DNA of 64,000 bases, taken from the NCBI RefSeq assembly GCF_041080625.1, contig NZ_CP163518.1:6503501-6567500 (forward strand), in the 5' to 3' direction. This document shows positions 1 through 64,000 of the stretch, in pieces. The position numbers were made by a program, and so were the translations under genes. Numbering within the stretch: position 1 is the first letter of the stretch; every line of letters begins with the position of its first letter. Source of the stretch: Streptomyces sp. CG1. GTDB taxonomy: Bacteria; Actinomycetota; Actinomycetes; Streptomycetales; Streptomycetaceae. The notes beneath the pieces are model-generated. The model was not told the DNA's origin. It made no database searches and saw nothing but the letters and a program-made list of their open reading frames with translations.

Positions 1-1
1 C

Positions 2-361
2 ACCGGCACGTTCCGTCCCGTGTCCCCGGTGGTCTACGTCCGTGTCGTCCAGGGCGCCGAGGACTGCGCCTGGCTGCAGCAGCGGGTGCGGGACGCGTCC
101 GGGCCGCTGGCGCGCGAGCTGCAGTTCCCGTACCACCCGCATGTCACCGTCGCGCACGGCATCGACGAGGCGGCTATGGACCGCGCCTTCGCGGAGCTGG
201 CCGGCTTCGACGCGCAGTGGCCGTGCACCGGCTTCGCGCTCTACGAACAGGGCGCCGACCTGATCTGGCGCAAGCTGCGGGAGTACACGTTCGGGGTATC
301 GGTGGTACCGCCACAGCCGGGCCACGCCGATGTCGGACGCGGGACGATCGCGAGCCGATAG
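2..361 (+). CDS. 2'-5' RNA ligase family (2H phosphoesterase) protein, 5'-truncated
   Basis: Only the C-terminal part is in the window; the frame is open from base 2. About 119 residues are visible. HPHVTVAHG, around residues 46-54 of the visible part, is the second H-x-T/S-x motif of the 2H phosphoesterase (LigT/ThpR) fold. The first HxTx motif must lie upstream of the window. Family members cleave or join 2'-5' phosphodiester or cyclic-phosphate bonds in RNA or nucleotides; the substrate here cannot be told. The last ~25 residues are a loose tail. The gene runs convergent to the reductase at 385-1149, with a gap of only 23 bases. Confidence 0.7.
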   Translation, partial: TGTFRPVSPVVYVRVVQGAEDCAWLQQRVRDASGPLARELQFPYHPHVTVAHGIDEAAMDRAFAELAGFDAQWPCTGFALYEQGADLIWRKLREYTFGVSVVPPQPGHADVGRGTIASR

Positions 362-384
362 CTCCCTGCGGAGCCGACAGCTCC

Positions 385-1149
385 CTACAGCGGCAGCCTG
401 CGGAACAGCGCCCGCGGGACGTGCCGCAGCGCCGTCATCACCAGCCGGAGTGCGCCCGGCACCCACACCGCTTCGGAGCGGCGGCGCAGGCCCAGTTCGA
501 TGGCCGTGGCGACCGCCTCCGGGGTGGTGGCGAGCGGGATGCGGTCCCGGCCTGCCATGGCCGTCGTACGGACGTGTCCGGGGCGTACGACCATGACGTG
601 TACGCCGGTGCCGTGGAGGGCGTCGCCGAGGCCCTGGGCGAAGGCGTCGAGGCCGGCCTTGCTGGAGCCGTAGATGAAGTCGGCGCGGCGGGCCCGCTCG
701 CCGGCCACGGAGGACAGGACCACGAGGGAACCGTGCCCCTGGGACTGCAGCGCGCGGGCGGCGACCAGGGCCGCGCTGACGGCGCCGGTGTAGTTGGTCT
801 GGGCGACCCGGACGGCGCGTACCGGGTCGCGCTCGTCGTGGGCCTGGTCGCCGAGGATGCCGAAGGCGAGCAGCACCAGGTCGATGTCGCCCTCGGTGAA
901 GACCTTGCCGAGGACGCTCTCGTGGGACTCGGGGTCGAGGGCGTCGAAGGCGACGGTGCGGGTGTCCGCGCCGAGCGTGCGCAGATGCTCGGCGGCCTGG
1001 TCCAGGGCCGGCGAGGGGCGGCCCGCCAGCCACACCGTGCGCGCGCCGCGCGCGATCAGCCGGCGGGCGGTGGCCAGCGCGATCTCGGACGTGCCGCCGA
1101 GGACGAGCAGGGACTGGGGAAGACCGAAGGCGGCTGAGGATGCAGGCAT
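385..1149 (-). CDS. SDR oxidoreductase, decaprenylphosphoryl-ketoarabinose reductase (DprE2)-like
   Basis: 254-residue short-chain dehydrogenase. The N-terminal strand LLVLGGTSEIALATARRL (about 14-31) carries the GGTSEIA dinucleotide-binding turn typical of the DprE2 branch. The catalytic set is Ser146/147 in VVLSS and Y160-x3-K164 (YGSSK). DprE2 reduces the 2-keto intermediate made by DprE1 to decaprenylphosphoryl-arabinose, the arabinan donor in mycobacteria. No DprE1 partner is in the window, so the lipid-sugar role is inferred from the subfamily look. The ATG at 1149 was chosen because it directly precedes the fold; longer in-frame starts lack homology-like sequence. Divergent from the YihY gene. 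Confidence 0.72.
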   Translation of the reverse strand: MPASSAAFGLPQSLLVLGGTSEIALATARRLIARGARTVWLAGRPSPALDQAAEHLRTLGADTRTVAFDALDPESHESVLGKVFTEGDIDLVLLAFGILGDQAHDERDPVRAVRVAQTNYTGAVSAALVAARALQSQGHGSLVVLSSVAGERARRADFIYGSSKAGLDAFAQGLGDALHGTGVHVMVVRPGHVRTTAMAGRDRIPLATTPEAVATAIELGLRRRSEAVWVPGALRLVMTALRHVPRALFRRLPL

Positions 1150-1265
1150 GTCGGTGACCGTATCGCCCTGATATGAGTGGTTAGTTACTGAACATTCGCC
1201 CGCTCCACACAATGGGTGATTAGTGGGATGTCATACGAGAGTGCCGTCGGGGGCAGGAACGGATC

Positions 1266-2177
1266 ATGGACTGGCTGAAGAGACTCCCCGGTATCGGGCC
1301 GCTCGTCGCCTGGCTGATGGAGACGCACGCGTGGCACTCCTACGAACGGCTCGACCGGGTGAAGTGGACACGGCTGGCCGCGGCGATGACGTTCATCAGT
1401 TTCGTGGCGCTGTTCCCGCTGCTGACCCTGGTCGCCGCGGTCAGCGCCGCCGCGCTCAGCCCGGCCCGGCAGAAGACAGTCGAGCTCAAGATCGCCGAGC
1501 AGTTCCCCGGCGTCGTCTCCACCCAGCTGGACCTCACCTCACTCGTCCACAACGCCGGCACCGTCGGCGTCATCGCGGGCGCCCTGCTGCTGTTCACCGG
1601 CATCGGCTGGGTCGGCCAGATGCGGGACTGTCTGCGCACGGTGTGGGAGCTGCCGGACCAGCAGCAGAACCCGCTGGTGGCCAAGGCCAAGGACGCCGGC
1701 ATCCTCCTCGGCCTCGGCGGGGCCCTGCTCGTCACGCTCGCCGCGTCCACGTTCGCCTCGGCCGCCGTCGGCCTCGTCTCGCGCCATCTCGGCCTGGCCG
1801 CGTACGGCTGGGGCAGCGTGCTACTGCGGATCGCCGCGTTCGCCGTCGCCGTGCTGGCCGACTTCCTGGTGCTGGTCTACGTCCTGACCCTGCTGCCCGG
1901 GGTCGAGCCGCCGCGCCGCCGCCTGGTGGTGGCCGCGCTGCTCGGCGCGGTCGGCTTCGAACTGCTCAAGCTGCTGCTCAGCGGCTATATCCAGGGGGTC
2001 GCCGCGAAGAGCATGTACGGCGCGTTCGGCGTTCCCGTCGCCCTGCTGCTGTGGATCAACTTCACCGCGAAACTGGTCCTGTTCTGCGCCTCCTGGACGG
2101 CGACGCAGAACGGCGGGCACGGCCTCAGGGGCGCGGCCGACGGCGCATCAGGTCCGGCAGCGGCCAGCGGCGATTGA
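1266..2177 (+). CDS. YihY/virulence factor BrkB family membrane protein
   Basis: 303 residues. The amphipathic start (DWLKRLPGIGPLVAWLM) is followed by a conserved block (RLAAAMTFISFVALFPLLTLVAAV) and about five further hydrophobic segments, the usual YihY/BrkB layout. Biochemical function is unknown for the family; the old RNase BN name is not supported. An AGGAA-type RBS lies before the ATG at 1266. The 3' end overlaps the convergent carboxypeptidase gene by 53 bases (2125-2177), so the two transcripts can pair. Confidence 0.85.
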   Translation: MDWLKRLPGIGPLVAWLMETHAWHSYERLDRVKWTRLAAAMTFISFVALFPLLTLVAAVSAAALSPARQKTVELKIAEQFPGVVSTQLDLTSLVHNAGTVGVIAGALLLFTGIGWVGQMRDCLRTVWELPDQQQNPLVAKAKDAGILLGLGGALLVTLAASTFASAAVGLVSRHLGLAAYGWGSVLLRIAAFAVAVLADFLVLVYVLTLLPGVEPPRRRLVVAALLGAVGFELLKLLLSGYIQGVAAKSMYGAFGVPVALLLWINFTAKLVLFCASWTATQNGGHGLRGAADGASGPAAASGD

Positions 2178-3345
2178 TCAGGAACGCCCCGCCCGCGAGC
2201 AGCACCAGCACCCCGCCCGCGATGGCCGCGGCGATACCGACGCCGCCGGAGCCGGACCCGGCGGCGTCATCGGCCACCGGCTTGGATCCGGACCCGTGGT
2301 TCCGCGCGGACTGCCCGGCAGAGGCGCCGGGGCTCGGCAGGGCGCTCTTCGGCGGCACCAGCTCGCCCACCGGATTGACCTTGCCGGCCGCCTGGAAGCC
2401 CCAGTCGAACAGCTTGGCCGTCTCCTTGTAGACCTCGTTGTGCTCGCGCTTCTCCGGGTTCATCACCGTGACCAGCAGCACCCTGCCGTTCCGCTCGGCG
2501 ACACCGGTGAACGTGGCGCCCGCGTTGGTGGTGTTGCCATTCTTCACGCCCGCGATGCCCTGGTAGACGGGCACGTCGGTGTCACCGCTCAGCAGCCGGT
2601 TGGTGTTGCGGATCTCGCCGTCCCCGAACTTGGCGCTCACGGTCGAGCAGTAGTCGCGGAAGTCCTTCTTCTGCAGCCCGGAGCGGGCGATCAGGGTCAG
2701 GTCGTACGCCGAGGACAGCTGACCCGGCTCGTCGTAGCCGTCGGGCGAGATCACATGGGTGTCCCGCGCCTGGAGTTCGTCGGCATGGTTCTGCATGTCC
2801 TTCACGGTCTGCTCCACGCCGTCGTTCATGGCGGACAGCACGTGTACCGCGTCGTTGCCGGAGCGAAGGAAGACGCCGAGCCACAGGTCGTGGACGTTGT
2901 AGGTGCGGCCCTCCTTTATCCCGACCACGCTGGAGCCCTCGCCCATGCCGGCGAGGTCGGACGGCGCCACCTTGTGCTCCATGGTCTTCGGGAACCGGGG
3001 CAGCAGGGTGTCCGCGAACAGCATCTTCAGCGTGCTGGCCGGAGGCAGCTGCCAGTGCGCGTTGTGCGCGGCGAGCACATCGCCGGACTCGGCGTCGGTG
3101 ACGATCCAGGAGCGGGCGGTGACGTCCTTGGGGACGACGGGCACGCCCGGGGCGAGATTGACCTGGGTGCCGGGCTGCCCGAGCCGTTCGCCGCCCACGG
3201 TCGACATACGGGCCGGGGGCGTGGCGGTGGCACTCGTCGAGGGGGTCGGGGCGGCGAGCGCGGCGGGCGCGGTGGCGGACAGGGACAGCAAGGTGGCGGA
3301 GGTGACCAGCAGGGATCGCCGGCCGGTCTGCTTCGGTGCGGGCAC
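2125..3345 (-). CDS. D-alanyl-D-alanine carboxypeptidase (PBP5/DacA family)
   Basis: 406 residues from the GTG at 3345, chosen because the signal peptide (KQTGRRSLLVTS...APAALA, residues 5-31) begins there; an ATG at 3438 would add 31 residues. The protein trims the terminal D-Ala from peptidoglycan pentapeptides outside the membrane. Active-site motifs: S104-T-L-K107, S162-G-N164, and a third motif reading K268-N-G270 where KTG is usual. A Pro/Ser/Gly-rich linker and a C-terminal membrane anchor (GIAAAIAGGVLVLLAGGAFLI) followed by basic residues end the protein. The KNG variant may be normal for this actinobacterial subgroup; I cannot check that. Confidence 0.88.
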   Translation of the reverse strand: MPAPKQTGRRSLLVTSATLLSLSATAPAALAAPTPSTSATATPPARMSTVGGERLGQPGTQVNLAPGVPVVPKDVTARSWIVTDAESGDVLAAHNAHWQLPPASTLKMLFADTLLPRFPKTMEHKVAPSDLAGMGEGSSVVGIKEGRTYNVHDLWLGVFLRSGNDAVHVLSAMNDGVEQTVKDMQNHADELQARDTHVISPDGYDEPGQLSSAYDLTLIARSGLQKKDFRDYCSTVSAKFGDGEIRNTNRLLSGDTDVPVYQGIAGVKNGNTTNAGATFTGVAERNGRVLLVTVMNPEKREHNEVYKETAKLFDWGFQAAGKVNPVGELVPPKSALPSPGASAGQSARNHGSGSKPVADDAAGSGSGGVGIAAAIAGGVLVLLAGGAFLINRRWPLPDLMRRRPRP

Positions 3346-3516
3346 GGTCGAGAACGTACCCGTCGCAGACCGTGAAGTCCCGCCTTCGACCCCACCCCCG
3401 ACACGGAACCGGACAAGGGACGGCGATACTGGCTTCATGCGGTGCTCGCCCGGGGGCACCCCCCGGACCCCCGGCCTTCTGCGAGCGCCCGGCATTGTGT
3501 GGAAAGGTCAGCTCCG

Positions 3517-3756
3517 GTGAAACTCAGCCGCCCCGTCTCCTGGTTCCTGCTCGCCTTCGGGGTGTGGAGCTGGGTCATCTGGGTCACTTTCGTCAAGAAT
3601 CTCGTCAAGGACAGCAGCGGGCTCGCCTTCGAGCACGGTCACCCGACCGCGTACTTCTGGGTCCATCTGCTGCTGGCGGTCGTTTCCTTCGTATTGGGGA
3701 CGGTCATCGGGGGCATCGGGTTGCGCGGACTGCGCGCACTGCGCCGGACGTCATAG
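3517..3756 (+). CDS. small two-TM membrane protein, unknown function
   Basis: 79 residues. The GTG at 3517 was chosen because GGAAAGG lies 9 bases upstream. Two hydrophobic segments (PVSWFLLAFGVWSWVIWVTFV and AYFWVHLLLAVVSFVLGTVIGGIGL) flank a short polar loop, and the C terminus is basic (LRALRRTS). It is divergent from the carboxypeptidase and resembles a conserved Streptomyces small membrane protein found at this position next to that gene. No catalytic motif is visible. Confidence 0.72.
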   Translation: MKLSRPVSWFLLAFGVWSWVIWVTFVKNLVKDSSGLAFEHGHPTAYFWVHLLLAVVSFVLGTVIGGIGLRGLRALRRTS

Positions 3757-4003
3757 CGACGCGAGCCCCTCCGGCTCCGCGAGGGGAACCCCTCCCACCC
3801 GCGCGGGGAACCGCTCCCACGCCTGTGAAGGCGCTGTGAAACCCGGCGGAAACAGCGCCTCGGTAAGTTCTTGTACATCTGGTTCAGAAAGCCCTTCCCC
3901 CGGCTGAAACAGGTGTGATTAGGTGAGCCGCGCCACTAGGGGAGTGGCGAAATCGTGCTGGCCAGGGGTAGGGCCTTTGAAGGGGCCTGGGGAGGGCACC
4001 ACC

Positions 4004-5563
4004 ATGCGATCTCTTCGCATGCGCATTCTCGTGACGCTGCTCGTACTCGCGGTCGTGGGAATCGGCGGCTGGCAGTTGCTGCCGTCGCAGGAGAACAAGA
4101 ACAAGACCATCACGGTCGGTACGACGGATGCCGTCACGGACCTCGACCCGGCCGGTGCCTACGACGCCGGTTCCTGGGCCCTGTTCAGCAATCTCTTCCA
4201 GTCGCTGCTGACGTTCGAGCCGGGCGGTGTCGCGCCGGTCCCGGACGCCGCGAAGAGCTGTGCCTTCCAGGGCAGCGGCCTGCGGACCTACCAGTGCACC
4301 CTGCGTTCCGGGATCACCTTTCCCGGCGGGCGTGCGATGACGGCCGAGGACGTGAAGTACTCCTTCGACCGGGTCAAGAAGATCAACTCCGATGTCGGCC
4401 CGGCGTCGCTGTTCTCCACACTCGCCTCGGTGACCGCCGACAACGCGACGACGGTCACCTTCCATCTGTCGTCCTCGGACGCCACCTTCCCGCTGAAGGT
4501 CGCCACCGGCGCCGGGTCGATCGTCGACAAGGACAACTACCCGGCGGACTCCCTGCGCACCGGCACCACCGTCGACGGCACCGGCCCGTACACGCTGACG
4601 TCGTACACCAAGGACCAGCAGGCCGAGCTCGCCCCGAACAAGCGCTACCAGGGTTATCTCAGCGGCACCGGCCGCCCGATCGAGCTGCGTTACTACACCG
4701 ACTCCGCGAAGCTCGACAGCGCCTGGAAGGACCGGCGGATCGACCTCGCCACCCGGACCCTGTCGCCGAACGTGCTCTCGCAGCTGAACCCGAGCGACCC
4801 CGGCAAGCGCGTCAGCGAGTCCGACAGCGCCGAGACCCGCAACCTGTACCTCAACACCCGCGCGGACTCCCCGCTGCACGATGTACGGGTGCGCCGTGCC
4901 CTGGCCTGGTTGGTCAACCGCGAGGAGCTGGCCGCGAGGGTCTACCAGGGCACGGTCGACCCGCTGTACTCGCTGATCCCGACCGGCATCACCGGCCACA
5001 CCACCTCGTTCTTCGACAGCTACCCGGCGCAGAGCCTCAGCAAGGCCCGCGCGCTGCTCGCCCAGGCCGGGGTGAGCCTGCCCGTGCGCTTCACCTTCGG
5101 CTACGGCATCGGCCGGGGCGCGGGCAAGGAGGAGGCCGCGGCGCTGAAGCAGCAGCTGGAGGCGGGCGGCCTGTTCAAGGTGGACGTCCAGGGGTACGAG
5201 TGGACCGACTTCCAGAAGCGCTGGGCCGCGGGGAAGATGGATGCCTGGGCGGTCGGCTGGGTCGCCGACTATCCCGACCCGGACACCTTCGGCGCCGCGC
5301 TCGTCGGCTCCGGCTCCACGATGAGCACCGGGTACAGCAACAAGCTGGTCGACCATCTCATCCTGGACAGCCAGCAGTACGCCGACCGCAGCCGGGCCGC
5401 GAACGACTTCCGGGACATCCAGACGGACGTCGCCCAGGACGTCCCGCTGATCCCGCTGTGGCAGCGCAAGGAGTACGTGGTCAGCACCGAGGACGTGGGC
5501 GGCGGCCAGTACCTGGACGACGGCACGGGCGTCTTCCGCCTGTGGCGTCTGCAGTGGATCTGA
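4004..5563 (+). CDS. ABC transporter substrate-binding protein, family 5 (peptide/nickel type)
   Basis: 519 residues; ATG at 4004 behind GGAGGG. The N terminus (RMRILVTLLVLAVVGIGGWQLL) is a membrane anchor with no lipobox Cys, unlike most Gram-positive binding proteins. The body is a typical SBP_bac_5 protein: ITVGTTDAVTDLDPAGAYD near the start, TAEDVKYSFDRVK, the GTGPY turn, and a late DAWAVGWVADYPDP block. It should bind oligopeptides or similar ligands at the cell surface, but no permease or ATPase gene is adjacent, so it is an orphan receptor. Its stop abuts the convergent TetR gene. Confidence 0.88.
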   Translation: MRSLRMRILVTLLVLAVVGIGGWQLLPSQENKNKTITVGTTDAVTDLDPAGAYDAGSWALFSNLFQSLLTFEPGGVAPVPDAAKSCAFQGSGLRTYQCTLRSGITFPGGRAMTAEDVKYSFDRVKKINSDVGPASLFSTLASVTADNATTVTFHLSSSDATFPLKVATGAGSIVDKDNYPADSLRTGTTVDGTGPYTLTSYTKDQQAELAPNKRYQGYLSGTGRPIELRYYTDSAKLDSAWKDRRIDLATRTLSPNVLSQLNPSDPGKRVSESDSAETRNLYLNTRADSPLHDVRVRRALAWLVNREELAARVYQGTVDPLYSLIPTGITGHTTSFFDSYPAQSLSKARALLAQAGVSLPVRFTFGYGIGRGAGKEEAAALKQQLEAGGLFKVDVQGYEWTDFQKRWAAGKMDAWAVGWVADYPDPDTFGAALVGSGSTMSTGYSNKLVDHLILDSQQYADRSRAANDFRDIQTDVAQDVPLIPLWQRKEYVVSTEDVGGGQYLDDGTGVFRLWRLQWI

Positions 5564-6343
5564 TCAGCCCTCTTCGTCCTCGCGCCCCTTGGTCTCCGTG
5601 GTCTCCGCGGTCTTCCTGGTTCGCGGATCCGGCAGTGCCTTCGTCATGCCGGGCAGGAAGTCCGTGAACAGTTCATGGATCTCCAGGACCAGGGGGCGCA
5701 GTACACGGAAGCGGGCGAGCGCCACGCCGCGGGCGGTCAGCCGGGCGCCGCGGCGGGCCAGGCGGTAGCTGCGTTCCCGGCCCTCCGTGCGGTCGAAGAT
5801 CCAGTACAGCACCAGTCCCATCTGGGCGAGCCACATCAACTCCGGGAGGACGTCCCGCAGTTCGGGCGCGACCTTGGACTTGGAACCGGCCAGCACCGAC
5901 CGGTGGATGGCGATGGCCTGCTCGCGGGCGTGCTCGCTCTCCGGCGAGAAGGGGCTGAGCGGGCTGTCGGGGTCGGCGGCGTTCTTGAAGAACTGCACGG
6001 CGAACTCGTGGTAGGGACGGGCGATGTCGAGCCAGACGGTCAGCACGCCCGCGAGCCGGGCCTCCAGGTCGGTCTCCCGGTCCAGCACCTCGCGGACCGC
6101 CGCCTGGTGCTCGGCGGCGATCCGGTCGTAGAAGCCCTGGATCAGGTGTTCCTTGCCCTCGAAGTAGTAGTAGGCGTTGCCGACGGAGACGCCGGCCTCC
6201 TGGGCGATGGCCCGCATGGTGGTCTTGTCGTACCCGCGCTCCTGGAACAACCGCATCGCGGTCTCCAGGATCAGCGCACGGGTCTGCTCGGACTTGCTGC
6301 TGGGGGGACCGGCCGCCTCGGGACGGTCGTGGTTCGCGGGCAC
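5564..6343 (-). CDS. TetR/AcrR family transcriptional regulator
   Basis: 259 residues from the GTG at 6343; upstream in-frame sequence reads through the VOC gene and is not protein-like. The N-terminal HTH is clear: TRALILETAMRLFQERGYD, TTMRAIAQEAGVSVGNAYYYF, then EGKEHLIQGFYDRI. The long C-terminal domain with LMWLAQMGLVLYWIFDR resembles a subgroup seen in Streptomyces; its ligand is unknown. The last ~20 residues are a charged tail (TRKTAETTETKGREDEEG). Its only close neighbours are the VOC gene upstream and the convergent binding protein, so the regulon cannot be guessed. Confidence 0.88.
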   Translation of the reverse strand: MPANHDRPEAAGPPSSKSEQTRALILETAMRLFQERGYDKTTMRAIAQEAGVSVGNAYYYFEGKEHLIQGFYDRIAAEHQAAVREVLDRETDLEARLAGVLTVWLDIARPYHEFAVQFFKNAADPDSPLSPFSPESEHAREQAIAIHRSVLAGSKSKVAPELRDVLPELMWLAQMGLVLYWIFDRTEGRERSYRLARRGARLTARGVALARFRVLRPLVLEIHELFTDFLPGMTKALPDPRTRKTAETTETKGREDEEG

Positions 6344-6390
6344 GCCAAAGAGCCTAACGAGTGCCGCGGGCACCCTCCCACCAGGCCGGT

Positions 6391-6801
6391 TCAGGCCCTG
6401 CGGCCCAGCTCCCGGCGCTTGGTGTAGTCCGTGAAGCCGAGGATGTTGCCCCAGGGGTCGGCGATCTCCACGGTCCAGCCGGTGGCCTCCTGGAACACCT
6501 CGTCCAGCGGCATGATGCCGGCGTCGGCCAGCTCCCGCGCTGCGGCCCGCGCGTCCGGCACCTCCAGCCAGATGTGCGGCGAGTGCCACGGCGGCGGGCG
6601 GTGCCCCAGCGCCAGCTCGGCGCGCAGCAGGATCCCGGGTGTCTCCCCGCCGACCTTCAGCTGTGCGATCCCGGCCTCGTCGAACCGGAACCCTACGGTG
6701 AATCCGGCCCGCTCATAGAAGTCGAGGGCCTCGCCGAGGTCGCCGACGGGGAGCAGCACGTTGTCGAAACCGAGCAGTTCGTACGACTCTTCGTCTGACA
6801 T
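6391..6801 (-). CDS. VOC (glyoxalase/bleomycin-resistance fold) protein
   Basis: 136 residues with two beta-alpha-beta-beta-beta modules: NVLLPVGDLGEALDFYERAGFTVGFR at the N terminus and GWTVEIADPWGNILGFTDYTKR at the C terminus. DPWGN is the usual late VOC signature. Members are metal-dependent lyases, dioxygenases or drug-binding proteins; candidate metal ligands are His/Glu residues in PHIWLEV and the C-terminal strand. No substrate is indicated. The gene ends 47 bases before the TetR start on the same strand, so the two may be cotranscribed. A strong terminator lies upstream, between it and sdhB. Confidence 0.8.
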   Translation of the reverse strand: MSDEESYELLGFDNVLLPVGDLGEALDFYERAGFTVGFRFDEAGIAQLKVGGETPGILLRAELALGHRPPPWHSPHIWLEVPDARAAARELADAGIMPLDEVFQEATGWTVEIADPWGNILGFTDYTKRRELGRRA

Positions 6802-6866
6802 GTCGTCAGATTAGAGCTGCTGGGCAGTGGAACCCGTCAATAGCGCGGCGAAACCCGCCAAAAACG

Positions 6867-6910
6867 CCCAAGGGCCCTGCTTCCGGAGGAGCGGAAGCAG
6901 GGCCCTTGGG
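6867..6910 (-). terminator. strong hairpin after sdhB
   Basis: Perfect 19-bp inverted repeat (arms 6867-6885 and 6892-6910) with a 6-base loop (GAGGAG). It lies 36 bases downstream of the sdhB stop and before the VOC start, and is followed by no long T-run on the minus strand, which is common for Streptomyces terminators. It should insulate the VOC/TetR genes from sdh transcription. Confidence 0.85.
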
Positions 6911-6945
6911 TTAATTCGGGAGGACCAGTGAAGATCCCGTGAAGA

Positions 6946-7710
6946 TTAGTAACGCCGCGTGATCAGTGCGCGCTTCACTTCCTGGATCGCCTTGGTGACC
7001 TCGATACCGCGCGGGCAGGCGTCCGTGCAGTTGAAGGTCGTACGGCAACGCCACACGCCGTCACGGTCGTTGAGGATCTCCAGGCGCTGCTCGCCCGCCT
7101 CGTCCCGGCTGTCGAAGATGAAGCGGTGGGCGTTCACGATCGCGGCCGGACCGAAGTACTGGCCGTCGTTCCAGAACACCGGGCAGGAGGAGGTGCAGGC
7201 CGCGCAGAGGATGCACTTCGTCGTGTCGTCGAAGCGCTCACGGTCCTCGGCGGACTGCAGCCGCTCGCGGGTCGGCTCGTTCGTGTCCTTGGTGACCAGG
7301 AACGGCATGACGTCCCGGTACGCCTGGAAGAACGGCTCCATGTCCACGACCAGGTCCTTCAGGACCGTCAGGCCCTTGATGGGCTCGACCGTGATCGGCT
7401 TCTCGGGGTTGATGTCCTTGATCAGCGTCTTGCAGGCGAGGCGGTTCTTGCCGTTGATCCGCATCGCGTCCGAGCCGCAGATGCCGTGCGCGCACGACCG
7501 GCGGAAGGTGAGGGTGCCGTCGACGTCCCACTTGATCTTGTGGAGGCCGTCGAGGACACGCTCCTTCGGGTCGATCTCCAGCTGGAAGTCTTCCCAGGCG
7601 GCTTCCGCCGAGACCTCCGGGTTGAACCGGCGGACCCGGAAGGTGACCGTGATCAGGTGCGAGGAGGCCGCGGCCTCCGCCTCCACCTTGTCCAGAACGG
7701 GGGTAGCCAT
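6946..7710 (-). CDS. sdhB: succinate dehydrogenase iron-sulfur subunit
   Basis: 254 residues. It carries electrons from the flavoprotein to the membrane quinone site. The [2Fe-2S] ligands are in RSCAHGICGSDAMRINGKN with a later Cys (LACKT); the [4Fe-4S] motif is CILCAACTSSCP; the [3Fe-4S] cluster uses the Cys residues around FNCTDACPRGI. The start overlaps the sdhA stop (TGATG at 7708-7712), indicating translational coupling. It is the last gene of sdhCDAB and is followed by the 6867-6910 hairpin. Confidence 0.97.
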   Translation of the reverse strand: MATPVLDKVEAEAAASSHLITVTFRVRRFNPEVSAEAAWEDFQLEIDPKERVLDGLHKIKWDVDGTLTFRRSCAHGICGSDAMRINGKNRLACKTLIKDINPEKPITVEPIKGLTVLKDLVVDMEPFFQAYRDVMPFLVTKDTNEPTRERLQSAEDRERFDDTTKCILCAACTSSCPVFWNDGQYFGPAAIVNAHRFIFDSRDEAGEQRLEILNDRDGVWRCRTTFNCTDACPRGIEVTKAIQEVKRALITRRY

Positions 7711-9464
7711 CAGTACTTACGCTCCATCGGCTGGTAGCGGGTCTGGACGACCGGCTTGTAGTCGAGACGGATGGACTCGGCGCCGTCGTCGCCCACCTCG
7801 CGGTACGCCATGGTGTGGCGCATGAAGTTGACGTCGTCGCGGTTCGGGTAGTCCTCGCGGTAGTGACCGCCGCGGGACTCCTTGCGGGCCAGGGCGGAGA
7901 CGGCCATGACCTCGGCCAGCTCGAGCAGGTTGCCCAGCTCGATGGCCTCCAGCAGGTCCGTGTTGAACCGCTTGCCCTTGTCCTGGATCGCCACGTTCTT
8001 GTAGCGCTCGCGCAGCTCGGCGATCTTCTCGACGGCCGTCTTGATCGTCTGCTCGGTGCGGAACACCATGACGTTGGCGTCCATGGTCTCCTGCAGCTCC
8101 TTGCGGAGCGTGGCCACCCGCTCGGTGCCGGTGGACTCGCGCAGCCGCTCGATCTGCTCGACGACGAACGCCTCCGGGTTCTCCGGCAGCTCGACGAAGT
8201 CCGCCGTGTGGGCGTACTCGGCGGCGGCGATACCGGCCCGGCGGCCGAAGACGTTGATGTCCAGCAGCGAGTTGGTGCCGAGACGGTTGGCGCCGTGCAC
8301 GGAGACACAGGCGACCTCGCCGGCCGCATACAGACCCGGGACGACCGTGGTGTTGTCCGACAGGACCTCACCCTCGACGTTGGTCGGGATGCCGCCCATC
8401 GCGTAGTGCGCGGTCGGCTGGATCGGGATCGGGTCCGTGTACGGCTCGATGCCCAGGTAGGTCCGCGCGAACTCGGTGATGTCCGGCAGCTTGGCGTCCA
8501 GCTGCTCCGGCGGCAGGTGGGTCAGGTCCAGGTAGACGTGGTCGCCCTCGGGACCACAGCCGCGGCCCTCGCGGATCTCCGTGTAGATGGAGCGGGAGAC
8601 CACGTCACGGGACGCGAGGTCCTTCATGACCGGCGCGTACTTCTCCATGAAGCGCTCGCCGTCCTTGTTGCGGAGGATGCCGCCCTCACCACGGGCGCCC
8701 TCCGTCAGCAGGATGCCCATGCGCCAGATGCCGGTCGGGTGGAACTGGAAGAACTCCATGTCCTCCAGCGGCAGCCCGCGGCGGTAGCAGGCCGCCTGGC
8801 CGTCACCCGTCAGGGTGTGCGCGTTGGAGGTCACCTTGAAGAACTTGCCGGTGCCGCCGGAGGCGTAGACGACCGACTTCGCCTGGAAGATGTGGATCTC
8901 ACCGGTGGCCAGCTCGTACGCGACCACACCGGCCGACTTCCTGACCCCGTCGATCTCGGTGATCAGCTGGTCCAGGACGTAGAACTCGTTGAAGAACTCC
9001 ACGCCCTCCTTGACGCAGTTCTGGTACAGCGTCTGGAGGATCATGTGGCCGGTGCGGTCCGCGGCGTAGCAGGACCGGCGGACCGGGGCCTCGCCGTGGT
9101 TGCGGGAGTGACCGCCGAACCGGCGCTGGTCGATGGTGCCGTTCGGCGTCCGGTTGAACGGCAGGCCCATCTTCTCCAGGTCGAGGACGGCGTCGATGGC
9201 CTCCTTCGCCAGGATCTCGGCGGCGTCCTGGTCGACCAGGTAGTCACCGCCCTTGACCGTGTCGAAGGTGTGCCACTCCCAGTTGTCCTCCTCCACGTTG
9301 GCGAGCGCGGCGGCCATACCGCCCTGCGCGGCGCCCGTGTGGGAGCGGGTGGGGTAGAGCTTGGTCAGCACCGCGGTGCGGCTGCGCTTCGTCGACTCGA
9401 TGGCCGCGCGCATGCCCGCGCCACCGGCGCCGACGATGACGGTGTCGTACTTGTGGATCTTCAT
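7710..9464 (-). CDS. sdhA: succinate dehydrogenase flavoprotein subunit
   Basis: 584 residues. It oxidises succinate to fumarate at a covalently bound FAD. Visible features are the dinucleotide-binding GAGGAGMRAAIE near residue 13, the FAD-linking His in RSHTGAAQGGM, the HGANRLGTNSLLDINVFGR block near the end of the FAD domain, and a helical C-terminal domain ending TRYQPMERKY. It sits 19 bases after sdhD and overlaps sdhB by the TGATG junction. Together with sdhB, sdhC and sdhD it forms complex II. Confidence 0.98.
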   Translation of the reverse strand: MKIHKYDTVIVGAGGAGMRAAIESTKRSRTAVLTKLYPTRSHTGAAQGGMAAALANVEEDNWEWHTFDTVKGGDYLVDQDAAEILAKEAIDAVLDLEKMGLPFNRTPNGTIDQRRFGGHSRNHGEAPVRRSCYAADRTGHMILQTLYQNCVKEGVEFFNEFYVLDQLITEIDGVRKSAGVVAYELATGEIHIFQAKSVVYASGGTGKFFKVTSNAHTLTGDGQAACYRRGLPLEDMEFFQFHPTGIWRMGILLTEGARGEGGILRNKDGERFMEKYAPVMKDLASRDVVSRSIYTEIREGRGCGPEGDHVYLDLTHLPPEQLDAKLPDITEFARTYLGIEPYTDPIPIQPTAHYAMGGIPTNVEGEVLSDNTTVVPGLYAAGEVACVSVHGANRLGTNSLLDINVFGRRAGIAAAEYAHTADFVELPENPEAFVVEQIERLRESTGTERVATLRKELQETMDANVMVFRTEQTIKTAVEKIAELRERYKNVAIQDKGKRFNTDLLEAIELGNLLELAEVMAVSALARKESRGGHYREDYPNRDDVNFMRHTMAYREVGDDGAESIRLDYKPVVQTRYQPMERKY

Positions 9465-9483
9465 GATTCTCGCAGCCCCGTGC

Positions 9484-9966
9484 CTAGCGGATGTTCGGGT
9501 CGAAGGTGAAGATCACCAGCGTGCCCAGCAGGATGGTGAACACCGTGGCGGTGTAGAGCAGAGCCTTCAGCCACAGCCGGGTGTTCGGCCGCTCGGCGTA
9601 GTCGTTGATGACCGTGCGCAGGCCGTTGGCGCCGTGCAGCATCGCGAGCCACAGCATCAGCAGGTCCCAGACCTGCCAGAACGGGGACGCCCAGCGGCCG
9701 GCCACGAAGGCGAAACCGATCTTGGAGACACCGCCGTCCAGCACGAGCTGGATCAGCAGGTGGCCGAGGACCAGGACGACCAGCACGACGCCGGACAGGC
9801 GCATGAACAGCCAGGCCGCCAGCTCGAAGTTGCCCCGAGTCGACTTCGGGGTCTTCTTGGTGCGCTTGCGGGGCGCCTCGATCAGCGGGGCCGGGTTGTC
9901 GACGTCGTAGAGCGGGGCGCCCTCGACGGGGCCGACGCCGGCTGCGGTGGTTTCAGTCGTGGACAT
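9484..9966 (-). CDS. sdhD: succinate dehydrogenase membrane anchor subunit SdhD
   Basis: 160 residues with the start ATG at 9966, 5 bases after the sdhC stop. A polar, proline-rich N-terminal stretch of ~45 residues precedes three hydrophobic segments: AAWLFMRLSGVVLVVLVLGH, WDLLMLWLAMLHGANGL and LYTATVFTILLGTLVIF. The His in LGHLLIQL and HGANGLR are candidates for haem or quinone contacts. It anchors SdhAB in the membrane with SdhC. Confidence 0.93.
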   Translation of the reverse strand: MSTTETTAAGVGPVEGAPLYDVDNPAPLIEAPRKRTKKTPKSTRGNFELAAWLFMRLSGVVLVVLVLGHLLIQLVLDGGVSKIGFAFVAGRWASPFWQVWDLLMLWLAMLHGANGLRTVINDYAERPNTRLWLKALLYTATVFTILLGTLVIFTFDPNIR

Positions 9967-9971
9967 CTGCG

Positions 9972-10352
9972 TCAGCTCCCGAACAGGACACGAGCGGCGT
10001 GGCCGAGCACGGGGTAGATCGCGCCGGCCATCAGGACGACCCAGACACCCATCACGGTCCAGAACATCTGCTTCTGGTAGCGCGGGCCCTTCGACCAGAA
10101 GTCGACGGCGATGACGCGCAGGCCGTTGAGCGCGTGGAAGAGGATGGCGGCGACGAGGCCGTACTCCAGCAGCGCGACGATCGGCGTCTTGTACGTGGCT
10201 ACGACCTTGTCGTAGTCCTCGGGGGAGACACGCACGAGAGCGGTGTCCAGCACGTGAACGAACAGGAAGAAGAAAATGAGGACACCGGTGACTCGGTGAG
10301 CCACCCACGACCACATTCCTTCCCGGCCGCGGTACAGCGTTCCAGCCGGCAC
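9972..10352 (-). CDS. sdhC: succinate dehydrogenase cytochrome b556 subunit SdhC
   Basis: 126 residues. The GTG at 10352 was chosen because GGAGGG lies 7 bases upstream and the protein then starts PAGTLYRGREGMWSWVAHRVTG as expected for SdhC. Three TM segments: TGVLIFFFLFVHVLDTALV, IVALLEYGLVAAILFHALNGL and MFWTVMGVWVVLMAGAIYPVL. HRVTG and FHALNGLR hold the conserved His candidates for haem b. It is the first gene of the sdhCDAB operon. Confidence 0.94.
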   Translation of the reverse strand: MPAGTLYRGREGMWSWVAHRVTGVLIFFFLFVHVLDTALVRVSPEDYDKVVATYKTPIVALLEYGLVAAILFHALNGLRVIAVDFWSKGPRYQKQMFWTVMGVWVVLMAGAIYPVLGHAARVLFGS

Positions 10353-10461
10353 GGAAGTCCCTCCGGGAGCGGGGATTGGGGCCGCGCCGGCTTCTCTGTC
10401 GGTCGGGCCCGGCCGGGTACGGTCCACCGGCCCTCAGCATCGTATCCATGCGGTGCGCTGG

Positions 10462-10491
10462 CGCTTACGGGGGGCCTATCTGTGTGATCAA
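10462..10491 (-). promoter_or_regulatory. putative sdh operon promoter
   Basis: On the minus strand, TTGATC (10491-10486) and TAAGCG (10467-10462) are separated by 18 bases, giving a start about 100 bases before sdhC. The fit to the vegetative consensus is moderate. It lies in the gap between sdhC and the UraD-like gene. Confidence 0.35.
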
Positions 10492-10542
10492 ACTGGCATC
10501 GGATGGGCTACTGGCTTGCGGCTAGTGGGGTGGGGTGTCCCG

Positions 10543-11091
10543 TTATTTGCCGACTGCGGGTGCGTTTGGGATGGTCGTGCAGTTCCATGCGCCCCTCAGG
10601 GACGCTGCCAATCTCCCTCTCGCGAGGCGCCGTAGCTCCTCTGCCGCTATGACCCGTTCCTCCTCCGGATCGTTTGTCAATCGTGATCGGATGGCTTCGA
10701 GGGTGTGGCCGAGGACCTCGTTCGGGGGGATGTCGCCCAGATAGATGACGAATGCATGTCCGAATCGAGCCTCGTAGGCGGCGTGAGCGGCGCTCAGGGC
10801 CATGAAGGCGGCGGAGTAGGTGTCCTCGGGCAGCTCGAGCAGAGACTCTCCCGCCAGGGCCTCCGACAGGTCGCCCGGTGACAGGTCGTACGCCGCCTCG
10901 TCCGCCGCGGCCAGGAGGGAGTCCAGGTCGGGATAGGGGCGGTGGTCCGCGATACGGCGGGACCAGCGCAGGCTGTGCAGGCAGTGCAGCAGGAGGGCGC
11001 GGGCCTCGTCGGCGGGGGCGGTGTTGAACGCGTCGAGAGGCTTGGGGAGAGAGGGGAGGCGGTGGGCGGGCAGCGTGGGTCCTCGCGTCAC
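10543..11091 (-). CDS. OHCU decarboxylase (UraD)-like protein lacking the catalytic HP motif
   Basis: 182 residues from a GTG at 11091; no clear RBS, and translation could start nearer LPSLPKPL, where the fold begins. LPSLPKPLDAFNTAPADEARALLLHC and the C-terminal NDPEEERVIAAEELRRLARGRL match the UraD fold of 2-oxo-4-hydroxy-4-carboxy-5-ureidoimidazoline decarboxylase, a late urate-breakdown enzyme. However, the segment that in UraD reads AHPRIG reads LAGESL here, so the catalytic His and its Pro are gone. No other urate gene is nearby. It is probably a divergent, non-decarboxylating paralogue. Confidence 0.72.
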   Translation of the reverse strand: MTRGPTLPAHRLPSLPKPLDAFNTAPADEARALLLHCLHSLRWSRRIADHRPYPDLDSLLAAADEAAYDLSPGDLSEALAGESLLELPEDTYSAAFMALSAAHAAYEARFGHAFVIYLGDIPPNEVLGHTLEAIRSRLTNDPEEERVIAAEELRRLARGRLAASLRGAWNCTTIPNAPAVGK

Positions 11092-11244
11092 ATGCGGTGT
11101 GGCAGGGATGCTGTGAAAGGTGTGTCGTCAGGTTATCGAGAGTGGTCACTGTGTGTCCGTGGGACGCCTGAATTTCACCCGAACGGCAGAGTTTCGGAAC
11201 GGCTGGATGACGGACGGCGTGCGGATCGGTCGTACGTTGGCAGG

Positions 11245-12885
11245 GTGACCCAGCACAAGCGCCGGGCTTCGGCGCAGCAGGTGATACGTAAGCGGGCGGT
11301 GGTGGCCGCCGCGTTCGTCGGGACCGTCGCGCTCGGCACGGGCGTCGGTGTGTGGGCCTCGTCGGGCGGGGGCGGCGGGGCCACGGACGGCGGTGCGCGG
11401 CAGTCGTCGTCCGGCCGGGTGGCCCAAACCGGCGGTGCGGCCACGCCCTCGGCGCAGTCCTATCCGCTGTCCCAGGCGCCGCGCACGATACCCGCGGTGC
11501 GCGCCTTCACTTCGGCGCGCGGGCCCGGCTGGAAGCCGCAGAAGGCGGACCGGGTGGTGGTCGGCGACGGGGAGCTGGCCGGCGCGGGGAAGCTGATAGC
11601 CGGGGAGCTGGGGCTGACCTACGCCGGGCAGAAGGACGATGTGCGGGCGGGTGACGTCCGGCTCGCGCTCGGCGGCGGGGGCGGGAACCAGGAGTCGTAC
11701 GCGATGACCGTCCGCGACGGGCGGGTCGACATCAGCGGGCCGGGCGAGGCGGGGGTGTTCTACGGCACCCGCACGCTGAAGCAGGAGGTCCACGGCGGCG
11801 GTACGGCGCCGGAGGGGGTCGTGCGGGACGAGCCGGCCAAGCCGGTGCGCGGGTTCATGCTGGACATCGCGCGCAAGCCGTTCAGCGAGTCCTGGATCGA
11901 GGACCGGATACGCGAGCTGGGGGACCTGAAGTTCAACGAGCTGGGGCTGCACTTCTCCGACGACCAGGCCTTCCGGATCGAGTCCAGCAGCCATCCCGAG
12001 ATCGTCTCCGCGGACCATCTGACCAAGGCACAGGTCAAGAAGATCGTGGACCTGGCGAACAGCCGGCACATCACCGTCGTACCCGAGATCGACTCGCCGG
12101 GGCATCTGGGTGCCGTCCTCGCCGCCCACCCCGATCTGCAGCTCCGCAACGCGAGCGGGGTCGCCACCAAGGGCGCGATCGACATCTCCAAGCCCGCCTC
12201 CGCGAAGATCGTCGACGATCTGCTGAACGAGTACGCGGGTCTGTTCACCGGCAGCCAGTGGCATCTCGGCGGTGACGAGTACCAGGCGCTGACCGTGAAG
12301 GACCCGCAGGCCTCGTATCCGCAGCTGGCCGCGGCCGCCCGGCAGAAGTACGGCGCCTCCGGCACGGTCGCCGACCTCACCACCGGCTGGCTGAACGACC
12401 GCGCCGGCACCGTCCGCGGCCACGGCAGGACCATGCGGGCCTGGAACGACGGCTTCTACCGCGGGACCTCCGTGCAGGCGGCCAAGGACCTCCAGGTCGC
12501 CTACTGGACCGGCAAGGAGATCGGCGCCCGCCAGCCCGTGGAGTACCTGAGCGCGGGCCGCGAGGTCCTCAACTACAACGACGAGTTCCTCTACTACGTC
12601 CTCGGCCAGCCGCAGACCTTCGTCTATCCGACCGGGCAGCGGATCTACGAGCAGTGGAACGCGCGTGTGCTGCGCGGCACGGCCGCCGTGCCGGCGGGCT
12701 ACGACGGGCAGATCCTCGGCGGCTCGTTCGCGGTGTGGTGCGACTTCCCGAACGCCCAGACCGAGGCCCAGGTCGCGACCGGGATCCGCATGCCGCTGCG
12801 GGCCACGGTGCAGAAGCTGTGGGACCCGGGCAGACCGGCGCTGAACTGGGCCGGCTTCAAGACCCTGGCGAACCGGCTGGGCTGA
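11245..12885 (+). CDS. beta-N-acetylhexosaminidase, GH20
   Basis: 546 residues from the GTG at 11245; it removes terminal GlcNAc/GalNAc from chitin or peptidoglycan fragments. An N-terminal basic stretch and hydrophobic segment (VVAAAFVGTVALGTGVGVWAS, ~19-39) act as signal or anchor, then comes a Gly/Ser-rich linker. The GH20b-type domain ends in GVFYGTRTLKQ, and the catalytic barrel starts near RGFMLDIARKPF. The catalytic pair is D344-E345 in WHLGGDEYQ. The barrel has the usual order of motifs through VWCDFPNAQTEAQV. Divergent from the UraD-like gene. Confidence 0.92.
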   Translation: MTQHKRRASAQQVIRKRAVVAAAFVGTVALGTGVGVWASSGGGGGATDGGARQSSSGRVAQTGGAATPSAQSYPLSQAPRTIPAVRAFTSARGPGWKPQKADRVVVGDGELAGAGKLIAGELGLTYAGQKDDVRAGDVRLALGGGGGNQESYAMTVRDGRVDISGPGEAGVFYGTRTLKQEVHGGGTAPEGVVRDEPAKPVRGFMLDIARKPFSESWIEDRIRELGDLKFNELGLHFSDDQAFRIESSSHPEIVSADHLTKAQVKKIVDLANSRHITVVPEIDSPGHLGAVLAAHPDLQLRNASGVATKGAIDISKPASAKIVDDLLNEYAGLFTGSQWHLGGDEYQALTVKDPQASYPQLAAAARQKYGASGTVADLTTGWLNDRAGTVRGHGRTMRAWNDGFYRGTSVQAAKDLQVAYWTGKEIGARQPVEYLSAGREVLNYNDEFLYYVLGQPQTFVYPTGQRIYEQWNARVLRGTAAVPAGYDGQILGGSFAVWCDFPNAQTEAQVATGIRMPLRATVQKLWDPGRPALNWAGFKTLANRLG

Positions 12886-13025
12886 CGGAGACGAGCGGGG
12901 CGCGCGGGGCCGGGCGAAACCGAGTGGACGTGCGGTGTCGTCCGGTCGTATGTTCCGTTGCTCGCGCGTGCGGCTCGGGGAGAGCCGCACCAACGTCTTC
13001 GTCTTCATCTCCGGGGGAACTCTTC

Positions 13026-13733
13026 ATGACCACGCCCATGCCCGCGCCTGCCTTCGCTCCGGCGCCGCCCGGCGCGTTCCTGCGTTCGCCGGTGGGGCTC
13101 GGCCGGGCCACCGCCGTGCTGCTCGGGCTGGTCATCGCCACCGACCTGTTCGCCGTCTGGGCCGATCTGCAGGAGGCCGGTGTCGCCGGCGATCTCGCGG
13201 ACGGGGTCACCGGTGCCGGTGTGGTGGACCGGGCCGATCACGCCGACCACCTCTACGGCATCGCCGGGATCCTCCAGGGAGTCGTGCTCGTGGCGACGGC
13301 CGTCGTGTTCCTGTGCTGGCTGTGGCGGGCGCGGACCAACGCCGAGGTGTTCGATCCGGCCGGGCAGTCCAGGGCGCGCGGCTGGGCGATCGGCGGCTGG
13401 TTCTGCCCGGTGGTGAACCTGTGGTTCCCGCGCCGGATCGTCCTCGACGTCTGGGACGCCAGCGCGCCATGGGGATCGCGCGTCCGGCACGGACTCGTCA
13501 ACTCCTGGTGGGCGCTGTGGCTGCTCTCCCTCTTCGCCGGCCGGGCCGCGTCCACGATGTACCGGCGGGCGGACAGCGCGGCCCAACTGCGCGACGCCAC
13601 CCGGCAGATGGCGTTCGCCGACGCGGTCGACATCGTGGCGGCCGTGCTCGCCGTCCTCGTCGTCTGCCGGCTGACCGCCATGCAGCACCGCAAGGCCCTC
13701 GCGGGCCTCGCACCGGTCCCGGCCTTTGGCTGA
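13026..13733 (+). CDS. DUF4328 membrane protein
   Basis: 235 residues; ATG at 13026 behind GGGGGAA. The N terminus is Pro/Ala-rich and cytoplasmic-looking, followed by about four TM segments: ATAVLLGLVIATDLFAVWA, GVVLVATAVVFLCWLWRAR, the SWWALWLLSLFAG block and VDIVAAVLAVLVVCRLT. NAEVFDP, RGWAIGGWFCPVVNLWFPRRIV and the C-terminal MQHRKA are hallmarks of DUF4328. Function is unknown. It stands alone between the hexosaminidase and a hypothetical gene. Confidence 0.85.
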   Translation: MTTPMPAPAFAPAPPGAFLRSPVGLGRATAVLLGLVIATDLFAVWADLQEAGVAGDLADGVTGAGVVDRADHADHLYGIAGILQGVVLVATAVVFLCWLWRARTNAEVFDPAGQSRARGWAIGGWFCPVVNLWFPRRIVLDVWDASAPWGSRVRHGLVNSWWALWLLSLFAGRAASTMYRRADSAAQLRDATRQMAFADAVDIVAAVLAVLVVCRLTAMQHRKALAGLAPVPAFG

Positions 13734-13826
13734 AAACCCGCTGCTGTGACACTCCCGCGCCGTCGCACGCAGTAAGGGGAAGTGCGGGCTCCGTACCGGT
13801 CGGCGCCCCGGCGAGGGAGACATTTC

Positions 13827-14387
13827 ATGAGCCTGGTGGAACGGATCGCACAGGCCGACGAACGCGGACTGGCGGCCAGCGGGTTGGCTTGTTTGGACCG
13901 GTGCCTGCCCCTGCTCGGTGCCGACGACGAGCTGCTGCGGCCCCTGTGGGCGAGCCTCGCCGACGGCTCCGGCTGGGGTGCGAGCCTGGAGAAGGCCCGC
14001 GAGGCGCTCGGCGCCGAGGAGCCCGACGACGAGGAGGCGGCGCTGCTGGTCCGCCGGATGCTGCAGGCGGCGCCGGCCGAGCGCACCGCCGCCGCGGTAC
14101 GGCCGTGGGCCGACGCCTGCTCGGTCGCCGCGCTGCGGGTGCATCGGCTGCTCGATCCGGCGGCGGACGGCACGTCGGACGCCGACGGCCTCGATGCCGG
14201 GCGGGCGGGCGACGTGGCGGACCTGCCGCCGCTGGTCGCAGCGGAACTGCGTCGGCAGACGGCCGTACTGGATCTCTTGGCCGAACACGGGCCGCAGGGC
14301 CTGCGCCGCGCGCTGGATCTGTCGATCGAGGGGCGGCGGGTGTTGCGCGCGGTGGTGTCGCGCAGGGCGCGGAGCGAGTCCTGCTGA
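13827..14387 (+). CDS. hypothetical alpha-helical protein
   Basis: 186 residues starting at the ATG at 13827 behind GAGGGAG. It is soluble, Ala/Leu/Glu-rich and predicted all-helical, with no signal peptide or membrane segment and a single Cys pair near residue 26 (LACLDRC). I do not recognise a family. Two conserved-looking helices (SLVERIAQADERGLAASGLA and LPPLVAAELRRQTAVLDLLA) flank a variable middle. It lies 93 bases after the DUF4328 gene on the same strand, with its own RBS. Confidence 0.65.
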   Translation: MSLVERIAQADERGLAASGLACLDRCLPLLGADDELLRPLWASLADGSGWGASLEKAREALGAEEPDDEEAALLVRRMLQAAPAERTAAAVRPWADACSVAALRVHRLLDPAADGTSDADGLDAGRAGDVADLPPLVAAELRRQTAVLDLLAEHGPQGLRRALDLSIEGRRVLRAVVSRRARSESC

Positions 14388-14515
14388 GCCGCACGACCAC
14401 GCGGGTACGGCGATGCTGTGACCGTCCTGCGGTGGACGTGGGGTAGTCCTGCGACGGTTGGCGGAACGTTTCCGGATCGGGTGACGGATGCGCGGGGCCG
14501 GTCGCTCTTCCCTAT

Positions 14516-14917
14516 GTGACAGCCCAGTACGTGACACCACAGCAGGAGACCCGGCCGCAGGCCGCGGCGAAGCCCGTGCGTTGGGCCGCGGACACCGTGG
14601 CGACGATGCGCGAGGGCGCCCGGGTCCGGCTCGACTACTCGGCGCAGAGCCTGTGGCGAGCCGACCGGATGATCGAGGAGATTCGGCGCGAGGGACCGCC
14701 GTACGCCGCCGTCGAGAGCGTGCTGCGGGGTTTCGGCGCCTACGCCGGTGAGGTGATCGTCCGCCAGACCGGCGCCGAGTGGTGGACGACCGGCGGTGAC
14801 CACTGGGTGCGCACCCCCGACGGCCGGCTCTGGGACCCCATCGACGAGGCCCGCCGTGCCTACGGCGGCCACGGCTCGCTGCGCCTGCTGTGCCGTGACG
14901 CGACGGCCCCCCACTGA
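14516..14917 (+). CDS. hypothetical protein, small soluble
   Basis: 133 residues from a GTG at 14516. It has a polar N terminus, then a helical part (ADTVATMREGARVRLDYSAQSLWRADRM) and a Trp-rich end (EWWTTGGDHWVRTPDGRLWDP). The Trp/Gly-rich end resembles small Streptomyces proteins of unknown role. No signal peptide, metal motif or catalytic motif is seen. Confidence 0.6.
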   Translation: MTAQYVTPQQETRPQAAAKPVRWAADTVATMREGARVRLDYSAQSLWRADRMIEEIRREGPPYAAVESVLRGFGAYAGEVIVRQTGAEWWTTGGDHWVRTPDGRLWDPIDEARRAYGGHGSLRLLCRDATAPH

Positions 14918-15140
14918 CCGGCCGGGACGACGGCGCCGAGTGCCAGCCGCGCTCTTCGCCGGAAGCGGCCTGTACGCATGGGTTCCTCGAGGACTCAACC
15001 GTCCCACCCCTGGAAGACGAACGATGACCTCACCTGTCACACAGGCGACACTTCTTCAGCGCAATCGTCCACCAGAACGTCACCGTCCCGTCGGCAAGGG
15101 CCGCCGTCACGCTGTGACACTTCTGTGAGGCCCGGCGCTG

Positions 15141-15875
15141 ATGATCGTGGAGGGCGGAGACACGGCCGGTGCGTGTCGGACCGTGACGGCGGCGCCACGC
15201 AGTGGCCGTGAACTGGGCACGAACGAGGACGTCTTGGGCCAGGGAGGGGAACCCCGGCGCGCACAGCCGCGGGACGGGGAGCTGGGCGCGGCCGTCGCGC
15301 GCGCCCAGGACGGTGACGAGACCGCCTTCGCGGTGGCCTACCGGATCGTGCAACCCGGCCTGCTCGGCTATCTGCGGGGCCTGGTCGGCGAGGACGCCGA
15401 GGACGTGGCCGCCGACGCCTGGCTGGAGATCGCCCGCGACCTCGGCCGGTTCCAGGGCGACGGCGCCGGCTTCCGCGGCTGGACCGCGACCATCGCCCGG
15501 CACCGCGCCCTGGACCATCTGCGCCGCCGGCGGGTACGGCCCCGCATCGCGCCGCTCGAGCAGGACGCGCTGGAGCTGCCCGGTCGGCTGAGCACGCACG
15601 ACCAGGCCCTGGAGACACTGTCCACCGAGCGGGCGCTGGACCTCGTGCGCAGCCTGCCGCGCGACCAGGCCGAGGCCGTGCTGCTGCGGGTGGTCGTCGG
15701 CCTCGACGGCCCGGCCGCCGCACGCGTCCTCGGTAAGCGCCCCGGCGCCGTCCGCACGGCCGCGCACCGCGGGCTGAAACGCCTCGCCCGGAACCTGGGC
15801 GGCCAGCGCGCCGCGTATGAAGGCGGCGAAGGTGTGACGGATGACGGCCCTCGCACGCTGGGTGAGTCGACATGA
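15141..15875 (+). CDS. ECF-type RNA polymerase sigma factor (module 1)
   Basis: Up to 244 residues. Sigma2 region: AYRIVQPGLLGYLRGLVG, AEDVAADAWLEIARDLGRF, FRGWTATIARHRALDHLRRR. Sigma4 region: LVRSLPRDQAEAVLLRVVVGLDGPAAARVLGKRPGAVRTAAHRGLKRLA. It should direct polymerase to a small set of promoters. The start is uncertain: ATG 15141, GTG 15183 or TTG 15234. The TTG matches the start of the paralogue at 27400 and has GAGGA just upstream. The gene is followed after 114 bases by a one-pass membrane protein, and the pair is duplicated at 27.4-29.1 kb. Confidence 0.87.
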   Translation: MIVEGGDTAGACRTVTAAPRSGRELGTNEDVLGQGGEPRRAQPRDGELGAAVARAQDGDETAFAVAYRIVQPGLLGYLRGLVGEDAEDVAADAWLEIARDLGRFQGDGAGFRGWTATIARHRALDHLRRRRVRPRIAPLEQDALELPGRLSTHDQALETLSTERALDLVRSLPRDQAEAVLLRVVVGLDGPAAARVLGKRPGAVRTAAHRGLKRLARNLGGQRAAYEGGEGVTDDGPRTLGEST

Positions 15876-15989
15876 ACGGCGCCGACCGTTACCCGTACGG
15901 ACACGGGGAAAACATCGGTCCCGGACCCGTTACGAGGTCCGGGAGGAGGTCGCGCGTCTCCGGTACGCCGGAAGAGGACGGGAACAGGC

Positions 15990-16835
15990 ATGGGTGAACG
16001 GCACAGCGGCGACGGTCCCTTCAGTCGTCGGCACGGGCACCCCGGCGGCACCCTCTCCGCACCGGACCACTTCGCGGGACACCTCACGGCCTCCGGCTTC
16101 GAGGCGCGGCTCGCCGCCGCCCTGTGCGCCGGCGGCGTCGACGCTGGTGCCGAGCGCCGCGCGGTGGCCGCTTTCCGGGCCGCCCGTGAGACACAGGCGT
16201 CCGCCGCGCGCACTCGGCGCCGGGACGACTGGCGGCCCGCCGCGCCGAGCCGCGGGCGGCGCTCGCTGCGGGTGACGCTCTCGGTGGCGTGCGCGAGCCT
16301 CGCGCTGGGCGGTGTCGCCGTCGCGGCGATCGGCTCCGCCCGGCCGGGCTCGGACGACCGGCACGACACCCCGCGCCCGGCCCGCCCGTCGGCGAGCGGC
16401 CCGCTCCGGCCGGGCGCTCCCGGTGCGTCCGCCGGGACCACCGGACCGGGACCGGCGAGCCCGTCCGCCCGCCCGCAGCATCCGGCCACCGCGCGGGACA
16501 CCGTGGCCCACTGCCGCACCTATGAGCGGGCCGGGGAACGGGGCGGCGCGCTGGGCTCGGCTGCCTGGCGGCGGCTCGTCGCGGCGGCGGGCGGCGCGGA
16601 CAAGGTCGCGGCCTACTGCGTGGCCCAGGTGGCGAACGACACAGCCGGCGATGGTCAAACGGCCGGAAAAGACTCCAAGTCAGGTAAGCCGGGTGCCAAG
16701 TCGGAGTCGGGCGACGGCAGCTCGAAGCGGAAGCCGGTGACGGGGAAAGCGAAGCCGGACGCGGGGAGCGGGGAGTCCGCCACGGGCAACGCCAAGCGGG
16801 GCGACGGGAAGGCGAAGGCCGCCAACGGCGGCTGA
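15990..16835 (+). CDS. single-pass membrane protein, putative anti-sigma/sensor of module 1
   Basis: 281 residues. The cytoplasmic part (~1-88) holds FEARLAAALCAGGVDAGAERRAVAAFRAARE, one TM segment follows (LRVTLSVACASLALGGVAVAAIG), then a Pro/Ser/Gly-rich outer region with a helical piece carrying two Cys (AHCRTYE and AAYCVAQV, 38 apart), and a Lys/Ser/Gly-rich tail. Its place right after the ECF sigma gene and the same layout in the paralogue at 28062 suggest it holds or senses for the sigma factor. No zinc-anti-sigma HxxxCxxC motif is present, so the anti-sigma role is inferred only. Confidence 0.68.
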   Translation: MGERHSGDGPFSRRHGHPGGTLSAPDHFAGHLTASGFEARLAAALCAGGVDAGAERRAVAAFRAARETQASAARTRRRDDWRPAAPSRGRRSLRVTLSVACASLALGGVAVAAIGSARPGSDDRHDTPRPARPSASGPLRPGAPGASAGTTGPGPASPSARPQHPATARDTVAHCRTYERAGERGGALGSAAWRRLVAAAGGADKVAAYCVAQVANDTAGDGQTAGKDSKSGKPGAKSESGDGSSKRKPVTGKAKPDAGSGESATGNAKRGDGKAKAANGG

Positions 16836-16940
16836 ACGAGGGCGGTTTCGGCCCGCTGAGGCAACGGCCGGAGGCTGGGGGAGGGGCGCGTTGATCACGG
16901 AGTCGGAGATCCGCTCGGTGGGGCGTGGGGTGGGCATGGG

Positions 16941-16974
16941 CCGGGCCGGACACCGCGCGTGGTGTCCGGCCCGG
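16941..16974. terminator. bidirectional terminator hairpin
   Basis: Perfect 14-bp stem (16941-16954 with 16961-16974) and a 6-base loop GCGCGT. It lies between the convergent module-1 membrane protein (ends 16835) and the FG-GAP gene (ends 16985), only 10 bases past the latter. It probably stops transcription from both sides. Confidence 0.75.
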
Positions 16975-16984
16975 GGACCGGAGA

Positions 16985-19930
16985 TCAGGACATCCCGGTG
17001 TAGTTCCAGCCGGTCGCTGCTTTGATCCGTCCGCCGAAGGAGCCCTTCCCGAGACCCGGGTTGACCCACATGGTGCCGGAGGAGTCCCGTTCGACGAGGT
17101 CGGGCTTGCCGTCACCGGTGATGTCGCCGACGCCGATCACGGCGTTGTACCCGGTGCCCCAGTTGCTGAAGACCAGCTTGCGGGACTGGAAGTTGCCGTG
17201 GCCGTCGCCTGCCATCAGCCACAGGCTGCCGGAGCGGTCGTAGGCCAGCAGGTCCCCGATCGCGTCGCCGGTCACGTCACCGATCGAGATCAGCTTCGCG
17301 TAGGTCAGTCCGGAACGGACCAGTTGCCGGGCCCCGAGCGTCCCCTGCTGGGTGACCGGGATGACATACAGGTCACCGGTCGAGGCGCTCCACGCCACCA
17401 GGTCCGGGGTGCCGTCGCCGTTCAGATCACCCGGTGAGGAGAGCCACTTGTACTGATGGAAGCCGGTGCCCAGCGAGGCGTACGAGGTCTTCGGCGAGGG
17501 CCAGTGCCCGCATCCGGCGTGGTACGCGCGCAGTTCACCGCCAGGCATGCGCACCAGCAGTTCGTTGCAGCCGTCCCCGTTGATGTCGCCGAAGGGCACC
17601 GCGGTGATCCCGCTCGGCCAGCCGCTGCTGCCGCTCGTGCCGGTGAACGTGCCGTCCGCGCGGGATGAGAAGTGAGCCGTGAGCCAGCCCGTCGAGGTCA
17701 GCGTGGTCAGGGAGCCGAGGCCGCTCGCGCTGTAGTCCCGGTAGGCGTCCGCGGCACCGGTCAGCCGCAGGGTGCCGGTGGTCACCGCCCTGGTGCCGTC
17801 GGCCGCCGTGGCCGTCACCTTCCAGGTGTAGGTGCCGTTCGGGAGCGCTGTGCCGCTGTCGGCGCGGCCGTTCCACGTCACGTCGACCGAGGCCCCCGCA
17901 ACTTCGGCCGTCTGGGTGCGGAGTACGTGGCCGAAGGGGTCGCTGAACGTCACCGTCGCCGAGGCCGCGGGACGTGACAGCTGAATGGTCAGCCTTCTGC
18001 CGCTCGTACGCGGGTCGATCGCGGCGATCGGGGAACGCGGCACGGAGACCGGCACCAGATGGACGCGCTGTTGGGAGTCGACGTAGGCCGCGGAGCCGCC
18101 GAACCTGTCGACCGTCCAGACCCCGGTGGTCGCGCCGGCGAACTCGGTGGTCACCGGCGCTGTTCCCGCGCCGTTGTGGAAGTCGGTGAGCATCAACGCG
18201 CCGGTGGCCGCGTCGCGCAAGACCAGGTAGCCGTCCCCGAGTTGAGCCTGCCCGTAGCGGACCGGGATGTTCTTGCCCGCGGTCAGGTCCCATACCCCGG
18301 CCTTGTCGGTGACTCCGTCGACGTGCGCGCAGGACCAGTACAGCCAGCGGCCGACGGCCTGGACCGCGGACAGGTTCCCGCACGCCGGGTCCACCGGGAG
18401 ATCTGCCGTGTACCGCTTCGAGACCAGGTCGTAGGACCTGACGTCACCGTGGTGGCCCGGGTCCTCCTCCCAGACCTTCCGGCCCCACAGTGACGCCGCC
18501 TCGGTGGTCGACTGGTAGGGGAGCGCGCTGGGGGCCTCGAAGTCCTGGACGAAGAAATATCCGCTGTCGTGCTGGAGGATGTAGCGCCCGGAGGCGGCCA
18601 CCACCGCGCCGGTCGCGTAGAGGTGCTGGGAGGATCCGCCGGCGCCCGGCGAAACGATGCCGTCGGATGTCTGGTAGGCCACTTGCCCGTTGCCGCGCGC
18701 GATGACCCCAGTGCCGTGCTGCGTGACGATGGTGCGCGGCCCGGCCTGCAGGGAGGAGCTGATGTCGCGCTCGTACACGGGGTCGGGCAGCGCCGAGTTG
18801 GACACCCAGTCGTCATTGGCCAACGTGCCCGCGCCCAAGGAAAGATCCCGCACCTGTGCGGGAAGCGGCGGCACCCGTTGTACGACGGAGCTTGTCGGCA
18901 CCTGGCCGGAAGCCGCGGTGATCCTGCGGACCGCCCAGTCCTCGGAGCTGGTTCCGGCGGTGACCAGCACACTGCCGTCAGGCGCCGTCACCAAGTCCGG
19001 CTGTGCCCAGGGGAACAGCTTCTGAGTGGCCCCGCCGCCGATCGGCACCGCCTGCAAGGCATCGCCGGGAGCCGTGTAGGTCGTGGTGATCAGGTGGTTC
19101 ACGAGGATCCAGCCACCGGTCACGGCGATGTCGGCAACCCCTGCGTCATTGTTCGCGACGGCGGCCGGCAGGGGCGTCCGCGTCGGCGTCGCGCCGGGAT
19201 CGTCCCGGGGGACGGTGTCGACGTACGTGGGCCAGGAGTTCGGATAGGCGTACACCTGGCCCGCCGAAAGACCGATCTTCACCGAGGTGATGTCCGTCCC
19301 CGCGAAGATCTCGCGCACGGTCGCGGCAGCGTAGTCCACCAGGAACGGCAGCTCTCCGGAGGCGGTGCGCAGATACAGCACAGCACCGGCGTCGTCCTGG
19401 GTCAGCACTCCGGCGAAACCGGTCACCTCCGGCGGGCACGGGATGGGCGTGTCGGTGACCTGGCCGTTCGCGGACCGCACCAGATGCAACACCTGCGGGC
19501 CGCTCTGCTGCGCATGGGTGAGGATGGACGAGCCGGTGTAGGCGCGCGTCCACACCTGTCCCGCGGGCGGCTGGATGGAGGTGGTGGCCTGGGTCGCCAG
19601 GTCCTCGATGTGTACGACTGGGCTTCCCGACTCCAGCACGGCGCCCAGGCCATCGTGGGGGAATCCGACCGCGGGCGTGACGGTGTACGACTGTCCTGAG
19701 GCATCGTCGGTCCACTGCGTCCCGGACGTGCCCTGCTGTGTATGCAGATATCCGGTGTCACCCGCCGCCTTCACAGTGTCCTCGCGCGGCACGTATGCGG
19801 CATCAGCCGGTAGCACGACCTCGCCGGAGGTGTCCGCCTGCGCGGGCCCTGCTGCGAACCCGACGCCCGGAACCAGGCTGAATGCTGCGGACGCGGCCAC
19901 CAAGCCGCGTCTGAGGGCGCGTTGAGCCAC
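16985..19930 (-). CDS. secreted FG-GAP/VCBS repeat protein with FlgD-like Ig domain
   Basis: 981 residues. The GTG at 19930 was chosen because GGGGAGGAATGG lies just upstream and a signal peptide follows (RALRRGLVAASAAFSLVPGVGFAAGPAQA). The first ~650 residues look like a WD/Kelch-style beta-propeller. Next comes a FlgD-type Ig module (SDPFGHVLRTQTAEVAGASV... NGTYTWKVTATAADGT). The C-terminal ~230 residues hold four Ca-binding repeats: DINGDGCNEL, DLNGDGTPDL, DVTGDAIGDL, DITGDGKPDL. The likely role is an extracellular binding or scaffold protein. It lies at the left edge of the accessory block. Confidence 0.85.
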   Translation of the reverse strand: MAQRALRRGLVAASAAFSLVPGVGFAAGPAQADTSGEVVLPADAAYVPREDTVKAAGDTGYLHTQQGTSGTQWTDDASGQSYTVTPAVGFPHDGLGAVLESGSPVVHIEDLATQATTSIQPPAGQVWTRAYTGSSILTHAQQSGPQVLHLVRSANGQVTDTPIPCPPEVTGFAGVLTQDDAGAVLYLRTASGELPFLVDYAAATVREIFAGTDITSVKIGLSAGQVYAYPNSWPTYVDTVPRDDPGATPTRTPLPAAVANNDAGVADIAVTGGWILVNHLITTTYTAPGDALQAVPIGGGATQKLFPWAQPDLVTAPDGSVLVTAGTSSEDWAVRRITAASGQVPTSSVVQRVPPLPAQVRDLSLGAGTLANDDWVSNSALPDPVYERDISSSLQAGPRTIVTQHGTGVIARGNGQVAYQTSDGIVSPGAGGSSQHLYATGAVVAASGRYILQHDSGYFFVQDFEAPSALPYQSTTEAASLWGRKVWEEDPGHHGDVRSYDLVSKRYTADLPVDPACGNLSAVQAVGRWLYWSCAHVDGVTDKAGVWDLTAGKNIPVRYGQAQLGDGYLVLRDAATGALMLTDFHNGAGTAPVTTEFAGATTGVWTVDRFGGSAAYVDSQQRVHLVPVSVPRSPIAAIDPRTSGRRLTIQLSRPAASATVTFSDPFGHVLRTQTAEVAGASVDVTWNGRADSGTALPNGTYTWKVTATAADGTRAVTTGTLRLTGAADAYRDYSASGLGSLTTLTSTGWLTAHFSSRADGTFTGTSGSSGWPSGITAVPFGDINGDGCNELLVRMPGGELRAYHAGCGHWPSPKTSYASLGTGFHQYKWLSSPGDLNGDGTPDLVAWSASTGDLYVIPVTQQGTLGARQLVRSGLTYAKLISIGDVTGDAIGDLLAYDRSGSLWLMAGDGHGNFQSRKLVFSNWGTGYNAVIGVGDITGDGKPDLVERDSSGTMWVNPGLGKGSFGGRIKAATGWNYTGMS

Positions 19931-20134
19931 CCATTCCTCCCCAAAAAGCAGCGCATGGCTGGAAGCGCGACTGTGAAAAGCGAAGCAGAAGACCCCGGCT
20001 GGGGCCCCACCCCCATGCAAGTGGCTGGATCTTAGCGCTGCTCACTCGTCGCAAGGGCAACGAAAGCGCAAACCCCGGACGTTGCTGGTTCGCCGTAGTC
20101 GTTCTGCGACGCCCATCCGCAAGGCGAACACATC

Positions 20135-20167
20135 AAGCCTGAATTCAATGGTGTTCAGGCTTTTTGA
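20135..20167 (+). terminator. rho-independent terminator with no gene upstream
   Basis: The 9-bp stem AAGCCTGAA (20135-20143) pairs with TTCAGGCTT (20154-20162), followed by TTTTGATTT on the plus strand. This is the only classical T-tailed terminator in the window. No plus-strand gene precedes it: 19931-20134 is the divergent upstream region of the FG-GAP gene. It may end a small RNA or be a relic. Confidence 0.6.
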
Positions 20168-20343
20168 TTTCAGCCGACAGACGAGGGACGACATCTGTTT
20201 GAGTGTCAAGCCTTGGCGCCAGGTCTTAGGTGGTGCGTGTTGAACATTTCACAGGCCACGGCTGCCGGGTTGGGCCGGGAAAGTTCAAGTTCAGTGACGG
20301 AGAGCAATCCGCGGCGCCTGGGGCGAGGTGGAGCAGAGGCGGC

Positions 20344-20382
20344 GCCCGCCTGGTGGCGACCCCCGTGCGTCACCAGGCGGGC
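20344..20382. repeat. 12-bp inverted repeat upstream of the regulator promoter
   Basis: GCCCGCCTGGTG (20344-20355) and CACCAGGCGGGC (20371-20382) form a perfect 12-bp stem with a 15-base loop. It lies just before the -35 element of the triple-HTH gene and could be an insulating hairpin or an operator. Confidence 0.55.
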
Positions 20383-20392
20383 AGGAGCGCGG

Positions 20393-20421
20393 TTGATCTC
20401 TCCGGTACCGGAACTTACGAT
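20393..20421 (+). promoter_or_regulatory. promoter of the triple-HTH regulator with palindromic operator in the spacer
   Basis: TTGATC (20393-20398), a 17-base spacer and TACGAT (20416-20421) give a good vegetative promoter about 80 bases before the ATG at 20500. The spacer holds a perfect 12-bp palindrome, TCCGGTACCGGA (20401-20412). A palindrome exactly between -35 and -10 is a typical site for repression, possibly by the regulator itself. The rest of 20041-20499 holds only the two hairpins listed. Confidence 0.6.
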
Positions 20422-20499
20422 ACATGCGGCGCGGTATCAAGCGAGAGGTTAAAGTTCCCCTGTTCCCTTCCCGAGGTCGATCAGTGGCAGGAGTCCCGC

Positions 20500-21375
20500 A
20501 TGCCCCCACGCCTCTTCGACGGCAGGCGCGTGCGCGCCGCACGTCGAGGGAAGGACCTCACCCAGAAGCAGATGGGCGCGGCAGTCGGCGTCACAGGCGC
20601 GGCAGTCGCGCGATGGGAGAGCGGCGAGGACTTTCCTCCGGGTGAGAAGCTGCCCGCCCTGGCCGCGGTGCTGGGGGAGCCGATCGATGTCTTGTTCCCC
20701 CGGGACGGAATGCCGGACCTGGCGGACCTGCGGTGTGATGCCGGTCTGAGCCAGAGGGAAGCCGCTGAGACCATCGGCGCCAGTCGCGTGCCATTGAGCA
20801 ACGCCGAGCGCGGCAAGCGCAAGCTCAACGACGCGTACATCGAGCCTCTGGCGGAGGCGTACAGGGCGACCACCGAGGAACTGCTGGCGGCACAGGAGCG
20901 CTCCTTCGGCAACCTGGCGCCGGGCGAGCCGTCGGCCGAGCAGTCGGCAATCCCGCGGACCCTCGCCGAGAAGATCACCTACATGATGACAACCTACCCG
21001 CCGGGCAACCAGCCCCCACAGGACGCGGAGATCGCCCAGGCCATCAACACGAAGGCCGGACATGATCTGGTCACGGCGGATGTCATCCGGGCGCTGCGGA
21101 CCGGCGCGCAGACCGTCGTCGGCCCGCAGGACCCCGCGGTACTCGAAGGCCTGGCCGAGGTGTTCAGGGTGCCGGTGATGTATTTCCAGCCAAACGAACA
21201 GGCGGCCCGACAGATCACCGAGGTCGCCGAGCTGCTGAAGGCGATCAACGACCGAAAGATCCTCGCTCTTGCCGCTCGCGGCAACGAGGACGGCCTGTCG
21301 TCGGACATGATCAGCATCGTGGCCAATCTGGCCGCTGGAATCCGCACGGGCACCATCCCGGGCGACGACCGCTAG
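20500..21375 (+). CDS. triple-HTH regulator: two XRE domains plus EspR-like domain
   Basis: 291 residues; ATG at 20500 behind GGCAGGAG. HTH 1 (about 7-65): KDLTQKQMGAAVGVTGAAVARWESG. HTH 2 (about 72-130): LRCDAGLSQREAAETIGASRV then LNDAYIEPLAEAYRATTEELL. Residues 153-285 look like M. tuberculosis EspR: TYPPGNQPPQDAEIAQAI, an HTH ending RALRTGAQTVVGPQDP, LAEVFRVPVMYF, then a helical dimerisation-type tail. EspR is a nucleoid-associated regulator. The gene leads the P450 gene on the same strand, and an ImmA-type peptidase, a class known to cleave XRE repressors, lies nearby. Confidence 0.85.
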   Translation: MPPRLFDGRRVRAARRGKDLTQKQMGAAVGVTGAAVARWESGEDFPPGEKLPALAAVLGEPIDVLFPRDGMPDLADLRCDAGLSQREAAETIGASRVPLSNAERGKRKLNDAYIEPLAEAYRATTEELLAAQERSFGNLAPGEPSAEQSAIPRTLAEKITYMMTTYPPGNQPPQDAEIAQAINTKAGHDLVTADVIRALRTGAQTVVGPQDPAVLEGLAEVFRVPVMYFQPNEQAARQITEVAELLKAINDRKILALAARGNEDGLSSDMISIVANLAAGIRTGTIPGDDR

Positions 21376-21580
21376 CACCCCGGCGGCTCGGTCACCTCAG
21401 CAACATGCCCGCGGCACGGCATCCCGAACAGGCGTCAGCCACGGTCCGCGTCACCGAGTCCAGGCCGGCGCCGCGCGGCTCCGGCGGACAGCCGCGACCA
21501 GGGCATGGTCCAGCAGCCACCACGGCGAGCCGAACGCCGCGAGGAGCCCCCTCCGCACCTGCCGGCGGCCACCGCCTCCA

Positions 21581-21626
21581 CCGCCGCCTGTGCCCCCGGG
21601 GCCGGCCCCGGGGGCACAGGCGGCGG
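21581..21626. repeat. 46-bp perfect palindrome between regulator and P450 genes
   Basis: Two 23-base arms (21581-21603 and 21604-21626) are exactly complementary with no spacer; the centre is GGGGCCGGCCCC. It lies 205 bases after the regulator stop and 101 bases before the P450 start. It could be a terminator or attenuator, or a cruciform or protein site. The rest of 21376-21727 holds nothing else I can support. Confidence 0.8.
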
Positions 21627-21727
21627 GATCCGGGCCATGCCCGGAAAGTGCCGAGGCGAGGGCGGCTGTCACTCCCGTACAGTCCGTCGTACCAGCGCTC
21701 CGTCAGCGGTTTACCAGGAGAAGAACC

Positions 21728-23059
21728 ATGGACACCGAAGCCGGTCCCGGCTCCCTGCCGTACGTCCCTGGAACGGGGCAGCCGGTCCCCGAAGCCGAGC
21801 CTGGACTCGTGGAGCGGTGGCGTTCGCAGAGAGGCGAACTGGTCGAGCTGCTGACCCAGGTGCGTGAGCGGCTCGGCGGGATCGGCGCCTTCCGCCTCGG
21901 GCCGACTCCCACCGTTCTCGTCACCGACCCGCGGGCGGTCCAGCACGTACTCGCCCGGCACCCTGAGCGGTACGTCAAGCGCTCCCACCGCGCCCGCCTG
22001 CTGATCGGCGACGGCGTCCTCTCCGCAACCGGCGAGACGTGGAAGCGACAACGCCGCTTGCTGCAGTCCCAGTTCACCGGTACCGGGATGCGCCGCTACG
22101 AACAGCGGATCACCGAGGCCGCCCGGACCACCGCCGGGCGCTGGGCCGGATACGCCCGGACCGCGCAGACCCTCGATGTCGGGCAGGAGATGCGCCGCTT
22201 CGCCCTGGACGCCATCTGGCGCTCCCTTACCGGGCATCCCCTCGATGATGAGACCGAGCGCGAACTGGCCGCCGTGGCAGCCGTGGCGGCCGCCCTGCCG
22301 ACTCTGCCCGCCGATGTCAGCGACGCCCGGGACGCCGTTGCCGCCGATCTCGCCCGGATCGATGCGGTCGCCCTGCACGCCATCGAGGCCGCCCGCAGCG
22401 GGGCGGCCGGCCCCGACGGTCCCGGGTTGCTGCAGGTCCTGATCGATGCCGCTACCGAACACCCCGAGTACACCGACCAGCTGATCCGCGACGAGCTGGT
22501 CACGTTGCTCGTGGCCGGGCACGAAACCACCGCTACCACATTGACCTGGCTCTACCTGCTCCTCGACCGGTATCCCGCCGCCCGTGAACAAGCTCTCGCC
22601 GCCGGCGGCGAAGGCTCACCACAACGCCGCCAGGCCATTCAGGCTCTGGTCCACGAGACGCTCCGGCTCTACCCGTCCGCCTGGATCCTGCCCCGCTACG
22701 CCACCGAGGACGACACCCTCGCCGGCTACGCCATCGAGGCGGGCACCGACATCCTTGTCTGTCCGTACCTCGCGCACCGCGACCCAGAACTGTGGCCGGA
22801 ACCGGAGCAGTTCGACCCCCGACGCTTCATGACCCCGGACGGCCGCCCTGCCCACCCGGGCGCCTACTTCCCCTTCGGCATCGGTCCCCGCGCCTGCCTT
22901 GGGATGCAATTCGCGCTCCGCGAATCGACCGTCCTGCTCGAACACCTGCTGCCGGCCCACACCGTCGCCTTCCAATCCACCCCCACGAAGGCGGTGTACG
23001 GCATCACCGTCCGCCCCGACGGCCCCACTCCGGCAACCTTGGAACCGCACCTCACCTGA
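21728..23059 (+). CDS. cytochrome P450
   Basis: 443 residues; ATG at 21728 behind CCAGGAG. It has the I-helix oxygen motif A263-G-H-E-T-T268, the K-helix E310-T-L-R313, the PEQFDPRRF meander, and the haem loop FPFGIGPRACLG with axial C390. The WKRQRRLLQSQF and HRDPELWPEPEQFDPRRF blocks put it nearer the CYP102/CYP4-like bacterial branch than the common Streptomyces CYP105/107 families. It is soluble with no fused reductase, and no ferredoxin is adjacent, so electrons must come from elsewhere. The substrate is unknown. Convergent with the membrane-protein gene at 23109. Confidence 0.93.
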   Translation: MDTEAGPGSLPYVPGTGQPVPEAEPGLVERWRSQRGELVELLTQVRERLGGIGAFRLGPTPTVLVTDPRAVQHVLARHPERYVKRSHRARLLIGDGVLSATGETWKRQRRLLQSQFTGTGMRRYEQRITEAARTTAGRWAGYARTAQTLDVGQEMRRFALDAIWRSLTGHPLDDETERELAAVAAVAAALPTLPADVSDARDAVAADLARIDAVALHAIEAARSGAAGPDGPGLLQVLIDAATEHPEYTDQLIRDELVTLLVAGHETTATTLTWLYLLLDRYPAAREQALAAGGEGSPQRRQAIQALVHETLRLYPSAWILPRYATEDDTLAGYAIEAGTDILVCPYLAHRDPELWPEPEQFDPRRFMTPDGRPAHPGAYFPFGIGPRACLGMQFALRESTVLLEHLLPAHTVAFQSTPTKAVYGITVRPDGPTPATLEPHLT

Positions 23060-23108
23060 AGCGTGCCTTTGCGCTGCCGCAGCACATCGGTGACAGTTCG
23101 AACGATGT

Positions 23109-24335
23109 TCATACGGCGGGCGCCTGCTCGGCCTCGGCGAGCAACTGCTCGGCTTGGGCCGCTGTGATCGAGGCGTAGGCCTTCTGCACGCGCACAAGCC
23201 ACGATTCCTGGGCCCTGGTGTCCACGATCGGCTTGGTGGGCAGCGCGGCGGAGGCGGCCTCCAGTCGCCGCCCGGCAGCCGCGGCCTGCAGTGCCGCCTT
23301 GATCCAGTAGGCCTCGGCGGCAGGCTTCGGGTCCGGGTGGCGCTCCGCGGCATCCTCGGCCACCGACAGCAACTCCGGCGGCGCGTAGTAGCGCAGCTTG
23401 TCCTCCACGTCGGTGATGTCCGCGACCCAGCGGTCGAGGCGGACGTCGACCGGCAGCGAGAAACGGGTGAGCTCGCGCAGCCGGGAGGCCGGCGGGGCGA
23501 AGGATGTGCCGGGAAAGGCCGTCACGAGATCGCGCCACAGCGGGTAGAGGCAGCGCAACGCGTTCCAGGCGCTCCAACGTGCCGCGACCGCACGGGTGGC
23601 GGGAATGCTTGTTCCCAGGGCGAGCATCAGGAAGAACACTTGGAACCACACCGCGGTCCACGTGACAACCTGCTGATCGGCAGCGTGACTCAGCGGAGCG
23701 GCTACGTCGATCCAGATCAACGCGATGCGGGCCGCCGTGTAGATGACACCCATCCACATGGAGACGGCCATCAGCAGCAGGCCCGTGCGCAGCAGCCTGG
23801 TCTCCGCGCGGCGGAAGGCGCCGGTCCACTGGTAGCCGGATGCCGTCGCGACAGCGATCGTGTAGAGGTAGAAGACGCTCAGGTAGGCCGCCGCTCCCCA
23901 TTGACCCGTGTGGTCGGTCACGAAGTCGGTGCTCGGGCTCTTCCGGTCGACCACGGTGAAGAAGAACACGGTCATCAGGACCATGACGATCAGCGCGCCC
24001 TTGGGAGCGAAACGGGCCATCCAGCGCGAGGCGGCTATGTGCCGGGGGACCACAGGTTCGCTGGTTCTGCCGTAGCTGGTCGCGACGTACGTCACCATGG
24101 CCATGAGCGCCACGGCACCGACCAAGTGCTTGAGCAGGACCGACAGATCGACAACTGGCACAGCGTCCAGCAGGTGCATCACCCCTGGCGTACTGAGCCA
24201 CAAGGTCACGGCGAAACCCGCGTAAATGCCCCACAGGGACAGTCGGTAGGCGTCGCCGTAACGGACAGCGGGGACCCGCCACACGGCAACAACCGTCAAC
24301 ACCAGCGCAGCAAGATACTCAAGCAGGGCAAGCAC
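23109..24335 (-). CDS. MAB_1171c/DUF6545-type multi-pass membrane protein
   Basis: 408 residues. The GTG at 24335 was chosen because AGGAG lies 8 bases upstream. About seven N-terminal TM segments, for example VLALLEYLAALVLTVVAVWRVP, LLKHLVGAVALMAMVTYVA, FAPKGALIVMVLMTVFFFTVV and VVTWTAVWFQVFFLMLALGTS, are followed by a ~170-residue cytoplasmic helical region (RCLYPLWRDLVTAFPG... DKLRYYAPPELLSVAEDA). Databases call such proteins putative transporters, but no transport motif is visible, and a sensor or lipid-enzyme role is equally possible. It lies 56 bases after the ImmA-type gene on the same strand, probably as one operon. Confidence 0.72.
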   Translation of the reverse strand: MLALLEYLAALVLTVVAVWRVPAVRYGDAYRLSLWGIYAGFAVTLWLSTPGVMHLLDAVPVVDLSVLLKHLVGAVALMAMVTYVATSYGRTSEPVVPRHIAASRWMARFAPKGALIVMVLMTVFFFTVVDRKSPSTDFVTDHTGQWGAAAYLSVFYLYTIAVATASGYQWTGAFRRAETRLLRTGLLLMAVSMWMGVIYTAARIALIWIDVAAPLSHAADQQVVTWTAVWFQVFFLMLALGTSIPATRAVAARWSAWNALRCLYPLWRDLVTAFPGTSFAPPASRLRELTRFSLPVDVRLDRWVADITDVEDKLRYYAPPELLSVAEDAAERHPDPKPAAEAYWIKAALQAAAAGRRLEAASAALPTKPIVDTRAQESWLVRVQKAYASITAAQAEQLLAEAEQAPAV

Positions 24336-24391
24336 GGCGAAGGACTCCTGACGAGGGGGCTTGCCCCGGCTCAGCCAGGGCACGAAAGCAG

Positions 24392-24961
24392 CTACCGCGT
24401 CCCGCGGAGCCGCGGAGGGGCGACAGGGTGGGACAGGGAGTGCTCAAGAAGGCTGACCATGTCCTCGCCCACCGAGGGCCGTTGGCGGGCGATCCGCTTG
24501 ATGAGCGAGGCCGAAAGCTCCGCCTCCTGCTCTTCGGGGGTGTCGTAGCGGGCTCGCGCCTGGACCACCGCACCGGGACCGAGACGGCCGAGGAGCCCTT
24601 GGTAGAGATCGCCCGGGACGTACTGCTCGATGTCCTGCCGGCTCAAGGAGGTGCCGTGGTCGAACCACTCATGGCAGAGCTCATGGAGGATCGTGTGCTC
24701 GGTCCCCGTCTGCGTCGGCCGGCGCCGGTACAACACGTACGTGACCTGGTCGGTCCTGACGCGCAGACCGCACGCGGCACGAAGCCCGCCCTCGGGCTCG
24801 GCAAGCTCCACCAGGTGGATGGAGCGACCCCGCGCATCCTCCATGTTCCGCACCAGCGCGTCCACACTGAAAGGGGTGGGCATGGGCAAATCGGCAAGAA
24901 GCCGCACACACCGCTTGTGCAACGCGCGAGGCGACAACGGCGCTTTGCTGCGCCACCACAT
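24392..24961 (-). CDS. ImmA/IrrE-type zinc metallopeptidase
   Basis: 189 residues. The ATG at 24961 was chosen because of GGCAGGAGG just upstream; a GTG 153 bases earlier would add 51 unlikely residues. The active site is H93-E94-L-C-H97 in HTILHELCHEWFDHG. The C-terminal part (EEQEAELSASLIKRIARQRP) has the ExEAE-type third-ligand context seen in this class. ImmA and IrrE cleave XRE-family repressors. The obvious local candidate target is the regulator at 20500. It is first in the minus-strand pair with the membrane protein. Confidence 0.82.
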   Translation of the reverse strand: MWWRSKAPLSPRALHKRCVRLLADLPMPTPFSVDALVRNMEDARGRSIHLVELAEPEGGLRAACGLRVRTDQVTYVLYRRRPTQTGTEHTILHELCHEWFDHGTSLSRQDIEQYVPGDLYQGLLGRLGPGAVVQARARYDTPEEQEAELSASLIKRIARQRPSVGEDMVSLLEHSLSHPVAPPRLRGTR

Positions 24962-25246
24962 GTGCTCCTCCTGCCAGGCCCCGGGACACGGGCCAGCCAT
25001 CAGCGCGGCCGCACCCACGCAGTACCCGGGCTGACCCGTCGGTTTCGCGCCGGAGCTGGCGAAGAGGACAGTACACAGCCGGAGTGACGACCCTCCCCTG
25101 GTTGGGCGCCTCACGTGAGACGCTCCCTCACCTGCCGCTCCATGTTGATCACGGCAGTGACCTGGTCTTTTCGCGTCGCCACGCAACTACGGGACAGCAG
25201 CTGTTGATGACCCGGTGATGGCCAAGAGGTGACACACGGCCAAGAC

Positions 25247-25276
25247 GTTATCGAAACGTTTTGTTGTGTGCAGTAA
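25247..25276 (-). promoter_or_regulatory. putative promoter of the peptidase/membrane-protein pair
   Basis: On the minus strand TTACTG (25276-25271), 18 bases, then GATAAC (25252-25247). The spacer contains the palindrome AAACGTTT (25255-25262). A start here leaves a leader of about 280 bases before the peptidase ATG; I find no convincing gene in that leader (24962-25240). Confidence 0.35.
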
Positions 25277-25301
25277 CATATTCGGCCGGTCAGTGACCAG
25301 G

Positions 25302-25332
25302 CCCTCCCCGTCCACCCCCGGGATGGGGAGGG
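25302..25332 (-). terminator. hairpin after the GH1-fold gene
   Basis: CCCTCCCC (25302-25309) pairs with GGGGAGGG (25325-25332), starting 15 bases past the GH1 stop on the minus strand. It is short and GC-rich with no T-run. Confidence 0.4.
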
Positions 25333-25346
25333 TCGGCCGCAGGTGG

Positions 25347-26660
25347 CTAGGCCCGCATCAGGGCCTGGATGGCGGTGGCGCTGGGACGAGGCTCGCGGTT
25401 GTGGTCGAACAGTCCGAAGGGGACCGAGAATCCGTTCAGCCACTCGTAGTTGTCCACCGCTGTCCACAAGTGGACACCAGCGATGTCCATACCGTCGGTG
25501 AGCGCATCGGCGACCTGGCGAAGCGCGGCGGTCAGGTAGGCGATGCGCTGGGTGTCGTCGTCGCCGCCGTAGCCGATCTCGGCCACCAGGTAGCGCTTGC
25601 CCGGCAGTTCTGTGCGCAGGCGGGTGAGGACCTGGCCCAACCCCTCCGGCCAGACGACGTAGCCTTGCGGGCCGACCGGTTCACCGGCCGGATAGGGGAT
25701 GATCTTCCCTTCGGCGGTGATGGCCGGGTTGTAATAGTAGCTGAAGCCGTAGAGATCGAATGCGCTTTCGTACCGCGTCATGCGTGCGAGGGAGAGCCAC
25801 GAGTCCCACACGGCCGCATCCAGATCAGCCGTCGCCGCCGCAGCGGCCGCGCTGTCGTCGGCCGGGTGCAGCACGGCCAGCGACTCATTCGTGGCGGTGG
25901 GCCGACCGCCCTGGCGCAGGCGCAGGGCTGCCTCGAAGTCGGCCTGGTGGATGGCCTGAAGGACCGTGCGGAACTCCTCGCGCGAAGTGTGTCCCGGCGG
26001 GAACGTGCCGGCCAGGTAGCCCTTCAGCGCGTAGCTGAAGGGGTTGTTGACCGGCATCCAGCCGCCGGCCAGGTCGCCGAAGGTCTCGCCGATGAAGTCG
26101 ACGTGGCGGGCCCACGTGGCGAGGGCCGAGGGAGCGAGGAATCCGCCGTCGGCGGCGAACCACTTCGGCAAGGCGGTATGCAAGAGACAGACCCATAGGC
26201 TCAGCCCCGACTGGCGGCCGGCCTGCAGGATCTGCCGGTAGTGCTCGATGGCCCGGGCGTCGTGCCGACCTGGTTGCGGTTCGAGCCGAGCCCAGTCCAG
26301 CGACAGCCGGTAGTCGCCGAATCCCCAGTCGGCCAGCAGGGCGAAGTCGGCCGCGTACCGGTCGTCGAAGCCGTTTCCGTCGCCGCTGGCGGGCGCCTTG
26401 CCGGCTTGCTCCCAGCCCCACCAGTTGTCTGCCGGAGTCGCACCCTGAGTCTGGGTGGCCGAGCTGGAGGAGCCCCAGCGGAACCCGGTGGGGAAGCGCA
26501 CATGGCCGGCGGCAGACGTCGTCAAAGCTACGGTCTCCTGATCGAGGCTGGCAGGGCGATCCGCAGAGTGTGACCGCGAGAGGCCCTGTGCCAGGACGGG
26601 CATCATCGCCGCGCACCCGAGTACGAAGGACCGCCGGGTGGTGAAGTTGGCCTTCGACAT
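25347..26660 (-). CDS. GH1-fold protein with Tat signal, acid/base Glu replaced by Asn
   Basis: 437 residues from the ATG at 26660. It starts with a Tat-type signal (FTTRRSFVLGCAAMMPVLAQG). The GH1 barrel is recognisable from FPTGFRWGSSSSATQTQGA through DWGFGDYRLSLDWARLEPQPG to DIAGVHLWTAVDNYEWLNGF. The nucleophile site is kept (E361 in VAEIGYGGDDD), but the acid/base motif N-E-P reads N205-N206-P207. Plant myrosinases also lack this Glu and hydrolyse activated thioglucosides. The protein could use activated substrates, transfer sugars, or only bind. No transporter or sugar regulator is adjacent. Confidence 0.83.
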   Translation of the reverse strand: MSKANFTTRRSFVLGCAAMMPVLAQGLSRSHSADRPASLDQETVALTTSAAGHVRFPTGFRWGSSSSATQTQGATPADNWWGWEQAGKAPASGDGNGFDDRYAADFALLADWGFGDYRLSLDWARLEPQPGRHDARAIEHYRQILQAGRQSGLSLWVCLLHTALPKWFAADGGFLAPSALATWARHVDFIGETFGDLAGGWMPVNNPFSYALKGYLAGTFPPGHTSREEFRTVLQAIHQADFEAALRLRQGGRPTATNESLAVLHPADDSAAAAAATADLDAAVWDSWLSLARMTRYESAFDLYGFSYYYNPAITAEGKIIPYPAGEPVGPQGYVVWPEGLGQVLTRLRTELPGKRYLVAEIGYGGDDDTQRIAYLTAALRQVADALTDGMDIAGVHLWTAVDNYEWLNGFSVPFGLFDHNREPRPSATAIQALMRA

Positions 26661-26789
26661 GTGCAGTTCAACCAGTTGCGGGACGCGCCACGGTCTTCTC
26701 CTTGCTGAGCGGTGCTCAGGGGTGAGGCTACCTGGTGGGGATCTTGCCGAGCGCCCCAGGCCTGTGCCGCGAGGACAACCTTCGCCTCG

Positions 26790-27065
26790 GCCGACGTACA
26801 CGACTCCAAGGCGGCACCGACGCGCGCCACCCGGATCAGCCTGCGGCGGCTGAACCTCCCCGAGAAGTTCCGCGTCCACGACTGGCGGCACGACAAGGTC
26901 ACCAACGACCTGGACGCGGGGAAGGACCCCGCGGAGGTCTCGGCCAATGTGAGACACCACACGTCGGACCGCACCCTGGCCCAGCATGGCACGCGCCGAG
27001 TCGAAGGGGCCCGCAGGCCGGCGTCCGGGACGGCTCGGCGCATCGTGCTGGAAAGGATCACATGA
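26790..27065 (+). pseudogene. tyrosine recombinase (integrase) C-terminal remnant
   Basis: The translated stretch ATRISLRRLNLPEKFRVHDWRHDKV... GKDPAEVSANVRHHTSDRTLAQHG matches the end of phage-type integrases: an HDxRH box and a later H-H box. The catalytic Tyr position reads Gln/His (LAQHG). No N-terminal or core-binding domain precedes it. It sits antisense to nothing else and ends near the right edge of the accessory block, so it probably marks an old integration event. Confidence 0.6.
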
Positions 27066-27149
27066 GGCGTTTGGCCGGGTGGCCGCGCGTTGGCCGCATT
27101 GGCCACCGATTCCGCGCATCATCCCAGGTCAGAGCGGAGAACTGAAGCA

Positions 27150-27218
27150 ACGGCCGGGGCCGCCACCCCCCACAGGAGAGGCCCCGGCCGTCGCGCTGAC
27201 GGGCCGCGCGCGGCCCGT
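27150..27218. repeat. two adjacent hairpins at the right edge of the accessory block
   Basis: ACGGCCGGGGCC (27150-27161) pairs with GGCCCCGGCCGT (27180-27191), a 12-bp stem. Eight bases on, 27199-27218 is a perfect 20-bp palindrome. They lie between the integrase remnant and sigma module 2. The rest of 27066-27399 shows only upstream sequence for the sigma gene. Confidence 0.6.
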
Positions 27219-27399
27219 ACCTACTTCAGCGCCGTGAGTGCGTTTTCTGTCACACCCCGGGCACGCCCGGCCCTTACTCTGCGCACACCCGCACCTTGTC
27301 ACGAGTTAGTTGCATCCTCTACGGACATGGACGAGGCTCGGTTTCACGCCGTAACGTGCCATTCGCGCCGGACCAGGAAACAGGCGTAAAGGGAGTGCG

Positions 27400-28062
27400 G
27401 TGCTGGGGGACGACGCGGAGCTGACCGCCGCGGTGCGTGCGGCACAGGACGGAGACGAGACCGCGTTCCGTACGGTGTACCGCGCCGTGCAGCCGCGGCT
27501 GCTCGGATACGTACGCACGCTGGTCGGTGATCCGGACGCCGAGGACGTCGCGTCCGAGGCCTGGCTGCAGATCGCCCGCGACCTCGACCGGTTCAGCGGA
27601 GACGCCGACCGCTTCCGTGGCTGGGCCGCCCGGATCGCCCGTAACCGAGCCCTGGACCACATACGGATGCGCGGCCGCCGCCCCGCCATAGGCGGCGACG
27701 AGACGGAACTGACCGGCCGGGCCGCCGAGTCCGACACGGCCGGCGAGGCCATCGAGGCCCTGGCCACCGACAGCGCCCTCTCCCTCATCGCGCGGCTCCC
27801 GCAGGACCAGGCCGAGGCGGTCGTCCTGCGGGTCGTGGTCGGCCTCGACGCCAAGAGCGCCGCCGAGACGCTCGGCAAACGCGCCGGTGCCGTACGCACC
27901 GCGGCGCACCGCGGACTGAAACGGCTCGCGGAGCTGATCGGCGAGGATCCGGAATCGGTGGGTGCGCTGGATGCGCTCCCACCCCAGAGAGAACCGCGTG
28001 GCCGCGCGGTGTCGTCCGCAACTGTGACGGATATGCGTGCGCGGACGCAGAAGGACATGTGA
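27400..28062 (+). CDS. ECF-type RNA polymerase sigma factor (module 2)
   Basis: 220 residues; GTG at 27400 behind GGGAG. It is closely related to the sigma factor at 15141: ELTAAVRAAQDGDETAF, AEDVASEAWLQIARDLDRF, FRGWAARIARNRALDHIR, LPQDQAEAVVLRVVVGLD and LGKRAGAVRTAAHRGLKRLAELIG have near-identical counterparts there. A ~45-residue C-terminal tail follows region 4. The stop overlaps the next gene (TGATG at 28060-28064), so the two are translationally coupled. Confidence 0.9.
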   Translation: MLGDDAELTAAVRAAQDGDETAFRTVYRAVQPRLLGYVRTLVGDPDAEDVASEAWLQIARDLDRFSGDADRFRGWAARIARNRALDHIRMRGRRPAIGGDETELTGRAAESDTAGEAIEALATDSALSLIARLPQDQAEAVVLRVVVGLDAKSAAETLGKRAGAVRTAAHRGLKRLAELIGEDPESVGALDALPPQREPRGRAVSSATVTDMRARTQKDM

Positions 28063-29117
28063 TGGCCGACGAGCAGGACAAGTGGCTGAACCGTGAGACG
28101 GCGGAACGTCTGCTGCGCGGTGAGTCGCTGGAAGCCGTCGACGCCTCCGCACGTGACCAGGCCGAAGGCCTCTCCCAGGTGCTCGGCGCGCTGTCCGCGC
28201 AGGCGGCCCCCGCCACCGGTGAACTCCCCGGCGAACAGGCCGCCCTGGCCGCGTTCCGCAAGGCCCGCGAGGCCGCCGACGCCGAACGGACCGTCGCGGT
28301 CCGCGCCGCCGGCGCCTCCGCCCTGCCCGGGCCCGGCGGCGACGCGGGTCTGGTCCGCATCGGCGCCCCGGCCCGTACCGGAATCCGGGACCGGCGGCCC
28401 CGCTGGGCCCGGCCGGTGCGCCTGGGGCTCGCCGCCGCGCTGACCGTGGGCACACTGGGCGGGGTCGCCATGGCCGCCGGGACCGGGATGCTGCCCACGC
28501 CGTTCGAGCCCGCGCACCCCCGCCCCGCCGTCTCCGTCTCCGCCGACGGGTCCTCCGGGGGGCCGTCCGCCTCGGACTCGCCGCAGGGCACCGCGAGCCC
28601 GACTCAGCCCGGCACCCCGAGCGGCAGCACGGGCACGCGCCGCGGCGGCGCTTCCGGAGAAGCCTCCGGACCGGACGGCCGCCCGGGTGGCAGCGCCTCT
28701 CCGGGCGCCGGCGACCTCTCCGGCACGCTCGGCAGCCGCTGGAAGGACGCGGCCGCGGCCTGCCGCGACATCCAGGACGGCAAGGGCCTGGACACCGGGC
28801 GGCGGCGCGCGCTGGAGAACCTGGCGGGCGGGAGTGCCCGGGTGAGCCAGTTCTGCAAGGTCGTCCTGACCGCCGTCGACTCGGTCGGCGGCCAGGGGAG
28901 CGGCGGCCAGGGCGACGAGAACGGCGGCAACGGCAAGGACAAGGGCGGCAAAGGCCAGGGCGAAGGGAACGGCCAGGGCGGCGGCGACGGCGGTCACTTC
29001 GGCGAGGGCAACGGTAAGGACAAGCCCGGTGGCGGCGGCAAAGGCTGGCACGGCGAAGGTGCCTCGCCCCTTCCCTCGGCCCTCGCTCCGGTCCCCTCGG
29101 CCCTGGGATCTGTCTGA
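28062..29117 (+). CDS. single-pass membrane protein, putative anti-sigma/sensor of module 2
   Basis: 351 residues from the ATG at 28062 overlapping the sigma stop. The cytoplasmic region begins KWLNRETAERLLRGESLEAVDASARDQAEGL and includes AALAAFRKAREAADAERT; one TM follows (LGLAAALTVGTLGGVAMAAGTGM); then a long Ser/Pro/Gly outer linker, a small helical piece with two Cys (AAACRDIQ and SQFCKVVL), and a Gly/Lys/Asp repeat tail rich in GGNGKD-like units. The layout matches the module-1 protein at 15990. A sigma-holding role is inferred from coupling, not from a motif. Confidence 0.72.
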   Translation: MADEQDKWLNRETAERLLRGESLEAVDASARDQAEGLSQVLGALSAQAAPATGELPGEQAALAAFRKAREAADAERTVAVRAAGASALPGPGGDAGLVRIGAPARTGIRDRRPRWARPVRLGLAAALTVGTLGGVAMAAGTGMLPTPFEPAHPRPAVSVSADGSSGGPSASDSPQGTASPTQPGTPSGSTGTRRGGASGEASGPDGRPGGSASPGAGDLSGTLGSRWKDAAAACRDIQDGKGLDTGRRRALENLAGGSARVSQFCKVVLTAVDSVGGQGSGGQGDENGGNGKDKGGKGQGEGNGQGGGDGGHFGEGNGKDKPGGGGKGWHGEGASPLPSALAPVPSALGSV

Positions 29118-29560
29118 CGTTGCCCTCTCCCACTGCCTCAAGGGCGTGGGAGGTGCCCTCAGCCCTGCGCGCCTGGCACGCACTCCCCCAGAGAGACGGG
29201 AATGGTCGGACAGGCCCTGCTCCGGTGCACCCGCCCGCACGACCGGCGCCGGGCCCACCCCCGGCACCGAGTCCGGCGTACACCGCGCTCCGGGCTCTGG
29301 GTACCTGAAATGCGCCCCCTATCACCCCTCTGACCTGCGGTTTCGTGGTCCGCGAAAAATTACCCGCGCGAGGTGTGACGTTTTTGGCGCCCCGTACGCA
29401 GTAATGAGTGAGCCGACTGGTCATCGGCCGTCGCACTGAGCCGGGGTTCCCCCCGTACCCACGGCTCGTGCACCTGGCGCGGGCGGGACACGTTCCCCCG
29501 GTCCCGCCCGCGCCCCGCAGCCTCTCTCCCCGATGGACGACAGCTCTCACCGGGTGACTC
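29118..29560. other. gene-poor interval
   Basis: 443 bases between sigma module 2 and the convergent L,D-transpeptidase. I see no protein-like frame and no strong hairpin. The stretch 29340-29400 (GAAAAATTACC and GACGTTTTTGG) is unusually A/T-rich for this genome. Confidence 0.4.
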
Positions 29561-30412
29561 TCACCAGTAGACGACGACCTTGTCGCCCACCCGCACCTGC
29601 GCGAACAGCTGCTGGATCGCGGCCTGGTCCCGGACGTTGACGCACCCGTGCGAGCCTCCCGCGTATCCGCGCGCCGCGAAGTCGTACGAGTAGTGCACGG
29701 CCTGGCCGCGGCTGAAGAACATCGCGTACGGCATCGGCGAGTGGTAGAGCGTCGACACCCAGTTCCGCGCCTTCCAGTAGACGTGGAACACACCTTCCCG
29801 GGTCGGTGTGTACTGCGTGCCGAATCGCACCGCCGTCGTCGTCACGGTCCGGCCGTCGACCATCCAGCGCAGGGTCCGTGTCGTCTTGTCGATGCACAGC
29901 ACGCGGCCGGTCAGGCAGCGCGGGTCGGGCGCGCCGGCCGGCTGACCGCCCATCAGATACAGCTCCCAGGTGCCGGGCGTGTGGGTCATGGCCACCAGCC
30001 GCTGCCAGGTGACGGTGTCCGTCCGGCCGGTCTGCGGCAGCCCGCGCTTGCCCTGGAAGCCCCGGACGCCCCGCTCGGTCAGCGCGCCGTACGACCCGCT
30101 CGGCCCCTCGGACAGCCAGTCCAGCTGGCGCAGCCGCGCCTGCAGCTCCCGTACGGCGGGCCCGCTGTCGCCGCGCGACCACAGGACGCGGGGAGCGGCC
30201 GCGGGCGCGGGAGCGGACAGTGACGGTTGGGCCGTTCGGGTGGGATCCGTGGGCAGGCTCTCCTGGGTCCCGGGCACGCTGGTCCGGGTCTGGATGTGCA
30301 GGGGCGCCCTGGCTTTGGCGTCGGCGTCCGGCGGCTGCACGGTGCAGCCGCAGAGGGCGGCGAGGGCGGCGGCCGAGGCGAGTACGGCGGCAGGTCTTCC
30401 CGAGTTCCTCAT
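29561..30412 (-). CDS. L,D-transpeptidase lipoprotein with peptidoglycan-binding domain
   Basis: 283 residues from the ATG at 30412. Lipoprotein signal RPAAVLASAAALAALCGC with lipobox Cys23. After a Thr/Pro/Ala linker come a PG_binding_1 domain (GDSGPAVRELQARLRQL... YGALTERGVRGFQGKRGL) and a YkuD domain with the catalytic SHGCVNVR. The enzyme should make 3-3 cross-links or attach proteins to peptidoglycan at the outer face of the membrane. Divergent from the mutase gene, sharing an ~80-base intergenic region. Confidence 0.9.
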   Translation of the reverse strand: MRNSGRPAAVLASAAALAALCGCTVQPPDADAKARAPLHIQTRTSVPGTQESLPTDPTRTAQPSLSAPAPAAAPRVLWSRGDSGPAVRELQARLRQLDWLSEGPSGSYGALTERGVRGFQGKRGLPQTGRTDTVTWQRLVAMTHTPGTWELYLMGGQPAGAPDPRCLTGRVLCIDKTTRTLRWMVDGRTVTTTAVRFGTQYTPTREGVFHVYWKARNWVSTLYHSPMPYAMFFSRGQAVHYSYDFAARGYAGGSHGCVNVRDQAAIQQLFAQVRVGDKVVVYW

Positions 30413-30492
30413 GCCGGGGATGTTTCCCCGCGTGACCGCCGTCGAACGACGGGGCATGGTGAGGGGTGACAGGACGTAGTGCGGAGGCATCC

Positions 30493-32073
30493 ATGGCGCG
30501 TGAGTCGGAGTCGGGGCTGCCGATCGAGCCGGTCTACGGACCCCAGGCGCTGGAGGGCTGGAACCCGGCCGGGAAACTGGGCGAACCAGGCGCGTACCCC
30601 TTCACCCGCGGGGTGTACCCCACCATGTACACCGGCCGCCCGTGGACCATGCGGCAGTACGCCGGCTTCGGTACGGCCGCCGAGTCCAACGCCCGCTACC
30701 GGCAGCTGATCGCCCACGGCACGACCGGGCTCTCGGTCGCCTTCGACCTGCCCACCCAGATGGGCCACGACTCGGACGCCCCGCTCGCCCACGGCGAGGT
30801 CGGCAAGGTGGGCGTGGCGATCGACTCGATCGAGGACATGCGGGTGCTGTTCGACGGCATCCCGCTCGGCCAGGTCTCGACGTCGATGACGATCAACGCC
30901 CCGGCGGCCCTGCTCCTTCTGCTCTACCAGCTGGTGGCGGAGGAACAGGGGGCGCGGCCCGATCAGCTGACCGGCACGATCCAGAACGACGTGCTGAAGG
31001 AGTACATCGCACGCGGGACGTACATCTTCCCGCCGAAACCCTCCCTGCGCCTGACGGCGGACATCTTCAAGTACTGCACCGCCGAGATCCCGAAGTGGAA
31101 CACGATCTCGATCTCCGGGTACCACATGGCCGAGGCGGGGGCATCACCCGTTCAGGAGATCGCTTTCACCCTGGCGGACGGCATCGAGTACGTCCGTACG
31201 GCGGTCGCGGCCGGCATGGACGTCGACGACTTCGCCCCCCGCCTCTCCTTCTTCTTCGTGGCCCGTACGACGCTGCTGGAGGAGGTCGCCAAGTTCCGCG
31301 CGGCGAGGAGGATCTGGGCCCGGGTGATGCGCGAGGACTTCGGCGCCCGGAACCCGAAGTCCCTGATGCTCCGCTTCCACACCCAGACGGCCGGCGTCCA
31401 GCTGACGGCCCAGCAGCCCGAGGTGAACCTGGTCCGGGTCGCCGTCCAGGCCCTGGCCGCGGTGCTCGGCGGCACGCAGTCGCTGCACACCAACTCCTTC
31501 GACGAGGCGATCGCCCTGCCGACGGACAAGAGCGCACGACTGGCGCTGCGCACCCAGCAGGTACTGGCGCACGAGACGGACCTGACCGCGACGGTCGACC
31601 CCTTCGCGGGCTCCTACGCGGTGGAGCGCATGACGGACGACGTCGAGGAGGCGGCCGTCGACCTGATGCGCAGGGTCGAGGACCTGGGCGGAGCGGTGGC
31701 GGCGATCGAGCGGGGCTTCCAGAAGTCCGAGATCGAACGCAACGCGTACCGGATCGCCCAGGAGAGCGACTCCGGCGAGCGGGTGGTCGTAGGCGTCAAC
31801 CGCTTCCAGCTCGACGAGGAGGAACCGTACGAGCCGTTGCGGGTCGACCCGGTGATCGAGGCCCGGCAGGCGGACCGCTTGGCCAAGCTGCGGGCCGCAC
31901 GGGACCAGGGCGCGGTGGACACGGCACTGGACGCGCTGAAGAAGGCGGCCGAGGGGGAGGAGAACGTGCTGTATCCGATGAAGGAGGCGCTGCGGGGGCG
32001 GGCGACGGTGGGGGAGGTGTGCAACGCGCTTCGGGGGGTTTGGGGGGCTTACGAGCCTTCGGAGGTGTTCTGA
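30493..32073 (+). CDS. methylmalonyl-CoA mutase family large (catalytic) chain, B12 domain absent
   Basis: 526 residues; ATG at 30493 behind GCGGAGG. The TIM-barrel acyl-CoA domain is complete: [89 protein letters not shown]. Equivalents of Tyr89 and Arg207 of the Propionibacterium enzyme are present (Y56 and R174). These mark methylmalonyl-CoA rather than isobutyryl-CoA mutase (Phe/Gln). There is no C-terminal DxHxxG cobalamin domain and no small subunit nearby, so it must work with a separate B12-binding partner. Confidence 0.9.
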
Positions 32074-32163
32074 GCTGAGTGGTTACTTCGTATGGGTGAT
32101 CATGGGCGGAATCCCTCCGCTCCCCGTTACGCTCGTGGAGAGTGCTCCCGAAAGGAGGTTGCC

Positions 32164-32745
32164 GTGGCTGTGATAGAGCGCGAGATGACGATCGCCGAAG
32201 CCGCCGACCGTGTCTCCAGCTGGCTGCCCGGACACCGTGTTGAGATCCTTCGAGGGAGCCTTATCGTGTCGCCGCCGCCGGATGAACCGCACCAGGGGAC
32301 CGTGTTCGAGGTCGGTTGTGAAATCCGGCAGGCCGGGGCGAAGAAAGTCGGCCTCAAGGTTCGTCCCGGTATCGCTCTGTGGCTGCCGACCGGCCCGGCG
32401 GATTACGCGATCCCGGACCTGTCTGTGGTCGACGCCGACATTGCAGACGCGCTCGTCCGGAACAACTGCTATGCGCCGCATGTTTTCCACATGGTGCTGG
32501 AAGTGACCTCTTTCAATTGGTCCGATGACACGGCCCTCAAGGTCGAGCTCTACGCCGAGGCCGGGATCCCCGTGTACTTGGTGGCCGATCGCCGACACGA
32601 GGAAGTCCTGCTCTACCAGAACCCCAAGGACGGCAAGTACCCCGTCCCCACGCGCTACAAGCGAGGTGAGTCCGTCCCCGTCCCCGAATCCGTCGGTGTC
32701 ACCCTGGACCTCTCGGTAGACACCCTCCTCGACGGCGACGACTGA
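32164..32745 (+). CDS. Uma2 family (DUF820) restriction-endonuclease-fold protein
   Basis: 193 residues; GTG at 32164 behind AAAGGAGG. It has the PD-(D/E)xK-type order: DYAIPDLSVVD, then HMVLEVTSFNWSDDTALKVELYAEAGIPVYLVAD. Asp, Glu-x-Thr and the following Lys fit the Uma2 active-site pattern. Uma2 proteins are widespread in Streptomyces and cyanobacteria and have no settled role. It is a single gene; its stop lies 5 bases from the end of the convergent monooxygenase gene. Confidence 0.85.
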   Translation: MAVIEREMTIAEAADRVSSWLPGHRVEILRGSLIVSPPPDEPHQGTVFEVGCEIRQAGAKKVGLKVRPGIALWLPTGPADYAIPDLSVVDADIADALVRNNCYAPHVFHMVLEVTSFNWSDDTALKVELYAEAGIPVYLVADRRHEEVLLYQNPKDGKYPVPTRYKRGESVPVPESVGVTLDLSVDTLLDGDD

Positions 32746-32750
32746 CCACG

Positions 32751-34121
32751 TCACCCCACGAAGCGCCCGAGATACTCCCTGAGCCCCTCCGTCGACTCGC
32801 CCGCCCAGCCCACGTACCCGTCCGGGCGGATCAGGAAGACGCCCGGGCCGTAGGGCTCCGGGGCCGCCGGGAGGGCTCGGACGCCGGGGAGGGAGGTTTC
32901 CGCGCCCAGGAGGGTCCAGTGCGGGCCCCGGAACGCGTCGAAGAGGCGGATGCCGTCCACCGAGCCGTCCGGAGCGCGGTCGCCTGCCTGGACGCCCGAC
33001 GGGTTGTCCCGCGTCTCCACGCTCAGGGGCGACTCCCGGTAGCCCAGCCCCAGTTGCACCGTCGCCTTTCCGCGTCGTACCTCGCCGCGGTGCACGCCTG
33101 TCGACAGGTCGAGCATGGCCGCCGCGTTCACCCGGCGCTCCTCCTCGTAGGTGTCGAGGACTGAATCCGGTGCTCCGGCGCGCAGTACCGCGCCCAGCTT
33201 CCAGCCCAGGTTGTAGGCGTCCTGGACGCTGGTGTTCAGGCCCTGGCCGCCGGCCGGTGAGTGGATGTGCGCCGCGTCGCCGGCGAGGAAGACCCGGCCG
33301 GCCCGGAAGCGGTCCGCCAGGGCGGCGCGCGGGCGGAAGCCGGAGGCCCAGCGCAGGTCCGTGACGTCCTCGGCGGCCAGGTGTGTGTACGCGGCCACCA
33401 GTGCGCGGATGCCGTCCAGGGACACGTCGGGTTCCGTGCCCTCCGCGAGGCGCGCCTGCATCTGGAAGGCGTCGGTGCCGGCCAGCGGGCACAGGGTCAC
33501 GGCGCTGCCGTCGTCCTTGGGGAACGCGTGCCAGTGGTCCCGGTCGAGCCCGTTCACTCGCACGTCCGCCACCAGGAACGACGCCGGGTCGACCGTCTCC
33601 CCGGCCATGCCGACGCCCAGCGCACGGCGGACGACCGACCGGCCGCCGTCGGCCGCGACGACGTACGCCGCACGGGTGGTCGTACCGTCGGCGAAGCGTA
33701 CGGTCACGCCCTCCGCGTCCTGTTCCAGCCCCGTCACCTCGCGCCCGAAGGCCACCTCGCCTCCCAGCTCCGTCAGCCGGGCGTAGAGGATCTCCTGCGT
33801 GCGCCACTGCGCGATCATCAGCGGCTCGGTGTACGGAGCGCCCCCGTCCGCCTCCACCGGCTCGAACACCGGCTGCTCGCCGACCGGTTCGCCGTCCTTC
33901 CAGGTCATCCGGTGGGGGTAGGGGCCGCCGGCCGCCCGGATCGCCTCCACCACGCCGAGGTCGTCGAACACCTCCTGGGTGCGCGGCTGGATCCCTTTGC
34001 CGCGCGAGCCGGGGAACAGCGCCTCCGCCCGCTCCACGACCAGGGCGTCCACGCCGCGCCGGGCGAGGTCGATGCCGAGGGTCAGGCCGGTGGGACCCGC
34101 GCCCACGATCAGGACATCCAT
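32751..34121 (-). CDS. FAD-dependent aromatic monooxygenase (PheA/TfdB, TetX/Rox-like)
   Basis: 456 residues. Group A flavoprotein hydroxylase: GAGPTGLTLGIDLARRG (FAD GxGxxG, ~7-23), the DG motif in AYVVAADGGRSVVRRALG, and the GD motif RVFLAGDAAHIHSPAGGQGLNTSVQDAYNL. It should hydroxylate an aromatic compound with NAD(P)H and O2; drug-modifying relatives include rifampicin monooxygenase and TetX. The RBS AAGGAG overlaps an operator (34132-34146), and a TetR gene with a TetR_C-type domain diverges from it, which points to control by a small aromatic inducer. Confidence 0.9.
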   Translation of the reverse strand: MDVLIVGAGPTGLTLGIDLARRGVDALVVERAEALFPGSRGKGIQPRTQEVFDDLGVVEAIRAAGGPYPHRMTWKDGEPVGEQPVFEPVEADGGAPYTEPLMIAQWRTQEILYARLTELGGEVAFGREVTGLEQDAEGVTVRFADGTTTRAAYVVAADGGRSVVRRALGVGMAGETVDPASFLVADVRVNGLDRDHWHAFPKDDGSAVTLCPLAGTDAFQMQARLAEGTEPDVSLDGIRALVAAYTHLAAEDVTDLRWASGFRPRAALADRFRAGRVFLAGDAAHIHSPAGGQGLNTSVQDAYNLGWKLGAVLRAGAPDSVLDTYEEERRVNAAAMLDLSTGVHRGEVRRGKATVQLGLGYRESPLSVETRDNPSGVQAGDRAPDGSVDGIRLFDAFRGPHWTLLGAETSLPGVRALPAAPEPYGPGVFLIRPDGYVGWAGESTEGLREYLGRFVG

Positions 34122-34131
34122 GACTTATCTC

Positions 34132-34146
34132 CTTAACGTTGTTAAG
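34132..34146. promoter_or_regulatory. TetR-type operator 1
   Basis: CTTAACGTTGTTAAG: inverted arms CTTAAC/GTTAAG with a 3-base centre. It overlaps the ribosome-binding site of the monooxygenase gene. Its copy lies 37 bases away at 34169-34183. Confidence 0.82.
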
Positions 34147-34168
34147 TACCGTCGCCCATGAGCGTGCC

Positions 34169-34183
34169 CTTAACGCTGTTAAG
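34169..34183. promoter_or_regulatory. TetR-type operator 2
   Basis: CTTAACGCTGTTAAG differs from operator 1 only in the central base. It lies 10 bases before the TetR GTG start, so binding should also shut off the regulator's own gene. The 37-bp centre spacing is about 3.5 helical turns. Confidence 0.82.
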
Positions 34184-34192
34184 CTGTCAAGT

Positions 34193-34843
34193 GTGAGCCC
34201 CGAGAAACGCGCCCCGCTGGATCGCCGCCGCGTCGCCGGCACGGCTTTGCGGCTGCTGAACGATGTCGGTCTGGAGGGTCTGACCCTGCGCGCCATCGCC
34301 AAGGAGCTGGACGTCAAGGCGCCCGCGCTGTACTGGCACTTCAAGGACAAACAGGCGCTGCTGGACGAGATGGCGACGGAGATGTACCGGCGGATGGTCG
34401 CCGGTGCCGCGCTCGATCCCGCCGACACCTGGCAGGAACGGCTGCTGAAGTCGAACCGCGGACTGCGGGCCGCGCTGCTCGGCTACCGCGACGGGGCGAA
34501 GGTCTTCAGCGGTTCACGTTTCACGGGCACGGAGCACGCCCCCGCGCTGGAGGCGAACCTGCGGCTGCTGACGGAGGCCGGGTTCACCCTCGCCCAGGCC
34601 GTCCGCGCGGGCCGTACGACGAGCGCGTACACCGTCGGCTTCGTGATCGAGGAACAGGGCGTGCAGCCCCTCCCGGGCGAGCGCCGGGAGGGGTACGACG
34701 TGGCGGAACGCGCCCGGCGACTGGCCGAGTACCCGCTGGCCGCCGAGGCCGGGCAGCTGCTCTTCGACGGCTATGACGCGCAGTTCGAGGAAGGGCTGGC
34801 GATCGTCGTCGCGGGTGTCGGGGCGCGGTACGGGATCGGCTGA
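34193..34843 (+). CDS. TetR family repressor (TetR_C-type ligand domain)
   Basis: 216 residues from the GTG at 34193, the first start after operator 2; a longer frame would read through both operators. The HTH is PLDRRRVAGTALRLLNDVGLEGLTLRAIAKELDVKAPALYWHFKDKQALLDEMATEMY, the form found in tetracycline-type TetR proteins. The C-terminal domain (NRGLRAALLGYRDGAKVFSG, YTVGFVIEEQGVQ, FEEGLAIVVAGVGARYG) matches TetR_C. It likely represses both itself and the monooxygenase until an aromatic drug binds. A bidirectional terminator follows at 34854. Confidence 0.9.
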   Translation: MSPEKRAPLDRRRVAGTALRLLNDVGLEGLTLRAIAKELDVKAPALYWHFKDKQALLDEMATEMYRRMVAGAALDPADTWQERLLKSNRGLRAALLGYRDGAKVFSGSRFTGTEHAPALEANLRLLTEAGFTLAQAVRAGRTTSAYTVGFVIEEQGVQPLPGERREGYDVAERARRLAEYPLAAEAGQLLFDGYDAQFEEGLAIVVAGVGARYGIG

Positions 34844-34853
34844 ACCGTCAGCT

Positions 34854-34891
34854 TGTTCCTTGACCTCGGCCGGGCCCGAGGTCAAGGAACA
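34854..34891. terminator. bidirectional terminator
   Basis: Perfect 16-bp stem (34854-34869 with 34876-34891), loop CCGGGC. It starts 11 bases past the TetR stop and ends 4 bases from the convergent methyltransferase stop, so it serves both. Confidence 0.85.
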
Positions 34892-34894
34892 GGC

Positions 34895-35830
34895 TCACTT
34901 CCGGGCGGCGCGGGCGTTGCGGATCGCCCTCGTCACCACCGGCGGCAGCAGATCGACGGCGACCTTGCGGGCCCGGCTCGTGCGCCTGCGTGGTGCGGGC
35001 CGGGCCGGGGACGGCGCGGGGGCGGGCGCCGGGTCCGCCGGCTCCTGCGGTTCCGGCTCCTCGGCGGCCTCCGCGTGCTTGGCGGGCGGGAAATCCGGTG
35101 CCCGCATGCCCTTCGACTTCAGCCGGACGATCCGGTGGCCGGCGGCCTCCTGGACGCTCAGATCGCAGTCGGACCGCTCCCGCACCATCGCCAGCAGCTC
35201 CTCCTGGACCGGCTCCGCGTCGCCCCAGGTGCCGTACAGCTTCTGGGTGCTCAGGCAGATGGGGCGCAGGCCGCGGTTGAGCACGGCTTCCCACGTCGCT
35301 ATCGAGACACCGGGGGTGTGCTCGGAGCGGAAGTCGTCCAGGACGACGATGCCGTCCGGGAGCAGCAGATCGTGCGCGGCCCCGATGTCGCCTTGCACAT
35401 GCTCGTACAGGTGAGAGGCGTCGATGTGCACGAACCGGCAGGAGCGGGGCGCGACCTCGGTGGGCACCACGGAGCTGGGACCCTGGAGCACTCGGGGCAG
35501 CTCGTCGTGGAACGCGCGGTAGTTCTCCTCGAAGACGCGCCGGGTCAGCGCGCTGTACGACTTCGTCGACTCGGCCCGGTTGGCGTCGTCCGGGGCGTCG
35601 CCCTCGAAGAGGTCGCACACGGTGTACCGCTCGGCGGGCTGCTGGTGCCGCCCTATGAAGATTGCGCTCTTGCCCATGTAGACGCCGACTTCCAGCAGAT
35701 CACCCCGCATCCCGGTGGTTTCCTGCCGGTTCAGGAACCAGTCGAAGAGCAGCTGGTCGAGGACCGGGAACCAGCCGGGCACGTCATCGAGACGGCGGGG
35801 CGGTCGCGTCGTTTCCTGGATGGTGGCCAT
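34895..35830 (-). CDS. class I SAM-dependent methyltransferase (Methyltransf_24/TylF-like)
   Basis: 311 residues. It has an N-terminal lid region (GWFPVLDQLLFDWFLNRQETTG), SAM motif I MRGDLLEVGVYMGKSAIFIGR, an acidic loop (VCDLFEGD), and CRFVHIDASHLYEHVQGDIG followed by LLLPDGIVVLDDF. The HIDASH and DDF motifs are typical of metal-dependent sugar O-methyltransferases. The last ~60 residues are an Ala/Pro/Glu linker with a basic end. It is the last gene of the minus-strand arm of the glycopolymer cluster, so methylation of a surface sugar is plausible. Confidence 0.82.
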   Translation of the reverse strand: MATIQETTRPPRRLDDVPGWFPVLDQLLFDWFLNRQETTGMRGDLLEVGVYMGKSAIFIGRHQQPAERYTVCDLFEGDAPDDANRAESTKSYSALTRRVFEENYRAFHDELPRVLQGPSSVVPTEVAPRSCRFVHIDASHLYEHVQGDIGAAHDLLLPDGIVVLDDFRSEHTPGVSIATWEAVLNRGLRPICLSTQKLYGTWGDAEPVQEELLAMVRERSDCDLSVQEAAGHRIVRLKSKGMRAPDFPPAKHAEAAEEPEPQEPADPAPAPAPSPARPAPRRRTSRARKVAVDLLPPVVTRAIRNARAARK

Positions 35831-35922
35831 GCGGAGTGGGAACTCCCTTGTACGGCGTCTGTGGAATCCCTGCGGGGGGCCTGTGCGGCGTGGGCTCTAC
35901 GGTGCCTGCCCGCAGGGTCCGT

Positions 35923-37074
35923 TCAAAACCCAAGCCCAGATGAACGACTGGACAACTTCCGTTCCTTGAGCGCCCTCTTCAGACGCGGGCCGAACGGCCG
36001 CTCCACGAACCGGTGGATCAGCCACGCCAGCCCCAGCATCCCGAGCACGGTCCCGACGAGCGTCGGCCACGCGGGCAGGCCGAGGCTCCGGTGCAGTATC
36101 CGGATCGCGAACCAGCCCAGGTGCTCGTGGATCAGATAGAAGGGGTACGTCAGCGCACCCGCCGTGACCAGCCAGGGCCAGGAGGCCCACCGCGTCCAGC
36201 CCAGCGCCACGACCGCGACGGCCGCGAAGGCCACGGTGACGATCAGGATGACGACGTACGGGTCGCGGTGCGGATGCGGGCCCCACAGGCCGAGGGTGGC
36301 CTCCCGCTGCGCGAGCAGCCAGGACATCGTGACGATGCCCCACGTCAGCAGGTCGCTGCCGAAACGGTGGATCAGGTACAGCGCCAGACCGCCGATGAAG
36401 AAGGGGGCGTACTGGGGCATGACCACCTGGTTCAGCAGGTTGTTGTTCGTGCTGTGGCAGAGCACCGACGCCAGCGTCCAGACGCAGGAGAACAGCACCA
36501 CCCGGCGGTAGGTCACCCCGCGCAGGACGACGAGCAGCGCGAACAGCACATAGAAACGGACCTCGACCCAGAGGGTCCAGCACACGCCGAGGACCCGGGT
36601 CGCGCCCATCGGCTGCTGGAGCATCGTCAGGTTGACCAGGAACTCGTCCAGCCGGACCGCGTGGACCACGACGGGCAGGGCGAGGGACGCACCCGTGATC
36701 AGGACCAGCGCGACCCAGTAGGCCGGGTAGAGGCGCGCGACGCGGGAGCGGAAGAAGTCGCCGAGGGTGCGGCCCCAACTGCTCATGCAGATCACGAAAC
36801 CGCTGATGACGAAGAACAGCTCCACGCCGAAATTGCCGTAGACGGCCGCCCGGGACAGGGCCGGGAAGAGGTGGCCCGGACTCCCGTGCCAGGACGCGGA
36901 GACCGTGCCGCCGCGGCCGACGTAGTGGTAGAGGCAGACCATCAGCGCGGCGACGAGCCGCAGACCGTCCAGGGCGAGCAGACGGCTCCCGCGCCCGCCG
37001 GCGGCGGGGCCGGGCACCGCTCGGGGTATGAGGGCGCCGGTTGCGGTGGCGAGGCCGGGAGGTGAAGCAGCCAT
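35923..37074 (-). CDS. acyltransferase 3 family membrane protein (OafA-like)
   Basis: 383 residues; ATG at 37074 behind AGGAAGGAAA. About ten TM segments. It begins with LLALDGLRLVAALMVCLYHYVGRGG (family His in LYHY), then ELFFVISGFVICMSSW, FFRSRVARLYPAYWVALV, and ends with PFYLIHEHLGWFAIRIL and a basic tail. It transfers acyl groups, usually acetyl, to exported carbohydrates. Lying between the methyltransferase and the polysialyltransferase-like gene, it likely decorates the glycopolymer. Confidence 0.9.
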   Translation of the reverse strand: MAASPPGLATATGALIPRAVPGPAAGGRGSRLLALDGLRLVAALMVCLYHYVGRGGTVSASWHGSPGHLFPALSRAAVYGNFGVELFFVISGFVICMSSWGRTLGDFFRSRVARLYPAYWVALVLITGASLALPVVVHAVRLDEFLVNLTMLQQPMGATRVLGVCWTLWVEVRFYVLFALLVVLRGVTYRRVVLFSCVWTLASVLCHSTNNNLLNQVVMPQYAPFFIGGLALYLIHRFGSDLLTWGIVTMSWLLAQREATLGLWGPHPHRDPYVVILIVTVAFAAVAVVALGWTRWASWPWLVTAGALTYPFYLIHEHLGWFAIRILHRSLGLPAWPTLVGTVLGMLGLAWLIHRFVERPFGPRLKRALKERKLSSRSSGLGF

Positions 37075-37150
37075 GTGCGGTTTCCTTCCTGGTTCGGGTC
37101 TGCACGGCCCAGCCGCCGATGGCTCCGGCCGCGGCAACGCTCCGGCCCTG

Positions 37151-38485
37151 CTAGCCGCGTACGCGCTGACGCAGGCTGCGTGCCGTGCGGGCCACCCGGC
37201 GGACCGTCGCGTTGCGCGGGATGAACGCCAGCTGGGCGGGCACCCCACCGGGCAGGGCCAGTGAGGACAGCCGTCGGCGCTTGAAGTAGCGCACGGTGCG
37301 CGCGTTCAGGTTCTTGGCGAGCCAGGTCTCGGCGTGCTCGCGCAGGCTCGGGTAGATCTTCGGCTGCATCGCGAAGCCCACCGCGCGGATCAGCGCACCG
37401 AGCACCTCGACGTCCATGCCGGCGCGCTGCTCGGTCACCCCGGCACGGTCGCCGAGTTCGGGCAGCAGCGCGTCGACGATGGTCACCGGGATCCGGTTGC
37501 TGTTCTCGTACGGCGCCAGGTGCTCCAGCAGCGTCTCGGTGCCGATCCGGGCGACGGGCAGGCCGTAGAGCGCCTTCGCCGTGAGCAGGGCGGTGGAGAA
37601 GCAGCCGACGACCAGCGCGGGACGCATCCGCTGGTACAGCACCTCGGCCAGGACCGGCGTGTCCACCACGGTCAGTTCGACCTTCAGCTTCTCCGCCTCC
37701 TGCTCCAGGGAGCGGGTGAAGCCGGCCGGGGCGGACGGGTGCGGCTTGAACACCACCTTGCTGTGCCCGAGCGCGGCCGCGCCCCGCAGCATCCGCAGAT
37801 GCTGGTTCTCCTCCTGCTCGGTGGTGAGGATGTCCAGCGCCGACAGGTACTGGCCGAGCAGCAGCGCGGGCTCCTCGACCTCCGGCAGCTCGGCGCCGGA
37901 GGGCGCGAGTGCGGCGAGCACCTTGGTGAACGCGGCCGTCGGCACGATCTCGCCCGGCACGTCGAACTCGGTGAGCAGCAGCGGCTTCAGGCCCGGCACC
38001 AGGTCCAGGTGCAGCACCCGGTCCACCCGGGTGCCGACCAGCGGGTCGATCTTGTTGCGGGTGGGGCCGTAGCTCATCAGGCCGTCGGCGTAGACCGTCA
38101 CCGGCGCGCCGGTGAAGATCTGGCCGAGCGCCAGGGACGGGTTGACCTGGATCGACTCGACGGCCAACTCCACGTCGTCGTCGCCCAGTTGCCATTCATG
38201 CCGCAGGAAGCGTTCCCAAAGCGGCATGTCGTCGACGCGGGGCGCCCAGCCGCCCGGGTGGAACGGGAAGATGGTCTCGTTGTACGAGATCACCTCGTCG
38301 AAGCGGTCGCGCAGCTTCTCGAAGCCGGGCGCCTCGTCCAGCGCCGGTGTGGTCTCGGGCGAGGCCGCGTTGTTGCAGACCAGCAGGATCCGCCGGTCGG
38401 CCGGGCCGAAGCAGCCGGAGTCCAGGGCGGCGGCCAGCGTGGCCGTGCCGTACAGGGTCGACGCCTGGAAGATCTGAGTGGTCAC
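37151..38485 (-). CDS. polysialyltransferase-family glycosyltransferase (1)
   Basis: 444 residues; GTG at 38485, overlapping the GT2 stop by 4 bases. N terminus TTQIFQASTLYGTATLAAALDSG, then ILLVCNNAASPETTP; the conserved late blocks are KVVFKPHPSAPAGF, VLAEVLYQRMRPALVVGCFSTALLTAKALYGLPVARIG. The FKPHP and G-x-xSTAL motifs place it in the alpha-2,8-polysialyltransferase/CMP-nonulosonate-dependent family. It would add or polymerise nonulosonic acid units from the CMP donor made at 41016. No signal peptide, so it is cytoplasmic. Confidence 0.85.
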   Translation of the reverse strand: MTTQIFQASTLYGTATLAAALDSGCFGPADRRILLVCNNAASPETTPALDEAPGFEKLRDRFDEVISYNETIFPFHPGGWAPRVDDMPLWERFLRHEWQLGDDDVELAVESIQVNPSLALGQIFTGAPVTVYADGLMSYGPTRNKIDPLVGTRVDRVLHLDLVPGLKPLLLTEFDVPGEIVPTAAFTKVLAALAPSGAELPEVEEPALLLGQYLSALDILTTEQEENQHLRMLRGAAALGHSKVVFKPHPSAPAGFTRSLEQEAEKLKVELTVVDTPVLAEVLYQRMRPALVVGCFSTALLTAKALYGLPVARIGTETLLEHLAPYENSNRIPVTIVDALLPELGDRAGVTEQRAGMDVEVLGALIRAVGFAMQPKIYPSLREHAETWLAKNLNARTVRYFKRRRLSSLALPGGVPAQLAFIPRNATVRRVARTARSLRQRVRG

Positions 38486-39459
38486 GCGGCGGCCCCCGCG
38501 GAGGCGGGACGGCGGCGCAGCCGGCGCAGCTTGCCGGCGCGCTGGATGTCCATCGAGTCCAGCGCGTCGTCCAGCACGTCCTGCGGCATGCGCCGCAGGG
38601 CCGCGGCACTCATGGATTTCAGTTTTCTCGCCACCGGGGGCTCGAACCTTTCGATGGATCCCAGATGATGGGAAATGATGGCGCAATAGGTGCGGACCGC
38701 CTTCGGCAGCAGCTCGTCCGCATCCCGGTCCTGGGCGGTTTCCGCGACGACCTGATCGAATGCCCGAATGAAATCGAGTTGCCGGACATCACCGATCTGG
38801 GTGAGTGACGAGGCGACCCCGCGCCGGTAGAAAACACCCAGCATGCTCACCGCGGCGAAGGATTCCGCCTCCCGGTGCAACTTCCAGATCCACGGCCGGT
38901 CCTCGGCCGTGCGCAGCCCATCGGTGAAGTGCAGCAGGCTCTTGTCGACCAGACGGCGGTGGTAGATGCCCGCCCAGGCGTACGCGTAGTCCACGGACGT
39001 CGACCGGTCGGCGGGCAGGATCGCCTCGCGCGGGCTCAGCACCACGTTCCGCCGGCCGACCGGGACCCGGAACACCTGGCGCGAGCGCGCGGTGCACTGC
39101 ACATGGTCGGTGCGGATGAAGTCGCAGCCCAGCTCGTCCATGGCGGAGACCAGCTGCGGGAAGTAGCCGGGGGCGAGCCAGTCGTCGCCGTCCAGGAAGG
39201 TCAGGTACTCGCCGCGCGCGCGGTCGATACCGGTGTTGCGGGCGGTCGCCAGCCCCCCGTTCTGCTCGTGCCGGACCAGGACGGCCCCGGGCAGCTCGCG
39301 TTCCGCGCGCGCGAGAATCGCTGGTGTCCCGTCGCGGGAACAGTCGTCGACGAGAATGAATTCGAAGTCCTCACGCGCGTTCGCCTTCAGGCTCGTGAGC
39401 GTGTCGGGCGCGTATTGCTGCACGTTGTAGAACGGCACGATGACGGAGAGCTTGACCAC
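38482..39459 (-). CDS. glycosyltransferase family 2
   Basis: 325 residues from the GTG at 39459. GT-A fold: KLSVIVPFYNVQQYAPDTLTSL, ILVDDCSRDGTPAI (38-40), GGLATARNTGIDRARGEYLTFLDGDDW with the DxD-type D90-G-D92-D93. The C-terminal half resembles teichoic-acid and capsule GT2 enzymes (EDRPWIWKLHREAESFAAV). It is probably first in the minus-strand operon GT2, polysialyltransferase, acyltransferase, methyltransferase. The 198-base region to 39657 is the divergent promoter region. Confidence 0.9.
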   Translation of the reverse strand: MVKLSVIVPFYNVQQYAPDTLTSLKANAREDFEFILVDDCSRDGTPAILARAERELPGAVLVRHEQNGGLATARNTGIDRARGEYLTFLDGDDWLAPGYFPQLVSAMDELGCDFIRTDHVQCTARSRQVFRVPVGRRNVVLSPREAILPADRSTSVDYAYAWAGIYHRRLVDKSLLHFTDGLRTAEDRPWIWKLHREAESFAAVSMLGVFYRRGVASSLTQIGDVRQLDFIRAFDQVVAETAQDRDADELLPKAVRTYCAIISHHLGSIERFEPPVARKLKSMSAAALRRMPQDVLDDALDSMDIQRAGKLRRLRRRPASAGAAA

Positions 39460-39657
39460 GTCAGGGACGTTAGGGGGAAGCCCGTCATTCGTCTTGACCG
39501 TCTGCTTGATGCAGGGTGAACGGCACGTGGCGAAGCTGTGAACCAGGCTTTTTTCCCGTGCCCCTACGGCCCGATTCGCCATTCGGCGGTGTGCTGTTAA
39601 CCGTTTGTTGCATTCGGGTTGGGCGGAACCTCGGAATGGCTTTCTAGCGTCTTCGGC

Positions 39658-40998
39658 GTGCCAGCAAGTGCTACGAAGTCCCTGCGGGTCGCCGTCCTCG
39701 CCGATTCCGACACCCGGTGGAAGTGGGGCGCGCTCACCGCGCAACGCCTCGCTCCCACGGACGCCGAGATCCGGCTCGACGGCTACCTCCTGCGGGGACG
39801 CGCCACCCCGACAGCCCGCCAGCTGAAGGAGGTCGGCGTCCGCGCCGACTCCCTGCGTGAGGTCACCGGCATCGAGTTCCTGCGTGCCATGGGCGGCACC
39901 GCCGAAGACCCGTACGACGTACTCATCCTCGCGCTCGTCGGCGGCGGCGTCCAGGCCATGCTGCACGGCCTGCGCGCCACCTGGGCCGGTGCCGGCAGGC
40001 GTCCCGTCGTCGTCACCGGATATGTCGGTGTCGTCTACGAGAAGCTCGCCGACGGACTGCTGCTGCGGCACGGCGCGGACCTCGTCCTCGCCAACTCCCG
40101 GCACGACGCGGACCGCTTCCGCGCCGTGTACGAGGGCGTGGGCGCCGATGCCTCCTCCGTCACCGAGGTCGCGCTGCCCTTCCTCGGCGGGGCGCCGTAC
40201 CCCGGTGAACACGACCCGTACACCGTGGTGTTCGCGGCCCAGCCGTCCGTCCCGGAGAGCCGCAAGGACCGTACGTACCTGCTGAACCGGCTCATCCAGC
40301 ACGCCCGCAAGCACCCCGAGCGCGAGGTGCTGCTGAAGCTGCGTTCCAAGCCGGGCGAACACACCACCCACATCGAGGAGTTGCCGTACCAGAAGCTGGT
40401 CCAGGGCAGGAACGTGCCCGCCAACTTCCGCCTGGTGTACGGCCATATGAGCGAGGTGCTGGACCGCACCGACCTGCTGGTCACGGTCAGCTCCACGGCC
40501 GCCCTGGAGGCCCTGCACCGCCGTATCCCCACGGCCGTCCTCACCGACCTGGGCGTGCGCGAGGTACTCGGCAACCACCACTTCACCGGCTCCGGCTGCC
40601 TCGCCTCCTGGGCCCAGCTCGACGCCGGGCACCGGCCGGCGCCCGACGCGGAGTGGGTGTCCCGGCAGGGCGTCGCGGCTGGGGGTACCCCCTCTGGGGG
40701 AGGCTCGTACGACTCCTATTTCGCTGTCGCCCGCGAACGCATCGCCAAGCTGCTGGACCGACCAGGGGGGCTGCCGCCCCTCACCCCCTACTACACCCCC
40801 GAGACCGCGCCCGGCTATCTGCCCGGCATCCTCGCCCGGCACCACCTCGGTCCCGACGGCGTCCCGTTGCCCGGCGCGCCCGCCGCCGACAAGGAGCCCG
40901 GAGCCGTCCGCCAGATCGTGCGCCGCGCCGCGCGCGGCGCCTACCGCCACGGCGTGCAGCGGGTCGCCCCGGTCATCCGGCGGATGGGGGAGCTGTGA
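39658..40998 (+). CDS. putative glycosyltransferase (DUF6716-type)
   Basis: 446 residues from the GTG at 39658. No RBS precedes it, but TAGCGT at 39645-39650 ends 7 bases before the start, so a leaderless transcript is possible. A GT-B-like protein: SLRVAVLADSDTRWKWGALTAQRLAP at the start, then VVVTGYVGVVYEKLADGLLLRHGADLVLANSRHD, VLLKLRSKPGEHTT, and LLVTVSSTAALEALHRRIPTAVLTDLGV, which parallels donor-binding S-T-A motifs of polysialyltransferase-type enzymes. It opens the plus-strand arm of the cluster, 17 bases before the NeuA-type gene. Exact donor unknown. Confidence 0.78.
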   Translation: MPASATKSLRVAVLADSDTRWKWGALTAQRLAPTDAEIRLDGYLLRGRATPTARQLKEVGVRADSLREVTGIEFLRAMGGTAEDPYDVLILALVGGGVQAMLHGLRATWAGAGRRPVVVTGYVGVVYEKLADGLLLRHGADLVLANSRHDADRFRAVYEGVGADASSVTEVALPFLGGAPYPGEHDPYTVVFAAQPSVPESRKDRTYLLNRLIQHARKHPEREVLLKLRSKPGEHTTHIEELPYQKLVQGRNVPANFRLVYGHMSEVLDRTDLLVTVSSTAALEALHRRIPTAVLTDLGVREVLGNHHFTGSGCLASWAQLDAGHRPAPDAEWVSRQGVAAGGTPSGGGSYDSYFAVARERIAKLLDRPGGLPPLTPYYTPETAPGYLPGILARHHLGPDGVPLPGAPAADKEPGAVRQIVRRAARGAYRHGVQRVAPVIRRMGEL

Positions 40999-41015
40999 CC
41001 TTCCAAGGAGACCCC

Positions 41016-42278
41016 ATGTCCAACCCGGAAGCGGGCCAAGGCGCTGCGATGCGCCGAGTGCTCGCGGTGATCCCCGCACGCGGCGGCTCCAAGGGCGTGC
41101 CCGCGAAGAACCTCGCGCCCGTCGGCGGCGTTCCGCTGGTCGCCCGTGCCGTCCGCGAGTGCCGGGCGACCCGGCTGGTGACCGACGTCGTCGTCTCCAC
41201 CGACGACCAGGCCATCGCCGCCGCCGCGCGGGAGGCCGGCGCCGAGGTCGTGCTGCGCCCGGCCGCCATCGCCGGGGACACGGCGACCTCCGAGGCCGCC
41301 GTCCTGCACGCCATGGACGCCCACGAGGCGCTGCACGGCGCGGCGGTCGACGTGGTCCTGCTCGTGCAGTGCACCAGCCCGTTCATCGTCCGCGAGGACA
41401 TCGACGGGGTGGTCGGCGCGGTCGTGGACAACGGCGCGGACACGGCGGTCACGGTGGCCCCCTTCCACGGGTTCATCTGGCGGGACGGCGCCGACACCCC
41501 CGGCGCGCCGGCCGGCGGCTTCGGCGTCAACCACGACAAGTCCTTCCGCCCCCGCCGACAGGACCGGCCGCAGGACCTGCTGGAGACCGGCGCCGCCTAC
41601 GCGATGGACGCGGCTGGCTTCCGCAAGCACCAGCACCGCTTCTTCGGCCACACCGAGCTGGTCCGCACCGACCCGGCGCGCGTGCTGGAGATCGACGACC
41701 CGCACGACCTGGCCCGGGCCCGCGCCTTGGCCCCCCTCTTCGACGCGGACCGCCCCGGTTCGCTGCCGACCGCCGACGACATCGACGCGGTCGTACTCGA
41801 CTTCGACGGCACCCAGACCGACGACCGGGTGCTGATCGATTCCGAGGGACGGGAGTTCGTCTCCGTGCACCGCGGTGACGGACTCGGCATCGCGGCCCTG
41901 CGCAAGAGCGGCCTGACGATGCTGATCCTGTCCACGGAACAGAACCCTGTGGTCGCCGCCCGCGCCCGGAAGCTGAAGCTCCCGGTGCTGCACGGCGTCG
42001 AGCGCAAGGACCTCGCGCTGAAGCAGTGGTGCGAGGAGCAGGGCATCGCGCCGGAGCGCGTGCTCTACGTCGGCAACGACGTCAACGACCTCCCGTGCTT
42101 CGCCCTCGTCGGCTGGCCCGTGGCGGTCGCGAGCGCCCACGACGTCGTACGCGGCGCCGCACGCGCGGTCACCACCGTCCCCGGCGGTGATGGCGCGATC
42201 CGAGAGATCGCCGGCTGGATCCTCGGCCCCTCTCTCGATTCCCTCCCCCAGTCCCCACGTAAGGACATCTCCCGATGA
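41016..42278 (+). CDS. CMP-nonulosonate synthetase fused to HAD phosphatase
   Basis: 420 residues; ATG at 41016 behind AAGGAG. Residues 12-245 are a NeuA-type cytidylyltransferase (VLAVIPARGGSKGVPAKNL, VVVSTDDQAIAAAA, LVQCTSPFI). Residues 256-400 are a KdsC-like HAD domain: nucleophile D262-x-D264 in VVLDFDGTQTDD, then LILSTEQNPVVAARARKL and YVGNDVNDLPCF. The fusion fits a path in which a 9-phosphate acid is dephosphorylated and then activated with CTP, as for Kdn (BT1713 is a known free-standing Kdn-9-P phosphatase). Overlaps the next gene by ATGA. Confidence 0.9.
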   Translation: MSNPEAGQGAAMRRVLAVIPARGGSKGVPAKNLAPVGGVPLVARAVRECRATRLVTDVVVSTDDQAIAAAAREAGAEVVLRPAAIAGDTATSEAAVLHAMDAHEALHGAAVDVVLLVQCTSPFIVREDIDGVVGAVVDNGADTAVTVAPFHGFIWRDGADTPGAPAGGFGVNHDKSFRPRRQDRPQDLLETGAAYAMDAAGFRKHQHRFFGHTELVRTDPARVLEIDDPHDLARARALAPLFDADRPGSLPTADDIDAVVLDFDGTQTDDRVLIDSEGREFVSVHRGDGLGIAALRKSGLTMLILSTEQNPVVAARARKLKLPVLHGVERKDLALKQWCEEQGIAPERVLYVGNDVNDLPCFALVGWPVAVASAHDVVRGAARAVTTVPGGDGAIREIAGWILGPSLDSLPQSPRKDISR

Positions 42279-43213
42279 GCACCAACTCCCGTCTGCGTAC
42301 GTTCGGTTCGCGCGAGGTCGGCCCCGGCCGTCCCGTCTACATCTGCGGCGAGATCGGCATCAACCACAACGGTGAGCTGGAGAACGCGTTCAAGCTGATC
42401 GACGTGGCCGCCGAGGCCGGCTGTGACGCCGTCAAGTTCCAGAAGCGCACCCCGGAGATCTGCACCCCGCGCGACCAGTGGGACATCGAGCGCGACACCC
42501 CCTGGGGCCGGATGACCTACATCGACTACCGCCACCGTGTGGAGTTCGGTGAGGACGAGTACCGCCAGATCGACGAGTACTGCAAGGAGAAGGGGATCGC
42601 CTGGTTCGCCTCCCCGTGGGACACCGAGGCCGTCGCCTTCCTGGAGAAGTTCGACGTCCCCGCCCACAAGGTGGCGAGCGCCTCCCTGACCGACGACGAG
42701 CTGCTGAAGGCCCTCCGCTCGACGGGCCGCTCGGTCATCCTCTCCACGGGCATGTCCACCCCGAAGCAGATCCGCCACGCGGTCGAGGTCCTCGGCTCGG
42801 AGAACATCCTGATGTGCCACGCCACTTCGACGTACCCCGCGAAGGCCGAGGAGCTGAACCTCCGCGTGATCAACACGCTGGAGAAGGAGTACCCGAACGT
42901 CCCGATCGGCTACTCGGGCCACGAGACGGGCCTGCAGACCACGCTGGCGGCGGTTGCCCTGGGTGCTGTGTTCGTCGAGCGCCACATCACCCTCGACCGC
43001 GCCATGTGGGGCTCCGACCAGGCCGCCTCCGTCGAGCCGCAGGGCCTCACGCGTCTGGTCCGCGACATCCGCACCATCGAGGCCTCCCTCGGTGACGGCG
43101 TCAAGAAAGTCTACGACTCCGAGCTGGGCCCCATGAAGAAGCTGCGCCGCGTCGCCGGCGTCGTCGCCGAGGCGGAGATCGCCGCGGCAGCGGGCGAGCC
43201 GGTCACGGTCTGA
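42275..43213 (+). CDS. NeuB-type nonulosonate synthase without SAF domain
   Basis: 312 residues; ATG at 42275 overlaps the previous stop. It condenses phosphoenolpyruvate with a hexose or hexose-6-phosphate to a nine-carbon acid. TIM-barrel motifs: VYICGEIGINHNGELENAFKLI (21-42), DAVKFQKRTPEICTP, WFASPWDTEAVAFLEKF, KVASASLTDDELL, STGMSTPKQI, LMCHATSTYPA, GYSGHETGLQTTLAAVALGAVFVERHITLD. It stops soon after the barrel; the C-terminal antifreeze-like SAF domain (~70 residues) of standard NeuB is absent, suggesting a different substrate than ManNAc. Confidence 0.9.
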   Translation: MSTNSRLRTFGSREVGPGRPVYICGEIGINHNGELENAFKLIDVAAEAGCDAVKFQKRTPEICTPRDQWDIERDTPWGRMTYIDYRHRVEFGEDEYRQIDEYCKEKGIAWFASPWDTEAVAFLEKFDVPAHKVASASLTDDELLKALRSTGRSVILSTGMSTPKQIRHAVEVLGSENILMCHATSTYPAKAEELNLRVINTLEKEYPNVPIGYSGHETGLQTTLAAVALGAVFVERHITLDRAMWGSDQAASVEPQGLTRLVRDIRTIEASLGDGVKKVYDSELGPMKKLRRVAGVVAEAEIAAAAGEPVTV

Positions 43214-43275
43214 GTGTTCTGATCGCTCTACTGGTGCCCTCACGGGTTCCCTTACGACAGGACGGTCGTACGCCG

Positions 43276-44427
43276 ATGAGCCCCCGCGCCGGTCAGGCCG
43301 GCCAACCTCCCCGCACGCTCGCCTTCGTGGAGAGCCCGGTCCAGCTGCTGAACGTACTGGAGTGGGCGCATCTGTACGGCCTGCGCGGCGCGGACCCGGA
43401 GCCGCTGGGGTCCGTGCCCGCGCAGGTGAGGCGGACGGTGGTCGGTGACTCGCCGCCGGCCGGCGCGGACCTCACGGTCGTCGTCCTGTCCCCGACCGAC
43501 CCCATGAGCCGGGGCCAGCTGCGCCGCATGGCGGACCTGGCCCGGGACGAGGGGTACCGGGTACGCTGGGAGAACGCGCGGGGCGGTACGGCCGCGCCCT
43601 TCTCGACGATCGGCGGCCTGGCGGGGGCGCTCCGCCGAGCCGACCGCATCGTGATGGGAGACCCCTTCTCCCGCTACGTACAACTGCTGCTGACGATTAC
43701 CCGGGCCCGTGACCTGGTCGTGGTGGACGACGGCACGGCGACGATGGAGTTCGTCGCCCAACTCGCCCGCGGCGAACGCCTGGTCCGCTGGCACCGCAAG
43801 GGCGGCCGCCCCGGCGCGCGTGACCTTCTCTTCGCTCCCGTCTCCTCCTCGGCCCGCCGCCGCCTGACGCCGAGCGCCCGCCGCCGGGTCGAGGTCTTCT
43901 CCTCCATGCCGGTGACGGAGACCCCGGACGGGGTGAGGGTCACGGTCAACGACTTCACCTGGACCCGGGCCCGCTTCGGCCCGCCGCGCATCACCAAGGG
44001 CGCGGACATGGTGGGCACGTCCCTGGTGGAGACGGGCGTCGTGGACGGCGACCGCTACCTGGAGGCGGTCCGCGCCCTCTCCAAGGCCCACGGCGCGACC
44101 CGCTACTTCGCGCACCGCCGGGAGAGCGCGGAGAAGCTCCACCGCCTGGCCGCCGAGACCGGCCTGGAGATCGTCCGCCCGGACCTCCCCCTGGAACTGA
44201 TCGCCCGCCGCGGCCCCATCGGCCGTACGATCCTCAGCTTCCCGTCGACGGTCGTCCACACCCTGCCGCTGGCGCTGGCCGGCACAGGGGTCCGCGTGGC
44301 GGTCTGCGACATCGACCCGACCTGGCTGACCGAGAACGCCTCCCCCCGGGCCCAGGGCTTCCTGTCGGGCGTCACCGGGACGGCCCGGGACGTCCACCGG
44401 CTGGCGGCGGTGACCACACCGGCGTAG
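43276..44427 (+). CDS. polysialyltransferase-family glycosyltransferase (2)
   Basis: 383 residues from the ATG at 43276; a GTG at 43234 would add 14. PRTLAFVESPVQLLNVLEWAH is the N-terminal signature of the alpha-2,8-polysialyltransferase family. RDLVVVDDGTATMEFV and ILSFPSTVVHTLPLAL (the conserved S-x-PST motif) follow. It is last in the plus-strand arm, 62 bases after the NeuB-type gene, and differs strongly from the family member at 37151, so initiation and elongation may be divided between them. Confidence 0.85.
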   Translation: MSPRAGQAGQPPRTLAFVESPVQLLNVLEWAHLYGLRGADPEPLGSVPAQVRRTVVGDSPPAGADLTVVVLSPTDPMSRGQLRRMADLARDEGYRVRWENARGGTAAPFSTIGGLAGALRRADRIVMGDPFSRYVQLLLTITRARDLVVVDDGTATMEFVAQLARGERLVRWHRKGGRPGARDLLFAPVSSSARRRLTPSARRRVEVFSSMPVTETPDGVRVTVNDFTWTRARFGPPRITKGADMVGTSLVETGVVDGDRYLEAVRALSKAHGATRYFAHRRESAEKLHRLAAETGLEIVRPDLPLELIARRGPIGRTILSFPSTVVHTLPLALAGTGVRVAVCDIDPTWLTENASPRAQGFLSGVTGTARDVHRLAAVTTPA

Positions 44428-44430
44428 GGG

Positions 44431-44865
44431 CTAGGGCCGGACGTAGGGCCGAGTCATGATCTCCATGTTGTGGCCGTCCGGGTCGTCGAAGTAGGCGCCG
44501 CGACCGCCGAACAGACGGTTGTTCCGGCCCGGTTCGGTGTGGCCCGGGTCGGCGTAGTAGGTGACCCCGGCCGCCTCCAGGCGGGCGATCATGGCGTCGA
44601 ACTGTTCCTCCGGCACGAGGAAGGCGTAGTGCTGCGACTGGATCGGCTCGTCCCTCTTCTCGTAGTAGTCGAGCGTCACGCCGTTGCCGAGGTCGACGGG
44701 CAGGAACGGCCCGAACGGGGCACCGACCTTCAGGCCCAGAATCGCGGCGACGAACTCGGCGGACAGGTGCCGGTCGCTTGCGTAGACGGCGGTGTGGTTC
44801 AGCTGTACGGCAGCCGCTGAAGGCTTGGACTCGTGCGGGTACGGCTGGTCATGGGACATGGACAT
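44431..44865 (-). CDS. VOC family protein, extradiol/glyoxalase-like
   Basis: 144 residues. The ATG at 44865 has GGAG 11 bases upstream; an alternative ATG lies two codons later. VQLNHTAVYASDRHLSAEFVAAILGL holds the first metal His, HYAFLVPEEQFDAMIARLEAAG the second part, and GRGAYFDDPDGHNMEIMTRPY the final Glu. The metal set H/H/E is intact, so it may be an active dioxygenase or lyase of unknown substrate. Convergent with the polysialyltransferase gene, with a gap of 3 bases. Confidence 0.83.
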   Translation of the reverse strand: MSMSHDQPYPHESKPSAAAVQLNHTAVYASDRHLSAEFVAAILGLKVGAPFGPFLPVDLGNGVTLDYYEKRDEPIQSQHYAFLVPEEQFDAMIARLEAAGVTYYADPGHTEPGRNNRLFGGRGAYFDDPDGHNMEIMTRPYVRP

Positions 44866-45044
44866 CAGAGGCGTGTCTCCGGTCTTGGGATCCGCTGGGA
44901 CGGAGCGCCGCACAAGGGCGCGGGTGGGAAAGACACGGAGAAGGGGGCGGACCTCTCGCCCGCCTCGCGCTCACGCCGAGGCCGGGATCCTCACTCGTAC
45001 ATGGCCCACGGCCGACCCGGCAGTCACCCGACAGACCTTACTGA

Positions 45045-45260
45045 TCACCGTGAGCCGGGGCAACGCGGTTGGACCGTGGTCAGCTCGGTGAATTTCGCGA
45101 GGTCGACGACTGCCGCCACCGCCAAGTTCGCCAACGACAGTGCGAAGGCGAACAGTTCGTCCTCACTACGCGTCCGCACCATTTCGATCGTGGTCCGCGT
45201 CGCCTCCGCGCGGAGCGGCAACAGCCGGTCCCGTTCGGCATGCACTTTGCCGACTTCCAC
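45045..45260 (-). CDS. possible small protein, unknown
   Basis: 71 codons. The residues are plausibly helical (RTTIEMVRTRSEDELFAFALSLANLAVAAVV), but there is no clear RBS or family. It follows the gene at 45288 on the same strand and may be a leftover of a longer version of that protein. Confidence 0.25.
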   Translation of the reverse strand: MEVGKVHAERDRLLPLRAEATRTTIEMVRTRSEDELFAFALSLANLAVAAVVDLAKFTELTTVQPRCPGSR

Positions 45261-45287
45261 CAGTTGTCAGGTGCGGACATCACCGCC

Positions 45288-45767
45288 TCAGCGGACTTGC
45301 CACGAGTCCTTGCTGATGCCCAGGTCTTCTCGGGCTCGATCGTGATACGTGTTCAGGAGCTCGTGGAATTCGCCGGCATCGGCCACGGATGGATGGGCAT
45401 GCCGGCGTGCCTGGTCCAGCCTGTCCCACAGAGCCACGTTGATCACATGGGCTGCTTCAATGGCTGGAGGAGCTGCCAGCAGCATGAGCGTTTCGAAGAG
45501 CGCCGAGCGCTTGCGCTCGCCGTCCTCCATCGCGGCCATGAACTCCTTGTGAGCGTCTGAGCCTTCCTCGACCAGGCGAGAGTGTTTCGCAACGACAGCC
45601 ACCTCCTTCACACACGTGGCGTACTCGACGTATGCGTTGAGCTTCCGTTCGTCCCAGCGGGTCGCCAACGAGCGCCGATGCCTGGCCCGTTCGGCCACGG
45701 TGACGGACAGGTACGAGGTCAACGCTCCCACCAGTACGCCCACCAGCGTCACTATCTGACTGATCAT
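45288..45767 (-). CDS. hypothetical one-TM protein
   Basis: 159 residues. An N-terminal TM anchor (ISQIVTLVGVLVGALTSYLSVTV) is followed by a charged helical domain (AERARHRRSLATRWDERKLNAYVEYATCVKEVAVVAKHSR) and a C terminus ending EDLGISKDSW. Streptomyces carry many short proteins with this plan (TM plus coiled helix); function is unknown. It lies 28 bases after the DUF397 gene on the same strand, but no link is evident. Confidence 0.55.
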   Translation of the reverse strand: MISQIVTLVGVLVGALTSYLSVTVAERARHRRSLATRWDERKLNAYVEYATCVKEVAVVAKHSRLVEEGSDAHKEFMAAMEDGERKRSALFETLMLLAAPPAIEAAHVINVALWDRLDQARRHAHPSVADAGEFHELLNTYHDRAREDLGISKDSWQVR

Positions 45768-45795
45768 GGCGTTGACCGTATCGCCAGGACGGTGC

Positions 45796-46002
45796 CTAGG
45801 GGCGCTGGGTCTCTTTCAGGGCTTGGATGAAGGGGGTGAAGGCTTCGGTGGGGATGGTGAGGGTGCCGAGGGCAGGGTCTTTGGAGTCTCGGATGGCTAT
45901 GTGGGTGGGGCGGGGGGCGATTTCCACGCAGTTGTTGCCGTCGCCGCCGCCGGAGTAGGACGACTTCCGCCAGTTGTCGGTGGGGGGCACGGTGAGCCTC
46001 AC
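45796..46002 (-). CDS. DUF397 protein of the XRE/DUF397 pair
   Basis: 68 residues. NWRKSSYSGGGDGNNCVEIAPRPTHIAIRDSKDP is the full DUF397 signature, ending near LTIPTEAFTPFIQALK. DUF397 proteins are small partners of DUF5753-type XRE regulators in Streptomyces (as at whiJ-like loci). The ATG overlaps the stop of the regulator gene (45999-46002), so the pair is translationally coupled. Confidence 0.9.
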   Translation of the reverse strand: MRLTVPPTDNWRKSSYSGGGDGNNCVEIAPRPTHIAIRDSKDPALGTLTIPTEAFTPFIQALKETQRP

Positions 46003-46850
46003 AGTTCCTTGGCCAGTCTGTGGATGAAGTCACGGGAACGGGTCGGGTCGAGCGACGCCGCTTCTACTTTACGGAAGAGGGTTCGCAGGACGCCGAGTTG
46101 AGCTTCGGAGTCGATGAACCCGGTGCCGTCGGGATGGTCTCGAGCGGCAGTGTCCAGCCTTGGTACGGCACCTCCCGCGAGCATCATCGGGGTCCAGGCT
46201 CCGCCGAAGCCATCCAGGTCGAAGGTGATGACGCGCACCGTGACGTGGTCGGCTTCGGAGACCTCGAGAACGCGGGCGAGCTGGGCTCGAGAGGTGGCGC
46301 GATCGCCGAGCTTGATACGGAGTGCCGCTTCGTGGACAACCGCCTCGTACGGGATGGGGTCAGGCCTTTCGAGGATGACCTTGCGTTGCATCCGGTGCCG
46401 CACCCGTAGCTCCAGCTCCTCGTCCGGGAGTTCGGGAATCCTGGAGGAGAACGCGGCCCGGGCGTAATCCTCCGTCTGGAGAAGGCCCGGGATGACCAGG
46501 AACTCCACGTCGCGTCGGTGTGTCGAGTGATGCTCCAGCTCGGCGAGGTCGAGGAACGGCGTGGGGAGCAGCTCCCGGTACTCCTCCCACCAGCCTCGCG
46601 CGCGGTCGGTGGCCATGGCCACCAGAGCATCGACCAACTCTTCGTCGGTGCAGGAGTAGTTGGCGGCGAGACGACGTACCCGCTTTTCGCTGACACCGGC
46701 GAGGCCGGACTCGATCTGGCTGATCTGGGGAGCGCTCACCCCGAGTAGAGCTGCCGCCTCCCGTGACGAGAGGCCTGCTGCGTCGCGGAGTCTGCGCAGT
46801 TCGATCGCCAGGCGCATCTGCCGTGCCGTCGGTTCGATCCTCTTTGCCAC
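45999..46850 (-). CDS. XRE regulator with DUF5753 domain (WhiJ-type)
   Basis: 283 residues. The HTH lies at about 8-68 (RQMRLAIELRRLRDAAGLSSREAAALLGVSAPQISQIESG); the rest is DUF5753 (EFLVIPGLLQTEDYARAAF, LRVRHRMQRKVILERPDPI, VRVITFDLDGFGGAWTPMML). With the downstream DUF397 gene and the divergent HATPase gene at 47053 it makes the three-gene arrangement widespread in Streptomyces, of which the whiJ locus is the known example in development. The target genes of this copy are unknown. Confidence 0.92.
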   Translation of the reverse strand: MAKRIEPTARQMRLAIELRRLRDAAGLSSREAAALLGVSAPQISQIESGLAGVSEKRVRRLAANYSCTDEELVDALVAMATDRARGWWEEYRELLPTPFLDLAELEHHSTHRRDVEFLVIPGLLQTEDYARAAFSSRIPELPDEELELRVRHRMQRKVILERPDPIPYEAVVHEAALRIKLGDRATSRAQLARVLEVSEADHVTVRVITFDLDGFGGAWTPMMLAGGAVPRLDTAARDHPDGTGFIDSEAQLGVLRTLFRKVEAASLDPTRSRDFIHRLAKEL

Positions 46851-47052
46851 CGGCTGGTCCTCCCAACACGCTGGTAAGCGCGACTCGTTCGGGGGCCAGA
46901 TTACGCGATCGGCTTGCGGGATCTAAATAGTTCCCCCTACTGTCAGTTACGCATCGTACGCGCAGCGGAAGCGCACCGCTCCGCCCTGCCATGACGGCTG
47001 CGGCAATGCCACCGCGCCTAAATCCACCTCCCTGCACTGGAGTTGATGACGC

Positions 47053-47463
47053 ATGCCCGAAAGCGAGTCCTGGGACTACACCCTCTACATCCCCAACGAC
47101 TTCAGAGCCGTCACCGTCTGCCGCCGCACCCTGCGCCTGATCCTCACCCTGCACGGGCTGATCGGGATCGTGGACACCGCAGAACTGCTGGCGGCTGAGC
47201 TGGTCTCCAATGCCGTACGCCACACCAAGGGGCCCGCCGCCCTCAGGGTCCGCCGTACCCCGGAGGGCACCGTGTGGATCGGGGCCTGGGACACCGACCC
47301 CGCCCCGCCGGACCCACCACGACCGTTGGAGCAGGTGGCCGAGCTGGAGGACGGAAGAGGGCTGGGGCTGGTGAAGGCCTGTGCGGAGTACTGGGGGTGG
47401 CAGCCCACGGCTCGGTTCGGGGATCGAGGGAAGTACGTGTGGTGTGAGCTCGGGGCCGCGTGA
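47053..47463 (+). CDS. HATPase_c_2 (anti-sigma-like) ATP-binding protein
   Basis: 136 residues. GHKL fold: VCRRTLRLILTLHGL, AELLAAELVSNAVRHTKGPAALRVRR (N-box with E-x-V-S-N-A-V-R-H), WDTDP and the G-box DGRGLGLVKACAEYWGW. Serine-kinase anti-sigma factors share this fold. Here it sits across a ~200-base divergent region from the XRE/DUF397 pair, the usual third member of that trio. That region has TCTAAATAG near 46922 as an A/T-rich candidate promoter. Confidence 0.9.
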   Translation: MPESESWDYTLYIPNDFRAVTVCRRTLRLILTLHGLIGIVDTAELLAAELVSNAVRHTKGPAALRVRRTPEGTVWIGAWDTDPAPPDPPRPLEQVAELEDGRGLGLVKACAEYWGWQPTARFGDRGKYVWCELGAA

Positions 47464-47589
47464 CCGTGGCAAACGCCGTACTCCGGTCCCGCGACCAGGC
47501 GAAACCCGGTCGTGGCGTCCACGGCCCAGTGTGCGAGTCGTTCATCCTGTCTGATCCGAACAGTCGGTCGAGGGACTAGGGGACGACAC

Positions 47590-48564
47590 ATGGAGTCGAA
47601 CGGCAGCACGCTTCGGACGTCGCGGCGTGGGTTCCTCGTGGCAGGCGGCGTGCTGGGGTCCGCTCTGGCCGAGGGGCCCGTGGCGCAGGCTCTCGACCGG
47701 GGCGCTCGCGGTGACGTACCCGAGTCGCTGCAGCGGCCGCTCGTGACGCTTCCGGCGGACTGGCAGGCCGTGGCCGAGGAGCTGGACGGGGTGGGTGGGC
47801 TGGGTGCGGACGGTGTCGTGTACCGCTTGACGTTTCCCCGCTATGACCTGGATCTGTCCTCGCACGGGGTCGGCGGGCTGGTGGAGGCGTCGTTCGCGGC
47901 GTTCGCCCGTTACCCGGACGGCCGCACGATGCTCATGGGTGACGTGGTCGCCACCGAGGCCGAGGTGCAGCGGGTCACCGATGCCCTGCAGGATCATGGT
48001 CTGGCGCAGACCGCGATTCACAAGCATCTTCCTGCTCATCGGCCCCAGCTGTGGTGGACGCATGTGCATGGGGCCGCGGTCGATCCGGTGGCCCTCGCCC
48101 GCGCCATGCGCGCCGGTCTGGACGCCACCGCCACCCCCGGGCCCCGTCAGCCCGACACTTCACCGCCGGCCGGCCTCGACACCGCCGCCATCGACGCCGC
48201 GCTCGGCGCCAAGGGCAGGAGCGAGGACGGCTACCGTTTCTCCTTCGCCCGCCGGGAGACGGTCAGCGACGGCGGCCGTGTCGTGCCAGGCGCCATGGGA
48301 GTCACGACCGCTGTCACCTTCTTCCCCGCAGGGGGTGGGCGTGCCGCGGTTACCGGGGACTTCGTCATGATCGCCGGCGAGGTGCAGCGGGTCATCAAGA
48401 TCCTGCGGAACGGCGGGATCAGCGTCGTCGAGTTGCACAATCACTTTCTGAACGACCAGCCCCGCCTCTTCTACCTGCACTTCTGGGCCGTCGGCGACGC
48501 CGTGCCGCTGGCCCGGACCCTCCGGACCGCCAAAGCCGCCACGAACCTCGCGTCCAGCTCCTGA
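47590..48564 (+). CDS. DUF1259 (LppY/LpqO-type) exported protein
   Basis: 324 residues; ATG at 47590 behind AGGGGACGA. It opens with a Tat-type signal (LRTSRRGFLVAGGVLGSALA). Two DUF1259-like units follow: DGVVYRLTFPRYDLDLSSHG... GDVVATEAEVQRVTDALQDHGLAQTAIHKHL, and GYRFSFARRETVSDGGR... GDFVMIAGEVQRVIKILRNGGISVVELHNHF. Each ends in a Trp- or Phe-rich strand (LWWTHVHG and LFYLHFWAVGD). Mycobacterial relatives are lipoproteins LppY and LpqO of unknown role. Confidence 0.85.
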   Translation: MESNGSTLRTSRRGFLVAGGVLGSALAEGPVAQALDRGARGDVPESLQRPLVTLPADWQAVAEELDGVGGLGADGVVYRLTFPRYDLDLSSHGVGGLVEASFAAFARYPDGRTMLMGDVVATEAEVQRVTDALQDHGLAQTAIHKHLPAHRPQLWWTHVHGAAVDPVALARAMRAGLDATATPGPRQPDTSPPAGLDTAAIDAALGAKGRSEDGYRFSFARRETVSDGGRVVPGAMGVTTAVTFFPAGGGRAAVTGDFVMIAGEVQRVIKILRNGGISVVELHNHFLNDQPRLFYLHFWAVGDAVPLARTLRTAKAATNLASSS

Positions 48565-48570
48565 CCGGCC

Positions 48571-48607
48571 TGGTTCTGGTTCTGGTTCTGGGCCTGGGCC
48601 TGGGCTC
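48571..48607. repeat. short tandem repeat of GGTTCT/GGGCCT units
   Basis: After the DUF1259 stop the sequence reads as three GGTTCT-like and two to three GGGCCT-like hexamers in a row. It reaches the stop codon of the convergent methyltransferase gene (48606). It is probably a slipped-strand product. Confidence 0.7.
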
Positions 48608-49262
48608 AGGAATCGCTGGCCGGCCTGCGGGCCAGGACGAAGGCGCGTGCGCGGTTCTCCTCTCCGGTCGGTTCCCTGCGTGCCGTCGCCACCAGCTCCA
48701 GACCCGCCTCCGTCAGCAGGGCGCTGACCTGGTCCGGAGTGCGCCAGTAGTAGTCCAGGTCGATCTCGTGGCCGAAGCGCTCCGGCAGGTGGAGCTGGCC
48801 GGGCTCGGTGCTGGTCTGGAAGGCGAGGAGGGCGTGGCCGCCGGGCAGCAGGGTGCGGTGGAACTCGGCGAAGGCCGTCGGCAGGTGGGCGTCGGGCACG
48901 TGGATCGTCGAGTACAGGGCGAGGATGCCGCCCAGGGTGGCGTCCGGCAGGTCCAGGGACGTCATCGAGCCGAGGTGGAAGCGCAGTTGGGGGTATGTGT
49001 CGCGGGCCAGCGTCACCATCGCGGGGGAGAGGTCTACGCCGAAGACGGGCACGCCCAGCTCGTCGAGGAGCGCGGTGACGTGGCCGGGGCCGCTGCCCAG
49101 GTCGGCCACGGGGGCCGTGCCGTGCGCGGTGACCAGCTCGGCGAAGGCGGTGATCAGGGTGCGGTCGAAGGGATGCCAGCCGCCGGCCGGGAACTGGGCC
49201 GCGTAGTCCTTGGCGATCGCGTCGTAGGAGCTGCGAGTCGTGTGCAGGAAGGTGTCGGTCAC
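48606..49262 (-). CDS. class I SAM-dependent methyltransferase
   Basis: 218 residues. The GTG at 49262 gives TDTFLHTTRSSYDAIAKDYAAQF, a common start for this family; longer frames are not protein-like. Motif I: PVADLGSGPGHVTALLDELG; acidic loop FGVDLSPAMVTLAR; post-I: LALYSTIHVP; then LLPGGHALLAFQ. It resembles small-molecule or antibiotic-type methyltransferases (Methyltransf_25/11). The substrate is unknown. Upstream lies a 220-base region shared with the divergent amidohydrolase. Confidence 0.88.
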   Translation of the reverse strand: MTDTFLHTTRSSYDAIAKDYAAQFPAGGWHPFDRTLITAFAELVTAHGTAPVADLGSGPGHVTALLDELGVPVFGVDLSPAMVTLARDTYPQLRFHLGSMTSLDLPDATLGGILALYSTIHVPDAHLPTAFAEFHRTLLPGGHALLAFQTSTEPGQLHLPERFGHEIDLDYYWRTPDQVSALLTEAGLELVATARREPTGEENRARAFVLARRPASDS

Positions 49263-49483
49263 GGCTGCGGACCCTACCGACAGTGGGACCGGGGCGGGGT
49301 CCGGTTCCTGGACATGTTGAGCGAGACTGTAGCGAGGCGTGGTATGCGTGGAAGGAGAAACAGAGGTTGTACCCATCCGAGTCCGCCGCCATGCGTCCGC
49401 CGGTCAGATTTTCTTCCCCTAACGGGCTGAACTTTTGTTGATCGAGGGGTAGTTGACCACCCGGGCGTCCTACCCTTCAGAGG

Positions 49484-50725
49484 GTGAAGCAATTGATGTC
49501 CCTAGAGTCCGAGGCCGGCCTCGCGGGGGATGTGCTCCCCGGCGTGCTGAGCGAAGCCCTGCACGCCGAACTCATCGCCTTCCGTCGCGACTTGCACATG
49601 CACCCTGAGCTGGGCAATCAGGAGTTCCGTACGACAGCCGCGATCAAGGAGCGGCTGGAGCGGGCCGGGCTTCGGCCCCGAGTGCTCGCCAAGGGAACCG
49701 GACTCGTCTGTGACATCGGTACGGCCGAGGGCGAGCGCTCGGCCGTACCCCTGTTGGCCCTGCGCGCGGACATCGACGCCCTGCCCATCCCGGACACCAA
49801 GACCGACTGCCCGTACCGGTCGACCGTGCCCGACCGGGCGCATGCGTGCGGGCACGACGTGCATACGACCGTCGTGCTCGGGACGGGGCTCGTGCTCGCC
49901 GACCTGCACGCCAAGGGCCTGCTGCCCCGGCCGGTACGGCTGCTCTTCCAGCCCGCCGAGGAGGTGCTGCCCGGCGGTGCCCTGGACGCCATCGAGGACG
50001 GCGTGCTGAAGGGGGTCGGGCGGATCCTCGCCGTGCACTGCGACCCCCGCGTCGACGCGGGGAAGATCGGGCTGCGGCACGGGGCGATCACCAGCGCCTG
50101 CGACCGGCTGGAGGTCGCCCTGGACGGGCCTGGCGGGCACACCGCCCGGCCGCATCTGACCACCGACCTGGTGACCGCCGCCGCCCGCGTCGCCGTAGAC
50201 GTGCCCGCGGTGATCGGCCGCCGGGTCGACGCCCGGGTCGGCCTCGTCCTCACCTGGGGCCGGATCGAGTCGGGCCACGCGCCGAACGTGATCCCGCAGC
50301 ACGCCGAGCTGTCCGGGACCGTGCGCTGCCTGGACCTGGATGCCTGGCGGCAGGCCCCCGACATCGTGCACGCGGCCATCGACGAGGTCGCCACCCTGCA
50401 CCGGGCCAAGTCCGAGATCACCTATGTGCGCGGGGTGCCGCCGGTGGTGAACGACAAGGAGTCCACCGAGCTGCTGCGCCGGGCGATGGCCGCGCGGCGC
50501 GGCCGGCGCTCCGTCGAGAGCACCGAGCAGAGCCTCGGCGGCGAGGACTACTCCTGGTATCTGGAGCAGGTGCCGGGCGCCATGGCCCGCCTTGGTGTAC
50601 GGAGCCCCGGCGAGCGCACCGTGCGCGATCTCCACCAGGGTGATTTCGACGTCGACGAGCACGCGATCAAGGTCGGCGTGGAGATGTTCACGGCGGCGGC
50701 CTTCCTGGAGCCGAACGCCGTATAG
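49484..50725 (+). CDS. M20 family amidohydrolase (IAA-amino-acid hydrolase type)
   Basis: 413 residues from a GTG at 49484 (ATG four codons on is an alternative). AFRRDLHMHPELGNQEF opens the catalytic domain; metal ligands follow in ACGHDVHTTVVLG (H-D-H), FQPAEEVLPGGALDAI (catalytic Glu pair) and the last His in EDYSWYLEQVPGA with VRDLHQGDFDVDE. The GGHTARPH block begins the dimerisation domain. It hydrolyses N-acyl or amide bonds of amino-acid conjugates. The stop codon is part of an 8-bp tandem repeat. Confidence 0.9.
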   Translation: MKQLMSLESEAGLAGDVLPGVLSEALHAELIAFRRDLHMHPELGNQEFRTTAAIKERLERAGLRPRVLAKGTGLVCDIGTAEGERSAVPLLALRADIDALPIPDTKTDCPYRSTVPDRAHACGHDVHTTVVLGTGLVLADLHAKGLLPRPVRLLFQPAEEVLPGGALDAIEDGVLKGVGRILAVHCDPRVDAGKIGLRHGAITSACDRLEVALDGPGGHTARPHLTTDLVTAAARVAVDVPAVIGRRVDARVGLVLTWGRIESGHAPNVIPQHAELSGTVRCLDLDAWRQAPDIVHAAIDEVATLHRAKSEITYVRGVPPVVNDKESTELLRRAMAARRGRRSVESTEQSLGGEDYSWYLEQVPGAMARLGVRSPGERTVRDLHQGDFDVDEHAIKVGVEMFTAAAFLEPNAV

Positions 50726-50756
50726 CCGTATGGCCGTATGGCCGTATGGCCGTATA
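50717..50756. repeat. five tandem 8-bp units GCCGTAT(G/A) across a stop codon
   Basis: Five units GCCGTATA, GCCGTATG three times, GCCGTATA run without gaps from inside the last codons of the amidohydrolase gene; unit 1 contains its TAG stop. An 8-bp unit is not a codon multiple, so changes in copy number past the stop would not shift the protein. Confidence 0.85.
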
Positions 50757-50927
50757 GGGATGAGTGTGCGGCTCCCCGCGTGGGGGCCGTTCGCCTGACC
50801 GGCGCAACAGGGTCTTCGGCCTTTTGCACACGATGCGCAATAGCGTCATGAGAGAGGCAGGACCGCGAGTTCAGATGCTGTTTGCCTCGAATCGATAACG
50901 GCTTCGAGAGAGGGTTTTTTGCGACAT

Positions 50928-50943
50928 CTACGCGCGTTACGAT
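50928..50943 (+). promoter_or_regulatory. putative nucleoside-regulon operator and -10 of the BMP gene
   Basis: CTACGCGCGTTA matches 10 of 12 bases of the perfect palindrome in front of add. TACGAT (50938-50943) is a likely -10 hexamer; TTTTTT lies 17 bases further upstream. The operator thus falls between -35 and -10, about 100 bases before the BMP start. Nothing else is supported in 50757-51043 apart from the RBS GAAGGAG. Confidence 0.5.
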
Positions 50944-51043
50944 GCCGCGAAGCCGACGCCGCCGGGGCGTTTCGGCTCGAGCACTGGCATGGTGCTCACA
51001 TCAAGCGCCTGCAAGGCGCTCAGGTCAGGTGAAGGAGCCTCCC

Positions 51044-52099
51044 GTGCGCCGGGTAGCCAAGCTTTCCGCTGCGTGTATCGCGACCGCGGCACTCGCCGTG
51101 ACTGCCACCGCGTGTGGCAGCACGTCCTCCGACAACAGCACCTCGTCCCCCTCCGCGGGCGGCGGCAAGGGCGTCAAGATCGGTCTCGCCTACGACGTCG
51201 GCGGCCGTGGTGACCGTTCCTTCAACGACTCCGCCGCGCGCGGTGCCGACAAGGCCGAGAAGGAATTCAGCGGTTCCATCAAGGAGCTGACCGCCAAGAC
51301 CTCCGACACCGAGGCCGACCGCGAGCAGCGCCTGTCCGACCTGGCCGACGCGGGCTACAACCCGATCGTCGCCGTCGGTTACACCTACGCCCCCGCCGTG
51401 CAGAAGATCGCCGCGAAGTACCCGAAGATCAACTTCGGCATCGTCGACTCGGTCGTGAACGGCGCGAACGTCAACAGCATCACCTTCACCGAGGAGCAGG
51501 GCTCCTACCTGGCCGGCGTCGCCGCCGCGCTGAAGACCAAGAAGGACCACGTCGGCTTCATCGGCGGTGTCGACAACCCCCTGATCAAGAAGTTCGAGGC
51601 GGGTTACGTCCAGGGCGTGCACGACACCAACCCGAAGGTGAAGGTCGACGTCCAGTACCTGACCCACGGCCAGGACACCTCCGGCTTCTCCAGCCCCGAC
51701 AAGGGCAAGCAGGCCGCGCAGGGCATGCTCGACAACGGCGCCGACGTGATCTACACCGCCGCCGGCTCCTCCGGCAACGGCGCGATCGAGGCCGTGCACG
51801 GTGTCAAGGGTGCCTGGGGTATCGGCGTGGACTCCGACCAGTACAACATCCCGGGTCTGGCCCAGTACAAGAGCTCGTTCCTGACCTCCATGGTCAAGAA
51901 CGTCGACGTCGGCGTGTACGACTTCATCAAGTCCGTCCACGACGGCAAGCCGCTCGCCGGCAACAACGTCTACTCGCTCGCCAAGGGCGGCGTCTCGCTC
52001 GCCACGAGCGGCGGCTTCCTCGCGGACATCCAGCCCAAGCTGGACGCCGCGAAGCAGAAGATCATCGCCGGTCAGATCAAGGTCAAGACCACCCCGTGA
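51044..52099 (+). CDS. BMP family nucleoside-binding lipoprotein
   Basis: 351 residues; GTG at 51044 behind GAAGGAG. The lipoprotein signal is RRVAKLSAACIATAALAVTATAC with Cys24 as lipid anchor. The BMP/PnrA fold follows: KIGLAYDVGGRGDRSFNDSAARGAD, DLADAGYNPIVAVGYTYAPAVQKIA, FGIVDSVVNGANVNSITFTEEQGSYLAGVAAAL, GFIGGVDNPLIKKFEAGY, VIYTAAGSSGNGAIEA, WGIGVDSDQY. It should deliver nucleosides to the ABC transporter encoded downstream. A hairpin at 52155 ends its transcript. Confidence 0.94.
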   Translation: MRRVAKLSAACIATAALAVTATACGSTSSDNSTSSPSAGGGKGVKIGLAYDVGGRGDRSFNDSAARGADKAEKEFSGSIKELTAKTSDTEADREQRLSDLADAGYNPIVAVGYTYAPAVQKIAAKYPKINFGIVDSVVNGANVNSITFTEEQGSYLAGVAAALKTKKDHVGFIGGVDNPLIKKFEAGYVQGVHDTNPKVKVDVQYLTHGQDTSGFSSPDKGKQAAQGMLDNGADVIYTAAGSSGNGAIEAVHGVKGAWGIGVDSDQYNIPGLAQYKSSFLTSMVKNVDVGVYDFIKSVHDGKPLAGNNVYSLAKGGVSLATSGGFLADIQPKLDAAKQKIIAGQIKVKTTP

Positions 52100-52154
52100 C
52101 CTGACGGGTCCCGGTCGGATCGGCCCATCCGGCCGGTCCGGCCCGGCTGACCCA

Positions 52155-52194
52155 GGCTCGGCGAGGGAGCCGTCCCCACGGCCCTCGCCGAGCC
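52155..52194 (+). terminator. terminator after the BMP gene
   Basis: Perfect 13-bp stem (52155-52167 with 52182-52194), loop of 14. It separates the BMP gene from the operator and promoter of the ABC operon, so the two are transcribed separately although they work together. Confidence 0.75.
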
Positions 52195-52206
52195 ATAACA
52201 ATGTGT

Positions 52207-52233
52207 CAACTCTACGCGTGTAGCGTGGAGTTG
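52207..52233. promoter_or_regulatory. putative nucleoside-regulon operator of the ABC operon
   Basis: An 11-base arm CAACTCTACGC and GCGTGGAGTTG (10 of 11 complementary) flank GTGTA; the core is CTACGCGTGTAG (52212-52223). It lies about 67-93 bases before the ABC start. The core resembles the sites before the BMP gene and add. Confidence 0.6.
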
Positions 52234-52299
52234 CCGCGCTAGCGTCGCCGACGCCTGCCACCTCCCCTATGCAGCCCCTTTCCTCGAGGAGAGTGCGCC

Positions 52300-53859
52300 A
52301 TCAACGCGTCCAGCCCTCCCGCTGCCGTCGAACTGCGCGGCATCACCAAGCGTTTCCCCGGTGTCGTTGCCAACAAGGACATCGACATCACCGTCCGCAC
52401 CGGGACCGTCCACGCCCTGTGCGGTGAGAACGGCGCCGGCAAGTCGACCCTGATGAAGATCCTCTACGGCATGCAGCAGCCGGACGAGGGCACCATCACC
52501 GTGGCCGGCGAGCAGGTCGTCCTGCACAACCCCGGCGACGCCATCGCCCGCGGCATCGGCATGGTGCACCAGCACTTCATGCTCGCCGACAACCTCACTG
52601 TGCTGGAGAACGTCGTCCTCGGCGCGGAGAAGCTGTACGGCATCGGCGGCAAGGCCCGCGCCAAGATCAAGGAGATCTCCGACGCCTACGGCCTGAACGT
52701 CCGCCCCGACGTGCTCGTCGAGGAGCTGGGCGTCGCCGACCGCCAGCGTGTGGAGATCCTCAAGGTCCTCTACCGCGGCGCCAAGACCCTCATCCTGGAC
52801 GAGCCCACGGCCGTGCTCGTGCCGCAGGAGGTCGACGCCCTCTTCGACAACCTGCGCGAGCTGAAGGCCGAGGGCCTCACCGTCATCTTCATCTCCCACA
52901 AGCTGGGCGAGGTGCTCTCCGTCGCCGACGAGATCACCGTCATCCGGCGCGGTACGACGGTCGGCACGGCCGAGCCGTCCAAGACCACCTCCAAGCAGCT
53001 CGCCGAGATGATGGTCGGCAGCGAGCTGCCCACCCCGGAGACCGCGGAGTCCACCGTCACCGACGTCCCGATGCTGAAGGTGGACGGGCTGCACCTCGCG
53101 CAGACCGACCTCGAGGGCATCGAGCGGATCGTCCTGGACCAGATCTCCTTCACCATCCACAAGGGCGAGGTCCTCGGCATCGCCGGTGTGGAGGGCAACG
53201 GCCAGTCCGAGCTGGTCGAGGCGATCATGGGCATGCGCGACCCCGACGCCGGCGTGGTCACCCTCGACGACGCCGACATCTCCCACGCCCCCACCCGCCG
53301 CCGCCGCGAGGCCGGCATCGGCTACATCCCCGAGGACCGCCACCGCCACGGCCTGCTCCTCGAGGCCCCGCTGTGGGAGAACCGCATCCTCGGCCATGTC
53401 ACCGAGAAGCCCAACTCCAAGGGCGGACTCCTCGACATCAAGGCCGCCCGCGCCGACACCGAGCGGATCGTCCAGGCCTACGACGTCCGCACCCCCGGCA
53501 TCGAGGTCACCGCGGCCTCGCTCTCCGGCGGCAACCAGCAGAAGCTGATCGTCGGCCGCGAGATGAGCCACAACCCCAAGCTGCTCATCGCCGCCCACCC
53601 CACCCGCGGTGTGGACGTCGGCGCCCAGGCGGCGATCTGGGACTACATCCGCGAGGCCCGCCGCGAGGGCCTGGCCGTCCTGCTGATCTCCGCCGACCTG
53701 GACGAGCTGATCGGGCTCTCCGACACCCTGCGGGTGATGTACCGCGGCCGCCTGGTCGCCGACGCCGACCCCGCCACCATCACCCCCGAAGAGCTGGGCT
53801 CCGCCATGACGGGTGCGGCCACCGGCCACCTGGAGCACACAGAGGACGACGAGCGATGA
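52300..53859 (+). CDS. nucleoside ABC transporter ATPase with ATC start codon
   Basis: 519 residues if begun at ATC 52300. Between the in-frame TAG at 52240 and the ATG at 52453 there is no ATG, GTG or TTG, and the ATG would cut away the first strand and the Walker A motif (GENGAGKST). CGAGGAG precedes the ATC at good distance. Two NBDs follow: the first with RQRVEILKVLYRGAKTLILDEPTAVL, the second with GVEGNGQSELVEAI, LSGGNQQKLIVGREMSHNP and AAHPTRGVDVGA, as is usual for this BMP-linked family. It powers the two permeases next to it; the stop overlaps the first (ATGA). Confidence 0.93.
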   Translation: MNASSPPAAVELRGITKRFPGVVANKDIDITVRTGTVHALCGENGAGKSTLMKILYGMQQPDEGTITVAGEQVVLHNPGDAIARGIGMVHQHFMLADNLTVLENVVLGAEKLYGIGGKARAKIKEISDAYGLNVRPDVLVEELGVADRQRVEILKVLYRGAKTLILDEPTAVLVPQEVDALFDNLRELKAEGLTVIFISHKLGEVLSVADEITVIRRGTTVGTAEPSKTTSKQLAEMMVGSELPTPETAESTVTDVPMLKVDGLHLAQTDLEGIERIVLDQISFTIHKGEVLGIAGVEGNGQSELVEAIMGMRDPDAGVVTLDDADISHAPTRRRREAGIGYIPEDRHRHGLLLEAPLWENRILGHVTEKPNSKGGLLDIKAARADTERIVQAYDVRTPGIEVTAASLSGGNQQKLIVGREMSHNPKLLIAAHPTRGVDVGAQAAIWDYIREARREGLAVLLISADLDELIGLSDTLRVMYRGRLVADADPATITPEELGSAMTGAATGHLEHTEDDER

Positions 53860-54983
53860 ACAAGCTGACCTCACGGATCGACAAGGAGCGGCTGTTCCTC
53901 GGCCTCGCCGCACCGGTGCTGGCGGTCGTCGCCGCGCTCGTCGTCACCGCCCTGGTGATCCTCGCGACCGGGAAGAACCCCGGCCCCGCCTTCAACGACA
54001 TGCTGACCTACGGCTTCGCCAGCGACAGCCAGGTCTACATCCTCAACAAGGCGACCACGTACTACCTCGCGGGCGTCTCGGTGGCCATCGGCTTCCGGAT
54101 GAACCTGTTCAACATCGGTGTCGACGGCCAGTACCGGCTCGCCGCGTTCTTCGCCGCCGTGCTCGGCGGCGCGCTGACCGTGCCCGGCTGGCTCGCCATC
54201 CCGCTGATCCTGATCTGCGCCATGGCGACCGGTGCCGTGTGGGCGGCCATCGCCGGCATCCTCAAGGTGACCCGCGGCGTCAGCGAGGTCATCTCGACGA
54301 TCATGCTGAACTCGATCGCCACCGCGATCATCGCCTATCTGCTCCAGCCCGGAAAGCTGGCCCAGCTCCAGCAGGGCGGCACCGTCGTCGCCACCAAGCC
54401 GCTGCCGTCGGGCTCGCACTTCTTCAGCATCAACACCGGCCCGGCCGGCGACCTGTGGGGCTTCATCGTCATCGCCGCGGCCGTCGGCATCGCGTACTGG
54501 TTCGTGCTCGGCCGCACCCGCTTCGGCTACGACCTGCGCACCGTCGGCCAGTCCGAGAGCGCGGCCTCCGCGAGCGGTGTCTCGGTGAAGAAGATGATCG
54601 CCACCAGCATGATCATCTCGGGTGCGGTGGCCGGTCTGATCGGCATGCCGACCCTGCTCAACGACAGCTACCAGTTCAGCAGCGACTTCCCGACCGGCAT
54701 CGGCTTCACCGGCATCGCCATCGCGCTGCTCGGCCGTAACAACCCGATCGGCATCGCGCTCGGCGCCCTGCTGTGGGGCTTCCTGGAGCGCACCACCAAC
54801 CACCTGGAGTTCCAGGGCTACGACAAGGAGATCCTCGGCGTCATCCAGGGCGTCATCGTCCTGTGCGTCGTCATCGCCTACGAGGTCGTACGCCGCTACG
54901 GCCTCAAGCGCCAGCAGCAGAAGGTCGGCGCCGAACTCGCCGCCCAGGCCGCCGCCCAGTCGAAGAAGCAGGAGGTGGCGTGA
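53856..54983 (+). CDS. nucleoside ABC transporter permease 1
   Basis: 375 residues; ATG overlaps the ATPase stop. BPD_transp_2-type permease with an N-terminal TM and about nine further ones. FRMNLFNIGVDGQYRLAAFFAAVLGG, GVSEVISTIMLNSIATAIIAYLL, TVGQSESAASASGVSVKKMIATSMIISGAVAGLIG and GFTGIAIALLGRNNPIGIALGALLWG are the usual conserved segments. With the second permease it forms the membrane channel for nucleosides. Confidence 0.95.
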   Translation: MNKLTSRIDKERLFLGLAAPVLAVVAALVVTALVILATGKNPGPAFNDMLTYGFASDSQVYILNKATTYYLAGVSVAIGFRMNLFNIGVDGQYRLAAFFAAVLGGALTVPGWLAIPLILICAMATGAVWAAIAGILKVTRGVSEVISTIMLNSIATAIIAYLLQPGKLAQLQQGGTVVATKPLPSGSHFFSINTGPAGDLWGFIVIAAAVGIAYWFVLGRTRFGYDLRTVGQSESAASASGVSVKKMIATSMIISGAVAGLIGMPTLLNDSYQFSSDFPTGIGFTGIAIALLGRNNPIGIALGALLWGFLERTTNHLEFQGYDKEILGVIQGVIVLCVVIAYEVVRRYGLKRQQQKVGAELAAQAAAQSKKQEVA

Positions 54984-56269
54984 TGACTGCCACGATGACC
55001 GACACGCCGCCGCCCGCGGCGCCCAAGGCGGCGGGCGCGCCGCAGCGCACGGGCCGCTCGCTCGGCCAGATCCTCATGCTCGTCGCGGGTGCGCTGCTGC
55101 TCCTGGCCGCGGTCCGCGTGATCACCGGCTCGCAGGACCTCGACTCCGCCGGTCAGGTCAGTGCCGCCCTGGGCCTCGCCGTGCCGATCGGCCTCGCCGG
55201 TCTCGCCGGCCTGTGGTCCGAGCGGGCCGGTGTGGTCAACATCGGCCTCGAGGGCATGATGATCCTCGGCACCTTCGGCGCCGGCTGGGTCGGCTGGCAG
55301 TCCAGCCCCTGGCTCGGTCTGCTGATGGGTATCGGCTTCGGTGTCATCGGCGGCCTGGTGCACGCCGTCGCCACCGTCACCTTCGGCGTCGACCACATCG
55401 TCTCCGGTGTCGCGATCAACCTGCTCGCGCTCGGCGCCACCCAGTACCTCGCCAAGCTGTTCTTCTCCGGCGGCGCGGCGGCCAACGCGGGCGGCAACCC
55501 CAAGCAGTCCCCGCCGGTGGCCTCGTTGCCCGACGTCACCGTGCCCGGCCTCTCCGACGGCCTGCAGTCGATCGAGAGCCACCACTGGTTCCTGATCTCC
55601 GACATCGCCGGCATCCTCGGCGGTCTGATCACCCACCTGTCCGTGGTCACGGTGCTGGCCGCGCTGCTGTTCATCGGCAGCTGGTGGCTGCTGTGGCGCA
55701 CCCCGTTCGGTCTGCGGCTGCGCTCCTGCGGCGAGAACCCGACCGCCGCGGAGTCGCTCGGCGTCAACGTGTACTCGTACAAGTACGCGGCCGTCGCCGT
55801 CTCCGGCGGCCTCGCCGGCCTCGGCGGCGCCTTCCTGGCCCTGGTCACCTCGCACACCTACCTGGAGGGCCAGACCGGCGGCCGCGGTTACATCGGCCTC
55901 GCGGCGATGATCTTCGGCAACTGGCGTCCGGGCGGCCTGGCGATGGGCGCCGGCCTGTTCGGCTACTCCGACGCGCTCCAGCTGCGCAACGGCGGTACGA
56001 CCGTCCACGCGCTGCTGCTCCTGCTGGTGGTGCTGCTCGTGGCCCTGGCAGGCTGGAAGCTGTACCGCAAGGCGATGCTGCAGGGCGTGATCAGCCTCGT
56101 CATGGCCGCGGTGATCCTGGTCTGGTACCTGCTCACCGACACGGTCCCGAGCGACTTCGTGGGCGCCACGCCGTACGTCGTCACCCTGCTGGTGCTGTCC
56201 CTGTCGGCGCAGCGCCTGCGGATGCCGAAGGCGGACGGTATGCGCTACCGGAAGGGCCAGGGCAAGTGA
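54983..56269 (+). CDS. nucleoside ABC transporter permease 2
   Basis: 428 residues; ATG at 54983 overlaps the preceding TGA. The polar, Pro/Ala-rich N terminus (~25 residues) is followed by ~10 TM segments. Conserved parts: LWSERAGVVNIGLEGMMILGTFG, VDHIVSGVAINLLALGATQYL, RSCGENPTAAESLGVNVYSYKYAAVAVSGGLAGLGGAFL, YIGLAAMIFGNWRPGGLAMGAGLFG. The stop overlaps the cdd GTG (GTGA), tying uptake to salvage. Confidence 0.95.
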   Translation: MTATMTDTPPPAAPKAAGAPQRTGRSLGQILMLVAGALLLLAAVRVITGSQDLDSAGQVSAALGLAVPIGLAGLAGLWSERAGVVNIGLEGMMILGTFGAGWVGWQSSPWLGLLMGIGFGVIGGLVHAVATVTFGVDHIVSGVAINLLALGATQYLAKLFFSGGAAANAGGNPKQSPPVASLPDVTVPGLSDGLQSIESHHWFLISDIAGILGGLITHLSVVTVLAALLFIGSWWLLWRTPFGLRLRSCGENPTAAESLGVNVYSYKYAAVAVSGGLAGLGGAFLALVTSHTYLEGQTGGRGYIGLAAMIFGNWRPGGLAMGAGLFGYSDALQLRNGGTTVHALLLLLVVLLVALAGWKLYRKAMLQGVISLVMAAVILVWYLLTDTVPSDFVGATPYVVTLLVLSLSAQRLRMPKADGMRYRKGQGK

Positions 56270-56670
56270 CACGGCAAGCCGCCGAGTTCGACTGGGAGGC
56301 GCTCAGGGAGGTGGCGCGGGAGGCGATGTCCCACGCCTATGCCCCCTACTCCGGCTTCCCGGTCGGCGTGGCGGCCCGGGTCGACGACGGCCGCACGGTC
56401 ACCGGCTGCAATGTGGAGAACGCCTCCTACGGCCTCGGACTGTGCGCCGAGTGCGGCCTGGTCTCGGATCTGCAGCGCTCGGGCGGCGGCCGCCTCACGC
56501 ACTTCACCTGTGTGGACGGCGAGGGCGCCCTGCTCGTGCCGTGCGGCCGCTGCCGTCAGCTGCTGTACGAGTTCGGCGGCCCGGACCTCCTCATGGACAC
56601 CCCCGCGGGCGTCCTCCCGCTGTCCGAGATGCTGCCCCAGGCCTTCGGCCCGGACAATCTCACCAAGTAG
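56266..56670 (+). CDS. cdd: cytidine deaminase
   Basis: 134 residues from the GTG at 56266, overlapping the permease stop. It converts cytidine and deoxycytidine to uridine forms. Homotetramer type: SHAYAPYSGFPVGVAARVDDGR, CNVENASYGLGLCAECGLV (zinc Cys and catalytic Glu in CAE), and VPCGRCRQLLYEF (two zinc Cys). It is followed by a hairpin before deoA. Confidence 0.95.
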   Translation: MTRQAAEFDWEALREVAREAMSHAYAPYSGFPVGVAARVDDGRTVTGCNVENASYGLGLCAECGLVSDLQRSGGGRLTHFTCVDGEGALLVPCGRCRQLLYEFGGPDLLMDTPAGVLPLSEMLPQAFGPDNLTK

Positions 56671-56677
56671 TAACGCC

Positions 56678-56718
56678 GTACGGCCCCCCTGACCCGCATC
56701 CGCGCAGGGGGGCCGTAC
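56678..56718 (+). terminator. hairpin between cdd and deoA
   Basis: Perfect 14-bp stem (56678-56691 with 56705-56718), loop of 13. It may reduce read-through into deoA, which has its own RBS (CGGAAGGA) but no obvious promoter. Confidence 0.7.
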
Positions 56719-56751
56719 ACCTTCGCACCTCCCGGAAGGAAGCCCTCAGCC

Positions 56752-58035
56752 ATGGCCATGGACGCCATCTCCGTCATCCGCACCAAGCGGGACCGCGGCG
56801 AGCTGACCGACGCACAGATCGACTGGGTCATCGACGCGTACACCCGCGGCGAGGTCGCCGACGAGCAGATGTCCGCGCTCGCCATGGCGATCCTGCTCAA
56901 CGGCATGAACCGGCGCGAGATCGCCCGCTGGACGGCGGCGATGATCGCCTCCGGCGAGCGCATGGACTTCTCGGCCCTGTCCCGCCCGACGGCCGACAAA
57001 CACTCGACGGGTGGCGTCGGTGACAAGATCACGCTCCCGCTGGCCCCGCTCGTCGCGGCCTGCGGCGCGGCGGTCCCGCAGCTCTCCGGCCGGGGCCTCG
57101 GCCACACGGGCGGCACGCTGGACAAGCTGGAGTCGATCCCGGGCTGGCGCGCCCTGCTCTCGAACGAGGAGATGCTGCACGTCCTGGACACGACGGGCGC
57201 GGTGATCTGCGCGGCGGGCGACGGCCTGGCCCCGGCGGACAAGAAGCTGTACGCGCTGCGCGATGTGACCGGCACGGTGGAGGCGATCCCGCTGATCGCC
57301 TCGTCCATCATGTCGAAGAAGATCGCCGAGGGCACGGGCTCGCTGGTGCTGGACGTGAAGGTGGGCAGCGGCGCCTTCATGAAGACGCTGGACGACGCCC
57401 GCGAACTGGCGTCGACGATGGTCGGCCTCGGCACGGACCACGGCGTGAAGACGGTGGCTCTCCTGACGGACATGTCGACCCCGCTGGGTCTCACGGCCGG
57501 CAACGCGCTCGAGGTCCGTGAGTCGGTCGAGGTCCTGGCGGGCGGCGGCCCGGCGGACGTCGTGGAGCTGACGATCGCCCTCGCCCGCGAAATGCTGGAC
57601 GCGGCGGGTGTGAAGGACGCCGACCCGGCGAAGGCCCTGGCCGACGGCTCGGCGATGGACGTCTGGCGCCGGATGATCGCGGCCCAGGGCGGCGACCCGG
57701 ACGCCGAACTGCCCACCTCTCGCGAACAGCACGTCATCAAGGCACCGTCCTCCGGTGTCCTGACCCGCCTCGACGCCTACGGCATCGGCGTGGGCGCCTG
57801 GCGCCTGGGTGCCGGCCGCGCCCGCAAGGAGGACCCGGTGCAGGCGGCGGCGGGCATCGAACTCCACGCCAAGCCGGGCGACACGGTGACCGAGGGCCAG
57901 CCCCTCCTCACCCTGCACACGGACACCCCGGAGCGCTTCGCGTACGCACTCCAGGCGGTGGAGGGCTCGTACGACATCGCGGCCGCGGGGACGGACTTCA
58001 CGCCGTCGCCGGTGGTGCTGGAGCGCATCGCCTGA
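56752..58035 (+). CDS. deoA: thymidine phosphorylase
   Basis: 427 residues. It splits thymidine or deoxyuridine with phosphate. The family signature is intact: GERMDFSALSRPTADKHSTGGVGDKITLPLAPLVAACGA, then GRGLGHTGGTLDKLESIPG, and the C-terminal barrel-hybrid part (GVLTRLDAYGIGVGAWRLGAGRARKEDPVQAAAGI). It is downstream of the transporter and cdd; its product and those of cdd and add feed salvage. Confidence 0.97.
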   Translation: MAMDAISVIRTKRDRGELTDAQIDWVIDAYTRGEVADEQMSALAMAILLNGMNRREIARWTAAMIASGERMDFSALSRPTADKHSTGGVGDKITLPLAPLVAACGAAVPQLSGRGLGHTGGTLDKLESIPGWRALLSNEEMLHVLDTTGAVICAAGDGLAPADKKLYALRDVTGTVEAIPLIASSIMSKKIAEGTGSLVLDVKVGSGAFMKTLDDARELASTMVGLGTDHGVKTVALLTDMSTPLGLTAGNALEVRESVEVLAGGGPADVVELTIALAREMLDAAGVKDADPAKALADGSAMDVWRRMIAAQGGDPDAELPTSREQHVIKAPSSGVLTRLDAYGIGVGAWRLGAGRARKEDPVQAAAGIELHAKPGDTVTEGQPLLTLHTDTPERFAYALQAVEGSYDIAAAGTDFTPSPVVLERIA

Positions 58036-58039
58036 GGCG

Positions 58040-58426
58040 ATGAGTTCCGACCGGGCCGTCGGTCTACCGGTCGTGGATGCTGAGACGCCCGCCGTGGTCA
58101 TGCTGCTCGGCCCCGTCACCCGGGATGAGGTGGCGGGGCTGTGCGCTCAGGTGCAGACGTTGATGGCGGCCGGCGGGGAGCGTGTCGTCGTATGCGATGT
58201 GGGCGGGCTCGGGCCGCCGGGGCTCGGCGTCGTGGATCTGCTGGCGCGGCTGGAGCTGACCGCCCGCCGGGGTGGCGGGCGGATCCGGTTGCGGGACCCC
58301 GACCCCGCGCTACTCGCCCTTCTCGACCTCGTCGGGCTCCGCTTCCAGGTGGAGGGGCAGGCCGAAGAGCGGGAACCACCGCTTGGTGTCGAGGAAGCAG
58401 TGGAAACCGGTGATCCGGCCGTCTGA
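58040..58426 (+). CDS. STAS domain protein, phosphorylatable Ser missing
   Basis: 128 residues; starts 4 bases past the deoA stop. STAS fold: AVVMLLGPVTRDEVAGLCAQVQTLM, VVVCDVGGLGPPGLGVVDLLARLELTARR, LRDPDPALLALLDLVGLRFQVEG. In anti-anti-sigma factors the loop after the second strand has D-S-S/S-G; here it reads GPPGLG, so there is no serine to phosphorylate. The 3' end overlaps the convergent sigma gene by 117 bases. Confidence 0.78.
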   Translation: MSSDRAVGLPVVDAETPAVVMLLGPVTRDEVAGLCAQVQTLMAAGGERVVVCDVGGLGPPGLGVVDLLARLELTARRGGGRIRLRDPDPALLALLDLVGLRFQVEGQAEEREPPLGVEEAVETGDPAV

Positions 58427-59323
58427 CAGCTCCAGCACCTGCACGGCCCAGGGGCTGAAGCCGCCCTTCTCCTCGTCCGGCTTGTAGTGCGCGAACCCCG
58501 GCAGGCCGTTGACCTGCACCGGCAGCAGCCGCGAGCCGGCGCAGGAGGCACCGAGGGTGGTCATGAAGCCGGTGATGTCGGCCGGGCCGCGCAGCCACAG
58601 GTCGAACGGCGGCATCGTCATGATGGCGTCCTCGTGGAGCAGGGCGGTCAGCGCCGTCATGTCGTAGCCCTCGAAGGCCTTGACGTACCGCTCCAGGAGT
58701 TTCTGCTGCTCCTCGTCCAGCGGGTCGGACACCGCGCCCTCGTCCCCCGCGTCCGCGCGCTCCGCCAGCGTGGCCCGCGCCCGCTGCAGCGCGCTGTTGA
58801 CCGACGCGACCGAGGTGCCCAGCAGGTCGGCGACCTCGCTCGCCTTCCAGGCCAGCACCTCGCGCAGGATCAGCACCGCCCGCTGCTTGGGCGGCAGTTG
58901 CTGCAGGGCCGCCATGAAGGCCAGCCGGACCGACTCCTTGGCGACCGCCGCCTCCGCCGGGTCGTCGACCGTCGGCAGCACCCGTGCGTCCGGCATCGGC
59001 TCCAGCCAGGTGTTGTCCGGGCGGGGGGACAGGGCCACCTGGGCGAGCGGCGTCGACTCGGTGAGGTCCATCGGCCGTGCCCGCTTGTTGCCCGCCGTCA
59101 GCATGTCCAGGCACACGTTCGTCGCGATCCGGTACAGCCACGAGCGCAGCGAGGAGCGGCCCTCGAACTTGTCGTGACTCCGCCAGGCCCGCACCAGGGT
59201 GTCCTGCACGGCGTCCTCGGCCTCGAAGGAGGAGCCGAGCATCCGATAGCAGTACCCGGTCAGCTCGGTCCGGTGCTTCTCCAGTGCGACGTCGAGGTCC
59301 GCCGTCGCCGTGCCGTTTCCCAT
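58310..59323 (-). CDS. sigma-70 family ECF-type factor with SnoaL-like domain (TIGR02960 type)
   Basis: 337 residues from the ATG at 59323. Sigma2: ELTGYCYRMLGSSFEAEDAVQDTLVRAWRS and LRSWLYRIATNVCLDML. Sigma4: LQQLPPKQRAVLILREVLAWKASEVADLLGTSVASVNSALQRARATL. A ~140-residue C-terminal SnoaL/NTF2-like domain follows (ERYVKAFEGYDMTALTALLHEDAIMTMPPFDLWLRG, ISGFHCF-like strand, ending in an acidic tail). Such sigma factors lack a classical anti-sigma and are thought to be controlled by the extra domain. Confidence 0.9.
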   Translation of the reverse strand: MGNGTATADLDVALEKHRTELTGYCYRMLGSSFEAEDAVQDTLVRAWRSHDKFEGRSSLRSWLYRIATNVCLDMLTAGNKRARPMDLTESTPLAQVALSPRPDNTWLEPMPDARVLPTVDDPAEAAVAKESVRLAFMAALQQLPPKQRAVLILREVLAWKASEVADLLGTSVASVNSALQRARATLAERADAGDEGAVSDPLDEEQQKLLERYVKAFEGYDMTALTALLHEDAIMTMPPFDLWLRGPADITGFMTTLGASCAGSRLLPVQVNGLPGFAHYKPDEEKGGFSPWAVQVLELSDGRITGFHCFLDTKRWFPLFGLPLHLEAEPDEVEKGE

Positions 59324-59442
59324 CGTCCACCCACCCCTGTGGCTGTGCCGTCGGCGCTTCTTCGCACCCATCTGGAAGCTACCGCAGGGCACTGACAATG
59401 GCGCCTGGAGCGCGCAAAAGCGCAGGTCGTGGAGGGGGCGCC

Positions 59443-60738
59443 TCAGTGCGCGCTGGCCACGAGCGAGTGCCGGGCCGCCAGCCGGGCCGCCCGAGTGCCC
59501 AGCACCGTGATCGTGACCACACCCGCCATCGCCAGCAGGCCGACGCCCACCGTCCCCGCCCAGCCGTCCGCGTGGAACGCCATCGCGCCCACCGTGCTGC
59601 CGACGCTGGAGCCGATGTAGTACATGGACTGGTACAGGGCCGAGGCCTGGGCGCGGCCGTGGGCGGCCGTCTTGCTGACCGCCGAGGAGGCGACCGCGTG
59701 GCCCGCGAAGAAGCCCGCCGTGATCAGCACCAGGCCCAGCAGGACCAGCGGCAGCGCGGGAGCCAGGGAGAGCAGCAGGCCCGCCGCCGTCGTACCGCCC
59801 GCCAGATACAGCGCGCCCCGGCGGCCGAGGCGGCCCACCAGCCGGCCCGCCACGGAGGCGGAGACCGTGCCCACCAGATAGACCAGGAAGATCGAGCCCG
59901 CGATGCCCTGCGGCAGCCCGAACGGCGCCTCGGTCAGCCGGTAGCCGATCACCGTGTAGACCCCGCCGAACACCGTCATGAACAGCGCGCCGATCGCGTA
60001 CAGGCGTCGCAGCAGCGGGTTCGTGAGATGGTCGCGGACCGTCCCGAGCAGGATGCGGGGCCGCAGCGAGCCCGCCTTGAAGTGCCGCGGAGCCGGCAGC
60101 AGCAGCCGGAACGCCACGGCGCAGCCGACGGCGATCACGCCGATCACCCCGACGGCGACCCGCCAGCCCCACTCCTGGGCCACCCAGCCGGTGATCACCC
60201 GGCCGCTCATCCCGCCGACGCTGTTGCCCGCGACGAACAGGCCGATCGCGGTGATCAGCGCCTTCGGCCGGACCTCCTCGGCCAGATAGGCCTGCGCCGA
60301 GGCCGGCAGACCGGCCAGCGCCGCGCCCTGCACCGCCCGCAGCACCACCAGCGCGCCGATCGACGGCGCGAACGGCACCAGCAGCCCCACGGCGACCGCG
60401 ACCGCCAGCGAGGCCGTCATCACCGTACGGCGGCCGTAGCGCTCCGACAGGGCGCTCATCGGCAGCACGAACAGGGCCAGTCCGCCGGTCGCGGCCGCCA
60501 CGGTCCAGCTCGCCTCGCTCGCCTCGACCCCGAACTCACCGGAGATCAGCGGGAGCAGGGCCTGGGTGGAGTACAGGAGGGCGAAGGTCGCGACTCCGGC
60601 GAGGAAGAGGGCGAGGCTCATCCGGCGGTAGCCGGGGCCGCCCGGAGTCATTCGGGTGTCGGAATCGGTGGCGTCGACGGACGGGGCGGGCGTTGCGGCG
60701 TCCACGGTGGTGGACGCCCCGGTACTGGCGGGAGACAT
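59443..60738 (-). CDS. MFS transporter, YnfM/Bcr-like
   Basis: 431 residues from the ATG at 60738. Twelve TM segments after a ~35-residue polar start. Signature pieces: LALFLAGVATFALLYSTQALLPLISGEFGV, the loop 2-3 motif GLALFVLPMSALSERYGRRTVM, and GAALAGLPASAQAYLAEEV. It is a drug or metabolite exporter by family. The divergent LysR gene, 62 bases away, is the likely regulator. Confidence 0.9.
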   Translation of the reverse strand: MSPASTGASTTVDAATPAPSVDATDSDTRMTPGGPGYRRMSLALFLAGVATFALLYSTQALLPLISGEFGVEASEASWTVAAATGGLALFVLPMSALSERYGRRTVMTASLAVAVAVGLLVPFAPSIGALVVLRAVQGAALAGLPASAQAYLAEEVRPKALITAIGLFVAGNSVGGMSGRVITGWVAQEWGWRVAVGVIGVIAVGCAVAFRLLLPAPRHFKAGSLRPRILLGTVRDHLTNPLLRRLYAIGALFMTVFGGVYTVIGYRLTEAPFGLPQGIAGSIFLVYLVGTVSASVAGRLVGRLGRRGALYLAGGTTAAGLLLSLAPALPLVLLGLVLITAGFFAGHAVASSAVSKTAAHGRAQASALYQSMYYIGSSVGSTVGAMAFHADGWAGTVGVGLLAMAGVVTITVLGTRAARLAARHSLVASAH

Positions 60739-60800
60739 GCCTCGACCGTATGTACGGCCCATTCATCCGTCCAATGCATGGAACGGCCATAATCGTTCCC
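60739..60800. promoter_or_regulatory. shared promoter/operator region of the MFS/LysR pair
   Basis: 62 bases between two divergent starts. TCCAATGCATGGA (60770-60782) is a near-palindrome of the sort LysR proteins bind. Both promoters must overlap here, so binding would affect both genes. Confidence 0.45.
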
Positions 60801-61763
60801 ATGGAGCATCAGCAAAGCTCACAGCATCGCCTGTCACTGAACAGTGACACAGAAGACATGTCTGAGATGTCGAGGGTGCTCGCGCCCCGCCTCGCGTACT
60901 TCGCCGGCGTGGCCCGCACCGAACACGTCACCCGGGCCGCCCACGAGATGAACGTCCCGCAGTCCACCCTCTCCCGTGCGATGGCCCGCCTGGAGCAGGA
61001 CCTGGGCGTCGACCTGTTCGCCCGGCACGGCCGTACGGTCTCCCTGACCCCCGCCGGCCGCACCTTCCTCACCTCCGTCGAACGCGCCCTCGCCGAGATC
61101 GAGCGGGCCGCCGAGGAGGTGCGCGCCGACACCGACCCGGCCGCCGGCAAGGTCGCCTTCGGCTTCCTGCACACCATGGGTGCCGAGACGGTCCCCGGCC
61201 TCCTCCACGCCTTCCGCGCCGACCATCCGCGCGTCCGCTTCAGCCTGGTCCAGAACTACGGCGAAGCCATGCTGGAACGCCTGCGCGCCGGCGAACTGGA
61301 CCTCTGCCTGACCTCTCCGGTACCCGACGCCCCCGACCTGGTCGCCCGCCGCCTCGACGAGCAGAAACTCCGCCTGGTCGTCCCCGCCGACCACCGCCTC
61401 GCCACCCGCCGCCGCATCCGCCTCGCCGAGGCGGCCGACGAAACCTTCGTCACCCTGGAACCCGGCTACGGCCTCCGCCGCATCTTCGACACCCTGTGCC
61501 GAGAGGCAGGCTTCCGCCCCCGGGTCGCCTTCGAGGGAGAGGAGGCCGAGACCCTGCGCGGCCTGGTGGCGGCGGGCCTGGGGGTCGCTCTCCTGCCTCC
61601 GCCCACGGTCCCGAGACCGGGGGTGGCGGAACTGACGGTGACCGCCCCGCGAGCGGTCCGGGAGATCGGCGTCGCGTGGCTGGCAGGCCGCCCGGACACC
61701 CCGCCGGTGGCCGCGTTCAAGAAGTTCCTGCTCTCCAGAAGGGGCAACTTGCTGCCCGCCTGA
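60801..61763 (+). CDS. LysR family transcriptional regulator
   Basis: 320 residues from the ATG at 60801 (a second ATG 18 codons on is possible, nearer the HTH). The HTH: LAPRLAYFAGVARTEHVTRAAHEMNVPQSTLSRAMARLEQDLGVDLFARHGRTVSLTPAGR. The rest is the two-lobed ligand domain (KVAFGFLHTMGAETVPGLLHAFRADHP, GLGVALLPPPTVP). It probably governs the divergent MFS exporter. Confidence 0.93.
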   Translation: MEHQQSSQHRLSLNSDTEDMSEMSRVLAPRLAYFAGVARTEHVTRAAHEMNVPQSTLSRAMARLEQDLGVDLFARHGRTVSLTPAGRTFLTSVERALAEIERAAEEVRADTDPAAGKVAFGFLHTMGAETVPGLLHAFRADHPRVRFSLVQNYGEAMLERLRAGELDLCLTSPVPDAPDLVARRLDEQKLRLVVPADHRLATRRRIRLAEAADETFVTLEPGYGLRRIFDTLCREAGFRPRVAFEGEEAETLRGLVAAGLGVALLPPPTVPRPGVAELTVTAPRAVREIGVAWLAGRPDTPPVAAFKKFLLSRRGNLLPA

Positions 61764-61784
61764 CACCACAGAACCGCCCGGGCC

Positions 61785-62546
61785 CTACCGCTTCAGCGAC
61801 TTACCGAACCCCACAGCCAACGGCATCCGAAGCCCAATGGGCGGCGGAGCCGCCAGCGCATCCTCGACAGGCCGCGACACATGGTGTCCGAACAACGCCC
61901 CCATCATGAAGTCGACGGCCAGACAGCCCACTTCGTCCCGGTGCCCACTCAACCCGTGTCCATCGGAGTGCACTTCGAACCGGCACACCTCCCGATTCGC
62001 CTTCTTCGCCCGCGCCGCGTACCGGAACGACAGCTCGGGATCGGTCCGTTCGTCGTTCGTGCCGTGCACGATCAGCACCCGGCGTCCCGCCAGCTGCCGC
62101 ACGGGCTCGGCAGGCGCGGCCACATCGTCCTCGGGGAGCCAAGGGGCAAGCGCCACAATGGAGTTGACCGCTTCGTGTCCGCCCGCCCGTAGTGCCGCCC
62201 GTCCGCCCATGTCCACTCCGACGAGGCACACGGGAACATCGCCGTACCGTCGTACGATCTCGTCGGCGGCCCACTCCGCGTCCGCCGCCAGATGGGCCTC
62301 GCTGCCGTTCCAGCCCCGGTACCGGTAGTGGACGGTATGGACAGCCAGCCCCTCCACCCGCCCCGCGCGGGCGAGCCGGCGGCTCAGCGAGCGCAGCGTG
62401 ATCGTCGCCCATACGGGGGACGGCCTGCGGGCGGAGGTCTCCTCCCCGCCGGGGAGCAGCAGGACCGCTCCGCTCACCGCCGTCGGCGCCGTGCCGACCG
62501 CCTTCCCCAGCCCGGCCGTTCGGACCGGTGTCGCTTGCTGTCCCAT
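61785..62546 (-). CDS. alpha/beta hydrolase with Asp in nucleophile position
   Basis: 253 residues. A dienelactone-hydrolase-like fold: AVLLLPGGEETSARRP, ADAEWAADEIVRRYGDVPVCLVGVDMGGRAAL, RRVLIVHGTNDERTDPE, HSDGHGLSGHRDEV. The nucleophile elbow reads G-V-D112-M-G instead of G-x-S-x-G. The acid D165 and base H197 are in place. An Asp nucleophile is known in haloalkane dehalogenases and epoxide hydrolases, so the chemistry may differ from ester cleavage. Divergent from add across 145 bases. Confidence 0.8.
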   Translation of the reverse strand: MGQQATPVRTAGLGKAVGTAPTAVSGAVLLLPGGEETSARRPSPVWATITLRSLSRRLARAGRVEGLAVHTVHYRYRGWNGSEAHLAADAEWAADEIVRRYGDVPVCLVGVDMGGRAALRAGGHEAVNSIVALAPWLPEDDVAAPAEPVRQLAGRRVLIVHGTNDERTDPELSFRYAARAKKANREVCRFEVHSDGHGLSGHRDEVGCLAVDFMMGALFGHHVSRPVEDALAAPPPIGLRMPLAVGFGKSLKR

Positions 62547-62663
62547 GACAGAACAGTGTCAGAAGGTGCGGTGTACGAAACCCGTACGTGCGGTCACCGT
62601 TGCGTATCGACGGGAAAGCGCCGGAAAAGTGCTGTGAAAGAGCCGACGCGTTCACCGGGTGCT

Positions 62664-62685
62664 CTACGCGCGTAGGCGTTACAGT
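62664..62685 (+). promoter_or_regulatory. perfect-palindrome operator and -10 element of add
   Basis: CTACGCGCGTAG (62664-62675) is a perfect 12-bp palindrome. TACAGT (62680-62685) is a -10 hexamer that ends 6 bases before the add ATG, so transcription should start at or next to the A of the start codon. The palindrome lies directly upstream of the -10. Confidence 0.6.
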
Positions 62686-62691
62686 GCGGAG

Positions 62692-63879
62692 ATGACGAGC
62701 GAGACCGCACCGACCGGGGCCGTCTCGGCGAGTGTCCCGGCGCACGTTCCGACGCCGGACCAGATCCGCCGCGCGCCCAAGGTTCTGCTGCACGACCATC
62801 TCGACGGCGGGCTCCGCCCCGGAACCGTCGTCGAACTCGCCCAGGAGACGGGGTACTCGGAGCTTCCCGAGGCCGATCCGGACAAGCTGGGCATCTGGTT
62901 CCGCGAGGCCGCCGACTCCGGCTCGCTGGAACGGTATCTGGAGACCTTCAAGCACACCGTCGGCGTGATGCAGACCCGGGAGGCGCTCGTCCGCGTCGCC
63001 CGGGAGTGCGCCGAGGACCTCGCCGAGGACGGCGTCGTCTACGCCGAGGTGCGCTACGCCCCCGAGCAGCACCTGGAGGGCGGACTGACCCTGGAGGAGG
63101 TGGTCGAGGCCGTCAACGAAGGATTCCGGCAGGGCGAGCGGCTCGCCCGGGAAGACGGCCGCCGTATCCGGGTCGGCGCGCTGCTGACCGCCATGCGGCA
63201 CGCGGCCCGCTCCCTGGAGATCGCCGAACTCGCCAACCGCTACCGGGACTCCGGCGTCGTCGGCTTCGACATCGCCGGCGCCGAGGCCGGCTATCCGCCC
63301 ACCCGGCATCTGGACGCCTTCGAGTACCTCAAGCGCGAGAACAACCACTTCACGATCCACGCCGGCGAAGCCTTCGGACTGCCGTCCATCTGGCAGGCGC
63401 TGCAGTGGTGCGGTGCCGACCGGCTCGGACACGGTGTGCGGATCATCGACGACATCGAGATCCGTGAGGACGGCTCGGTGCACCTCGGCCGGCTGGCGTC
63501 GTACGTCCGAGACAAGCGGATCCCGCTGGAGCTGTGCCCCAGCTCGAACCTGCAGACCGGGGCCGCGCCCTCCTACGCCCAGCACCCGATCGGGCTGCTG
63601 CGCCGGCTGCATTTCCGGGTCACCGTGAACACCGACAACCGGCTGATGTCGCACACGAGCATGAGCCAGGAATGCGCGCATCTCGTCGAGGCCTTCGGTT
63701 ACACGCTCGACGATCTGCAGTGGTTCTCCGTCAATGCCATGAAATCGGCGTTCATTCCTTTCGATGAACGGCTGGCGATGATCAATGACGTCGTCAAGCC
63801 CGGATATGCGGAGCTGAAATCCGAATGGCTGTTTCAGCAGACGGCCTCTACCAGGGCTTCTGGCGGGGGTGAGGGATAA
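62692..63879 (+). CDS. add: adenosine deaminase
   Basis: 395 residues from the ATG at 62692. It turns adenosine into inosine. Zinc ligands in [16 protein letters not shown] (H-x-H), [15 protein letters not shown] (catalytic Glu), [12 protein letters not shown] and [15 protein letters not shown] (Asp). It has a GGAG directly against the ATG, too close for normal use, and a -10 hexamer 6 bases upstream, so the mRNA is probably leaderless. It belongs functionally with the nucleoside uptake locus 5-11 kb upstream and shares its operator motif. Confidence 0.95.
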
Positions 63880-63901
63880 GGGCGGTGGGGCGGGTTCCGG
63901 A

Positions 63902-63922
63902 TTGTGAACAAGGCGTTCACAA
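63902..63922. promoter_or_regulatory. 21-bp dyad downstream of add
   Basis: TTGTGAAC (63902-63909) and GTTCACAA (63915-63922) are exact inverted repeats around AAGGC. It may be a short terminator for add or an operator of a gene beyond the window. The rest of 63880-64000 shows nothing else. Confidence 0.5.
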
Positions 63923-64000
63923 CCCGTCCGCATTTCGGTGTTTGCGGCGGCTGATCGGGCCTGTTTACGGTCGAGGACCGTTCATCGTTTTTGTTCGCCC

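Follow-up and report, generated by a model that had tools for sequence, protein, structure and literature searches.

Several known systems come close to the one described here. In the BlaR1/MecR1 sensor peptidases, a membrane sensor controls repressor proteolysis, and sensor and peptidase form one polypeptide. In ICEBs1, a mobile element of B. subtilis, the XRE regulator ImmR is combined with ImmA, a peptidase with the HExxH motif. IrrE/PprI are larger and possess an additional domain; we know of no pairing of either these enzymes or CapP (CapH-CapP) with a DUF6545 protein, nor of any control by a peptidase of EspR, a nucleoid-associated regulator. In the COG2856-Xre pairs, genes for a Zn peptidase and an Xre HTH protein share a putative operon, and proteolysis of the Xre protein has been proposed; in the accessible part of that report, these pairs are linked to RelE/PIN toxins, without a membrane partner or an enzyme slot (Makarova 2009, PMC2701414).

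The locus analyzed here, part of a 64-kb stretch of a Streptomyces chromosome (hereafter, the window), contains all the genes named in the original prediction, namely a regulator with three HTH-type regions (REG), a cytochrome P450, a MAB_1171c/DUF6545 membrane protein, a peptidase, a GH1-like protein and an integrase remnant (Table 1). Like ImmR/ImmA and the COG2856-Xre pairs, it couples a peptidase to an XRE-type regulator, and in element-borne relatives REG is divergent from element genes, as in ICEBs1. Unlike ImmR/ImmA, it includes a dedicated seven-helix membrane protein and an enzyme slot, REG is extended by two further XRE domains and an EspR-like one, and the window is devoid of transfer genes. 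We consider the chances about even that an integrative element, since decayed, brought in the block as its payload, and that a membrane-gated proteolytic switch is the functional heart of that payload. Among the papers listed by searches of one open-access library, titles and abstract openings reveal nothing on this gene set; that library has a single paper on MAB_1171c, none on DUF6545, and none that joins ImmA/IrrE with Streptomyces and integrative elements.

Table 1. Features of the locus (positions within the window)
Feature	Position	Strand	Evidence or remarks
Left repeat CTGAGGCAACGGCCGG, attL-like	16856..16871	+	core GCAACGGCCGG present at exactly two places in the 64-kb window
Integrated island, ~10.3 kb	16861..27146	.	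empty site in relatives; repeat at both ends
FG-GAP/FlgD_ig repeat protein, island cargo	16985..20020	-	domain profile search
Palindrome upstream of REG	arms 20344-20358/20368-20382		arms 93% identical
Conserved REG promoter element (AACTTACG ... TATCAAG ... TTAAAGT)	20400..20456	+	kept in relatives
REG	20500..21375	+	two XRE HTH domains in tandem (about 20521-20901), with an EspR-like domain (about 20950-21372) in the same protein
Palindrome between REG and P450, 46 bp	21581..21626	.	perfect, GC-rich; terminator-like or regulatory; not shared
Cytochrome P450, enzyme in exchangeable slot	21728..23059	+	PF00067, 232 bits; heme motif FGIGPRACLG
MAB_1171c/DUF6545 protein	23109..24383	-	seven predicted TM helices and helical C-terminal domain
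ImmA/IrrE-like metallopeptidase	24392..24961	-	HELCH at about 24671-24685; motif HELCHEWFDH
GH1-fold protein, start inferred	25347..about 26660	-	Asn in place of the acid/base Glu (NNP instead of NEP); nucleophile Glu retained
Decayed tyrosine-integrase 3' remnant	26712..27065	+	His at the Tyr position; similarity to intact integrases
Right repeat CTGAAGCAACGGCCGG, attR-like	27142..27157	+	at start of conserved terminator-like hairpin
Conserved terminator-like hairpin	about 27147-27195		right repeat at its start

The conserved core consists of three genes, those for the EspR-like XRE regulator, the ImmA/IrrE-type peptidase and MAB_1171c/DUF6545, and because this triad recurs across actinobacterial genera, its presence in the window is not due to chance. 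Of 104 diverse loci, 94 have a match to a non-iterated peptidase profile within 2.5 kb of the DUF6545 gene, and the same profile finds nothing in 368 kb of control DNA; a relative of the membrane protein is present in 113 of 295 genomes of the same genus. In the branch that includes the window, the regulator has two additional XRE domains fused to it and faces the MAB_1171c-peptidase pair, usually with an exchangeable enzyme gene enclosed between them. The expectation that four families travel together thus holds for regulator, peptidase and membrane protein; four-gene co-inheritance is rejected, given that other enzymes take the place of the P450. Tandem arrays of modules, suggested by 14 loci with an XRE gene after MAB_1171c, were also considered and dropped: neither a second MAB_1171c nor an upstream peptidase was found in those pieces, so the gene order there is simply MAB_1171c, XRE, peptidase.

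The window peptidase has no Pfam or NCBIfam match at 1e-3, and its assignment to the ImmA/IrrE type comes instead from the HELCHEWFDH motif and a predicted structure that is IrrE-like in the model (Foldseek alone: CapP, E 0.02; IrrE, 0.19). Residues H93, E94, H97, E144 and E148 are invariant in 20 family members, i.e., an intact HExxH motif is followed by downstream glutamates, one of which we take, from IrrE, to be a zinc ligand. The Pfam M78 profile does not match the window protein; of 20 relatives, six give a match at E <= 0.1, the strongest at 3.7e-4. In all three plasmid records examined, the peptidase is annotated as hypothetical, and its identity there is confirmed by the profile.

The membrane protein passes the curated cut-offs of NF042915 (138 bits, cut-off 100) and DUF6545 (95 bits, cut-off 24.4), and is currently annotated as a transporter or a DUF protein. 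Its gene lies 8 bp downstream of the peptidase gene. Were it a transporter, as the NCBIfam name has it, the peptidase-regulator pair would merely control its expression, and the M. abscessus MAB_1171c knock-out, for which the part of the report available describes a drop in biofilm of about half and an export role proposed by the authors (PMC8707978), would fit. We regard this as improbable: the fold matches listed, though weak, are seven-helix receptors with no transporters among them, the cytosolic DUF6545 domain is conserved, and the protein is closely paired with the peptidase across genera. Structure modelling suggests a receptor-like seven-helix bundle.

REG contains two HTH_3 stretches (69.3 bits) and a third, EspR-like region at residues 150-261. 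The similarity of this C-terminal domain to EspR, a separate protein, is weak (E 8.8e-5), and that of one stand-alone REG relative is weaker (E only 0.044). A defense role had also been suggested; among six proteins scanned with PADLOC, only REG gives matches, all 14 of them via its HTH domains (best, RmrA, 5.7e-14; capH, 2e-10, to the second HTH, a kind of match that HTH domains often give), and none is reported for the other five. The palindromes predicted at two promoters are both real, but their sequences are unrelated to each other, and both are absent from the promoter element seen in relatives. In an exact-string scan of the window, TATCAAG occurs once per strand, the plus-strand copy at REG and no minus-strand copy within 19000-28000, and the conserved REG promoter strings are not found at the peptidase or P450 promoter. 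An operator shared by REG, P450 and peptidase is accordingly rejected.

The P450 is found beside this MAB_1171c-peptidase pair only in the window and in a 95% identical relative (L040); at one further locus, a single P450 relative (32%) is located about 6 kb from the pair. The same restriction to the window and L040 applies to the GH1-like and FG-GAP genes, and it is possible, if somewhat unlikely, that all three are chance island neighbors unrelated to the triad. For the P450, this is countered by its position between MAB_1171c and REG, which in relatives is occupied by another enzyme gene: a HAD hydrolase in 11 of 15 related pieces (L120-L134), elsewhere in the branch Nudix or amidohydrolase, with amidase and methyltransferase among further exchangeable enzymes. 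Furthermore, in a second lineage a P450 follows MAB_1171c in 6 of 104 loci, all six matching PF00067; the slot thus exists, but the enzyme in it can be exchanged. The length filter of the MAB_1171c tree (89 tips) left only one of these six loci, L236, which joins the window at the root; that the two P450 lineages are independent is therefore based on this tip and on their differing layouts. Neither the GH1-like gene nor the FG-GAP gene is likely to be related to the triad; in GH1 enzymes, the two glutamates in question serve as acid/base and nucleophile.

By analogy with the action of ImmA on ImmR of ICEBs1, the membrane protein might gate the peptidase, which would inactivate the regulator. 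Under this scheme, MAB_1171c, with its cytosolic DUF6545 domain, would sense a signal and control the peptidase, probably encoded on the same transcript; the peptidase would inactivate REG, a putative XRE/EspR-like repressor, and the loss of REG would alter transcription of REG itself and of the exchangeable neighbor enzyme gene, here the P450, which would make or alter a small molecule. As with BlaR1/MecR1, a membrane sensor would govern repressor proteolysis, but through two separate proteins of other folds. The triad may thus represent an undescribed route that relays a signal through the membrane by destroying a regulator, distinct from two-component systems. A bolder and rather doubtful extension is that MAB_1171c/DUF6545 proteins are seven-helix receptors whose signalling consists in setting free a soluble peptidase of the ImmA/IrrE type that then acts on an EspR-like XRE repressor. 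This would be a widespread actinobacterial transmembrane pathway, equipped with exchangeable enzymes and partly spread by integrative elements; the P450 could then produce or remove the signal being sensed. If the triad is a signaling unit, many actinobacterial loci gain a functional hypothesis, and the exchangeable enzymes would point to small-molecule signals, possible triggers of silent Streptomyces chemistry.

The original prediction placed a compact block at 20041..27065, which includes the genes in question but cuts the true unit, and suggested that it may be a mobile unit; the block is indeed a mobile-element remnant. The island is inserted site-specifically at a conserved terminator ahead of a sigma-factor gene: in 6 of 8 relatives compared, the flanking genes are adjacent across one terminator; a 16-base repeat, 15/16 identical between the two ends, flanks the island; and a tyrosine integrase, as a remnant, lies at its edge. 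The remnant has no Pfam match at 1e-3, and PF00589 is unreported at this position even with a limit of E <= 10. The final 81 residues, however, agree with intact integrases at 63-70%, and in two other species intact integrases of this family have their ends 72-87 bp away from the same terminator. None of nine transfer/replication marker profiles detects a match in the window, i.e., the transfer and replication genes of an actinomycete integrative conjugative or mobilizable element were not found there. Of 26 pieces with long-REG modules, 12 have at least two of these markers close to the module, compared with 0 of 79 clade B pieces, with the caveat that the profiles were derived from genes beside long-REG modules and are biased toward that group; in the marker-bearing pieces, REG is divergent from a rep-like gene. 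Hence the triad could conceivably, though we would not bet on it, be the element's own ImmR/ImmA-like induction/immunity switch, with the slot enzyme (Nudix, HAD or P450) serving the element, e.g., in conjugal immunity, as described for the Nudix protein Pif of pSAM2 in the accessible part of the source (PMC3218068), and with the window copy a relic after loss of transfer genes. Against this reading, all four module genes of the marker-free window are open and 94-97% identical to those of L040, and because clade B modules are marker-free in 79/79 pieces, the triad must also serve a purpose apart from such elements. A tRNA-Ala (19796-19888), inside the FG-GAP gene on the same strand, was dismissed as a spurious attachment site, since the repeats are found at other positions. 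The GC content in 1-kb bins (island, 65-71%; just left, 73-78%; right side, 67-77%) lends weak support to the island. L040 retains a longer, 17-base copy of the left repeat.

The gene block described in the original prediction is confirmed in the window, which is part of an 11.1-Mb assembly (see the table). Its interpretation is supported in part and recast: the block is a conserved three-gene set accompanied by an enzyme gene that can be exchanged, and it lies on a decayed island. The proposal that the block travels as a unit holds for the XRE/EspR-like regulator (REG), the ImmA/IrrE-like peptidase and the membrane protein MAB; the P450 occupies an exchangeable slot. The C-terminal region of REG matches EspR (PDB 3qwg, E 8.8e-5), and an 8-bp gap separates the peptidase end from the MAB start. 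The top three NCBIfam matches of the P450, all far under the cut-off, are albaflavenone monooxygenase, the RiPP enzyme ApyO and pentalenene oxygenase, and its closest PDB relatives are 7wzl and CYP175A1. In the GH1-fold protein, the acid/base NEP motif reads NNP and the nucleophile Glu is retained, so that, judging from sequence, hydrolase activity is possibly altered or lost.

Features of the block in the window
Feature	Coordinates	Strand	Characteristics
REG	20500-21375	+	two strong HTH_3 stretches and EspR-like C-terminal region
Palindrome			perfect, 46 bp, between REG and P450
P450	21728-23059	+	typical P450, 232 bits
MAB	23109-24383	-	over NF042915 and DUF6545 cut-offs
Peptidase	24392-24961	-	taken as 189 residues, from MWWRSKAP
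GH1-fold protein	25347-26660	-	alignable to beta-glucosidases
Terminator-like hairpin	27147-27195		conserved, before ECF-type sigma gene

MAB relatives are present in 113 of 295 same-genus genomes, and DUF6545 in 47 of 246 genomes of a class-wide draw. For 76 of 80 peptidase relatives, MAB is the directly adjacent gene on the same strand; the remaining four (L058, L072, L074, L108) stop at contig ends. In a set of 44 loci (40 places from the class-wide DUF6545 list plus four own-genome pieces), the peptidase is found in 42 and an EspR-like XRE protein in 35, with profiles iterated on these same loci; among 60 places picked from same-genus MAB relatives, the counts are 57 and 52. With a profile derived from the window's family only, the peptidase is detected within 2.5 kb of DUF6545 in 94 of these 104 loci, on the same strand, 79 times upstream and 15 times downstream of MAB (10 loci have none), and beyond 2.5 kb four times. 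The REG-C and stand-alone-XRE profiles match in 73 and 51 of the 104 loci, respectively. None of the peptidase, stand-alone-XRE and MAB profiles has a match in 367,621 bases of control DNA; the full REG profile has three there.

In the common layout, a stand-alone EspR-like regulator is encoded directly 5' of the peptidase-MAB pair; in 15 loci, MAB comes first and the peptidase last, with a regulator or another gene in the middle. One subgroup (L160, L214, L217-L222, L224, L227, L228, L230, L232, L235) is ordered MAB, XRE, peptidase rather than XRE, peptidase, MAB. In loci arranged like the window, REG consists of two XRE domains followed by the fused EspR-like domain (hhalign 98.4%, E 4e-15); it faces the pair from the opposite strand, and an enzyme gene usually lies between them. 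All 15 pieces L120-L134 contain REG, which is set apart from the pair by other genes in L130 and L132 and has no gene between it and the pair in L133 and L134. In a midpoint-rooted MAB tree of 89 tips, loci with such long regulators fall into two clades free of other loci, of 17 (0.939) and 10 (0.999). Peptidase, MAB and REG distances correlate across 27 of 28 such loci (r 0.85-0.93, 0/2000 permutations; L175, with one of three matches missing, was left out), which shows joint inheritance, not interaction.

The enzyme slot is variable. It holds a HAD hydrolase gene in 11 of the 15 pieces L120-L134 (PF00702, one member checked), a Nudix gene in six of L180-L189 (PF00293 for L180; same annotation in pSMg1-2), an amidohydrolase-type gene in L175 (its cluster-mate L137 matches PF01979) and, elsewhere, methyltransferase, amidase, PAP2-like, SDR or FAD-enzyme genes (clusters, one or two members checked each). 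The survey called a same-strand gene within 450 bp in only 54 of 104 loci, and in 14 of these 54 that gene is an XRE regulator. Next to the window's pair, a P450 was seen only in the window and its 95% relative L040. In six other loci out of 104 (L171, L173, L225, L236, L238, L239), MAB is followed on its own strand by P450 genes of one protein cluster, all PF00067; of these loci, L173 is partial, without peptidase and XRE, and L236 has no detected XRE; thus, the association arose at least twice. A plasmid of Streptomyces sp. NBC_00239 (L242) carries two modules back to back, with an amidase in one and a HAD hydrolase in the other.

The three-gene set is probably a switch. Beyond the conserved gene set, we infer that a membrane-gated peptidase would inactivate REG, with ImmA/ImmR (PMC8960796) as the model. 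By eye, a conserved element spans a -10-like box in the REG promoter of many loci with long regulators, which fits putative autoregulation. In a string search, the element strings are absent from the peptidase and P450 promoters, so that REG control of the P450 would require read-through from REG or another site.

The block is absent from the pieces of all eight relatives compared, which come from 55 genomes that contain a gene related to the nearby L,D-transpeptidase gene. In L253, L254 and L257-L260, the 15990-16835 gene is followed by one conserved terminator-like hairpin and then the 27400 sigma gene, of the ECF type (PF04542, PF07638); L256 lacks the first gene, and the left side of L255 differs, perhaps as another insertion at the terminator site. 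Inspection by eye shows genes for a 1751-aa and an FAD-type protein directly adjoining this terminator, left of 6766 in L255. In the window, CTGA(A/G)GCAACGGCCGG is present in two copies, one at 16856-16871 and one at 27142-27157; its 11-base core has no further occurrence in the 64 kb, and L040 retains a longer left copy. On either side of the island (15141-16835, 27400-29117) lies one of two paralogous sigma-factor genes, and the gene after each has no Pfam match; these repeats, D1 and D2, are 83% and 71% identical.

The integrase remnant, with His in the tyrosine position and its 5' part gone, stops 82 bp short of the hairpin. Over its tail, it shares 63-70% identity with intact integrases (PF00589, PF14659) of L270 and L272, whose ends lie 87 and 72 bp, respectively, upstream of the same hairpin; there the sequence is 78-84% identical, and the orthologous sigma gene follows, in L270 not until 1.5 kb later. 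L271 has a degenerate integrase copy at the hairpin. Given these same-hairpin integrases and the truncated remnant, the window's island is a decayed passenger at a site used for integration. The hairpin serves as an integration site in several Streptomyces species. The L270 element carries polymerase A, DnaB-like and Toprim genes, and that of L272 an ArdA gene; none of nine transfer/replication marker profiles matched in the 64-kb window. Of the long-regulator modules, 12 of 26 have at least two markers nearby, as do 14 of 93 in the diverse set and 0 of 79 in clade B, a contrast that is overstated because the profiles derive from genes beside long-regulator modules, piece lengths vary and the Fisher tests count related loci as independent. 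Plasmids also carry modules. The own genome has a further triad with an amidohydrolase (L137, C1:8236000-8255500), adjoining relaxase, rep-like and WhiB genes, and seven DUF6545 matches, three of them in tandem at C1:3508474-3511868.
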